From: Gammaproteobacteria bacterium
GTDB taxonomy: Bacteria; Pseudomonadota; Gammaproteobacteria; Steroidobacterales; Steroidobacteraceae
Reading direction: 5' to 3'
NCBI GenBank assembly: GCA_016874055.1
Contig: VGVG01000011.1
Span: forward strand, 1 to 48,632
Length of the DNA stretch: 48,632 nucleotides
Each line of letters opens with the position of its first letter. Within the stretch, counting starts at the first letter, position 1. Of the stretch, positions 1 through 48,632 are shown piece after piece. The notes below the pieces were generated by a model that was given only the letters and a program-made list of their open reading frames with translations, did not search any database and was not told where the DNA came from. The translations under genes were made by a program, and so were the position numbers.

Positions 1-48
1 AAAGCGGAACCATCTCTGACCTAGACAAAGCAGTCATTCATAGAGCGG

Positions 49-435
49 ATGCGTATCAACGAAATGACTAGGCTACATATCATTCCATTCGTTAACGAGT
101 CCTTAATAAGCTCAGAGCCATCCGAGTACCGACCAGCGTCTGATAAAATCATTTCTGGAAATCCGCTCCAACGTGTCTGGTCGCATTACTCGGATTCAAC
201 CGCAAGATTCTCTGTTGGGATCTGGGAGTGCGAACCTGGTGCCTGGCGAATCCACTACACCGAAGACGAGTATTGTCGCATTTTGGCTGGACGTAGTCTT
301 TTAACCAATGACGAAGGGGTAGTTCGCGAAGTGATCGCGGGCGATGAATTTATAATTCCCCGTGGATTCACGGGAATTTGGGAAGTGCTCGAGTGTACCC
401 GGAAGGTTTATGTGATTTGCGAATACTCGAACTGA
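49..435 (+). CDS. Cupin-domain protein (DUF861/cupin_3-like)
   Basis: A 128-residue protein that is essentially one small cupin barrel. The first cupin motif lies around residues 57-83 (GIWECEPGAWRIHYTEDEY, with H and E as possible metal ligands) and the second around 98-113 (GDEFIIPRGFTGIWEV). The W-x-C-x-PG pattern and the PxGFxGxWEV ending are typical of the cupin_3/DUF861 group, which includes ureidoglycine aminohydrolase relatives and many proteins of unknown substrate. The first ATG is taken as the start; an ATG 15 bases downstream is also possible. It stands alone: the next gene begins 160 bases later. The exact substrate cannot be read from sequence. Confidence 0.8.
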   Translation: MRINEMTRLHIIPFVNESLISSEPSEYRPASDKIISGNPLQRVWSHYSDSTARFSVGIWECEPGAWRIHYTEDEYCRILAGRSLLTNDEGVVREVIAGDEFIIPRGFTGIWEVLECTRKVYVICEYSN

Positions 436-595
436 GACGAGTTATGATGGAGATCTCTCGTCAATACTTACAATTATGAAAATTTGACTGCATGGCTTAC
501 GTAGTGTTGATCGTATCGCTATTGTCTTGGGACTCGTCACTTCAGTTGAGATCAAATTTTTCGTATCCACCGATTGATTTGTTCGGAATGTTGCC

Positions 596-1156
596 ATGAT
601 GCCGAACTCACCTATCCCACCATTACCCCGTGAGGCCCTCGCGCCCGCGCTGCAGGAAGCTCATGACCGCGCCGAGTCGTTACGGGGCGATACCACGTTT
701 ATCGATGTGATGGGTCACGCGCCGGAGCTATTCGAGTGGTACAGCGAGTTTTACCGACGGGTGTTTTATGGTGGTCGGGTCCCGGTGCGCATCAAGGAGC
801 TGGTGCGTTTGCGCTTATCGACGGTGCACGGCTGCGCGTTTTGTAATCGCGGGAATCACTCGGACGCCGCTGCGGCGGGACTTAACGACACCCAGTTGCG
901 CTCCATCGGTGACGAGACAGCGGCCTGCTGGTCGCCGGCGGAACGGGCGGCGTTGCGCCTTGCAGCCGCGATGGCGCTGGTTGCACCACGCGGGCATCTC
1001 GACCGTGCGCTCTATGCGGAGCTTCGATCATATTTCGACGATGCACAGATCGTGGAGCTTGGCGTGACCATGGCGGTGCTCACTGGCATGGCAAAATTCT
1101 TATTCGTATACGACTTAGTCGAGAAGGAAGACTACTGCGCCTTTGGTGCTGGGTAA
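596..1156 (+). CDS. Carboxymuconolactone decarboxylase / AhpD-like protein
   Basis: A 186-residue, mostly helical protein of the CMD/AhpD superfamily. The signature is the HGCAFCNRGNHSDA stretch around residues 79-92, a CxxC followed by a histidine, preceded by RIKELVRLRLS. In AhpD relatives these residues act in peroxidase or disulfide chemistry; in other members the function is unknown. Two consecutive ATGs (596 and 599) make the exact start uncertain by one codon. The gene is complete and free of internal stops. No operon partner is evident. Antisense and alternative-frame ORFs over the same span are shadows. Confidence 0.85.
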   Translation: MMPNSPIPPLPREALAPALQEAHDRAESLRGDTTFIDVMGHAPELFEWYSEFYRRVFYGGRVPVRIKELVRLRLSTVHGCAFCNRGNHSDAAAAGLNDTQLRSIGDETAACWSPAERAALRLAAAMALVAPRGHLDRALYAELRSYFDDAQIVELGVTMAVLTGMAKFLFVYDLVEKEDYCAFGAG

Positions 1157-1328
1157 GGTGCTGCTGAGTCGGGGGATCAGATTCGGACTGCTCGAAGACA
1201 GCACACATCCATGCTTTGCGGCTGCAGCGGCTCGTGAGGCGGCACCATGGGGTCCTCTGTTCGGCAACGAGCGATGGAAAGGGCAGCGTTTAGCTGCAGG
1301 ATAAACACCGAAGTATTCAGTCGTCGCT

Positions 1329-1346
1329 TGACGATATTTATCGTCA
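1329..1346. repeat. Perfect 8-bp inverted repeat
   Basis: TGACGATA is followed after two bases by TATCGTCA, a perfect dyad in the 1157-1379 intergenic region. It lies about 34 bases beyond the 3' end of the minus-strand small gene at 1380-1622. There is no T-run on either side, so it is not a canonical terminator; an operator is possible. The rest of 1157-1379 shows nothing recognisable. Confidence 0.45.
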
Positions 1347-1379
1347 GCTCTGCGATTGTCTATCCTTTAGCTTCTAGTT

Positions 1380-1622
1380 TCAGGTTTGTTGCTTACTGAC
1401 TATCTCATCTATGGTCAATCGAGATCCTTGATGAACTCCGTCCAAGTAACAGGCGGCGCAGACCTGAAGCAAATCTTCCGTAATCTTTTCGTCCGTCACC
1501 CCGCTCTTCGCAATCGCTTGTCGCCAAAGGGATCCGTAGGTGTTGATCATCTCCGTTCGCTGTTCAAGATGATCAGCCAATAGAGTTGAGTTAGGGTTCT
1601 CGTCGCTTGATATCTCGCTCAT
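1380..1622 (-). CDS. Small hypothetical protein, 80 aa
   Basis: An unrecognised 80-residue protein: acidic N-terminus, then an amphipathic helical stretch with two cysteines in a CAAC cluster near residues 55-58. The start codon is preceded by an AAAGAGAT purine run about seven bases upstream, which could serve as a ribosome binding site. The sequence reads like a real soluble helical protein rather than a shadow, and the opposite-strand ORF has poorer composition. No domain, signal peptide or membrane segment is visible. Function unknown; it may be lineage-specific. Confidence 0.45.
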   Translation of the reverse strand: MSEISSDENPNSTLLADHLEQRTEMINTYGSLWRQAIAKSGVTDEKITEDLLQVCAACYLDGVHQGSRLTIDEIVSKQQT

Positions 1623-1758
1623 AGTGTCGATCTCTTTTTAATAGGCTCGAAGTTGATTTAACTGTACGTTACCTTTTTGGTTGGTGTCATGAAGGCCCAC
1701 AGCGCCCCCAGTTTTATAAGGCAATCTCGGTCAAGGTGTTCAACGTTCAATTATACCT

Positions 1759-2550
1759 TTGAATATGGTAGCCGCGCAGAAGCCGTTAATTATTGACGGA
1801 TTGCCGCTTGAAAGCCAAGTTAGGGCCCCCTTCACCGACCGATATGGACCGGTCGATCTCAAATCGGCCGCGTTCTGGGCTGACGCTCGATGGCCGGGGA
1901 GATTCAGAGAAATTTCGAAGCGCTTCGGATGCTTTATCGTCGAATGTGCTGTCATCGTTGGGGAAAAAGCGAGCCTTGCCGACATATTCGAGATGGGCGC
2001 TGGGCACTCCGAAAAGGCGAAAATTGAAATCGATTTGGTAAAAGGGGGATTCTAGATCACGTTCGAAATTTGGATACTCTCGTTATTCGGTGTGTTGATA
2101 GCGAGGGCGAGAAAGTTCTCACGGACGTATCCATTCTGATGTCTGAGATCGCTCGGGTGTATGGCAGCGCCTGCCAGAGAAATTACAAAGTCCCGGAGCC
2201 GATCCCTCTGGCTTAACACCTGCATCGCCGTGTGTGAGTGGGCAGAGCACAACGGCGATCGTTTCATGACCTCGTTCCGGTGGGCGACTATCTCCACAGA
2301 GATGTTTACCACCGACTTGGAGCCGATATACGGGATTGCACGCGTTCCTAAAGGACATCCTCGTTTAGAGCGCTGTCTCTTCTACTTCATGCACCGACTT
2401 CCCGGAGGGTAGGGTGAATGCGCTCTATCGATCATCGGGATCAAAAAGCTCGTCAGTCGGCGTTCTTCCTTTGACATCCCCGTTGTTACCCAAAAACTTG
2501 ATCTGCGGCGAGATATCGTCGGCTACATTAGTTCAGTTGCGAAAAATTAA
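1759..2550 (+). pseudogene. Decayed unknown gene, about 260 codons, two frameshifts and an amber stop
   Basis: Three protein-like segments join end to end if lesions are corrected. Segment one begins at TTG 1759 or ATG 1765 and runs to a TAG at 2053. Just before that, in the AAAAGGGGG run at 2040-2048, a one-base shift leads into a second frame (RGILDHVRNLDTLVIRCVDS...) which stops at 2214-2216. Shifting again there gives a third segment (NTCIAVCEWAEHNGDRF...), whose TAG at 2410-2412 is followed in frame by another protein-like stretch (LSIIGIKKLVSRRSSFDI...) ending at TAA 2548-2550. Composition is soluble and mixed; I recognise no family. The alternative, several tiny genes, is less likely because each piece lacks its own ribosome binding site. 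Confidence 0.6.
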
Positions 2551-2692
2551 TAAGACGCTCTGAATACGGAACCTCAGATCTGCTTGACGTTTCTTTACAA
2601 TTAATTACTTGAAACCAACAGGTACCGCTCACCGTGTTCGGTAGAGTAACGAGGGGTGACAGGCATGCCGTGTGAGGATGGGTTTTATCAGT

Positions 2693-4834
2693 ATGAAAAG
2701 AGTTGCGATCATCGGCGGTGGCCCAGGCGGTTTGTTTGCCGCCCACCAGCTTGAGACGAGCTGCGCTGAGGAGGCGACAATCACGATTTTTGAGGCTAGT
2801 TGCAGACTCGGCGGCAAGATCGTCACTGCGAATTTTGACAAGGCGCCGATCACATTTGAGGCAGGTGTAGCCGAGCTCTATGGCTACTGGAATATTGGTC
2901 ACGACCCTTTGCGATCACTCATTAAATCTTTGAAGCTTCCTGTCGTCAGCATGCGAGGCAACGCCGTCGCATTCGGCGACCGCATAATGCGAAACTGGAG
3001 GGAGACTCAGCGCACCCTCGGCGAGGAAGCGGCGCAGCAGATCGAGTCTTTTTACGCCACCTGCGCGACACTCTGTACGCCCACCGAGTATTACGATAGC
3101 TACAGCGGCACCGACAATGCACATCCTTGGGCTAGCCGGCCACTTAGCGATTTACTCGATGAGCTGTTGACCAACGAGATAGCACGCCGCTATGTCGAGA
3201 CGATCATTCGCAGTGATCTTGCGACAGAACCGCATCTGACTAACGCGCTAAATGGGCTGAAGAATATCCTACTCGATCTGCCCGAATACCAGCGTTACTA
3301 CACCATTCCTGGAGGGTTACAACAGTTCATCGATAAGCTAGCGGCGAAGTTAAAAAGCACGATCCGTCTCAACACTCCGGTCGTCGGGGCGACGCCTCGC
3401 ACCGACGGACGTTGGGATCTACTCGTCAAGCAGAATGGCAACGCCAGTATCAACATCTTTGACATAGTCCTTTTCGCACTCCCGTGCTACTCGCTGTCGA
3501 AGATTGAGTGGGGAAATCGGGACCTTCGTATCACTATTCAGAAGCACCTTGCTCATCATGATTACCCAGCGCATTATCTGCGCGTCTCCGTATTATTCGA
3601 TAAGCGCTTTTGGGAAACGCATGTCAAAGGTGATTATTGGATTAGTGACGCTTTCGGCGGCTGTTGCGTTTACAACGAGACACTGCGGCACAAAATAAAA
3701 ACGCAGCATGGGTGTCTTAGCTGGTTGATCGCGGGGTCGGACGCTCTCGCGTATGAAGGAGTCGCCGATCGCGACTTAGCGCAGAGGTGTGTCGAGAGCC
3801 TGCCCAAGTGTATGGGCGATGGGATGGCTCGAATGCTCGAGGTTAAGGTCCATCACTGGGCGGCGGCTGTCAGCGGCCTGCCCGGTGGTAATCCAGTGCA
3901 CGACCTGCGGACTAAACACCAACCGACGCGAGGGCGTTTTCCAAGCGTTTACTTGTGCGGAGATTATCTCGCCGATACGACGGTGAACGGGGCCTTAGAC
4001 TCAGCCGATTTTGCCACTGACTTAATTTTGACGGAGCTACGCCGCGGCAGGTACGGAACCGATGGTACGAAAGTGCTCGACGCACTGCGGGCAGATTTCG
4101 GCTATGAGGCGGCGGAAAAAGAGTCGACACTTAGCGACGACTACCATGACGAGTATGCAGTCGGTATGAGTTACGAGAGGTCATTCCGCGAATACTTTGA
4201 CGAGCACTACACCTGCGATTTGATCGAGACGATCTGGGGGCTCAAGCCGCCGTATCGGCTACTGGATTGTGGAAGTGCATCAGGACTCACTCTTGCCTGC
4301 TTTGCTAAAAAGGGTGTCGAGGCGTGGGGCATCGAGAACAATGAACATATCCATGCGCAAACGAAGCCTGAGTGGAAGCATCGTAACTTGTTAGGCGATA
4401 GTCGTGCTTTGCCTTTCGAAGATGGATTTTTCGATATCATCTATGACACCTCGCTCTGTTACATCCCTGAGCCCTATCTGGCCAAGGCGATATCAGAGCT
4501 CTTCAGAGTCACACGCATCGGCGTGTTCTTCGGCGGTATTACCTCAGACATGACAAAGGAGGTCATCGAATATCACGAAATATTTGAGGGCGTTCAGGTG
4601 CTTGAGACACAGTGGACTTGGGCGGAACGCTTTCAGGCTGCCGGCTTCAGGATAGCAACGACGGACCCGGTCGCTTTGCGCAAAGCTTGGCAGATTGAGG
4701 TCAAATCGAACGAGGGAGATTATCCATGGTATCCAAATAAGGAGACCATTCGCTTCTGCTTCTTCTCGAAGCCGGACGCAGCCGAGCACGCTGCCGCCCT
4801 CAACGCCAAGCTCCGCAAAAAAAGTATGAAGTGA
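2693..4834 (+). CDS. Fusion protein: FAD-dependent amine-oxidase-like domain + SAM-dependent methyltransferase
   Basis: A 713-residue two-domain protein. Residues 1-445 form a flavin amine oxidase/protoporphyrinogen-oxidase-like domain: the N-terminus carries the dinucleotide-binding motif VAIIGGGPGG, then the second flavin motif (RLGGKI), and the domain closes with the FAD-contact motif VYLCGDYLADTTVNGALDSA. Residues about 495-690 form a class I methyltransferase with motif I LLDCGSASG near 520 and FEDGFFDIIYDTSLCYI near 575. ATG 2693 is chosen because the Rossmann strand begins there; GTG 2672 and ATG 2678 are alternatives. The ABC exporter begins 19 bases downstream, so the two probably form an operon. 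Known family roles suggest oxidation and methylation of one small molecule, perhaps then exported; the substrate is unknown. Codon content is more AT-rich than in the ribosomal genes. Confidence 0.85.
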   Translation: MKRVAIIGGGPGGLFAAHQLETSCAEEATITIFEASCRLGGKIVTANFDKAPITFEAGVAELYGYWNIGHDPLRSLIKSLKLPVVSMRGNAVAFGDRIMRNWRETQRTLGEEAAQQIESFYATCATLCTPTEYYDSYSGTDNAHPWASRPLSDLLDELLTNEIARRYVETIIRSDLATEPHLTNALNGLKNILLDLPEYQRYYTIPGGLQQFIDKLAAKLKSTIRLNTPVVGATPRTDGRWDLLVKQNGNASINIFDIVLFALPCYSLSKIEWGNRDLRITIQKHLAHHDYPAHYLRVSVLFDKRFWETHVKGDYWISDAFGGCCVYNETLRHKIKTQHGCLSWLIAGSDALAYEGVADRDLAQRCVESLPKCMGDGMARMLEVKVHHWAAAVSGLPGGNPVHDLRTKHQPTRGRFPSVYLCGDYLADTTVNGALDSADFATDLILTELRRGRYGTDGTKVLDALRADFGYEAAEKESTLSDDYHDEYAVGMSYERSFREYFDEHYTCDLIETIWGLKPPYRLLDCGSASGLTLACFAKKGVEAWGIENNEHIHAQTKPEWKHRNLLGDSRALPFEDGFFDIIYDTSLCYIPEPYLAKAISELFRVTRIGVFFGGITSDMTKEVIEYHEIFEGVQVLETQWTWAERFQAAGFRIATTDPVALRKAWQIEVKSNEGDYPWYPNKETIRFCFFSKPDAAEHAAALNAKLRKKSMK

Positions 4835-4853
4835 GCCCACTGGAGATCTCCTG

Positions 4854-6665
4854 ATGGTCGCCACGAATGAGACCAATGCGATTACTAAAGATGAGCAGAC
4901 CGCCCACTCTGGTGACGTGTCCTTCGTCGTCGGATTCATGCGGCCGTACCTTAAGCCCTATAAAAAGGCGCTTTGGTGGCTTGCCGGCATTCTTCTGATC
5001 GAGATGGCGTTCAATTTCAGCTTCCCTCTCGTTACACAGCATTTGATCGACGAAGGTCTCCAGAAAAAAAATTGGGAGATAGTGGTCTGGGTGCTAGGCT
5101 TCCTTGCTTTCGCGGCCGTAGCCAACATTGCGCTCGGCATCGCCTCCGACTTTCTTTATACCCGCACGGCGACCCATGTGACTCGCGACCTCAGACAGTC
5201 GCTGTTCGATCACATGCACCGTATGTCGATGCCATATTTCCATCGGACTCAGACCGGGACGATTACCTCTCGCTTCTCCGGCGACATCGTCGCAACGGAG
5301 ACTGCATTGGTCACGTCCGTGCCTTATTTCGTAACGCCTGCGCTCGAGGTGATTTATTCAACAGTGCTACTGCTAATTCTAAGCCCTACGCTGGGGGCAA
5401 TTGCGCTGATTAGCTCCCCACTGGTCGTGTGGTTACCCAAGCTACTTGCCACAAAGGCCTTCAAACTTGCTTATGACAAGCGAAGGGCTGAGGGAAAACT
5501 CATGGGTGTCGTTCAAGAGAACGTTTCGGCACAACCCGTTCTGAAGGCCTTTAGCCTGATAAGACGTGTAAGAGATGACTTTAAAGGTATCAATACGACA
5601 TGGTTCGGTACGGCCTCGCGCGGCAACTTCCAAGCCGCACTCGTCGAGCGCGCGTCGCATTCAGGGCTATACGTTCTGCACATCATCGTTTTTGGAATCG
5701 GCGTGTACTGGGTCTTCAACGATACGATCACGCTTGGAACGTTGGTCGCTTTCGAAGGCGTTTTTCTATCGATGGGCTATGCGATGACCGATGTCACCCA
5801 ATATGTGCCGAATCTCGCTCAAGCGGTGGGTGGGGTACGGCACATGGAAGAATTCCTTCGCGAGAGACCGTCCGTCGTGGATAAATCGACCGCGATGGAA
5901 GCGCCCTATTTTTCTCGTTTGATCGAGTTCGATCGTGTAGGTTTTGGCTATGAATCAGAGAGTGACTTCCGTCTTGAGGATTTCAGCCTTGTCATCCCTA
6001 AGGGCTCTATGCTGGGCATTGTCGGGCCTTCCGGATCTGGAAAAAGTACCATCCTCAATCTATTACTGCGCTTCAATGATCCAATGACGGGAGCCGTTCG
6101 ATTCGATGATCTCGATTTGCGGGATATGACTCAAGCGAGCTATCGACACCAGCTTGGCGTGGTGTTTCAGGAGAACTTTTTATTCAATACGACGATCATC
6201 GAAAATATCCGGCTCGGTAAGCCAGACGCCAGTATGGAGGAGATAAAGGAGGCAGCTCGCCTAGCCGAAGTAGAAGACTTCATTCTTTCCCTACCGCAGC
6301 AATGGCAGACCCAGGTGGGTGAGCGTGGCTCGCAACTTTCCGAAGGACAGCGTCAACGAATCGCGATAGCTAGAGCGCTGGTACGTGATCCTGCGCTACT
6401 TGTGCTCGACGAAGCTACCAGCGCACTTGATGTAGCCACTGAAGGGCGACTCAACGAGACTCTACTTCGTATCAAAAAGTCGCGGACGGTAGTGATGGTC
6501 ACTCACAGGCTCGCCAGCGTCGTCGGCGCGGACCGTGTCATCGTGATGGAGGACGGGCGGATCGTCGAGTCAGGCACACATAAAGAATTGATTGCGCGTG
6601 CCGGTCTCTACGCTAGGCTATGGCAGATACAACTCAACACCGCACAACTATCTGTGGTCACTTGA
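4854..6665 (+). CDS. ABC exporter, fused membrane and ATPase domains
   Basis: A 603-residue half-transporter of the MsbA/LmrA type. Residues about 30-330 form the six-helix exporter domain; residues 360-595 form the ATPase with Walker A GPSGSGKST, Q-loop VVFQENFLF, signature LSEGQRQRI, Walker B LLVLDEATSALD and the H-loop VTHRL. All catalytic residues are intact, so it is predicted to work as a homodimer in the inner membrane. A good ribosome binding site (GGAG in CTGGAGATCTCCTG) precedes the start. The 19-base spacing to the oxidase-methyltransferase fusion suggests that it exports the product of that enzyme (inference). Substrate range of such exporters, from lipids to natural products, cannot be read from sequence. 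Confidence 0.93.
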   Translation: MVATNETNAITKDEQTAHSGDVSFVVGFMRPYLKPYKKALWWLAGILLIEMAFNFSFPLVTQHLIDEGLQKKNWEIVVWVLGFLAFAAVANIALGIASDFLYTRTATHVTRDLRQSLFDHMHRMSMPYFHRTQTGTITSRFSGDIVATETALVTSVPYFVTPALEVIYSTVLLLILSPTLGAIALISSPLVVWLPKLLATKAFKLAYDKRRAEGKLMGVVQENVSAQPVLKAFSLIRRVRDDFKGINTTWFGTASRGNFQAALVERASHSGLYVLHIIVFGIGVYWVFNDTITLGTLVAFEGVFLSMGYAMTDVTQYVPNLAQAVGGVRHMEEFLRERPSVVDKSTAMEAPYFSRLIEFDRVGFGYESESDFRLEDFSLVIPKGSMLGIVGPSGSGKSTILNLLLRFNDPMTGAVRFDDLDLRDMTQASYRHQLGVVFQENFLFNTTIIENIRLGKPDASMEEIKEAARLAEVEDFILSLPQQWQTQVGERGSQLSEGQRQRIAIARALVRDPALLVLDEATSALDVATEGRLNETLLRIKKSRTVVMVTHRLASVVGADRVIVMEDGRIVESGTHKELIARAGLYARLWQIQLNTAQLSVVT

Positions 6666-6759
6666 AAAGTGAATTCCTTACGCTACGCTATTTCGTGAGG
6701 TACAGCGTGTAAAGCTTTTCACCGTCCGGATCTCATATTTAAGCGAGTTATACAGATCC

Positions 6760-7002
6760 AAGGCTATTGCCACGGATGCCGAGTGGTCCGTTGCGAGAGG
6801 AGGCCAGATGTACGGCCATTATTAGCTGCAGGAAATCGATGGTTCGCTCGAGATCGGCGGCGGAATCCTTATTCTGTCGGTATCGTCCAATCAGTACGCC
6901 GCCACGCTAGCGTCTTAGTTCGGAATTGCAGAGTCCGATCTTCCCCTCGTTGCACCAAATGTGGTCAACTTCTTATCTAGAAATCTCGGCTTCATGGTCT
7001 GA
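6760..7002 (+). pseudogene. Remnant of the C-terminus of a DUF1501 protein
   Basis: In one frame the translation matches the ending of DUF1501 (sulfatase-like, Tat-exported) proteins: WSVARGGQMYGHY, then an in-frame TAG, then LEIGGGILILSVSSNQYAAT, another in-frame TAG after TLAS, then FGIAESDLPLVAPNVVNF and a natural TGA at 7000-7002. In intact relatives these stretches lie at the end of a protein of roughly 400-500 residues; here the N-terminal part is missing. This explains most of the 347-base gap between the ABC exporter and the DUF1838 gene. Bases 6666-6759 show nothing recognisable. Confidence 0.7.
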
Positions 7003-7012
7003 GGGCGCCTTG

Positions 7013-7954
7013 ATGCGATCGACACGACGAACAGCGCTTAGCGCAATAGCGGCGGCATTGGCCTATTCGCCGGGTTTATCGGCGGCAAAATCTAAATCCG
7101 AGCCTCAGCATATACCCCTTGATCTCTCTACTCCAGCGGGAAATGTGACGGCTTACCTGAAGCTCCGCGCGAGCCTTGATAGCCGCGATGTTCTCATGTG
7201 GTTTACCGGCCGATTGGATCTGATCGTACCCGGAGAGCCTATTCGTCCGATCATCGATGTCGAGAGTCTGATTTTGCGTCGGACGGAGCAGCTTGGCCCG
7301 ATGATATGGAACGTCGCCGACTGGGAAGCTGCGCTGTACCGTCCACTTGGCGAGAACCGATATCTCGAATCTGGTGAGTCGATCCGAAATCCTTATACGG
7401 GTCGCGACGTGACACCGAATCATTATGTCGAAGGTCCTGTCCGATTCAGATTTACTGAGCGTGAGCCTCGCATCGTAGGCTCGCGGGATATTTTGCCGAA
7501 TACCGGGAAACCCTTTTCTTATCCCTGGCGCGTGGTGAAAGACGATCTCTGGATGACGAAGTCGAGTTATATCCGCGCACCGAATTGGCTCACGCCGGAA
7601 AATTTCCCCGAGGAGTCATCAGGCAAGGAGATCATCGTGGCAACGCATTCGTCGTTGCGCGGCACTCTGGCCGAGGTCGAAGATCCTTCAGTGACTACAG
7701 TACGCAGTGATTTTGCCTATACGGCAACGTCGGGGTGGTTGCCCTGGATGAAGATGGGCGGCGTGCTGGGGATGGTGTCGTGGGCCGAGTCGGGAAAGAA
7801 ACTCTTGTCGCTCGATGAGGCGCCGGCTGCGCAGCTCGAGGCGTTGAGGCGAATTCATCCGCAGTGGTTCGGGCATCCGGAACCGTGGTCTGAGTTCACC
7901 AATATGTTTTTGCAATACAAAGCGCAGGCGAAGGCGAGAGCGCTCACAACCTAG
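7013..7954 (+). CDS. DUF1838 family protein, probably exported
   Basis: A 313-residue protein of the DUF1838 family, whose function is unknown; family members are common in marine gammaproteobacteria and sphingomonads. The N-terminus MRSTRRTALSAIAAALAYSP has a twin-arginine-like motif followed by a hydrophobic stretch and SAAKS, consistent with export to the periplasm. Conserved-looking blocks include LMWFTGRLD, NPYTGRDVTPNHY and GWLPWMKMGG. The ATG at 7013 is preferred because GAGGG lies seven bases upstream and the signal peptide starts there; an upstream ATG at 6926 would add 29 residues that overlap the DUF1501 remnant. The DUF1501 remnant beside it suggests a formerly larger locus. Confidence 0.85.
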   Translation: MRSTRRTALSAIAAALAYSPGLSAAKSKSEPQHIPLDLSTPAGNVTAYLKLRASLDSRDVLMWFTGRLDLIVPGEPIRPIIDVESLILRRTEQLGPMIWNVADWEAALYRPLGENRYLESGESIRNPYTGRDVTPNHYVEGPVRFRFTEREPRIVGSRDILPNTGKPFSYPWRVVKDDLWMTKSSYIRAPNWLTPENFPEESSGKEIIVATHSSLRGTLAEVEDPSVTTVRSDFAYTATSGWLPWMKMGGVLGMVSWAESGKKLLSLDEAPAAQLEALRRIHPQWFGHPEPWSEFTNMFLQYKAQAKARALTT

Positions 7955-7966
7955 CGCCTGGTACGC

Positions 7967-8545
7967 TTACGATCGCTCTTCAGTAAGTCGACGAAGATCG
8001 GAGGCCAGTTGATCTATTGGGAGGGTAGGCTGTGCAATGAGCCGTAGCCGATTCTTTCGATCGTAGACATAGATCGTGGCGGAGTGGTCGATGGTGTATT
8101 CGTCGCCCGCCATCGGTACTTTGATCGCAATGGCATGGAAGGCTTTAACCACTTTCCCAAGATCTTCTGGCTCCGGCCGCAGACCGATAAACGAACCGTC
8201 GAAACTTTTGACGTATGCGCCGAGGCGTTCGGGGGTATCTCGCTCTGGATCGACACTAACGAGGAGAATTTGAACATTGTCGGCATTCTCACCCACGGCA
8301 TTGCGCACCTCGCGAAGACGCATAAGCGTGGAGGGGCAGATATCGGGGCAGCGCGTAAATCCGAAAAAGATTAGCGTCACACTACCTTTAAAGTCATCGA
8401 CACGACGAATATTGCCGTCTGTATCAGGGATACCGAGGCCTCGGCCATAGGCGAGGTTAGAGACTTCGGTGGCGTTGAAGGGTGGCGGTGTAGAGCACCC
8501 GACGAGTAACGCTGCAGCAAGCAGGATAAGCCAAAGATCCCTCAC
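7967..8545 (-). CDS. SCO1/SenC family copper-binding lipoprotein
   Basis: A 192-residue thioredoxin-fold protein of the SCO1/SenC/PrrC family, which delivers copper to the CuA site of cytochrome c oxidase. The N-terminus has a lipobox (LLVGC, cysteine at residue 16), so it should be a membrane-anchored lipoprotein. The copper site is visible: CPDICP near residues 66-71 and the downstream histidine in YTIDHSATIYV. Its start overlaps the stop of the PCuAC gene by four bases (8542-8545), which implies translational coupling. It converges on the DUF1838 gene with only 12 bases between them and no clear terminator. Confidence 0.95.
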   Translation of the reverse strand: MRDLWLILLAAALLVGCSTPPPFNATEVSNLAYGRGLGIPDTDGNIRRVDDFKGSVTLIFFGFTRCPDICPSTLMRLREVRNAVGENADNVQILLVSVDPERDTPERLGAYVKSFDGSFIGLRPEPEDLGKVVKAFHAIAIKVPMAGDEYTIDHSATIYVYDRKNRLRLIAQPTLPIDQLASDLRRLTEERS

Positions 8546-8973
8546 CTTGGACGTGCTTCGACATTGAAGTTAACTTTCATGTCACCTGCCTTTGCGAAGC
8601 GCAGGGTCACCGGGAAAGAGGTTCCTGCAATGAGCGGAGCGCCGAGATCTATGAACATCAAATGAAGTCCGCCAGGTTGCAGTGTCACGCGTCCACCGGG
8701 AGGAATTACGAGGCCACCCTCTAATGCGCGCATACGCATGACATTGCCATCGATCGTCATGCTGTGGATCTGCACTTCGCGTGCGATCGGCGTCTTAGCC
8801 GAGACGAGGTGGTCTTCATCATTGCCTTGATGGACGATGGTCATGAAGCCGCCGCCAATCATTTGCCCTGGGGCGGAGGCACGCGCCCAAGGACGCTCGA
8901 TGGTGATGGGCTCTGCTGCAAACGCCCGGGTGAGCAATGCGAGCAACACAAGAGGCAGGCTTGAAAACTTCAT
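8542..8973 (-). CDS. PCu(A)C periplasmic copper chaperone
   Basis: A 143-residue protein of the DUF461/PCu(A)C family. A signal peptide (MKFSSLPLVLLALLTRAFA) is followed by ITIERPWARASAPG, a family hallmark. Copper ligands are visible as H-x-M in VQIHSM and in GGLHLMFIDLG. Members insert copper into the CuA centre together with SCO1, which is encoded directly downstream with a four-base overlap. The pair implies an aerobic respiratory chain with an aa3- or CuA-type oxidase elsewhere in the genome (inference). The gene diverges from the broken SDR gene across a 33-base gap. Confidence 0.95.
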   Translation of the reverse strand: MKFSSLPLVLLALLTRAFAAEPITIERPWARASAPGQMIGGGFMTIVHQGNDEDHLVSAKTPIAREVQIHSMTIDGNVMRMRALEGGLVIPPGGRVTLQPGGLHLMFIDLGAPLIAGTSFPVTLRFAKAGDMKVNFNVEARPR

Positions 8974-9006
8974 GATCCCGATTATATCCGGCAGAATTCA
9001 GGGTTA

Positions 9007-9970
9007 ATGATCACCGTGCGGCAAATTGTCGGAGCATTCTGCTTTAACGGGCGATTTGCCGTGTCATTCTCCGAAGTGGGTTATCTCGCTCGTCGGACGT
9101 CTTGGCCGAAATTAGCCCCCGATTTTCGCGGTCAGTATTGGTTGGTGACAGGTGGATCAGGAGGGCTGGGTCGGCAAATGGTTTGGACGGCCCTACAGGC
9201 TGGCGCCACCGTAACTGCAGTAGCCCGATCGCCCGAGAAACTTGCAGCGCTTGGTGCGGAAGCCTCTGCGATGGGACTCGTGGGTTTAGAGGTTGAATGC
9301 TGCGATTTCACTTCTTCGCGAGACTCGGCAGCTCGTTGAGCGGTTGGTAGAAAAAGGCCGTCGCGTCGATGTGTTGATGAATAACGTTGGTGTGATGAAT
9401 GACGCCCTCGTCGTTACATCAGAGGGCTTCGAGTCCTCCTTTGCTTCGAACTTGCTTGCCCATTGGATACTGACCGAAAGTCTAGTCGAGCGAGCTTTGC
9501 TTGCCCACGGTAGTGCCGTCATCAACATTGCGTCGGGCGGCGGTTATACCGTGCCGCTCTCTACGGCGCTACTTAATGTGACGAAGTCTGCGCACTTCAA
9601 CGGTGTCCAGGCGTATGCCGCTCACAAGTGCGCCCAGATTTCTTTGACCGCATTTTGGCGTGAGCGATATCGCGAAAAAGGTATCGAGTTCTTTGTGATG
9701 CATCCGGGCTGGGTGGATACGGCAGGGGTTCAACGCTCGTTGCCGAGATTCCGTCAACTTTTCAGTCCGATACTTCGCGATGTGCAGTCAGGTACCGATA
9801 CGGCGATATGGCTCGCCGCCACTCGTCCCGATCAGCCTACAGGCGAAATCATTTGGTTCGATCGAAAAATACGGTCCACCCATGTGTTTTCACATACGCG
9901 GACAAATCACGAAACACCCAGCCAGCTCGCTGCTTTCCTACAGCAACGGGCGGCGGCGTACGCGCTTTAG
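9007..9970 (+). pseudogene. Short-chain dehydrogenase/reductase split by a +1 frameshift
   Basis: Two overlapping frames together encode one complete SDR of about 320 residues, similar to DHRS12-type enzymes. The first part (from ATG 9007) has FCFNGRFAVSF, then the cofactor motif TGGSGGLGR, and ends at 9337-9339. The second part continues with RQLVERLVEKGRRVDVLMNN, the catalytic serine region INIASGGG, and YAAHK as the YxxxK motif. The frame change falls near CACTTCTTCG at 9310-9320 and requires skipping one base. No slippery heptamer or stimulator is evident, so a real frameshift mutation or a sequencing error is more likely than programmed recoding. All SDR motifs are otherwise intact, so the lesion is recent or artefactual. 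Confidence 0.8.
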
Positions 9971-10020
9971 CGGTAGAGCGTAGACCTCAAATTAGCGAGT
10001 CGTGTATCTTGGAGGATCAC

Positions 10021-10513
10021 ATGAAAAAACATACGTTGGTTGCGGTTTCTCGTCGTAATCATTTTATGTTGATGCTTACGGCATGTATTCCACTTGGGCT
10101 GCGGCCCGATGCGGTCAATAACGACGCCTTCGGCGCTAGCTGGACAGATGACGCAGCGGCTACTGCGCCGGCATCTTAGGCAAATGCTTTGCAGATCTCG
10201 GATCTGCCGATTCCGAAAGACGTCCGAGTCGGTGAGTCTGGCGCTTTAGTGGCAGGGAGTGCCGATTGCCGGCTTAGACGCGCCGTGATGCGGGGACTTG
10301 AAGACTTCCGGAACCGATAACCTCTTCTTCAACGGCATGCTCAGGCTTGGTTGGACGCTGTACTCCGCCGTATAGAGTTAAGGTGAGTCTACTGACTTTC
10401 GCCAGAGGCGATTGATTCGCTACAGTGCAGATCGAGGGCGGTCTCGCCGGCTCAACCGTCACCACCGTCGTGGTGACGCGTTCAACCGAAAATCTGCTAA
10501 CTGGAGTGTTTTT
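10021..10513 (+). pseudogene. Decayed lipoprotein gene
   Basis: A strong ribosome binding site (TTGGAGG) precedes ATG 10021, which opens a lipoprotein-like N-terminus with the lipobox-like sequence LTAC. A TAG at 10177-10179 interrupts it, but the same frame continues with LQISDLPIPKDVRVGESGAL. A frameshift near 10280-10316 leads to NLFFNGMLRLGWTLYSAV, stopped by TAG 10373-10375. A further frame gives VKVSLLTFARGD, TGA 10413-10415, then FATVQIEGGLAGSTVTTVVV. Joined, these pieces resemble small envelope lipoproteins with a 'DLPIPxxxxV...GW...LTFxRGDRxATVQI' layout; that resemblance is from memory. With three stops and two frameshifts the gene is clearly dead, although its start signal survives. 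Confidence 0.7.
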
Positions 10514-10514
10514 T

Positions 10515-10592
10515 ATGGCTCGCCTCATTATTGTTGCATTACTGATCATCGGTGCGCTGCTACTCTGGCGAGCTTGGCGCAACCGCAAATGA
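10515..10592 (+). CDS. 25-residue single-pass membrane peptide
   Basis: A short ORF, MARLIIVALLIIGALLLWRA then WRNRK, consisting of one hydrophobic helix followed by a basic, tryptophan-containing tail, so it should be an inner-membrane peptide with the C-terminus in the cytoplasm. GGAG lies eight bases before the ATG, and a strong hairpin follows the stop codon directly, so it has a complete small transcription/translation unit. It lies in the same frame as the last piece of the decayed lipoprotein, so it could merely be the read-through end of that dead gene; the separate ribosome binding site argues for a gene of its own. Function unknown. Confidence 0.5.
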   Translation: MARLIIVALLIIGALLLWRAWRNRK

Positions 10593-10593
10593 G

Positions 10594-10623
10594 TACGGCT
10601 GCTCCTCTCGGGGGGCAGCCGTA
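10594..10623. terminator. Hairpin terminator between convergent genes
   Basis: TACGGCTGC at 10594-10602 pairs perfectly with GCAGCCGTA at 10615-10623 around a 12-base loop. It starts two bases after the stop of the small membrane peptide and lies about 44 bases beyond the end of the convergent EF-G gene. The following T-run is weak (ATTTAT), so it is an imperfect intrinsic terminator, but its position suits bidirectional use. Confidence 0.65.
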
Positions 10624-10666
10624 TTTATGGACAAATCTGTAACGGGCGGTTTGGCCTGTCAGTGAT

Positions 10667-12811
10667 TTATTTCTTTGGCTTTCTCGCTTCTTCGATCACC
10701 TTCTCGGCCACGTTGCGCGGAACGAGGTCGTAGTGCGAGAATTCCATAGTGTACGAGGCGCGTCCGCTCGACATGGTGCGCAGCTGACCGATGTAGCCAA
10801 ACATTTCAGAGAGCGGCACGGTCGCCACGACAGCGATGTTGGTGCCACGCTCGAGCTGGTCCTGGATCGAGCCGCGACGACGGTTGATATCGCCGATGAC
10901 GTCGCCAAGATAGTCGCCCGGGGTGACTACTTCGACCTTCATTACAGGCTCGAGCAAAACCGGACTGGCCTTCGGCAGCGCTTCGCGGAAGCAGGCTTTT
11001 GCGGCGATTTCGAAGGTGAGAGCGTTGGAGTCGACGTCGTGGTAGCTGCCATCGAACAGCGTCGCGCGGAAGTCCACGGTCGGGAATTTCGCGAGTACGC
11101 CTTCCTCTAGCTGCATCTTCAGACCCTTTTCGACTGAGGGCACATACTCGCGCGGCACTGATCCGCCGACAGTCGCGTCGACGAACTCAAAACCCTTGCC
11201 GCGTTCTAGCGGCTCAAACTTGATCCACACTTCGGCGAACTGACCGGCACCGCCGGTCTGCTTCTTGTGAACGTACTGCTGTTCGATACGCTTGGTGAAA
11301 GCTTCACGGTAAGCCACCTGCGGCTCACCCATAATACCTTCGACATTGAACTCGGTACGCATCCGGTCGAGCGTAACATCGAGGTGCAACTCACCCATGC
11401 CGCGCAGAATGGTCTGACCAGTTTCGCGGTCGGTTTCAAGACGTAGGGAGGGATCGGCACGAACCATTTTGCCAAGTGTGGCACTGAACTTTTCGAGTTC
11501 ACCCTTAGACTTCGGCTGCACTGACACGCTGATCACGGGCTCAGGGAAGCGCATGCGCTCGAGGACCACCGGATGATCAGTATCGCAGAGCGTATCGCCG
11601 GTGTCGGTTTCGACGAGCGAAACAAGTGCAATGATATCGCCAGCGCGCGCCTCTTCGATAGCGTTGGCTTCCTTTGCGAACATCTCGACCATTCGGCCGA
11701 TCTTTTCGCGCTTACCGCGAGTGGTGTTCGTGATCGACATGCCCTTTGTCAGCACGCCAGAATACACGCGCACAAAGGTGAGCACGCCGTAAGCGTCGTT
11801 GATTACTTTAAACGCGAGCGCTGAGAACGGCTCATCATCGGAGCAAATGCGCTCGCCGATTGGATTACCGTCGGCATCAACCGTCTTGATCGCAGCTACG
11901 TCGGTCGGTGCCGGAAGGAAGTCGACGACGGCGTCTAGAACTTGAGTCACACCTTTATTTTTGTAGGACGAACCGCAAAGCACCGGTGTAAAGGATCCGG
12001 TCACTGTTCCTTTGCGCAGGCAGGCGATGAGCGTGTCGATCGAAGGATCTTTCTCGTCGAGGAGATAGGCCTCCATCGCTGTATCGTCCATCTCTAGACA
12101 GGTGTCGACCAGTTCCTTGCGGTAATCGGCGATCTTGCTAAGCAACTCACGGTCGGACGGCACGGCATTACCAAACTTATCGATGATCTCGTCGGTGATG
12201 TCGAGTTCAGTTGGTTTCGCATCACGATCGTCGGAATCCCACACCAATGCTCTCATTCGAACGAGATCGATCATGCCCTTGAAGTTATCTTCGGAACCGA
12301 TTGGCAGCTGCACCGGTAGCGGACGCGCGCCGAGGCGCTTCTTGATCATATCGACACAGCGGGTGAAGGACGCGCCGCTACGGTCCATTTTGTTGACGTA
12401 GCAAATTCTTGGCACGTCGTAGTTGTCTGCCAAGCGCCAGTTGGTTTCGGATTGAGGCTCGACGCCCGCCACGCCGTCGAACACGACGACGGCGCCGTCA
12501 AGCACGCGCAACGAGCGGTTCACCTCGATGGTGAAGTCAACGTGCCCGGGGGTATCGATGACGTTAATCTTTTTCTTTCGCCACAGCGTAGAGACGGCGG
12601 CCGACTGAATGGTGATGCCGCGCTTTTGTTCCTGTTCAAGATAGTCGGTGGTCGTCGAGGACTTGAGGTCCTTAGTATCGTGTACGTCGACGATGGTGTG
12701 CTTGCGCCCCGTGTAGTAGAGGATGCGCTCGGTCGTCGTGGTTTTGCCCGCATCGACGTGGGCGATGATGCCGATGTTGCGGATATCGGCAAGGGGAGTA
12801 GTGCGGGGCAT
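10667..12811 (-). CDS. Elongation factor G, second paralogue
   Basis: A 714-residue translational GTPase with all G motifs intact: [23 protein letters not shown] and NKMD, followed by the usual EF-G domains II-V. It is a separate lineage from the str-operon EF-G at 45337-47424: it has a longer switch region ([20 protein letters not shown]) and differs throughout. Paralogous EF-Gs in other bacteria can specialise in translocation or ribosome recycling, or serve under stress; which applies here is unknown. It is a stand-alone gene with only a weak ribosome binding site, divergent from the amino-acid permease and ended by the hairpin at 10594-10623. Confidence 0.95.
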
Positions 12812-12908
12812 GGCAGGCTTTGTCCTGTCATTAAGATAGGGACACGAGTAAACTTTGGATTGTAGCCGTAAACAGGCTCATCGATCGATACCACGGGGGT
12901 AGACGCGC

Positions 12909-14207
12909 TTGAAGAGGGGACGCGGACTCGGGTTCTGGGGCGCCACGGCGTTGGTTGTCGGCAACATCATCGGTTCTAGCATTTTTATGCTGCCGGCCGT
13001 ACTAGCTCCGTTCGGAGCCAATGCCTTGATTGCCTGGGCAGTGAGCATTACGGGGGCCACCTGCCTCGCTTTCGTTTACGCGCAACTTGCCCTGCACCTG
13101 CCCGCCGGGGCCGGTAGCCACGGGCACGTCAAAATATTGCTCGGTGACGATGCCGCTTGGCTCGGTAGTTGGGGATATCTGTTGTCAGTGTGGACGGCGA
13201 ACGCCGCGATCACGGTGGCGGGGGTTAGTTACTGCCTCTCTGTAGTGCCGGGACTCGAGCGGTGGTCATTCGGACCCGAGGCGCTCGGCCTGCTGGTTAT
13301 CACCTTATTACTCGCTGCCAACCTGCGTGCGTTGGGCGGGTCCGTGCAAATCGTCTCGACCCTGCTCAAGCTCATTCCGTTCTTACTCGTCATCACGTTT
13401 GGCTTCTGGCTTGTTATCGATAAAGGGGATGCCGCGTTCGACGGCATGTCGCAGCGGGCGATTGCCTGGGAGCCCGCTCTCGCATCAGTCGGGATTACGC
13501 TCTTTGCTTTGCTGGGTCTTGAGAGTGCAGCCGTTCAAGCTCGCGCCGTGCGTGACCCAAACACTATCGTACCGCGTGCGACGATTGCGGGCCTACTGCT
13601 CGCGGGATTCGTATCCATCGCGGTAACCTGCATCGTCGCCTATATGATGCCCGTAGCACAAGTAACCAACTCCTCTGCACCAATCGCAGATTTCATCGGT
13701 CGGTTCATAGGTGGCGGTGCAGGACTACTTGTCGCGGTCTTCGCTGCGATCAGTTGCTTTGGTACGCTGAACGGTTGCCTGCTCGTTGGCGGCGAGCTGA
13801 CGGCAGCGATGGCGTCCTCCGATGGACTGCCGAAACGGCTTACAGAGCGAAGCGAGCGCGGTACACCTATAGTTGGACTCGTGTCTTGCGCACTAGTCTC
13901 CATGATTTTTTTGCTGCTTGCGTTCTCGCGACGCGGCGCGGCGGCGTTTGAGTTCGTCGCGCTGTTATCGACGACAACATCACTAGTTTTCTTTGTAATC
14001 TGTACGCTTGCGGCCCTGCAGGCCTGGCTTAGCGGTCGATTACCGAAAACTCGCGGTACGCTCTTCGCTTGTCTCGGCGCGCTTGTTTTTTCCATGGTAG
14101 CGCTTTACAGCGCGGGTCTTGAATCAGCGCTCTGGGGTGTTGCTTGCATCGCGGCAGGTCATGCCTGGCGTTGGGTTTCTTTAGCGCGCCGCAGCGCCTC
14201 ACGATAG
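12909..14207 (+). CDS. APC-superfamily amino acid permease
   Basis: A 432-residue integral membrane protein with about 12 hydrophobic segments. The N-terminal GATALVVGNIIGSSIFMLPA carries the G-x-I-IGSGIF-like motif of the unwound first helix, where APC transporters bind the amino group of the substrate. It most resembles the AdiC/YjeH group of amino acid antiporters and exporters. The start appears to be TTG 12909, preceded by a GGGGG run about 10 bases upstream. Its 3' end overlaps the convergent Rieske oxygenase gene by 49 bases (14159-14207). The substrate cannot be assigned. Confidence 0.88.
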   Translation: MKRGRGLGFWGATALVVGNIIGSSIFMLPAVLAPFGANALIAWAVSITGATCLAFVYAQLALHLPAGAGSHGHVKILLGDDAAWLGSWGYLLSVWTANAAITVAGVSYCLSVVPGLERWSFGPEALGLLVITLLLAANLRALGGSVQIVSTLLKLIPFLLVITFGFWLVIDKGDAAFDGMSQRAIAWEPALASVGITLFALLGLESAAVQARAVRDPNTIVPRATIAGLLLAGFVSIAVTCIVAYMMPVAQVTNSSAPIADFIGRFIGGGAGLLVAVFAAISCFGTLNGCLLVGGELTAAMASSDGLPKRLTERSERGTPIVGLVSCALVSMIFLLLAFSRRGAAAFEFVALLSTTTSLVFFVICTLAALQAWLSGRLPKTRGTLFACLGALVFSMVALYSAGLESALWGVACIAAGHAWRWVSLARRSASR

Positions 14208-15274
14208 TCGGATCGTAGAAGCTCCTGGAAGTGATGCACACCAGACTCGCGCGTTGGATTTAGTAGACCAGAGACGTACGAACCACTGTCGAGATTGTGC
14301 TGCACGTCTTCGCAGATGCGGATGTCTTCTTGCTGTACTACGTCCGAGAACTCTCGGTCGTTAGCGACGGGAGCCTCACGATACAAAAAATCGAACTCGA
14401 CTCTGCAGCGATTACCCTTTAATGGAAATACGCGGTTAGTCTGTAATCTTCCCGGCAGAATGTTGAGCATTGTATTCGGGTAAACAAAGTAATAGAGCGC
14501 CCCACCCGATCCGTAGGCATCAGGTTTGCTCTCGAGGGGGCTTGACTGCAGTGAGTACCAGCGCGAGAGCGTCGTCGTGTAGCTGCGGTAATCGAGGATG
14601 GCATTCAGCGTCGGATGTATATGCGGAACGTGATAACCCTCGAGATAGTTGTCGACGTAAGTTTTCCAGTTGCAGTCGATCTCGTACGACACACGCTCAT
14701 GAAAACGCAGGGTAGGTAGCGCATGCCCTGTGTGCGCAAGACGCGACGCGACGTCGACGAGCGCCTCTTCGAGTGATTCGGGGCCGGGTTCGAGTCGACC
14801 GAAAAGCAAGCCCTCAAACTCGACAACCTCGATCTCTGGTAAGCGGATCGCGCTTACGTCGAATCCTTCGGCGCCACGCATTTCGGGGGCCGAAAGTAAC
14901 TGCCCGTCGAGTCCATACGCCCAGGCGTGATAGCGGCAACGCAAAAACGTTTTTCCTCGGCCGCGGCATGGTTTGAGGGGGCCGGCGCGATGGCGGCAGA
15001 CGGCATGAAATCCGCGGATACCCTGCGCGGAGTGCGCAAGCGCGACATCAAGTCCGCCGAGTGATGCCATGAGGATCTCGCCATCCGTCGACAACTGACT
15101 GCGATGCCCGAGGTACTGCCAATGTCGCGCAAACACGGCGCTGCGCTCGATATCGATGATCGGACCGTTGCGATACATCGAGGCGGGCAAGGCGTGGGCA
15201 CCGTCGGTCGGCTGTACGCTGAGGTCGATTTGATCGAACGCAGACTCGAGCAGCGCGAGTGTCGGAGTGATCAC
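14159..15274 (-). CDS. Rieske aromatic-ring-hydroxylating oxygenase, alpha subunit
   Basis: A 371-residue non-haem iron oxygenase. The Rieske [2Fe-2S] cluster ligands are visible around residues 86-115 as CRHR and CRYHAW. The catalytic domain has the mononuclear iron motif DNYLEGYHVPHIHP near 205-218, with a later aspartate in ICEDVQHNLD. Relatives attack aromatic rings or remove N- or O-methyl groups (for example betaine or carnitine oxygenases); the substrate is unknown. No reductase or beta subunit is next to it. Its start overlaps the stop of the D-aminoacylase by four bases, so it is the last gene of a three-gene minus-strand operon. Confidence 0.9.
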   Translation of the reverse strand: MITPTLALLESAFDQIDLSVQPTDGAHALPASMYRNGPIIDIERSAVFARHWQYLGHRSQLSTDGEILMASLGGLDVALAHSAQGIRGFHAVCRHRAGPLKPCRGRGKTFLRCRYHAWAYGLDGQLLSAPEMRGAEGFDVSAIRLPEIEVVEFEGLLFGRLEPGPESLEEALVDVASRLAHTGHALPTLRFHERVSYEIDCNWKTYVDNYLEGYHVPHIHPTLNAILDYRSYTTTLSRWYSLQSSPLESKPDAYGSGGALYYFVYPNTMLNILPGRLQTNRVFPLKGNRCRVEFDFLYREAPVANDREFSDVVQQEDIRICEDVQHNLDSGSYVSGLLNPTRESGVHHFQELLRSDYREALRRAKETQRQA

Positions 15275-17076
15275 TGCTGCGACCGAGAAGGGTTGCGACC
15301 GAGCCGTACGAGACGGCCGGGTCTATCGCGAGTAATGAGACCTTCACGAACTACAGCTTTACCCGCGACCCAGGTACCGAGATAACCGTGCGAGCCTTGC
15401 ATCAGACGCTTACCGCCTGCCGGAAGGTCGCGAACGAGGTGAGGATCTGCGGGGCTTATGCGAGATGGATCGATTAGGTTGAAGTCGGCACGCATACCAG
15501 GCGCAATTTCGCCACGATCGTGTAGCCCGATATGTCGGGCGTTACGGCGCGTGAGCATTTCGATAGCGCACTCAGGCGTGAGGCGCCCGTCGCTACGATC
15601 TCGCGTCCAGTGGCTCAACATGAATGTCGAACTGCTGGCATCGCAGATTGTGCCGACGTGAGCGCCCGAGTCGGAGAGACCGTATAACACCCGCGGATGA
15701 TCGAGCATTTCGCGAACGGTGGCGAGCGAGCCATCGTTATAATTGAAGATAGGGAAGTGGATGAGATTACCGCCCAGTCCCTCGGCGAGAAAATCGTATA
15801 TCGCCTCGAGAGCACTGCAGCCGCGCTTGCGCGCCTGTGCGAGCAGGCTGCGTGAAATGGGCGGCTCATAGTCCACGTGAGTCTTGCCCTGCCGATCTTC
15901 GACCACGAGCGGGAACATACGGCCTGCGATCGTTTCGATGCGAGCGAGCATCAGGTCGACCAAAGGCGGAATGGCACTGCTATCGCCTGCAAGACGACCA
16001 GACTTCTCCGCAAGCAAGCGCGTTTTACGGATCGGGTCTCTGAGAGCTGCAGCGCGTTCGGCAAGAGGCAGTTCAGCCACTTCGATGTAGGCCGGAAAGC
16101 CCATTAGCGGATGAAAAGAGGTATCGAGCCCGAGGATGACACCGATACCGCGCGGACTCGCTTGCAGCCAGAGTGGAAGTCCTTTCGCCACAGCCGCATC
16201 GGTCCGCGAACGAATCGCCCGCCATTGCTCTCCGCCCGGGTCGCGCTGTAGCCAAGTCATGGATAGAGGTTTGCCGCTTTCCCGAGCGAGTAGCTCGACG
16301 AGATCAAACTCTCCATCGAACCCGGTCGAACCATGAAGAAGGTTAAAGTCGCTGACGACCTGCACCACGCCATGATCGATGTCTTTAAACGCATGCGCGA
16401 GCCCGATGAGCTCGGCTGCAGCCGCTTCGGAGGCTGGTGTTGCAAGTCCGGCGGTAGTGCGGTGATTATCAGTGCGACCGGTGGAGAACCCCGCCGCGCC
16501 GGCCTCGAGAGCGTGGCGCAGTAAGCGGCGCATCGCCGTTATGTCGGATTCGCTTGCCGCTAGCTGAGCGCGCGCGCGGTCGCCCATAACCGCCATGCGT
16601 AGCGGATCGTGCGGTACCTGAACGAGAAAATCGAGACTGTGCGGCATGCGCTCGAGTGCATCCATGTACTCAGGGAAAGACTGCCAGTCAAAGCTCACAC
16701 CCTCGAAGAGCGCGACACCGGGAATGTCCTCGACGCCTTCCATCAACGAAATGAGCCCATCGACGGCATGCTGCTTGTCGGTCGGAGCGAGCGGTGCGAA
16801 CCCGACACCACAGTTGCCGAACACGACCGTCGTTACGCCGTGATGAATGCTCGGGCTAAAGGTCTCGTCCCAGCTCGCTTGACCATCGTAATGCGTATGC
16901 AGATCGACAAAACCCGGAGTGAGCCAGGCGCCGTGGGCGCGTAGGTGCTCTCGAGCTCGCGTGGTGATTCGCCCCACTTCGCGGATACGACCATCGGTAA
17001 CGCCGACGTCCGCTGTGCGAGGCGGCGCACCCGTTCCGTCGATGATCGCCGCGCCTTCGATGATGAGGTCGAACAT
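15271..17076 (-). CDS. N-acyl-D-amino-acid deacylase (amidohydrolase family)
   Basis: A 601-residue amidohydrolase of the D-aminoacylase type (amidohydro_3). The metal ligands HxH are present in PGFVDLHTHYDGQ near residues 58-62, and other family blocks are seen: GVTTVVFGNCGVGFAP, GAAGFSTGR and SDSGAHVG. Such enzymes release D-amino acids from N-acylated forms, or hydrolyse related amides, in the cytoplasm; no signal peptide is visible. It ends with ARHIGLHDRGEIAPGMRADF, the usual C-terminal beta-sandwich. It is the middle gene of an operon: 21 bases after the EEP protein and overlapping the Rieske gene by four bases. Confidence 0.92.
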   Translation of the reverse strand: MFDLIIEGAAIIDGTGAPPRTADVGVTDGRIREVGRITTRAREHLRAHGAWLTPGFVDLHTHYDGQASWDETFSPSIHHGVTTVVFGNCGVGFAPLAPTDKQHAVDGLISLMEGVEDIPGVALFEGVSFDWQSFPEYMDALERMPHSLDFLVQVPHDPLRMAVMGDRARAQLAASESDITAMRRLLRHALEAGAAGFSTGRTDNHRTTAGLATPASEAAAAELIGLAHAFKDIDHGVVQVVSDFNLLHGSTGFDGEFDLVELLARESGKPLSMTWLQRDPGGEQWRAIRSRTDAAVAKGLPLWLQASPRGIGVILGLDTSFHPLMGFPAYIEVAELPLAERAAALRDPIRKTRLLAEKSGRLAGDSSAIPPLVDLMLARIETIAGRMFPLVVEDRQGKTHVDYEPPISRSLLAQARKRGCSALEAIYDFLAEGLGGNLIHFPIFNYNDGSLATVREMLDHPRVLYGLSDSGAHVGTICDASSSTFMLSHWTRDRSDGRLTPECAIEMLTRRNARHIGLHDRGEIAPGMRADFNLIDPSRISPADPHLVRDLPAGGKRLMQGSHGYLGTWVAGKAVVREGLITRDRPGRLVRLGRNPSRSQQ

Positions 17077-17097
17077 GGTAGGACTCCGCTGGCGGCC

Positions 17098-17931
17098 TCA
17101 GTGTGGGATGTATAGATCGACACCCACCGGACAGTGATCGGCAAGTTTTCGCTCGAGTACGTCGCGACCGTCGTAGGTGAGTCGAATAAAAGAGTTGGGT
17201 ACGCGCCATTCGGCGAGCTTGGCGCCGAGCACTACGTGATCGATATAGCTACGGTAATTTTGACTTGGTGCACAGTTTGTGAAGGGCTGACCTTCTGCAA
17301 TGTTTAAAAGGTCGGTGCCCTCTGGTTTACCGTCGTCGATCTCAGCCCAAAAATTTCTAGGTTGTGCCTGCTCATTGCGAGCGGAGCCTGAGTTGGCGAG
17401 CAGATCGTGATTGAAGTCGCCTAGAATCGCGAAACGACGATCCGTAGCCGCCTCTTCGTTGATCCAGCGCGTGAGGATAGGGACCTGATTATCGAGCGAG
17501 AGCTCTATGAAATCTTTGCTGCATCGATGCGGCACGCCCTTACGGATGGCGAACCCGGTGTTCTGAACACCCTCTCGACGGGTGAAGCAAAAGTCGTGAT
17601 TACGAAACACTTTTCGAGCGGCTGAGACGCCGTCAACCTCCTGCAGCGCGATGATGTCGGCATCGAGTTGGTTGGCATAGCGCTCGAGAACTTGGAAGTC
17701 GAGTGCGGATCGATCGAGTTTTCGCGCGACGTTGCAGGGGATGGAGCGCTTGCGAGGTTCGGGCGAGGTGTCATGCGTTACGCAGGAATTGGACAGTTTG
17801 CGGAATTCTTCGGGAGCGATGAGCCACTCAAGGTCCCAGGTGGCAATACGCAGAGTTTCTTCTACGGCTGGTGACGTTGGGCTTAGCAACAGGGTCATTA
17901 GGGCGGTGAGGACGAGCACGGAGCGGTTCAT
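17098..17931 (-). CDS. Exported endonuclease/exonuclease/phosphatase (EEP) family protein
   Basis: A 277-residue protein with a signal peptide (MNRSVLVLTALMTLLLSP) and a single EEP domain (DNase I/exonuclease III fold). Catalytic features are present: TWDLEWL at the N-terminus, ALQEVDG with the metal-binding glutamate, ILGDFNHDL, and the terminal DHCPVGVDLY with the catalytic histidine. Substrates of exported EEP proteins range from nucleic acids to phosphoesters of lipids, so the name is only a fold assignment. It is first in the operon with the deacylase and Rieske genes, and diverges from the pseudouridine synthase across 62 bases that should contain both promoters. Confidence 0.88.
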   Translation of the reverse strand: MNRSVLVLTALMTLLLSPTSPAVEETLRIATWDLEWLIAPEEFRKLSNSCVTHDTSPEPRKRSIPCNVARKLDRSALDFQVLERYANQLDADIIALQEVDGVSAARKVFRNHDFCFTRREGVQNTGFAIRKGVPHRCSKDFIELSLDNQVPILTRWINEEAATDRRFAILGDFNHDLLANSGSARNEQAQPRNFWAEIDDGKPEGTDLLNIAEGQPFTNCAPSQNYRSYIDHVVLGAKLAEWRVPNSFIRLTYDGRDVLERKLADHCPVGVDLYIPH

Positions 17932-17993
17932 GGCTCATTTTCGCCAAACCGACCCACGATGCGCAAACGCCGAAACGCTATCATGGCATCGAC

Positions 17994-18749
17994 ATGAACG
18001 ACCCGACGCAAGAGGCTGCGGAAAGGCTGCAGAAAGTGCTGGCCTCGCTGGGCCTCGGATCCCGTCGTACGATCGAAAATTGGATCCGCGACGGTCGCGT
18101 AACGGTGAACGGCGTCGTGGCAGAGCTTGGGGTGCGCGTCAGTGCTAAGGACCGAGTACTCCTCGACGGTAGGCCCATCGATCTCGCTCCAAGAGCGAGT
18201 ACGCCAGCATCGGTGGTGCTCGGCTATCATAAACCTGTCGGTGAGATGACCACACGTAGCGACCCGCAAGGGCGGCCGACGGTTTTCGAGCGTTTGCCGC
18301 CGTCGAAATTCGGTCGTTGGATCGTCGTTGGTCGGCTCGATGTCAATACCTCCGGGTTGTTGCTCTTCACGACCAATGGCGAGCTTGCGCATCGCTTGAT
18401 GCATCCGTCTTCCGAAGTGGAACGCGAGTATCTGGTCCGGATTCGATCTCACCCCAGTCGCGAGGCGCTCGATCAGCTGCGCCATGGTATCGAGCTCGAA
18501 GATGGATGGGCACGATTCGATCGCATCGAGACCGAAGCGTCGACCGATGGACATACCTGGTTTCGTGTCGTGCTGCACGAAGGACGTAATCGTGAGGTAC
18601 GTCGGTTGTGGAGCGCGGTGGGTCACGAGGTAAGTCGACTCATGCGCGTTCGCTACGGTCCCGTGGTACTACCGCGCAATCTTCGACCCGGCGAGTCACG
18701 ACTGCTACCCGCAGATCTCGTTGTCGAGCTCGAGCGAGTGATGTCATGA
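17994..18749 (+). CDS. rluB: rRNA pseudouridine synthase, RluB/RsuA family
   Basis: A 251-residue RNA-modifying enzyme. An S4 RNA-binding domain is at residues 8-60 (RLQKVLASLGLGSRRTIENW), followed by the catalytic domain with GRLDVNTSGLLLFTTNGELA, in which the aspartate is the catalytic residue of pseudouridine synthases. Length and the S4 sequence fit RluB, which modifies position 2605 of 23S rRNA, better than RsuA, but the call between them is not certain. The C-terminal basic extension of longer RluB proteins is missing. Its stop overlaps the start of the next gene in an ATGA junction at 18746-18749. Confidence 0.88.
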   Translation: MNDPTQEAAERLQKVLASLGLGSRRTIENWIRDGRVTVNGVVAELGVRVSAKDRVLLDGRPIDLAPRASTPASVVLGYHKPVGEMTTRSDPQGRPTVFERLPPSKFGRWIVVGRLDVNTSGLLLFTTNGELAHRLMHPSSEVEREYLVRIRSHPSREALDQLRHGIELEDGWARFDRIETEASTDGHTWFRVVLHEGRNREVRRLWSAVGHEVSRLMRVRYGPVVLPRNLRPGESRLLPADLVVELERVMS

Positions 18750-20503
18750 AATCTTTACGCCCCGTTCGCCAGACCTTTTGGGGTCTGGTGTTCGCTGCAC
18801 TGTCGCGGAGAGTCCGCGATGTCGGGGCGATACCCCCGCCCGCATTCAGTGTGATGATACGCGGCGGTCTCGTCTATGACGGCACCGGCGCCGAGCCGGT
18901 CGAAGCGGATATTGGGCTCGCCGGTGATCGCGTTGCAGCTATAGGTGACCTTGGCTGGATGCACGGCCGCACGGAAATCGATGCCTCAGGTCTCGCTGTC
19001 GCGCCCGGGTTCATCAACAGCCTTTCCTGGGCGACCGAATCCATCATCGAGGACCCGACAGCCGAAAGCGACCTGCGTCAGGGCGTCACGCTCGAGGTGT
19101 TCGGTGAAGGTCAGTCGATGGGACCGCTCAATTCGGAGATGCGCCGTGAGTTACGATTACGTCGTAGCGAAAGTCGGTATCCCCTCGAGTGGCATTCCCT
19201 CGGCGAATATCTCGAATTCCTTGAAAAGCGCGGTATTGTTCCGAACGTGACCTCGCTCGTGGGTGCAACCACCGTTCGCATCCACGAGCTCGGTTATGCC
19301 AATCGAGCTCCAACGGCTGCGGAGCTCATTCGTATGCAGGCCCTCGTGCGTACGGCGATGACTGAGGGTGCGCTGGGCGTCGGCTCCTCACTCATCTACG
19401 CGCCCGCAGCATTTGCCGGACACGACGAGCTGCGGGCACTTGCGCTCGCAGCCGCTGAATTTGGTGGCGCGTATTACTCGCATCTACGTAGTGAGTCGCG
19501 ACATCTTTTGTTGGCTGTAGAGGAGCTCATAGACATTGCTAAAGCGACCCGCACACACGCGGAGATCTGGCACTTTAAGGCTGCAGGCCGCAACAACTGG
19601 CGGCTGCTTGCCGCCGCCATCGATCGTATCGAAACCGCGCGCGCAGAGGGGTTGGATATTAGTGCGAACGTCTATCCATACCTTGCAGGAGCCTCCGGCT
19701 TCGATGCGGCGATGCCGCCGTGGGTACAGGAAGGCGGTCACGACAAATGGATCGAAAGACTGCGCGATTCGTCGATTCGTGAGCAGGTCGTAAAAGAAAT
19801 TGAGGGGATGTACCCCGAGTGGGAGAGCCTCTATGCGGCAGCGGGCTCTGCTGAGAATGTTCAACTGCTTGGATTCAGGCACGCTGCGCTTCAGGAATAT
19901 TGTGGACTTACACTTGCTGAAGTGGCTAAGCGTCGCGGTCGCAGTGCTGCAGAGACCATCGTCGATCTGGTACTCGCTGACGACAGTCGCGTACACGCCG
20001 CTTATTTCATGATGTCTGAGGAGAACCTCCGTCGGCTGCTCGCCCTACCGTGGGTTGGAATTTGTTCTGACGAAGAGGCCTTGGCTCCACGCGGAGCATT
20101 CCTTCAACACTCGCCGCATCCTCGTGCCTATGGTTCATTTGCGCGTTTCTTGGGGCATTACGTGCGCGACGAGGGATTGCTCGGGCTCGCTGAGGCCATC
20201 CGTAGGTTAACGAGTCTGCCGGCTCGTAATTTGAGTTTGACGGATCGAGGAGTACTACGTGCCGGAGCGTACGCCGATACTGTGATCTTCGATCCTTGGC
20301 AGATCCGTGACCTTGCCACCTATGCGCACCCGCATCAGTTTGCGAAGGGCATGCGTCACGTGGTGATCAACGGCCAGCTCGCGTTGCGTGACGGCGCGCC
20401 GACGGGCGCTCGTCCCGGTCGATTCGTTCGGGGGCCAGGGGCTCAGCGGAACTTGTCGGGCCTCAGCACCTTAAGGCCGACCACCCACATCATAACGGCG
20501 TAA
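18746..20503 (+). CDS. D-aminoacylase-like amidohydrolase with altered metal site
   Basis: A 585-residue protein of the N-acyl-D-amino-acid deacylase family. Family blocks include VYDGTGAEPVEADIGLAGDR, VTLEVFGEGQSMGPL and ALGVGSSLIYAP. Where active relatives have an HxH metal motif after PGF, this protein has PGFINSLSWATES, so two zinc ligands are missing; a subgroup with the same INxLSWATES sequence is widespread in my memory of the family. Either it uses a different metal arrangement or has another role. ATG 18746 is chosen because it forms a four-base overlap with rluB; upstream ATGs would lie inside rluB. The last ~20 residues overlap the antisense sbtB remnant and look unlike the family. 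Confidence 0.85.
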   Translation: MKSLRPVRQTFWGLVFAALSRRVRDVGAIPPPAFSVMIRGGLVYDGTGAEPVEADIGLAGDRVAAIGDLGWMHGRTEIDASGLAVAPGFINSLSWATESIIEDPTAESDLRQGVTLEVFGEGQSMGPLNSEMRRELRLRRSESRYPLEWHSLGEYLEFLEKRGIVPNVTSLVGATTVRIHELGYANRAPTAAELIRMQALVRTAMTEGALGVGSSLIYAPAAFAGHDELRALALAAAEFGGAYYSHLRSESRHLLLAVEELIDIAKATRTHAEIWHFKAAGRNNWRLLAAAIDRIETARAEGLDISANVYPYLAGASGFDAAMPPWVQEGGHDKWIERLRDSSIREQVVKEIEGMYPEWESLYAAAGSAENVQLLGFRHAALQEYCGLTLAEVAKRRGRSAAETIVDLVLADDSRVHAAYFMMSEENLRRLLALPWVGICSDEEALAPRGAFLQHSPHPRAYGSFARFLGHYVRDEGLLGLAEAIRRLTSLPARNLSLTDRGVLRAGAYADTVIFDPWQIRDLATYAHPHQFAKGMRHVVINGQLALRDGAPTGARPGRFVRGPGAQRNLSGLSTLRPTTHIITA

Positions 20504-20547
20504 TGCGAGTAATGCTTCTCGTGCAGGCGTGCGAGCAATCGGTCGGT
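20443..20547 (-). pseudogene. sbtB: C-terminal remnant of an SbtB-like P-II protein
   Basis: The last 34 codons on this strand read TDRLLARLHEKHYSHYAVMM, then WVVGLKVLRPDKFR and a stop. This matches the C-terminus of P-II-type signalling proteins encoded after sbtA ('...HYAVxxYVxDVxVLRPEKF'). It is fused in frame to a piece of sbtA, so a deletion has removed the end of sbtA and most of sbtB. It overlaps the convergent deacylase by 61 bases. Confidence 0.6.
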
Positions 20548-21287
20548 AAGCGGCGCAACGCCATCCACCGAGAGCCCCATGAGCGAAGCGGAGCCGAGGC
20601 TGATCATGGCAAATGACGGAGGGATCGAGAGCACGAACGTAATCAAGAACACCCCGTGCTTTTAAACCTCCCGAGATGATCGGCAGTGAGCAAGTCCATC
20701 TCAAGCAGAGAGAATGCGAAAATGCCCGGCAGAGGTCCAAAAGGAATTGTGGCGTGATCGGTTTGAGTCCTTTTGGGCTGGCGGTTCAACCGATCAGGAA
20801 CCCGCTGACCAGTAGCGGCACGCTCGGACCGAGCAACACCTTGTGGTCGACCTCGCCCCAGGCTGCTCCAGCCCGAGGCTCCCGAGCGCAAGGGGCTGAG
20901 GACTGCGGCTGGGATCTTGAGTAGGATCACCAGTTATATATAAGAGTAGAAGGTGGATTCGTAGCTGACTCCCGCCTTCGCCAAGAGGTCGATCGACAGA
21001 CCGCAGTCTAACAAAATCAATAAGATATCAGGTATCAGAGTGAGCAGAAGGTCCGGCGCGAGGCCGTCTGCGGACTGCCTGTCGAGATCTATGCCCTTCC
21101 TAACCCAAGCATTAAAATTTAAGAAGGGTAGCAACGAAGTACTGAGGAACTCGTAAATCGCAGGGGGGGAGGCGCGGATCGGCTTACGGACCCCGACGGC
21201 GAATCCGAAGGCGAGAAAGAGGATGACCGGGTCCAGGCCCGCGTTTAGTTTGACTCCTTCATTGACACCCCCGAGCTGCGAAATCAA
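20548..21287 (-). pseudogene. sbtA: Degraded sodium-dependent bicarbonate transporter (SbtA family)
   Basis: Scattered over three frames of the minus strand are SbtA (DUF897 permease) blocks in the correct order: LDPVILFLAFGFAVGVRK, PPAIYEFLSTSLLPF and GIDLDRQSADGLAPDLLL (21287 to about 21000), then VILLKIPAAVLSP, VDHKVLLGPSVPLLVSGFLIG, PKGLKPITPQF, GIFAFSLLEMDLLTADHLG and VFLITFVLSIPPSFAMI. The segment between the third and fourth blocks is shorter than in intact SbtA, and several frameshifts and stops are needed to join them. Intact SbtA is a ~320-370-residue inner-membrane bicarbonate/sodium symporter. The decay explains the 800-base gene-free stretch before the tRNA cluster. Confidence 0.7.
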
Positions 21288-21290
21288 AAT
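21262..21290 (+). promoter_or_regulatory. Predicted sigma-70 promoter of the tRNA-tufB operon
   Basis: A consensus TTGACA at 21262-21267 is followed by a 17-base spacer and CAAAAT at 21285-21290, with a GC-rich stretch (ACCCGGCTG) after it. The start point would lie about 10-15 bases before tRNA-Tyr. The GC-rich discriminator is typical of stable-RNA promoters under stringent control (inference). Confidence 0.6.
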
Positions 21291-21308
21291 ACCCGGCTGT
21301 TTTCATGC

Positions 21309-21394
21309 GGAGGGGTACCCAAGCGGCCAACGGGAGCAGACTGTAAATCTGCCGGCTCACGCCTTCGTAGGTTCGAATCCTACCCCCTCCACCA
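21309..21394 (+). tRNA. tRNA-Tyr (GTA)
   Basis: Cloverleaf with acceptor GGAGGGG/CCCCTCC, a long variable arm as expected for a class II tRNA, anticodon GTA in ACTGTAAAT, T-loop GTTCGAATC and an encoded CCA end. First gene of the tRNA-tufB operon. Confidence 0.97.
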
Positions 21395-21465
21395 GCGAGT
21401 GGGATAAAGGTCATAGCCGGTATTTGTAGCGGATCCTGCGGGCTCACCCAAGCTTCAGAAATAAA

Positions 21466-21539
<74 letters not shown>

Positions 21540-21546
21540 GGTTGCA

Positions 21547-21622
21547 GCTCACGTAGCTCAGTCGGTAGAGCACGTCCTTGGTAAGGACGAGGTCACCGGT
21601 TCGATCCCGGTCGTGAGCTCCA
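21547..21622 (+). tRNA. tRNA-Thr (GGT)
   Basis: Acceptor GCTCACG/CGTGAGC, anticodon stem CGTCC/GGACG enclosing TTGGTAA (anticodon GGT), T-arm CCGGTTCGATCCCGG, encoded CCA. It lies 53 bases before the tufB start codon. Confidence 0.97.
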
Positions 21623-21655
21623 ATGTAGTAGTCAGCGAGTTATTTGAACGGTTTT

Positions 21656-22862
21656 GGTTTTTAGGAGATACAGACGTGTCCAAGGAAAAATTCGAACGCA
21701 GCAAGCCGCACGTAAACGTTGGGACGATTGGTCACGTTGACCACGGTAAGACGACGCTGACTGCGGCGCTGACGAAGGTGATGGCCGAGACGTTCGGCGG
21801 TGAGTTTACGGCGTACGACCAGATCGATAAGGCGCCTGAAGAAAAAGCGCGTGGCATCACGATTTCGACGGCGCACGTGGAGTATCAGTCGAAGGAGCGT
21901 CACTACGCACACGTTGATTGCCCGGGGCACGCGGACTATGTGAAGAACATGATCACGGGCGCGGCACAGATGGACGGCGCGATTCTCGTGGTGTCGGCTG
22001 CTGACGGCCCGATGCCGCAGACGCGCGAGCACATTCTGCTCGCCCGTCAGGTCGGTGTGCCGTACATCGTCGTGTTCATGAATAAGGCAGACATGATCGA
22101 TGACAAAGAGCTGCTTGAGCTCGTTGAGATGGAAGTGCGGGAGCTTCTGAGCACGTACAAGTTCCCTGGCGACGCGACGCCGATCGTGGTCGGCTCTGCG
22201 CTAAAGGCACTCGAGGGCGACACGAGCCCGATCGGGGTGCCTGCGGTGGTTAAGCTCGTTGAAGAGATGGACAAGTACATCCCGGTTCCGAAGCGCGACG
22301 TGGACAAGCCGTTCCTGATGCCGGTTGAGGACGTGTTCTCGATCTCTGGCCGTGGCACGGTGGTGACGGGTCGTATTGAGCGCGGCATCGTGAAAGTGAA
22401 CGAAGAAGTTGAGATCATCGGTTTGAAGGATACGGTGAAGACGACGTGCACGGGCGTTGAGATGTTCCGCAAGCTGCTCGATGAGGGTCAGGCGGGCGAC
22501 AACGTAGGTGTGCTGCTGCGCGGTACGAAGCGCGAGGACGTTGAGCGTGGTCAGGTTCTGGCAAAGCCGGGCAGCATCACGCCGCACACGAAGTTCGAGT
22601 GCGAAGTGTACGTTCTGACGAAGGAAGAGGGCGGACGTCACACACCGTTCTTCAAGGGTTATCGCCCACAGTTTTACTTCCGTACGACGGACGTGACCGG
22701 CACGATCGAGTTGCCGAGCAACACCGAGATGGTGATGCCTGGGGACAACATCAAGATGACGGTCGAGTTGATCGCGCCGATCGCGATGGAAGACGGACTG
22801 CGCTTTGCGATCCGCGAGGGCGGCCGCACCGTCGGTGCAGGCGTCGTCGCTAAGATCCTGAA
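21656..22862 (+). repeat. tuf duplication, copy 1
   Basis: This block is identical by eye, at a constant offset of 25,770 bases, to 47426-48632. It begins 20 bases before the tufB start codon and so includes the shared ribosome-binding leader; the sequences diverge immediately upstream of GGTTTTTAGGAG. The right end of the identity is unknown because the window stops. Confidence 0.93.
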
Positions 22863-22866
22863 GTGA
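21676..22866 (+). CDS. tufB: Elongation factor Tu, copy B
   Basis: A 396-residue EF-Tu with the complete GTPase motifs [17 protein letters not shown] and NKAD, followed by the two beta-barrel domains. EF-Tu carries aminoacyl-tRNA to the ribosome. The start is GTG 21676 ([20 protein letters not shown]), with AGGAG nine bases upstream; a longer frame back to 21613 would run into tRNA-Thr. It lies between the Tyr-Gly-Thr tRNA cluster and tRNA-Trp, the classical tufB position, and is identical in sequence to the str-operon copy as far as the window shows. Confidence 0.99.
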
Positions 22867-22887
22867 GGAAATGTACGTAGTAGGCAC

Positions 22888-22963
22888 AGGCCAGTAGCTC
22901 AATTGGTAGAGCGGCGGTCTCCAAAACCGCAGGTTGGGGGTTCGATTCCCTCCTGGCCTGCCA
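22888..22963 (+). tRNA. tRNA-Trp (CCA)
   Basis: Acceptor AGGCCAG/CTGGCCT, anticodon CCA in TCTCCAAAA, T-arm GGGGGTTCGATTCCCTC, discriminator G and encoded CCA. Placed between tufB and secE, as in pseudomonads and xanthomonads. Confidence 0.97.
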
Positions 22964-22976
22964 CTCAGGGTTGAAG

Positions 22977-23369
22977 ATGAACGATATTGTCAGACAGGCC
23001 GGCGTCACCGGCACCGACAAAGCGAAGCTTTACGCTGCGATCGTTATTGCAGCGGCAGGTATCGCTGCGTTCTACTTCCTGAAAGGTATTCAGGACGACT
23101 GGGTACGCTGGTCGGTTTTCGCGGGCTCGATAGTTTTGGGTACTTTAATTTTTGCGATCTCGCAATACGGACGAGACTTTTGGAAATTCGTGCTCGATGC
23201 GCGCATCGAGTTGTACAAGGTCTTCTGGCCTACTCGTCAGGAGACCGGCACGATGACGATTGTTGTCTTCGTTTTCGTCATTATCATGGCATTGTTCTTT
23301 TGGGGCGTCGATTCGTTGCTTAGCTGGATAACTCAATCGATCCTCAGCGGTTCGGGCGCGGGGGTCTGA
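22977..23369 (+). CDS. secE: Preprotein translocase subunit SecE
   Basis: A 130-residue protein with three hydrophobic segments, around residues 20-38, 46-62 and 95-120, matching the long three-helix SecE of gammaproteobacteria rather than the single-helix form. The conserved amphipathic stretch before the last helix ([17 protein letters not shown]) is present; it clamps SecY. ATG 22977 is chosen over TTG 22971 because MNDIVRQAG is a natural start and the TTG abuts the tRNA-Trp gene. nusG follows after four bases. Confidence 0.97.
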
Positions 23370-23373
23370 TCCG

Positions 23374-23907
23374 ATGGCCTTGCGGTGGTTCGTCGTTCAC
23401 GCCTATTCCAACTTCGAGCACCGTGTGGCCGAAGGTTTAAAGGAGCGCATTAAGCGTGCGGGGCTCGAGTCGAAGTTCGGCGAGATCCTCGTTCCCACCG
23501 AAGAGGTGGTCGAGATGCGCGGCGGTCAAAAGCGCAAGAGCGAGCGCAAGTTCTATCCGGGCTACGTGCTTTTACAGATGGAAATGGATGAAACTACTTG
23601 GCATCTCGTTCAGGACGTACCGAAGGTGCTCGGATTCATCGGCGGTACCAAAGAAAAGCCAGCGCCGATCACGGATCGTGAAGCGAACCAGATCCTGCGT
23701 CGCGTTGAAGAGGGTGTCGAGAAGCCACGGCCGAAGGTGATCTTCGAATCGGGCGAAATGGTGAGAGTGACGGACGGACCGTTCAACGATTTCAACGGCG
23801 TCGTCGAGAACGTGAATTACGAGAAGAACCGCCTGCAGGTTGCGGTACAGATCCTCGGGCGCTCGACGCCAGTCGAACTCGACTTCTCGCAGGTTGAAAA
23901 AGTCTAA
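23374..23907 (+). CDS. nusG: Transcription termination/antitermination factor NusG
   Basis: A 177-residue NusG. The N-terminal NGN domain ([33 protein letters not shown]) binds the RNA polymerase clamp; the C-terminal KOW domain ([20 protein letters not shown]) contacts Rho or ribosomal protein S10. Length and motifs match the standard protein with no insertions. It is cotranscribed with secE, four bases upstream. Confidence 0.98.
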
Positions 23908-24024
23908 GCCTTAAAGGCTCAGGTTTTTTGAGGGAGCGGTACGCGAAGGGACGCGCGCCGTAAGGATAATTTGAGCGCATGGGGAGCTCGAAATATCGGG
24001 CGTTAGAACCCAGGAGAGAAGGCG
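23908..24024 (+). promoter_or_regulatory. nusG-rplK intergenic leader of the L11 operon
   Basis: A 117-base gap that begins with a short stem (AGCCT/AGGCT, 23907-23919) followed by TTTTTT at 23924-23929, a weak attenuator-like element. In E. coli the promoter of the L11-L1 operon and the L1 repressor-binding site lie in this interval; by position the same is likely here, although I cannot point to the L1 site with certainty. Confidence 0.4.
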
Positions 24025-24456
24025 ATGGCTAAAAAAGTCCAAGGGTACGTCAAGCTGCAGGTTCCTGCCGGCTCGGCGAACCCATCTCCGCCCATCGGCC
24101 CGGCACTAGGTCAGCAGGGCGTTAACATCATGGAATTCTGTAAGCAGTTTAATGCTGCGACGCAGAAGGTGGAGAAGGATCTTCCGATTCCGGTGGTGAT
24201 CACCGTATATACGGATCGCAGCTTCACCTTCATCATGAAAACTCCACCGGCATCCGTTCTGATCCGTAAGGCGATCGGCATCGAGAAGGGAAGCGGTGCG
24301 CCCAACACCAATAAGGTCGGTAAGATTTCGCGTAAGCAGCTCGAAGAAATTGCGAATACCAAGACGCCCGATCTCACCGCCGCCGATCTTGATGCGGCCG
24401 TGCGCACGATCGCTGGCAGTGCCCGTTCCATGGGCGTTGACGTGGAGGGAGTTTGA
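24025..24456 (+). CDS. rplK: 50S ribosomal protein L11
   Basis: A 143-residue L11. The N-terminal domain begins [20 protein letters not shown] and the C-terminal RNA-binding domain contains MGVDVEG at its end. L11 binds the GTPase-associated centre of 23S rRNA and is needed for RelA activation. AGGAGAGAAGG precedes the start. It overlaps neither neighbour; rplA begins two bases after the stop. Confidence 0.99.
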
Positions 24457-24458
24457 TT

Positions 24459-25154
24459 ATGCCTGCTGCAACGAAAAGATCGAAGTCGTGGAAGGACTCG
24501 CTCCTGCCGGGGAAGACCTATCCGGTCGATGACGCGCTGAAGCTCATCAAGCAGTTCGCGAAAGCGAAGTTCAACGAGTCGGTCGACGCCGCGATCAATC
24601 TCAGTATCGATGCCTCGAAATCCGACCAGCAGGTTCGTGGCTCGACGCTGATGCCGCATGGTCTCGGTAAAGTGATTCGCGTCGCCGTGTTTACCTCGGG
24701 TCGAAATCAGGAAGCTGCGAAGGCTGCCGGTGCCGACATCGTCGGCCTCGAAGACCTCGCCGAGAGAGTGAAGGCCGGTGAATTTGACTTTGACGTCGTG
24801 ATCGCGAGCCCTGATGCGATGCGTGTCGTCGGTCAGCTTGGTCAGATCCTCGGTCCTCGTGGCCTCATGCCGAATCCCAAGGTTGGTACGGTGAGCCCTG
24901 ATGTAGCCGGTGCCGTCAAGAATGCGAAGAGCGGTCAGGTCCGCTATCGTGTCGACAAAGCTGGCATCGTGCACTGCGCTATCGGCAAGGCCAGTTTCGA
25001 GCCGCAGCAGCTCAAGGAAAATCTCCTCGCGTTGCTTGCTGACTTACAGAAAGCCAAGCCGGCGACCTCGAAGGGAATTTTTTTGAAGCGCGTCACCCTG
25101 TCATCAACGATGGGTCCTGGCGTGCAGGTTGATCAGTCGTCGCTCGGCGGCTGA
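24459..25154 (+). CDS. rplA: 50S ribosomal protein L1
   Basis: A 231-residue L1 of the L1 stalk. Typical blocks are [34 protein letters not shown] and the C-terminal [13 protein letters not shown]. In this gene cluster L1 is also the translational repressor of its own operon (known from E. coli). ATG 24459 is used; the TTG six bases earlier overlaps the rplK stop. The ribosome binding site GGAGGG lies within the end of rplK. Confidence 0.99.
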
Positions 25155-25387
25155 TCGGTGTTTTGTATCGATGCGGGTCCGGCAACGCAAGGCGCCGGGT
25201 TCCATCTAAGACCGCAGGTGAGCAGGGGAATGGCTGATGCGTTCCCCCAGCTCTTAATGATTGCCTGCGCAGGTGGTGAGCCGCTCAGACGAGGATCGTC
25301 CTCGTGTGAAGGTCACCGTGGAAAGGTCCGGCGGGCGGCGCAAGTCGTCGGCCGGTGTGTGATCTTCAGGAGAGGAGTAATCAACCA
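25155..25387 (+). promoter_or_regulatory. rplJ leader, probable L10 autoregulatory region
   Basis: A 233-base non-coding stretch before rplJ, in the position of the L10(L12)4-binding leader of gammaproteobacteria. It contains a perfect 7-bp hairpin (ACGAGGA/TCCTCGT, 25289-25305) and the palindrome CCTGCGCAGG at 25264-25273, and ends with the ribosome binding site AGGAGAGGAG. Any short ORFs here have no coding character. A promoter may also lie here, but none is obvious. Confidence 0.55.
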
Positions 25388-25921
25388 GTGCCTCTGAACC
25401 TCGAAGACAAGAAAGCGTTGGTGAAGGAAGTGGCGGAGATCGCGTCATCGGCGCAATCGGTGGTCGCTGCCCAATACCGTGGAATCACGGTTTCGCAGAT
25501 GACCGAGCTACGTGCCAAAGCCCGTGCGCAAGGCGTTTACATGCGTGTCGTTAAAAATACGCTGGCTCGCAAGGCCATGGCTGGCACTTCGTTCGAGGCC
25601 GTCGGTGCCCAACTCAGGGGGCCGCTCGTCCTCGCCTTCTCGAAGGATGACCCGGGCGCTGCGGCACGGGTGGTTACGGACTTCGCAAAGTCGAACGAAA
25701 AGCTCGTCGCGACTCTCATATCCCTAGGTGGCGATGTGCTGCCGGGCAAGGATCTCGAGAAGGTCGCGTCCCTACCGACTAGCGAACAGGCTTTGTCGAT
25801 GCTCTTGGGAACTCTCAAGGCACCGATCGAGAAGTTCGTGCGGACGGTGGCTGCGCCGCATACCAAGCTGGTCCGCACCGTCGCAGCTGTCCGCGACGCC
25901 AAGCAGGCCGCCGGCGCTTGA
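25388..25921 (+). CDS. rplJ: 50S ribosomal protein L10
   Basis: A 177-residue L10, the base of the L7/L12 stalk. The N-terminal rRNA-binding domain (LEDKKALVKEVAEIASSAQS, RVVKNTLARKAM) and the C-terminal helix that binds L12 dimers are present. GTG 25388 is taken as the start because it fits the family N-terminus (MPLNLEDKKA) and lies nine bases after AGGAGAGGAG; a longer frame back to 25355 would include that site. rplL follows 37 bases downstream. Confidence 0.98.
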   Translation: MPLNLEDKKALVKEVAEIASSAQSVVAAQYRGITVSQMTELRAKARAQGVYMRVVKNTLARKAMAGTSFEAVGAQLRGPLVLAFSKDDPGAAARVVTDFAKSNEKLVATLISLGGDVLPGKDLEKVASLPTSEQALSMLLGTLKAPIEKFVRTVAAPHTKLVRTVAAVRDAKQAAGA

Positions 25922-25958
25922 TCTTGTTTAGCCTTTGAAACAACTTGGAGTAACTGTA

Positions 25959-26345
25959 ATGGCTGTTAGTAAAGACGAAATCCTCGAAGCAATTTCTCAG
26001 ATGAGCATCATTCAGGTCGTCGAGCTTATCTCTGACATGGAGAAGAAGTTTGGCGTGACTGCTGCCGCGCCGGTAGCTGTTGCTGCCGTGGCCGGTGGCG
26101 CTGCCGCCGCCGCCGCTCCGGCTGAGGAGAAGACGGAATTCACCGTTATCCTCAAGGAATATCCGGCAGACAAGAAGGTCGGCGTTATCAAGGTTGTTCG
26201 TGAATTGACGGGTCTCGGCCTCAAGGAAGCGAAGGATCTTGTCGAAGCCGTGCCGGGCACGCTGAAGGAAGGCGTAAATAAGGCTGACTCCGACAATATG
26301 AAAAAGAAGTTGGAAGACGCCGGCGCGAAGGTGGAAGTCAAGTAA
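25959..26345 (+). CDS. rplL: 50S ribosomal protein L7/L12
   Basis: A 128-residue L7/L12: N-terminal dimerisation domain (residues 1-33), an alanine-rich flexible hinge ([17 protein letters not shown]) and the C-terminal factor-binding domain with [20 protein letters not shown]. It recruits EF-G and EF-Tu to the ribosome. ATG 25959 has TTGGAG nine bases upstream. The 122-base gap to rpoB is the usual place for an attenuator and RNase III site; I see no clear hairpin there. Confidence 0.98.
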
Positions 26346-26467
26346 TTTTCGCACATCGGCTGGTGGATATTACGTTCGACCCGCGAGAGGCGACTCTGCC
26401 GAGGGCGTGCTTGCCTTGGTTGTGTCGCCGCCTCAGTACAATTTTGACGAGAGAAGAGAGGTAATTG

Positions 26468-30547
<4,080 letters not shown>

Positions 30548-30557
30548 GGTGGAAGTC

Positions 30558-33500
30558 ATGAAAGACCTTCTTCAAATTTTCAAGCAGAATGCAGCGGTTG
30601 AGCACTTCGACTCGATCAAAATCGGGCTGACCTCGCCTGAGATGATCAAGTCGTGGTCTTACGGCGAAGTCAAAAAGCCGGAGACCATCAACTACCGTAC
30701 CTTCAAGCCGGAGCGCGATGGCCTTTTCTGTGCCAGGATCTTCGGTCCCATTAAGGACTACGAGTGTCTTTGCGGTAAGTACAAGCGCCTTAAGCATCGT
30801 GGTGTGGTGTGCGAGAAGTGCGGCGTTGAGGTGACTCAGTCAAAGGTTCGCCGCGATCGCATGGGTCACATCGACCTAGCATCACCGGTTGCGCACATTT
30901 GGTTCCTAAAGTCGCTACCTTCGCGTATCGGTCTTATGCTCGACATGACGCTGCGCGAAATTGAGCGGGTGCTCTACTTTGAAGCCTTTGTGGTCATTGA
31001 GCCGGGCATGACGCCGATGCAGCGTGGCCAGTTGCTCACCGACGAGATGTATCTCGAGGCGATTGAGCAGCACGGTGACGAATTCGACGCCCGTATGGGT
31101 GCCGAGGCGATGTTCGAGCTGCTGCGCTCACTGGACCTGCAGACGGAGGTCGGTAAGGCTCGTGAGGCTATGGGTAATACCAACTCCGAGACGAAGCTCA
31201 AGCGCCTTTCAAAGCGCCTTAAGCTTATAGAGTCGTTTATCGAGTCGGGTAATAAGCCCGAGTGGATGGTGATGACGGTCCTGCCGGTATTGCCGCCCGA
31301 GTTGCGTCCGCTGGTGCCGCTCGATGGCGGCCGTTTTGCGACCTCCGACCTTAACGATCTCTACCGTCGCGTCATCAACCGTAACAACCGTTTACGACGA
31401 CTGCTCGAACTTAGTGCGCCGGACATCATCCTCCGTAACGAAAAGCGTATGCTGCAAGAAGCGGCCGATGCGTTGCTCGACAACGGTCGCCGCGGTCGTG
31501 CAATCACGGGTACGAACAAGCGTCCGCTCAAGTCGCTCGCCGACATGATCAAGGGCAAGCAGGGCCGATTCCGTCAGAACCTGCTGGGTAAACGCGTCGA
31601 CTATTCGGGTCGTTCGGTCATCGTGGTCGGTCCGACGTTACGTCTGCACCAGTGCGGCCTGCCAAAAAAAATGGCGCTGGAGCTCTTTAAACCGTTCATT
31701 TTCCATAAGCTTCAATTGCGTGGCGATGCCTCGACGATCAAAGCCGCCAAGCGGCTCGTCGAGCGTGAGGGCCCGGAGATTTGGGACATCCTCTCCGAGG
31801 TGATCCGCGAGCACCCAGTGCTCCTTAACCGCGCCCCGACGCTGCACCGTCTCGGCATCCAGGCTTTTGAGCCGGTGCTGATCGAGGGTAAGGCGATCCA
31901 GCTGCACCCGCTCGTCTGTACGGCGTTCAATGCCGACTTCGACGGTGATCAGATGGCCGTCCACGTTCCGCTGTCGCTCGAGGCTCAGCTCGAAGCGCGT
32001 GCGCTGATGATGTCGTCGAACAATATTCTCTCGCCCGCGAACGGCGATCCGATCATCGTGCCGTCGCAAGATGTGGTGCTCGGTCTCTATTACATGACCC
32101 GCGAGTGCGTGGGCGCGAAGGGTGAGGGCATGATGTTCGCCGACGTGGGTGAGGCGCACCGCGCCTATGAAACCCGCGAGGTCGATCTGCAGGCCCGTAT
32201 CTCCGTCCGAATCAGCGAGATGGTTACAGAGAATGGCGAGAAGAGGTCGCGTCGTCGGTTGGTGAAGACTACCGTCGGTCGAGCGCTGCTGTCGGAAGTG
32301 ATTCCTGAGGGCCTCTCGTTTGACATTATTAACCAGGATATGACCAAGAAGGCGATCTCAGCGACGATTAACGCCTGCTATCGCCAGCTTGGTCTTAAAG
32401 ATACGGTCATCTTCGCCGATCGATTGATGTACACGGGTTTCCATTACTCAACGCGCTCCTCGGTCTCGTTCGGTATCGACGATATTGTCATTCCTGAGCA
32501 GAAGGCGAATATCGTCGTGTCCGCTGATCGCGAAGTGAAGGAGATCCAGGATCAGTACGCCTCAGGTCTCGTCACGAATGGCGAGCGGTACAACAAGGTC
32601 GTCGACATTTGGTCGCGCGCCAATGATCAGGTTGCCAAGGCGATGATGGAAAAGCTCGGCTCCGAGGAAGCGACGGACTCTAAGGGCAAGGTGGAGCGCC
32701 AGAAGTCGTTTAACTCGATATTCATGATGGCTGACTCGGGTGCCCGTGGTAGCGCCGCCCAGATCCGACAGCTCGCTGGCATGCGTGGTCTGATGGCTAA
32801 GCCCGACGGCTCGATCATCGAGACGCCGATCACGGCAAACTTCCGTGAAGGCCTGAACGTCCTGCAGTACTTCATCTCGACCCACGGTGCTCGTAAGGGG
32901 CTCGCAGATACCGCGTTGAAGACCGCGAACTCGGGTTACCTTACGCGTCGCCTAGTTGACGTTGCGCAGGATCTCGTTGTCACCGAATTTGACTGCGGCA
33001 CGACCGAGGGTCTTCCGGTCACGCCGATCGTCGAAGGGGGTGACGTTGTCGAGGCCCTCGGCGAGCGCGTGCTCGGTCGCGTGATCGTCGAAGACGTGCT
33101 GCGTCCGGGCGGCGGCAAAGGCGCGGTGCTCATCGAGGTGGGGACGCTGATCGACGAGCAACTCGTGCGTACGCTCGAACAGTACGGCGTTGATCAGGTT
33201 AAAGTTCGCTCGCCCATCACCTGCGCCACGCGCCACGGTGTTTGTGCGATGTGTTACGGGCGCGACCTCGCGCGCGGTCGTATCATCAATATCGGTGAGG
33301 CAGTCGGCGTCATGGCTGCGCAGTCAATCGGTGAACCAGGTACCCAGCTCACGATGCGCACCTTCCACATCGGTGGTGCGGCGTCGCGTGCGGCGGCGGC
33401 CTCGAGCGTCGAGGTTCGTAACAAGGGCACGCTGCGCTTCCATAATGTAAAGACCGTCTCTCACGAAAAGGGTTATGTCGTTGCGGTATCGCGTTTGGGC

Positions 33501-34772
33501 GAAATCGGTGTTGTCGATGAGTTCGGTCGCGAGCGGGAGCGCTACAAGATCCCTTACGGCGCGCAGATCGGCTTGATCGAGGGCATGCAAGTGACGGCAG
33601 GGCAGACAGTTGCCACGTGGGATCCGCACACCCACCCGGTTGTGACCGAGGTGGCCGGTTTCCTGCGCTTCCAAGATTTCGTCGACGGTCTGACGGTGAC
33701 GCGTCAGATCGATGACGTCACGGGACTCTCGTCCGTCGTCGTAATGGACGTCAGTAAGCAGCGTGGCGGTAAAGAATTGCGTCCGACGATCAAGCTCGTT
33801 AACGGAAAGGACAAGGAAGTCCCGTTTGCGAATACAACGATCCCGGCCGTGTATACGCTGCCTGCCGGTGCTCTCATAAGCCTCGAGGATGGCGCGAAAG
33901 TATCTGTCGGCGACGTCATCGCCCGCATCCCGCAGGAATCGTCGAAGACCCGCGACATCACGGGTGGTCTGCCGCGCGTGGCGGATCTCTTCGAGGCTCG
34001 GAAGCCGAAGGACCAGGCGATCCTCGCTGAGAAGAGCGGCACCACGAGTTTCGGCAAAGGGACTAAGGGTAAGCGTCGGCTCATCATCACTGACGAGAAA
34101 GGTGAGAAGTACGAGGAGCTTATTCCGAAATGGCGCCAGCTCAACGTGTTCGAGGGGGAGCAAGTCACCCGCGGCGAAGTCATAGCCGACGGCGAACCGA
34201 ATCCGCATGATGTCTTGCGTCTACAGAGCGTCGAAGCCCTCGCCAACTATCTCGTTCGCGAGATTCAGGACGTCTACCGTCTGCAGGGCGTGAAAATCAA
34301 CGACAAACACATCGAGGTGATCATCCGGCAGATGCTGCGTAAGGCTGAGGTCACGAGCATCGGCGATACGTCGCTGCTCAAGGGCGAACAGCTCGACCGT
34401 TCCCGCGCGCTTGACATCAACGATCGTATGGTCAGGGAGGGTAAGCAGGCAGCATCGCTCGCGCCGGTTCTGCTTGGCATCACCAAGGCATCGCTGGCGA
34501 CAGAGTCGTTCATCTCGGCGGCGTCGTTCCAGGAAACCACGCGCGTTCTTACCGAAGCTGCGGTTCGTGGCCTAAAGGACGATCTGCGTGGTCTAAAGGA
34601 AAACGTTATCGTCGGTCGCCTCATCCCTGCGGGCACGGGCTTCCCCGCCCACGCTCATCGTCGGCACAAACTCGACGAAACGTCGGCGCCCAGTTTCATG
34701 GACGTTGGTGCTGCCTCGGGCGGTGAGTCCGACGAGCCCACGGTAGGAGAGGAACAGGGCGCTGCTGGTTGA
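30558..34772 (+). CDS. rpoC: RNA polymerase beta' subunit
   Basis: A 1404-residue beta' subunit. The N-terminal zinc site ([20 protein letters not shown]), the catalytic magnesium triad in [12 protein letters not shown] and the second zinc site ([15 protein letters not shown]) are intact. ATG 30558 lies ten bases after the rpoB stop with AAGGTGG upstream; GTG 30549 is an alternative. The unusual feature is at the 3' end: the stop codon overlaps the start of an IclR regulator by one base (TGATG). Confidence 0.99.
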
Positions 34773-35605
34773 TGGACGAGCCTATCGTAAGGGATCGGGT
34801 GGACGAAGCTGAACTCGGCACTGGTCTTGGTAACCCACCGACTGCGCAACCGGGGCATCCGACCCCGGTGCGCGTTCTGATTCGCGGCCTCGAATTGATG
34901 CAGGCTCTGAGTCGGCACGGGCCACTTACGACCGCCTCTCTCAGCCATAAACTGCGACTTGCGCGCACGACGGTTAATCGTTGCCTCTCGACGCTCGAGT
35001 GCGGCGGATTCGTCGAGCGCTTACAGAATCGACGTTATGCGCTCACCGCGAAATCTTTGACCATGAGTCATGGATTCGATGCAGTGACCGAACGTCTTGA
35101 GCCGGTGCGTCGTGCGATGCATGCCCACTCTTCGCGGGTGCAGTGGCCCATGAGTCTTATGCGACTGCAGTTCCCGGAAATGTACATCGAAGACTCTACT
35201 GATCGCGAAAGCGGTTTCGCTGTCGAGTACTTCGAGCGTGGAATGTTAGTTCCGGTACTCACCACGGCTTCAGGTCGAGCCTTGATCGCATTTTCGAGTT
35301 CGTGCGTCCGCGAGATCTTGCTCGAATATCTTTGGCCGAATCGTTCTCCGGAAACCGCCTTCACATGGGCAGATCGTGTTGCCTTTGATCGTGACATGGC
35401 ACAAATACGTGAACGTGGCTATGCCCGATGCGTTCGTCCGCTGCGCCTAACTGAGCAGGGTAGCCTTGCTGTGCCCGTGATGATCGACGGTGAGCCCGTC
35501 GCAACACTAGCCGTCCGGTTTGCGCTTTCGGCAGTATCGTTCGAGGAGGCGCGTAAGCGTCTGCTGCCGGCACTGCTCGAAATCTCACTCGGCAAAGCGG
35601 GCTGA
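34772..35605 (+). CDS. IclR-family transcriptional regulator
   Basis: A 277-residue regulator. The N-terminal winged helix (residues ~30-90: VLIRGLELMQALSRHGPLTT, LARTTVNRCLSTLE) is followed by the IclR effector-binding domain, with YFERGMLVPVLTTASGRALI and REILLEYLW. It resembles MhpR-type activators of aromatic-acid catabolism, but the ligand is unknown. It starts at the last base of the rpoC stop codon (TGATG), so translation is probably coupled to rpoC, an odd arrangement for a metabolic regulator. The 63 bases before rmuC hold nothing clear. Confidence 0.92.
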   Translation: MDEPIVRDRVDEAELGTGLGNPPTAQPGHPTPVRVLIRGLELMQALSRHGPLTTASLSHKLRLARTTVNRCLSTLECGGFVERLQNRRYALTAKSLTMSHGFDAVTERLEPVRRAMHAHSSRVQWPMSLMRLQFPEMYIEDSTDRESGFAVEYFERGMLVPVLTTASGRALIAFSSSCVREILLEYLWPNRSPETAFTWADRVAFDRDMAQIRERGYARCVRPLRLTEQGSLAVPVMIDGEPVATLAVRFALSAVSFEEARKRLLPALLEISLGKAG

Positions 35606-35668
35606 CCGGTCTTAGGGCGGTAGGCCGCACCACTTTTTGATCCACTTCGGCTTTATAGTGGATGTCTT

Positions 35669-36985
35669 GTGACCGCGTCCTTCATTCATCTGTTGCTGTT
35701 CGTCACAGGTGCCGTCGTCGGTGCCGGGGTGGGCGTTTTATTTACTCGGTACCGATCATCATCGCAACCACAGTCGCGTATCCTTGAGCTAACCGTAAAA
35801 AACGCAGCTCTAACGGCCACACTTGAGCGTGATCGGGCGGCTGCCACCGAAAAGCTGGCGGTGCTCGCTACAGCGAGTGAACAGCTCGCCAATGCCTTCA
35901 AGGCGCTCTCGGCCGAGGCACTACGTGCCAACAATCAGCAATTTCTCGAGCTCGCCCAGACGCAACTCGCAAGTTTTCAGATTCAGGCGCATTTCGACCT
36001 CGAAGCACGACAGAAAAAAATAGACGAAACCCTGAAGCCGATTCGTGAATCGATCGACAAGTTCGATCTGCAGGTCAAAGATCTTGAAAAAAATCGTGCG
36101 GTGGCCTATCACTCGCTTACCGAGCAAGTGCAGCTCCTTATGCGCGAGCAAGTAGCGCTGCGCGGCGAAACCAGTAATCTCGTCAGTGCGCTGCGTCAGC
36201 CTACGGTGCGTGGTCGTTGGGGTGAAATCCAATTACGCCGTGTCGTTGAACTCGCGGGTATGCTTTCGCATTGCGATTTCTACGAACAACAGTCGATCGA
36301 TACTGAAGAGGGCCGCCTACGTCCTGACGTCATTATCCATCTGCCGCGCAGTCGAACGGTGATCGTCGATTCAAAAGTTCCGCTTGCGGGTTATCTCTCT
36401 GCACTCGAGGCGCGCGACGACGCCACGCGTGTCCTGCATCTTCAGGAGCATGCCCGCGCCGTCAAAAGTCACATCACGGCGTTGTCGCGTAAAGGCTATG
36501 CCGCAGAGGTAAGAGGCAGCGCGGAGTTTGTGGTTATGTTCTTACCGGGCGAGGTATTCTTCAGCGCGGCACTCGAGCATGATCCATCACTTATCGAGTC
36601 GGGTGTGATGCAGGGTGTGATGATCGCGACACCTACGTCACTGATCGCCCTGCTGCGTGCTGTCGCCTATGGGTGGCGCCAGGAAGAAATCGCGCATAAC
36701 GCCGAAAAGATCAGTGCGCTCGGCAAGGAAGTGTATGAGCGCCTCGCTGTGATGGGCGAGCACTGGGCGCGAGTTGGCAAGAATCTTAAGCAAGCTGTGG
36801 ACGGCTATAATTCCGCGATTAGTTCCTTCGAAAGCCGAGTTATGGTATCAGCGAGACGTTTACGTGAGCTTGATCCCGCACTCGATGCCGCAAAACTCGA
36901 ACCCATCGAGCCGGTGGATGTCACGCCCCGCCCATTGCGGGACGAATCCGCGAAACTTCCGGGTCCAGCAGAGCCTTCAGCGTAA
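35669..36985 (+). CDS. rmuC: DNA recombination protein RmuC
   Basis: A 438-residue RmuC. An N-terminal membrane anchor (FIHLLLFVTGAVVGAGVGVL) is followed by a long coiled coil (residues ~35-160) and the nuclease-like RmuC domain with RGRWGEIQLRRVVELAGML, PDVIIHLP, IVDSKVPLAGYL and EFVVMFLPGE. RmuC limits inversions at short inverted repeats in E. coli. The start is taken as GTG 35669. The gene is intact and stands alone. Confidence 0.95.
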   Translation: MTASFIHLLLFVTGAVVGAGVGVLFTRYRSSSQPQSRILELTVKNAALTATLERDRAAATEKLAVLATASEQLANAFKALSAEALRANNQQFLELAQTQLASFQIQAHFDLEARQKKIDETLKPIRESIDKFDLQVKDLEKNRAVAYHSLTEQVQLLMREQVALRGETSNLVSALRQPTVRGRWGEIQLRRVVELAGMLSHCDFYEQQSIDTEEGRLRPDVIIHLPRSRTVIVDSKVPLAGYLSALEARDDATRVLHLQEHARAVKSHITALSRKGYAAEVRGSAEFVVMFLPGEVFFSAALEHDPSLIESGVMQGVMIATPTSLIALLRAVAYGWRQEEIAHNAEKISALGKEVYERLAVMGEHWARVGKNLKQAVDGYNSAISSFESRVMVSARRLRELDPALDAAKLEPIEPVDVTPRPLRDESAKLPGPAEPSA

Positions 36986-37062
36986 TTGACGCGAGGCCTG
37001 CGAAGCGGACCTCACATCAAAAACCCGTGCGACACCGCGTCCGCGAGGATCGGCCGCTGCAG

Positions 37063-38710
37063 TCATTCGACCGCTCCATCGATATCGATGAGCTGCATAT
37101 CACCAAACTCCCAACTGCTCTTCCGAACATTCCAACCAAGGGCTTTGAGACCCTCCAGCGTCGAGGCGTCGCCGAGCACGCAGCACGGGCTGTAGACGAT
37201 GAGATTAGGCGGCAAGAGCTGATGATGAAATCGTGCCGCGGAGACGGCGTCGATTGCACTCATGTTGAAGTCGAGGCGATTGATCATCGTCTGGAACACG
37301 GACGTGAAGATAGTTGAACCGCCCGGCGTGCCGACGATCATTCGTACGGTGTCGCTCTCGAGCAATAGAGTTGGCGTCATCGAGGAGAGCATGCGCTTAC
37401 CCGGCGCGATTTCGTTGGCGCGCCCGCCGACGACGCCATAGAGGTTGGGAACGCCCGGCTTGGTGCTGAAATCATCCATTTCATTGTTGAGCAGGAAGCC
37501 CGCGCCCTCGACGATGACTCCGTTCCCGAAACCGCCATTCAGCGTATAGGTGAGCGCGACCGCATTGCCCTCGCCATCGAGTATCGAGAAGTGCGTCGTT
37601 TGCAGGCTCTCGGCGAGTCCCGGCCGTAGGTCAGTTGGCTTGGAGATCGTATCGCGATCGACTTCCGCCGCGCGTCGCGTCGTGTAGCCCTCGTCGATCA
37701 GCTTCGCGACCGGTACGTTGATGAAATCCGGATCGCCGAGATACTCGGCGCGATCGGCAAACAACCGCTTCGAAATTTCCGCCACGAGATGGATGTAGCG
37801 CGCAGAATTATGCGGTACTCCTGCAAAAGCATTGGCGAGCGCGTCTTTCATGCGCAACAACTGAACGAGTGCGATGCCGCCTGAGCTCGGGGGCGGTGCG
37901 GTCACGAGGGTGTAATCACGCCAGCGAGTGATCAACGGTTCGCGCCAGAGTGGGCGATACGCAGCAAGATCGGCACTTGTGATGATGCCGCTCCCGCGCC
38001 CCATCTCGGCGACGATGAGATCAGCCGTGCGTCCGGCATAGAATCCAGACGGTCCATTCTTTGCGATGCGCTCAAGAGTTCGAGCGAGTTCCGGCTGCCT
38101 GAATTTTGATTTCGAGACGGAAGGCGACTGCGCGATCGCGCCGAAGTAGCGGTCAAAATTGGTCTTGCCGGCGTAGTCTGGTAGCGACTCTGCAACGCGC
38201 TCGACGAGCTGGGTTTCGGGGACGAAACCGTCACGTGCGAGGCGGATCGCCGGTTGCAGCACTTTGCCCCAAGTCAGTCGTCCATATTTATGATGCACTT
38301 CCCAGAGTCCGGCGACCGTGCCCGGAACTCCAGCCGCAAGATGCCCGACGAGAGACGCGCCAGCGACGGGCTTGCCGTCTGCGTCGAGGTACATATCGCG
38401 TTTGGCTGCCTGCGGTGCGGTTTCGCGAAAATCGAGAAACCGAAGATCGGGACCCATCTATCTTGAGAGTAATAAACCCGCCGCCGCCTAGATTGCCAGC
38501 CTCCGGGTAGGTGACGGCGAGCACGAATGCCGTTGCGACGGCAGCATCGACGGCATTGCCGCCGCGATGCATGACCGCCTCTGCAGTATCGGTACCGTAT
38601 CGGTCTGGCGATGCCACGGCCGCTGCACCCGCGAGCGCCGCAGGCGACAGCGCCAGACACAGAACGACGAGGAACGTAGAGTGGATCGATCGGAGACTTG
38701 AGAGATTCAT
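37063..38710 (-). pseudogene. ggt: Gamma-glutamyltransferase with a +1 frameshift
   Basis: Two minus-strand frames together encode one complete gamma-glutamyltransferase of about 548 residues. The first part (from 38710) has a signal peptide (MNLSSLRSIHSTFLVVLCLA) and AVMHRGGNAVDAAVATAF, then GNLGGGGFITLKI; the second takes over near 38450 with GPDLRFLDFRETAPQAA and includes the catalytic threonine region LQTTHFSILDGEGNAV and the C-terminal GTPGGSTIFTSVFQ. One extra base at GATAGATGGG explains the break. The enzyme cleaves glutathione in the periplasm. It is last of a minus-strand operon behind the GST gene. A sequencing error would restore a normal gene. Confidence 0.85.
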
Positions 38711-38723
38711 GGTCGTGGCTCGA

Positions 38724-39413
38724 TCAGGTCGGTGTCCGCCGCAGGTCGGTAATTGAGGCGGCTCCCGAAGCTACATCGTGTTCGTGCGCCGCCTCGCGCC
38801 ACGGTTCGATCAGCGCAGCCTCGTACCACTCTTGCATAGCAGGCAGGGCGCGGAGTCGCACGGCGTAATCGTCGCAGACGGTGCCGAGCTCGATTCCGTA
38901 CGTTTGAGATCGATAGGCGACGGGGGCGAAAAACGCATCGACCGCCGTGAACCGTTGGCCGGCGAGGAACGGTCCGCCGAAACGCGAAAGTCCGTCCTGC
39001 CATAAAACACCGATGCGATGCAGATCGCTTTCGAGCGTCTTCGATCGCGTACGCAACACCACGCGTTGTCCGCAGCTCATGCTGCACTCGTTTCGCAAAG
39101 CTTGAAAACTTGAGTGCATTTCTGCGGCAGCCGAGCGAGCCCAGGCTCGAGCTCGAGTATCCGCCGGCCAGACCCCTACATGACGCTCGGCGAGATATTC
39201 GACGATCGAGAGCGAGTCCCACACGCGCCAGTCGCCATCATGCAAGCAGGGGACTCGCCCCGATGGCGAGAGCGACTTGAAGTGCTCTGCGCTACCCGGC
39301 TCGCCGAAGGGGATCAAACGCTCCTCGAAGTCGATGCCCAGCGTGCGCAATAGCACCCAAGGTCGCAGCGACCACGAGGAGTAGTTCTTGTTGCCGATGA
39401 CGAGCGTGTACAT
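38724..39413 (-). CDS. Glutathione S-transferase family protein
   Basis: A 229-residue GST. The thioredoxin-fold N-terminal domain (MYTLVIGNKNYSSWSLRPWV) has the serine motif NYSSWSLRPW, and WDSLSIVEYLAER at 65-77 is the glutathione-binding block; the helical C-terminal domain has FTAVDAFFAPVAYR. It resembles the GstA/YfcF-like group of bacterial GSTs. It lies between the exported methyltransferase (18 bases upstream) and the gamma-glutamyltransferase (13 bases downstream), so the operon has two glutathione-related genes. Confidence 0.93.
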   Translation of the reverse strand: MYTLVIGNKNYSSWSLRPWVLLRTLGIDFEERLIPFGEPGSAEHFKSLSPSGRVPCLHDGDWRVWDSLSIVEYLAERHVGVWPADTRARAWARSAAAEMHSSFQALRNECSMSCGQRVVLRTRSKTLESDLHRIGVLWQDGLSRFGGPFLAGQRFTAVDAFFAPVAYRSQTYGIELGTVCDDYAVRLRALPAMQEWYEAALIEPWREAAHEHDVASGAASITDLRRTPT

Positions 39414-39431
39414 AAGGCTCTGCGGCGGGGC

Positions 39432-40211
39432 TCAGCGCGCAGGTTTGCGGAACTTCAGCGTGAATCGATCGCTGTAGCCTGCGATCGCCGGACGTTGGCT
39501 GTCGTAGAGCAGCTGATCATCAGGGCGGTAGTGAAGATCGCTGAATGCGTCAAAGATGAATCCGGCGTCGAGTGCTTCTTTGATGATGATCACGGGGTCG
39601 ACACGACGCCAGTTCTCCGGCGATGTCGGTTCGTTGTGACGACGCGTGTGATCGACGACGCCATATACACCGCCGGGCTTGAGCGCATCAAAGATGGCCT
39701 TGTTGAGAAGGTCGCGAGCGGCAGGCGTCATGTTGTGCACATTGCGGAACGTGAGCACCATGTCCGCATTCTTCACCGGAATTTCGACGGTCTCGATATC
39801 GAACACGCCGCGTTGACCCGAGGGGCGCGTGAAGAACTTGCCATCGACCACCTCGACCTTATCGAGACCCCATTCTTTGAGGTGCGGCGCAATGCGGGCC
39901 GCGCCCACCGCTAAATACAACTTGCCTTTGACGGCGAGGACCTGACCGAGGATCTTGGTGTACCAGCCGGCGCCGGGCATGAGCTCGATGACGGTCATAT
40001 CCGGCTTCAGTCCAAAGAATTCTAGGGTCTGTACGGGCTTGCGCTCCAGCGTGTCGCGGGCGCGCTCTTCGAGTGTGCGGATAGGACTGGCCAGGGCTTT
40101 TTCGATGGCGATGGCGGTTTCGCTCTTCGGCTGCGCTTGTCCCATCTGGGCATGGGCGGGGACTGCGCAGAGCAGGGTCAAGGCCAGAATCGTCGAGAAC
40201 CAGTTCTTCAT
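39432..40211 (-). CDS. Class I SAM methyltransferase with a signal peptide
   Basis: A 259-residue protein whose N-terminus is a clear signal peptide (MKNWFSTILALTLLCAVPAH, cut after AHA), followed by a Rossmann methyltransferase fold: VIELMPGAGWYTKILGQVL is motif I and DMVLTFRNVHNM the motif IV region. An exported SAM enzyme is puzzling because SAM is cytoplasmic; this family is nonetheless widespread. ATG 40211 is preferred (GGAGAG six bases upstream) over a start seven codons earlier that lacks one. It heads the operon with the GST and gamma-glutamyltransferase genes. Confidence 0.87.
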   Translation of the reverse strand: MKNWFSTILALTLLCAVPAHAQMGQAQPKSETAIAIEKALASPIRTLEERARDTLERKPVQTLEFFGLKPDMTVIELMPGAGWYTKILGQVLAVKGKLYLAVGAARIAPHLKEWGLDKVEVVDGKFFTRPSGQRGVFDIETVEIPVKNADMVLTFRNVHNMTPAARDLLNKAIFDALKPGGVYGVVDHTRRHNEPTSPENWRRVDPVIIIKEALDAGFIFDAFSDLHYRPDDQLLYDSQRPAIAGYSDRFTLKFRKPAR

Positions 40212-40283
40212 GTCATCTCTCCGGGGGAGCACAGCGTGGATCGGGATAATTCTGGCATGCTTCGGGTCATTGAGGGGTGATGC

Positions 40284-41471
40284 ATGGCTCTCGAACTCAC
40301 ACGACGACGAACGATGTTGGGGCTGCTTTCGGCGGCGCTTTGGTCTGCCACAGGCTCGGCTATCGCTTTCGCCCGAGACGCGGTCGCCTTGCTTCCCGGA
40401 AAGATGGCCCTACGCCGGTTGACCCATCGGCCGCCGAACTATGAAACACCCCTCGAATATTTCCGTAGCACTCTGACACCAAACGAGGCGTTCTTCGTTC
40501 GCTATCACCACGCCGTCATACCGTCGGGGAGTGCCGAGGATCACCGCCTCGAAATAGGTGGCTCTGCAGTCGAGCGTTCACTCAGTCTCTCGCTACCAGA
40601 GCTTCGTCGCGATTTCGCCGTGGCCGAAGTCGTCGCCGTATGCCAATGCTCCGGCAATCGCCGGGGTTTGTTCGAGCCCCCCGTTGCTGGGTTGCAGTGG
40701 GGTCATGGGGCAATGGGCAACGCGCGGTGGCGTGGCGTACGGCTCGCCGATGTCCTCGCTCGTGCAGGACTCAAGAATACGGCTCTCGAAATCGCCTTCG
40801 ATGCGGCCGATGCGCCACCGCTCGATGCCACGCCCGATTTCATCAAGTCGCTGCCGATCGCCAAAGCCCTGCATCCCGACACGCTGATCGCCTTCGAAAT
40901 GAATGGCGCGCCCTTGCCGGAGCCTAACGGTTTTCCGGTGAGGCTCGTGGTTCCGGGCTGGACGGCTACCTACTGGATCAAGCACCTCAACAAAATCACG
41001 GCACTCGAGTCCCCGGAGAAAAACTTCTGGATGTCGACGGCTTATCGAATGCCGCGCTCGATCTTTCCACTTGTATCTCGCTTTCCGTCGCAGGAGTCGG
41101 GCGAGCGTGCGCCCGTTACCGAAATCGCGGTTAATTCTTTGATTACCTCTATGGAGGCCGACGGCGCGCTCGTCGCCGGCCGATCCGAGTTGCGAGGTAT
41201 TGCCTGGGATTCGGGGCTGGGGATCGATCGAGTGGAGGTGTCCTTCGATCAGGGACTAACGTGGCGTCGCTGCGAACTGGGCGAAAACCTCGGGCCGTAT
41301 TCCTTCAGGCCGTGGCGAGCCGACTGGCCCGCGCTGCCGCCTGGCCAATATGAAGTCTGGGCGCGCGCAGCGAATCGAGCGGGACAGGTGCAGGTGGAAA
41401 AGCCCATCCCCAATCCTTCGGGCTATCAACACAACGCATTCCATCGTGTGCCGGTGAGGGTGAGCGCATGA
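40284..41471 (+). CDS. sorA: Molybdopterin sulfite dehydrogenase, SorA-like
   Basis: A 395-residue oxidoreductase of the sulfite oxidase family. The N-terminus has a twin-arginine signal (TRRRTMLGLLSAALW), so it is exported folded. The molybdenum-coordinating cysteine lies in VVAVCQCSGNRRG, followed by GLQWGHGAMGNARWRGVRL, WTATYWIKHL and the C-terminal dimerisation domain (RGIAWDSGLGIDRVEVSFDQ). The next gene encodes a cytochrome c that overlaps it by four bases, as in SorAB, where electrons from sulfite pass to SorB. The genes therefore probably detoxify or use sulfite in the periplasm. Confidence 0.88.
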   Translation: MALELTRRRTMLGLLSAALWSATGSAIAFARDAVALLPGKMALRRLTHRPPNYETPLEYFRSTLTPNEAFFVRYHHAVIPSGSAEDHRLEIGGSAVERSLSLSLPELRRDFAVAEVVAVCQCSGNRRGLFEPPVAGLQWGHGAMGNARWRGVRLADVLARAGLKNTALEIAFDAADAPPLDATPDFIKSLPIAKALHPDTLIAFEMNGAPLPEPNGFPVRLVVPGWTATYWIKHLNKITALESPEKNFWMSTAYRMPRSIFPLVSRFPSQESGERAPVTEIAVNSLITSMEADGALVAGRSELRGIAWDSGLGIDRVEVSFDQGLTWRRCELGENLGPYSFRPWRADWPALPPGQYEVWARAANRAGQVQVEKPIPNPSGYQHNAFHRVPVRVSA

Positions 41472-41842
41472 ACCGAACTCTTTGGACCGTAACGCTCATG
41501 CTGATGCCCTCGGGACTTGCGCTGGCCGAGCCTGAGGCGGCACCCGGAGAAGGCCGCGAGCTGTTTATTGCGCGCTGCAGCTCATGCCACAGCGTCGACT
41601 ACGTCGAGATGCATGCGCGCTTCGGTACGCGAGCGTTGTGGGAGAGCCAAGTGACCAAGATGCGTAACGCCTACAAAGCGCCGATGTCTGACGAGGACGC
41701 GCAGATCATCCTGAATTATCTGGAGCGCCAGTACGGCCCCGGTCGGACCGATACGTCTCAGAGCACGACGCCGAGGAGCTCGATGTCGAAGACCAGTGTC
41801 GCGTCCGGTTTGATGGTGGGCGGCGCACCGCGCTCGCCGTAG
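41468..41842 (+). CDS. sorB: Cytochrome c, SorB-like
   Basis: A 124-residue exported monohaem cytochrome c: signal peptide MNRTLWTVTLMLMPSGLALA, haem-binding CSSCH near residues 37-41, and a probable methionine ligand in KAPMSDED near residue 75. It overlaps sorA by four bases and should accept its electrons. The last ~30 residues (after LERQYGPG) are serine-rich, unlike the family, and overlap the convergent FKBP gene by 85 bases. The native stop may have been lost. Confidence 0.88.
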   Translation: MNRTLWTVTLMLMPSGLALAEPEAAPGEGRELFIARCSSCHSVDYVEMHARFGTRALWESQVTKMRNAYKAPMSDEDAQIILNYLERQYGPGRTDTSQSTTPRSSMSKTSVASGLMVGGAPRSP

Positions 41843-42546
41843 GCGAGTTCGGAGGGACACACCTCGCGACTACGATCGCCGACGCGCATCGACTGAAGCG
41901 GCTCGCTCCAGCACGGAATGACGCCGCGCACGGGCAAGGTGGCAGGCGTTCCGCGGGCGCGCGAACTTTCGAAAACCGTGCCGTCGATGAGGCGACCCTC
42001 GTAATGCACGCGTACGTGATCGTTCGCTTCGGGCTGCTCGCCCGATCCGGCTAGCAAAGGCTGCAGCACAAGTCCGCTCGGATGGCGCTGCGATCCGGGC
42101 GCATTGGCCATCGCTGCAATGAACGCCATGCCGGTTTGCCGCTCACGCTCAACCGTGGCGAGGCGTCGCGCATCCTGCATCTTGTGGAGTCCGTCAGCTT
42201 CGGCGGCAAGATCGACTTTTGGATCACGCTTGAGCACGCTGTCTTCGAGACCGGACCTCACCCACTCGAGTTCTTCGGTCGACAGCGCAAACGTTTCGAG
42301 CGTGCGCGAGATGAGCTGACCGAGCGTGTAAAGAGTGCGTGCGTCAGCCGAAGGCAATTGCACGCCGGCGTTCGAAGGTGAGGGGGCAAGCGAGGCGGAG
42401 GTTTCGGGCGGCGAGGTTTTACGCTCGTTCGTCGCCGCTGTTCCAGCGGAAGCCGCTGCAACAGAAAGCGCAGCCCACAACATAGCAAGTGTCGCGAGCC
42501 CTCGCGACACGCCGCTCCGGCCCACTAAAGCCCGTCGGCTCTTCAT
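41758..42546 (-). CDS. FKBP-type peptidyl-prolyl isomerase, exported
   Basis: A 262-residue Mip/FkpA-type isomerase. The N-terminal hydrophobic stretch (LATLAMLWAALSVAAASAG) acts as signal or anchor. A helical FKBP_N dimerisation region spans residues ~65-150, and the FKBP_C domain covers the end, with ANDHVRVHYEGRLIDGTVFE, VIPCWSEPLQSMRVGDRS and PDATLVFDIELLGV. It would assist protein folding in the periplasm. Its 3' end overlaps sorB (convergent) by 85 bases. Confidence 0.92.
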   Translation of the reverse strand: MKSRRALVGRSGVSRGLATLAMLWAALSVAAASAGTAATNERKTSPPETSASLAPSPSNAGVQLPSADARTLYTLGQLISRTLETFALSTEELEWVRSGLEDSVLKRDPKVDLAAEADGLHKMQDARRLATVERERQTGMAFIAAMANAPGSQRHPSGLVLQPLLAGSGEQPEANDHVRVHYEGRLIDGTVFESSRARGTPATLPVRGVIPCWSEPLQSMRVGDRSREVCPSELAYGERGAPPTIKPDATLVFDIELLGVVL

Positions 42547-42679
42547 TTTTTCGTACCCCCGTTGACCGGCGGTCCAAACTAACCGTCACAACGTGGAGCC
42601 GGTCGCGTCCTATCTTCCTCCTCAGGCGATGGCTGCCAACAGGGTCCCTGTTCCTGTCGGTTCGGTTATGGTTGCGCCC

Positions 42680-43507
42680 ATGACTCAAACCATCCTCATT
42701 ACCGGGGCGTCTTCCGGCATCGGCGCCGGGCTCGCCCGCGAATACGCGCGTCAAGGCGACCGCCTCGCCCTCATCGCTCGACGGCTGGACCTGCTCGAAT
42801 CTCTGGCCACTGAATTGCGGGGGCTCGGAGCCGAAGTGTCGGTTCACCAAGGCGATGTCACCCGGGATGGCGATGTCTTGCGCGTGGTGGAGGATCTGGC
42901 CGCCCGCGGGATCGGCGTCGACATCGTGTACGCCAATGCGGGTTTCGGCGTAGCGGGCAATGTCCAAAAGTTATCCATAGCCGACTACCAGCGTCAATTC
43001 GACACCAATGTTTTCGGGGTTTTGCGCACAATCAAAGAAACCGCGCCGGCCCTGCGCACCAGCCGTGGCCGGCTCGTGCTCGTGGGCTCGGTTGCCGGGC
43101 ACGCGGCCTCGGCCGGCATGTCGGCATATTCGATGAGCAAGTTCGCCGTGAGAGCCCTCGCCGAGACCCTGCACGGGGATCTCGCCCCAGAGGGGATTCG
43201 CGTCGTGCTGGTGTCCCCGGGATTCGTCGATTCGGACATCCGCCGGACAAACAACCAGGGTGTGGTTCAGGCGGGGGCCAAAGACCCGATCCCGGCTTGG
43301 CTACGGGTAAGTACCGAAAAAGCAGCCCGGGAGATCGTCCGAGGGGTCGATCGGGGCAAGGCAGAGATCGTGGTGACGGGGCACGGTAAGGTCATCGTGT
43401 TTATCGCTCGCCACTTCCCCGGGCTGCTGCGCTGGGCAGGATTGCGGGTCTACAAGGGGCGTCCTGAACCTTCGAAGGGGGCTGCCGCCCCGCGAGCGCG
43501 GGGTTGA
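42680..43507 (+). CDS. Short-chain dehydrogenase/reductase
   Basis: A 275-residue classical SDR. Cofactor motif TGASSGIGAGLA is at the N-terminus; NAG lies in VYANAGFGVAG, the catalytic serine in LVLVGSVAGHAAS and YxxxK in YSMSKFAVRAL, so the active site is intact. The C-terminal basic tail is typical of the membrane-associated YqjQ/DltE-like group. ATG 42680 is chosen because the Rossmann strand follows at once; ATG 42668 and upstream starts lack a better ribosome binding site. Substrate unknown. Confidence 0.9.
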   Translation: MTQTILITGASSGIGAGLAREYARQGDRLALIARRLDLLESLATELRGLGAEVSVHQGDVTRDGDVLRVVEDLAARGIGVDIVYANAGFGVAGNVQKLSIADYQRQFDTNVFGVLRTIKETAPALRTSRGRLVLVGSVAGHAASAGMSAYSMSKFAVRALAETLHGDLAPEGIRVVLVSPGFVDSDIRRTNNQGVVQAGAKDPIPAWLRVSTEKAAREIVRGVDRGKAEIVVTGHGKVIVFIARHFPGLLRWAGLRVYKGRPEPSKGAAAPRARG

Positions 43508-43511
43508 TCGA

Positions 43512-44136
43512 ATGAGCCCGACCCGCCAGCTCTTCCCCACGCAGGTGTATGTGGCCCCTCTGTTGAAAAGTCGATCGGGGGCCTTAAATCGCTAAATTCT
43601 TAAGGAATCCAAGCAGTTACGCTAGGATGACCGGGCTGGTCGGCAGTGGTCCCGCACCCGTTACCCCTGGGGGGTATACCTCTTATGGTTCTCAGTGCCA
43701 ACTTCAGCGCATTTCGCCGACGTTCGCGGCATTAGAGTATTATTTAGCGCCTCATTTGAAGAGATTTACGGCAGATCTGGCCCTCGATTTGAAGGATCGG
43801 ACTCTGACGATGACCGATTGTTGGGTAAACATCATGCCGAAAGGGGTGGTTCATAGTCTGCATTTGCACCCGGTTTCCACCCTCGGCGGCACATATTACT
43901 TCCAGGTCCCAGCTGGATCTTCTGGGCTGAAATTTGAAGATCCCCGACTAGACCGGTTCATGGCCGCACCCGCGCGTAAATCGGGCGCGCCGGCGGCTTT
44001 GCGGCCGTGGCATACGGTCCCTGCGAAGGTGGGTCAGGTGGTGCTTTTCGAGAGCTGGCTTCGGCACGAGGTTCCCCCCAATCCGGCGAGTGGCGAACGA
44101 ACGAGCGTTTCGTTCAACTTCAATAATTGGTTTTGA
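43512..44136 (+). pseudogene. Broken 2OG-Fe(II) oxygenase (TIGR02466-like)
   Basis: From ATG 43512 the frame reads RQLFPTQVYVAPLL, meets TAA at 43593-43595, continues in frame with ILKESKQLR to TAG 43623-43625, then DDRAGRQWSRTRYP. A +1 shift within CCCCTGGGGGG (about 43665-43675) leads into the long downstream frame, GGYTSYGSQCQLQRISPTFA onward, ending at 44136 with SFNFNNWF. Joined, this is a TIGR02466-type putative 2OG-Fe(II) oxygenase of ~205 residues with the expected histidines in HSLHLHPVSTLGG and SWLRHEVPPNP. Two stops plus a frameshift mean that the gene is dead, unless a shortened protein starts internally. Confidence 0.75.
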
Positions 44137-44172
44137 TCGGATTTTTGGCCGCCCATCGCGCTCGGCGTCGTG

Positions 44173-44201
44173 TTGACAGGCCACAAGCCGCTCCCTAATA
44201 T
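44173..44201 (+). promoter_or_regulatory. Near-consensus sigma-70 promoter of the str operon
   Basis: TTGACA at 44173-44178, a 17-base spacer and TAATAT at 44196-44201 form an almost perfect sigma-70 promoter. The sequence after the -10 (CCGCGGCC) is fully GC, the pattern seen at promoters under stringent control. Start of transcription would be near 44208. Confidence 0.85.
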
Positions 44202-44207
44202 CCGCGG

Positions 44208-44449
44208 CCTTTCTCAGGTGTCCTTTAATCGGGGCCTGAAAAACAGCGACTTCTTAGATGCCGGTCTGCCCTAAAGAGGGCGTCGTCTGGCTCTTCTTTG
44301 TGAGTTGTCCGCCGCGCAGCCGGTCGTCGAGCTGTCGGTCGTAGGTCCGGGTTCTCTCGCGCTTGCGCGGGATGTTTTTGCGGGTCTCGCGAGCGATTTC
44401 TCCTGTCCGGTTGTTTTTTGTTCTCGAACGATCAAGATCTGGAGACTGC
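44208..44449 (+). promoter_or_regulatory. Long untranslated leader of rpsL
   Basis: About 240 bases between the predicted start of transcription and the rpsL ATG without a convincing gene. There are T-runs at 44374-44378 and 44413-44418, each after GC-rich potential stems (for example CTCGCGC/GCGCGGG around 44357-44370), which could act as attenuators. No known leader motif is recognised. Confidence 0.35.
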
Positions 44450-44827
44450 ATGGCCACGACAGGTCAGCTGATTCGCGCCCCGCGCCGTACGCCGTCTGAA
44501 AAAACCAAAGTTCCGGCCCTTGGCGCTGCGCCGCAGAAGCGCGGAGTGTGTACTCGTGTGTATACGACTACCCCCAAGAAGCCTAACTCGGCCCTCCGCA
44601 AGGTCTGCCGTGTGCGCCTCGTAAACGGCTTCGAGGTTACCTCGTATATCGGTGGCGAAGGCCACAACCTGCAGGAGCATTCATTAGTACTCATCCGCGG
44701 TGGTCGAGTGAAGGACCTCCCGGGCGTCCGTTACCACACTGTTCGCGGCACCCTCGACTGCTCGGGCGTCAACGACCGCAAGCAGGGTCGTTCCAAGTAC
44801 GGCGCTAAGCGCGCCAAAACGAAATAA
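44450..44827 (+). CDS. rpsL: 30S ribosomal protein S12
   Basis: A 125-residue S12 starting [20 protein letters not shown]. The decoding-site loops [13 protein letters not shown] and [14 protein letters not shown] keep the lysines whose mutation causes streptomycin resistance, so this is a sensitive-type allele. ATG 44450 has GGAG six bases upstream; longer frames upstream lie in the leader. First gene of the str operon. Confidence 0.99.
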
Positions 44828-44842
44828 TAAGGAGAGCGAACG

Positions 44843-45322
44843 ATGTCACGTCGCGCACAAGCTCCAGCCAGCCACATTTTGCCGGACCCGAAGTTTAATA
44901 ACGACATGCTGGCCAAGTTCATGAACGTCGTCATGAAGAGCGGCAAGAAGTCGGCTGCGGAACGCATCATCTACGGTGCAATTGACCGCATTTCCGAGAG
45001 GACCGGTAAGCAGGGCATCGATGCCATGGATCTGCTCGCGCAGGCTCTCGACAACGTAAAGCCCGCCGTCGAGGTTAAGTCTCGCCGCGTTGGAGGTGCC
45101 ACGTATCAGGTGCCCGTCGAAGTCCGTGCACCGCGTCGCCAGACCCTCGCCATGCGTTGGGTCATCGAAGCGGCCCGGGGTCGTAGCGAGAAGTCGATGG
45201 CATTCCGCCTCGCCCACGAGCTAATGGACGCTGCGGAGAACCGCGGCGCTGCCGTGCGCAAGCGCGAGGATACGCACCGCATGGCCGAGGCTAATAAAGC
45301 CTTCGCACACTACCGCTGGTAA
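44843..45322 (+). CDS. rpsG: 30S ribosomal protein S7
   Basis: A 159-residue S7, beginning [20 protein letters not shown] and ending FAHYRW. S7 nucleates assembly of the 30S head and in E. coli is the autoregulator of the str operon. AAGGAGAG precedes the start. The gene lies 15 bases after rpsL and 14 before fusA. Confidence 0.99.
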
Positions 45323-45336
45323 AGGCACACGCGGCC

Positions 45337-47424
45337 ATGACGCGCACCACTCCTATCGAGCGCTACCGAAACATCGGTATTTCCGCGCACATCGATGCGG
45401 GTAAGACCACCACGACCGAGCGCATCCTGTTCTTTACGGGTGTGTCACACAAAATTGGTGAGGTTCACGATGGTGCGGCCATCATGGACTACATGGAGCA
45501 GGAGCAGGAGCGTGGCATCACGATCACCTCTGCTGCGACCACCTGCTTTTGGAAGGGGATGAACAAAGAATTCCCTGAGCACCGCATCAACATCATCGAT
45601 ACTCCGGGGCATGTCGACTTCACCATCGAAGTTGAGCGTTCGTTGCGTGTTCTCGACTCTGCTGTCGCGCTCTTCTGCGCGGTCTCGGGCGTGCAGCCGC
45701 AGTCGGAAACGGTATGGCGGCAAATGAATCGCTACGGCGTACCACGTATCGCGTTTGTCAACAAAATGGATCGCTGCGGTGCCAACTTCAATCGTTGTGT
45801 CGAGCAGATTCGTGCTCGCCTGCGCGGCAATCCCGTACCCATCCAGGTACCTATTGGCGCCGAAGACAACTTCGAGGGTGTGATCGATCTCCTCAAGATG
45901 AAAGCAATCTACTGGGATGCCGATACGCAAGGTATGAACTTCGAGTACCGCGATATTCCTGCCGAGTTGCAGGACGAGGCGGAAGCGGCGCGTGCGCAAA
46001 TGATCGAAGCGGCAGCCGAGGCGAACGAGTCGCTAATGAACAAATTTCTCGAGGGTGCCGAGCTCTCGCAGGATGAAATCAACGCTGGACTGCGTGAGCG
46101 CGCTTGGCGCAACGAGATCGTGCTCTGCATGTGCGGCACCGCATTTAAGAACAAAGGCGTACAGGCTCTGCTCGATGCCGTTGTCGAGTATATGCCTTCG
46201 CCCGTACACATGCCGGCGGTGAAGGGCCTAAACGAATCTGGCGAATCTGCCACGCGTCCCGCCGCAGATGAGGCACCGTTTGCGGCATTGGCGTTTAAAA
46301 TTTTGAACGACCCCTTCGTTGGTAACCTCACTTTCTTCCGGGTCTATTCGGGTGTTTTGAGTTCTGGTGACTCGGTCTACGTGCCGACTAAGAGCAGAAA
46401 CGAGCGCATCGGTCGTTTGCTGCAGATGCACGCTTCCGATCGCAGCGAAATCAAGGAAGTTCGCGCGGGCGACATCGCTGCGGCGGTGGGCCTCAAAGAT
46501 GTCACAACCGGTGATACGCTCTGCGACGAAAAGAAAGTCATCACACTCGAGAAGATGGTGTTTCCGAACCCCGTCATCTCGGTTGCTGTCGAGCCGAAGA
46601 CGAAGGCCGACCAGGAAAAAATGGGTCTTGCGCTGCAGCGCCTCGCAAAGGAGGACCCGTCGTTCCGCGTGCATACCGATCAAGAGTCCGGTCAGACCAT
46701 CATCTCCGGCATGGGTGAACTGCACCTCGAAATCATCGTCGATCGTATGAAGCGTGAGTTCAAGGTCGAGGCGAATGTTGGTAAGCCGCAGGTAGCTTAC
46801 CGCGAAACCATTCGTGGTAAGGTCGAGTCCGAAGGCAAGTTCGTTCGGCAGTCGGGCGGTCGCGGCCAGTACGGTCACGTGTGGCTCAAGCTAGAGCCTA
46901 ACGAGCCCGGCAAGGGCTACGAATTCATCAACGGTATCATCGGTGGCGCGGTTCCGCGCGAGTTCATTCCGGCAATTGACAAGGGCGTCAAAGAAGCCGC
47001 CGATACAGGCGTGCTCGCGGGGTATCCCGTCGTCGATGTTAAGGTCACGGCTTTCGATGGCTCGTATCACGATGTCGACTCCAACGAGATGGCGTTCAAG
47101 ATCGCCGGATCGCTCGGCTTCAAGGATGGCTTTCGTAATGCCAAGCCGGTCATCCTTGAGCCTGTCATGAAAGTAGAGGTCGAGACACCGGAAGATTATT
47201 CCGGCGACGTGATCGGCGATCTCAATCGTCGGCGCGGTCAAATTACCGGTATGAAAGACTCGCCCTCGGGCAAGTCGATTCTGGCTGAAGTTCCCCTCTC
47301 CGAGATGTTCGGTTACGCCACTTCGGTGCGTTCCATGAGTCAGGGTCGTGCGACCTTCACCATGGAATTCGAGAAGTATATGGAAGTACCGCCGAATATC
47401 GCCGAGTCCATCATCAAGCGTTAA
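45337..47424 (+). CDS. fusA: Elongation factor G, str-operon copy
   Basis: A 695-residue EF-G with intact GTPase motifs ([30 protein letters not shown]) and the standard five-domain length. This is the canonical translocase by position, between rpsG and tufA. It differs clearly from the second EF-G at 10667-12811, so the two are old paralogues rather than a recent copy. Confidence 0.99.
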
Positions 47425-47425
47425 C

Positions 47426-48632
47426 GGTTTTTAGGAGATACAGACGTGTCCAAGGAAAAATTCGAACGCAGCAAGCCGCACGTAAACGTTGGGACGATTG
47501 GTCACGTTGACCACGGTAAGACGACGCTGACTGCGGCGCTGACGAAGGTGATGGCCGAGACGTTCGGCGGTGAGTTTACGGCGTACGACCAGATCGATAA
47601 GGCGCCTGAAGAAAAAGCGCGTGGCATCACGATTTCGACGGCGCACGTGGAGTATCAGTCGAAGGAGCGTCACTACGCACACGTTGATTGCCCGGGGCAC
47701 GCGGACTATGTGAAGAACATGATCACGGGCGCGGCACAGATGGACGGCGCGATTCTCGTGGTGTCGGCTGCTGACGGCCCGATGCCGCAGACGCGCGAGC
47801 ACATTCTGCTCGCCCGTCAGGTCGGTGTGCCGTACATCGTCGTGTTCATGAATAAGGCAGACATGATCGATGACAAAGAGCTGCTTGAGCTCGTTGAGAT
47901 GGAAGTGCGGGAGCTTCTGAGCACGTACAAGTTCCCTGGCGACGCGACGCCGATCGTGGTCGGCTCTGCGCTAAAGGCACTCGAGGGCGACACGAGCCCG
48001 ATCGGGGTGCCTGCGGTGGTTAAGCTCGTTGAAGAGATGGACAAGTACATCCCGGTTCCGAAGCGCGACGTGGACAAGCCGTTCCTGATGCCGGTTGAGG
48101 ACGTGTTCTCGATCTCTGGCCGTGGCACGGTGGTGACGGGTCGTATTGAGCGCGGCATCGTGAAAGTGAACGAAGAAGTTGAGATCATCGGTTTGAAGGA
48201 TACGGTGAAGACGACGTGCACGGGCGTTGAGATGTTCCGCAAGCTGCTCGATGAGGGTCAGGCGGGCGACAACGTAGGTGTGCTGCTGCGCGGTACGAAG
48301 CGCGAGGACGTTGAGCGTGGTCAGGTTCTGGCAAAGCCGGGCAGCATCACGCCGCACACGAAGTTCGAGTGCGAAGTGTACGTTCTGACGAAGGAAGAGG
48401 GCGGACGTCACACACCGTTCTTCAAGGGTTATCGCCCACAGTTTTACTTCCGTACGACGGACGTGACCGGCACGATCGAGTTGCCGAGCAACACCGAGAT
48501 GGTGATGCCTGGGGACAACATCAAGATGACGGTCGAGTTGATCGCGCCGATCGCGATGGAAGACGGACTGCGCTTTGCGATCCGCGAGGGCGGCCGCACC
48601 GTCGGTGCAGGCGTCGTCGCTAAGATCCTGAA
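47426..48632 (+). repeat. tuf duplication, copy 2
   Basis: Second copy of the block at 21656-22862, in the same orientation and identical by eye through the end of the window, including the 20-base leader with AGGAG. Confidence 0.93.
47446..48632 (+). CDS. tufA: Elongation factor Tu, copy A (cut by window end)
   Basis: Begins at GTG 47446 with the same leader and sequence as tufB. All but the last four bases (the end of the final lysine codon and the stop) lie in the window, so the protein is effectively complete at 396 residues. It follows fusA by 21 bases, the classical str-operon position. Its identity to tufB indicates gene conversion. Confidence 0.99.

Follow-up and report, generated by a model that had tools for sequence, protein, structure and literature searches.

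An oxidase-like flavoprotein–methyltransferase fusion and its neighbouring ABC exporter: a recurrent gene pair with a possible role in tailoring and secretion

We analysed a stretch of 48,632 nucleotides (the window) from a gammaproteobacterium of the family Steroidobacteraceae. Two intact genes lie next to each other on the forward strand, and the remnant of a third lies to their left:

2693..4834, + strand: fusion protein, 713 aa, with a predicted N-terminal flavin amine-oxidase-fold domain and a predicted C-terminal class I SAM methyltransferase (Pfam; family alignments A1/A3)
2693..4042, + strand: predicted oxidase domain, residues ~1–450 (Pfam PF01593; invariant columns; profile alignment to L-amino acid oxidase)
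4133..4834, + strand: predicted methyltransferase domain, residues ~481–700 (Pfam Methyltransf_25/11; LahSB profile match; alignment A3 columns)
4854..6665, + strand: predicted ABC exporter half-transporter, 603 aa (Pfam; NCBIfam; alignment A2; motifs from sequence)
about 1765..2463, + strand: left-flank remnant of a ~295-aa gene, outside the module (partial DNA matches; ORF matches; six-frame translation)

The fusion reading frame runs from ATG 2693, the start that is kept among relatives in family alignment A1, to the stop at 4834 (713 codons). The exporter frame runs from ATG 4854 to the stop at 6665 and begins 19 bases after the fusion stop. The original prediction described a fused oxidase–methyltransferase followed after 19 bases by an intact exporter, and both the coordinates and the domains are confirmed by the open reading frames and Pfam.

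The N-terminal domain of the fusion carries an FAD motif, GGGPGGL (residues 8–14), followed by ExxxRxGG (34–41), and has GDY (423–425) and NGxxDS (432–437) as C-terminal motifs. Pfam family PF01593 (Amino_oxidase) matches residues 12–445 with 86.2 bits (cut-off 19.8) and covers positions 2–442 of the 443 in the model. Gly8, Gly10, Gly13, Glu34, Arg38, Gly40 and Gly41 are invariant in an alignment of 16 diverse members. With a score above the cut-off, nearly complete model coverage and both GxGxxG and ExxxRxGG in place, this part of the protein is, judged from its sequence, a member of the PF01593 flavin amine oxidase superfamily. Structure prediction, the check originally proposed for the fusion, yielded an AlphaFold2 model (mean pLDDT 79.1, pTM 0.72) that finds amine-oxidase folds in the PDB; the best Foldseek match is a putative L-amino acid oxidase, and protoporphyrinogen oxidase and putrescine oxidase are also found. 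Identity to the fusion is 14–20% in the best 50 structural alignments.

The C-terminal domain matches Methyltransf_25 and Methyltransf_11 over residues 524–610 with 34.3 and 33.5 bits (cut-offs of 27 and 21.2, respectively). Motif I reads LLDCGSASG (residues 523–531), and Gly527, Gly531 and the acidic residue Glu548 are invariant in the alignment of 16 diverse members. The Pfam scores, motif I and the acidic residue together identify a class I SAM methyltransferase, and SAM binding is predicted.

In the exporter, a transmembrane domain (ABC_membrane, 119.3 bits) precedes an ATPase domain (ABC_tran, 114.1 bits) in a single chain, and these transmembrane- and ATPase-type domains are its only Pfam matches; no peptidase domain is found. 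The ATPase motifs are intact (Walker A GPSGSGKST, LSEGQ, Walker B LLVLDEATS and the H-loop histidine), which identifies an ABCB-type exporter with predicted transport activity. The best-scoring NCBIfam model is MsbA_rel (392 bits, under its cut-off of 780.4), and the score for the equivalog of the MsbA lipid A exporter is 364.4 bits against a cut-off of 602; NCBIfam gave matches to 189 families, and for each of the 25 listed the protein stays under the curated cut-off. In the exporter tree, fusion-linked exporters form one group with moderate support (78/76), within which the window protein pairs with that of locus L042 (100/99). The fusion is not the only neighbour of exporters in this group: one member adjoins a lysine 2,3-aminomutase gene (L141, a single case on a 3.7 kb contig). 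This aminomutase-linked exporter hints at a beta-amino-acid cargo.

Full-length fusions are found in Bradyrhizobium and its kin, in Bryobacterales, in another acidobacterium and in Nostoc and Polyangium, so the domain order that we searched for in other genomes occurs in several phyla. Because these relatives are full length at 36–48% identity, the fusion is not a chance product. Scanning genome contigs with an alignment query gave 282 relatives, of which the best 80 were retained, so that rarer lineages may be missed. An orthologous exporter lies directly downstream of the fusion on the same strand in 76 of these 80 named loci (Alphaproteobacteria and Acidobacteriota), and in 72 the pair is located downstream of rpoC, with no evident biosynthetic cluster; in Bradyrhizobium it sits between rpoC and fusA. 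Among 149 genomes, all of the Bradyrhizobium family and hence not independent, 47 have the fusion and 44 the exporter. All 44 exporters adjoin a fusion, with a gap of 58–616 bases between the matches, and an exporter without a fusion was found in none of the 149 at the threshold used. Groupings are similar in the oxidase and exporter trees. These observations support the fusion and the exporter as a recurrent, co-inherited unit. Pairwise dN/dS values from five Bradyrhizobium-family genomes (10 pairs for each gene) are 0.07–0.15 for the fusion and 0.11–0.23 for the exporter; both genes are under purifying selection in that family, a result that concerns its own copies and not the window copy, whose nearest relative is at 47%.

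The exporter is adjacent at most loci but not always. Scoring up to 100 candidates in each of 12 genomes (more candidates existed in 10 of them), we found no orthologous exporter in L043, L045, L046, L047, G884 and G1063; fusions without one thus occur in Nostoc and Polyangium, in an acidobacterium from groundwater and in a pair of alphaproteobacteria. Three g772 genomes, from one genus of the Bradyrhizobium family, likewise have the fusion, and an orthologous exporter was not found in them. Fusions of this kind imply that export by the exporter protein is not part of the fusion chemistry. In three alphaproteobacteria (G884, G1063 and G1195), a protein with a hydrophobic C-terminal membrane anchor takes the place of the exporter. 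A DUF2252 gene adjoins the fusion in L047 and lies ~3 kb from it in L046, so that the two may be linked.

One genome of the window's own family (G1417) has a lone oxidase without a methyltransferase domain, so the methyltransferase is not obligatory. The protein beside this oxidase is also C-terminally anchored and is weakly similar to the partners in the three alphaproteobacteria, although kinship is slight (HMM E-value 9.5e-5 in a small set; hhalign probability 21%). The oxidase tree rejects a single clade of exporter-linked fusions (AU p 0.00018), and the linkage has therefore been gained or lost more than once. Domains separated and unlinked to an exporter had been named as the observation that would count against the module, and they are seen in part, as fusions without an orthologous exporter and as the lone oxidase.

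A full-length match was found in none of 59 relatives sampled from the window's genus, family and order, and across 196 genomes of the order matches occur only in G000 and in one lone-oxidase genome. In the oxidase tree built without G1417, the window pairs with L042 (95/99); with G1417 included, this pairing is weak (59/29). Both genes most likely reached the window bacterium jointly, through horizontal transfer. A phage origin was rejected (nothing matched among 50,697 phage records, and IMG/VR gave no pattern match), as was a plasmid origin (one partial plasmid match at 26% identity).

Both flanks had been described as decayed, which is borne out on the left side only. There, at about 1765–2463, the first ~64 residues have no counterpart, in-frame stops occur and a middle stretch lies in another frame; intact ~295-aa frames are present in two genomes of the same genus and match the remnant at about 35%. 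Decay of 6760–7002 on the right is not shown: the longest open reading frame is 65 aa, and no relative was found in six same-genus stretches. Those stretches, three of which are contigs of less than 8 kb, share only a DUF1838 gene with the region, plus an SDR gene in one, and no empty site could be recognised in them.

The conserved lysine of classical amine and L-amino acid oxidases is adjacent to flavin N5. In a sequence-profile (not structural) alignment, this lysine is absent from the fusion and the L-amino acid oxidase position is taken by Arg297, which is invariant in 16 members. Classical amine oxidation by the fusion is doubtful because of this replacement, which offers a direct handle on its chemistry. 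Of the oxidise–methylate–export module that was originally put forward, the recurrent, co-inherited unit thus stands, whereas its amine chemistry is doubtful.

We consider it slightly more likely than not that the pair is a two-gene tailoring-and-secretion module, in which a bifunctional flavin/SAM enzyme, likely acquired horizontally, is served by a dedicated ABC exporter. This reading builds on the domain make-up, the intact cofactor motifs, the recurrence across phyla, and the adjacency and co-inheritance with the exporter. The FAD-dependent oxidoreductase domain would dehydrogenate or oxidise a metabolite and the SAM methyltransferase domain would methylate the same metabolite; the half-size exporter, presumably a homodimer, would then export the modified product from the cytoplasm or through the inner membrane. 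We infer a single substrate for the two domains and, as the exporter cargo, the same compound. Since the alternative partner has a hydrophobic C-terminal anchor as well, this substrate is probably amphipathic or associated with a membrane. The replacement of the exporter by an anchored protein provides a direct handle on where the product goes. More tentatively, the pair may make and export an oxidised, methylated metabolite, which might be a signal, a ligand for metals or a compound associated with membranes. This metabolite would be common in Bradyrhizobium, and the pair would have spread between phyla as a two-gene cassette, with a second form in which the anchored protein replaces the exporter. 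The pair itself is common in Bradyrhizobium, a genus with laboratory strains.

Several of the same observations would also fit a housekeeping-type lipid or isoprenoid enzyme, in which a lipid methyltransferase is joined to a desaturase or dehydrogenase that resembles protoporphyrinogen oxidase or carotenoid desaturase, with the ABC protein as an MsbA-kind lipid flippase. Arg297 at the lysine position, protoporphyrinogen oxidases among the top structural matches, MsbA-like models as the best exporter scores, the apparently membrane-anchored alternative partners and the position downstream of rpoC without an evident biosynthetic cluster all agree with it. Nevertheless, we consider it unlikely: the fusion scores only 39.3 bits for the protoporphyrinogen oxidase equivalog (NCBIfam cut-off 517) and the exporter is also far under the MsbA lipid A cut-off, the best structural match is a putative L-amino acid oxidase, and no other genome sampled from the genus has the pair, which is not suggestive of a housekeeping function. 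Somewhat less probable still are neighbours without a common task, an enzyme of intracellular catabolism beside a general multidrug pump. Fusion homologs without an exporter and the aminomutase-linked exporter could be explained in this way, but the adjacency in the scanned loci, the co-occurrence across the 149 genomes and the similar grouping of both trees argue against it.

Modification of a ribosomal peptide, with the oxidase and methyltransferase acting on a precursor that the exporter secretes, appears very improbable. Its main attraction is that the best solved relative of the methyltransferase domain is LahSB (structure 6uak, profile match of 45.7 bits), but this similarity is at the level of the methyltransferase fold. 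Whether a precursor gene is always adjacent was one of the checks originally proposed, and none was found conserved: the 773 ORFs of 25–200 aa that lie up to 2.5 kb from nine of the pairs gave between-clade matches only inside the fusion or exporter gene itself. With no conserved precursor and no leader peptidase domain in the exporter, we rejected a modified-peptide (RiPP) pathway.

Well-known families account for both domains and for the exporter, and the new element would be their fusion and close pairing, of which narrow-term searches of the open-access literature found no description. The fusion shares the fold, the FAD motifs, ExxxRxGG and PF01593 with the flavin amine oxidase family (L-amino acid oxidase, monoamine oxidase, putrescine oxidase and protoporphyrinogen oxidase) but differs in Arg297, in its low identity to solved structures and in the fused methyltransferase. 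The TmsA/TmsB oxidoreductase–methyltransferase of 10-methylstearate synthesis likewise pairs a flavoenzyme with a SAM methyltransferase within one pathway, and natural fusions are known; its flavin fold differs from that of the fusion, its methyltransferase is of the fatty-acid type and it is not known to have an exporter. With LahSB, which is described as methylating lanthipeptide C-termini (PMC11285071), and other class I small-molecule or peptide methyltransferases, the fusion shares the Methyltransf_11/25 match, the motif I glycines and the invariant glutamate; unlike LahSB, to which its similarity is weak, it has a fused flavoenzyme and no conserved peptide precursor nearby. The exporter has the half-transporter layout with a fused ATPase and the ATPase motifs in common with other ABCB-type exporters (MsbA, TIGR02204 and Sav1866), but falls into a separate tree group together with the fusion-linked and aminomutase-linked exporters.

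The window is one entire contig (C11) of a source genome of 1.39 Mb that is 83.65% complete. The predicted fusion gene and, 19 bases away, an intact exporter are confirmed by the open reading frames and by Pfam domains scoring above cut-off. The features are as follows.

1765–2463: broken remnant of a gene family of ∼ 295 aa, intact in two genomes of the same genus, G006 and G020 (L180:957–1850 and L181:1231–2118)
2693–4834: fusion gene, 713 codons; PF01593 at residues 12–445 and Methyltransf_25/11 at residues 524–610, all above cut-off
4854–6665: exporter gene, 603 codons, with ABC_membrane and ABC_tran domains; begins 19 bases after the fusion gene

For the fusion, all 12 NCBIfam models listed score below their cut-offs; the same holds for the exporter in the listed 25 out of 189 matching models.

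The pair had been described as preserved between decayed neighbours. The left flank does hold a real remnant: positions 204–700 and 480–700 of a 1051-base query match the DNA of two same-genus genomes (64% and 67%) in which the ORF of ∼ 295 aa is intact; in the window copy its beginning is missing and the reading frame is broken. The right flank (6760–7002) was not borne out as a remnant. Both genes of the pair are uninterrupted in the window genome, one of the smallest sampled in its genus (1.39 Mb at 83.65% completeness versus 1.4–4.3 Mb for 23 others). Among five Bradyrhizobium-family genomes both genes are under purifying selection, with dN/dS values of 0.07–0.15 for the fusion and 0.11–0.23 for the exporter.

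Close to the window, matches to the fusion are partial: 10 genomes besides the window's own in the genus, family and order sample (60 genomes, 59 plus the window's own) and four in the class sample (369 genomes) show partial matches only. At E ≤ 1e-25, the order sample (196 genomes) adds to the window's genome only G1417, of the same family, whose match is a 463-aa oxidase without methyltransferase. Full-length matches with 38–44% identity occur in 10 of the 398 genomes of the phylum sample, all of one family, and two further genomes match over the methyltransferase only. The class of G520 (385 genomes) yields four matches at E ≤ 1e-30, namely G520, G451, G884 and G1063. The fusion of G451 (L038; Bradyrhizobium family), one of the 10 genomes with full-length matches, is split into two ORFs by a break inside the oxidase domain, either a sequencing error or a real break. 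A scan of contigs with titled records gave relatives in 282 of 314 stretches, and the best 80 of these are our named loci: an uncultured Rhizobiales (47% identity), Polyangium (46%), two Bryobacterales (45% and 41%), two Nostoc (42% and 43%), a groundwater acidobacterium (42%) and 73 others, mostly titled Bradyrhizobium.

In 76 of these 80 loci, the next gene on the same strand is an orthologous exporter; the exceptions are the Polyangium (L043), both Nostoc (L045 and L046) and the acidobacterium (L047) loci. When exporter orthologues were searched by genome, with 100 candidates scored in most genomes, none exceeded 381 bits in these four genomes or in G884 and G1063, and adjacent partners score at least 698. 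The L045 contig stops ∼ 1.3 kb past the fusion; the genome-wide search there likewise gave no orthologue. Near the fusions of L046 and L047, both lacking the exporter, lie DUF2252 genes that are 59% identical (L046:2023–3153 and L047:8393–9508).

Of 149 Bradyrhizobium-family genomes, 47 have the fusion (E ≤ 1e-30) and 44 the exporter (E ≤ 1e-150). All 44 fall within the 47, with both genes on the same contig and strand and 58–616 bases between matches (Fisher p 1e-34, which ignores relatedness and is not to be read as a probability). The two genes very probably form a functional unit, a conclusion much better supported than the nature of the product.

The three fusion genomes without exporter in this sample belong to one genus, g772. 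In one of them, G1195, and in the alphaproteobacteria G884 and G1063, the fusion is followed by a gene for a protein of ∼ 280–290 aa with a hydrophobic C-terminus; the proteins of G884 and G1063 have no Pfam match. In G1417 the lone oxidase gene shares 4 bases with a gene for a 212-aa protein that ends in a comparable hydrophobic stretch; the similarity of this protein to the anchored partners is slight (HMM E 9.5e-5, with an hhalign probability of 21%). The exporter and the anchored protein are probably both membrane proteins, which may point to a membrane-associated step. In two alphaproteobacteria the fusion is preceded by a gene whose product is predicted to be secreted and has no Pfam match (L139:7172–8026 and L140:5842–6786); a porin-like gene, named from sequence only, lies divergently upstream.

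One fusion was found in the Bryobacterales genome G1155. On a different contig this genome carries a second such exporter, which is directly followed by a lysine 2,3-aminomutase gene:

L141:137–3708: same-group exporter, then lysine 2,3-aminomutase gene

In the exporter tree, fusion-linked and aminomutase-linked exporters stand apart from six unlinked exporters (100/100), among which long branches meet; a moderately supported branch (78/76) sets off the fusion-linked exporters, and the window pairs with L042 (100/99). The oxidase tree without G1417 recovers the latter pairing (95/99), pairs the two Bryobacterales and unites the exporter-bearing Bradyrhizobium-family sequences; with G1417, which like the window is a long branch, the pairing is weak (59/29). 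A single clade of all exporter-linked fusions is rejected in the oxidase tree without G1417 (AU p 0.00018). On the simplest reading the pair is ancient and was transferred as a unit, with several losses or replacements of the exporter; these counts do not distinguish gain from loss.

Of the 80 named loci, 72 have rpoC upstream of the fusion and 64 also have fusA downstream, several loci being too short to show this. ORF translations of ten loci from Bradyrhizobium and kin (L032–L041) place the pair between rpoC and fusA. The window's own pair is ∼ 24 kb from rpoC (30528–34772) on the same contig. Besides the elongation factor G gene at 45337–47424, the window has a second such gene at 10667–12811 (714 aa, from translation), and an EF-Tu copy at 21613–22866 follows the tRNA genes. 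Since the contig end (47431–48632) seems to enter a second EF-Tu copy, with the same antisense ORFs recurring there, the contig probably stops at this repeat.

On balance, we slightly favour a putative bifunctional flavin/SAM tailoring enzyme whose product would be exported by the adjacent ABC protein. The precursor gene sought in the original prediction was not found among ORFs of 25–200 aa at nine loci. The AlphaFold2 model of the fusion, from a 16-sequence alignment of diverse members, has a mean pLDDT of 79.1 and a pTM of 0.72, with pLDDT below 50 at residues 196–199, 393–401 and 425–428, in the linker (454–480) and at the extreme end. Invariant in the 16 members are, in the oxidase, GGGPGG except P11, E34, R38, G40–G41, GDY (423–425), N432–G433 and D436–S437 and, in the methyltransferase, G527, G531 and E548.

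In Foldseek the oxidase part comes out nearest to protoporphyrinogen oxidase, putrescine oxidase and a putative L-amino acid oxidase (7eme); identity is 14–20% across the 50 best rows. In a profile alignment, the lysine upstream of the FW pair of L-amino acid oxidase, which in amine oxidases lies next to flavin N5, falls on Arg297 of the fusion. Because this arginine is invariant in the 16 members (the sequence of the lone G1417 oxidase has it too), it is uncertain whether the fusion would carry out classical amine oxidation. Searched with the family profile, the methyltransferase part scores 45.7 bits against LahSB (6uak).
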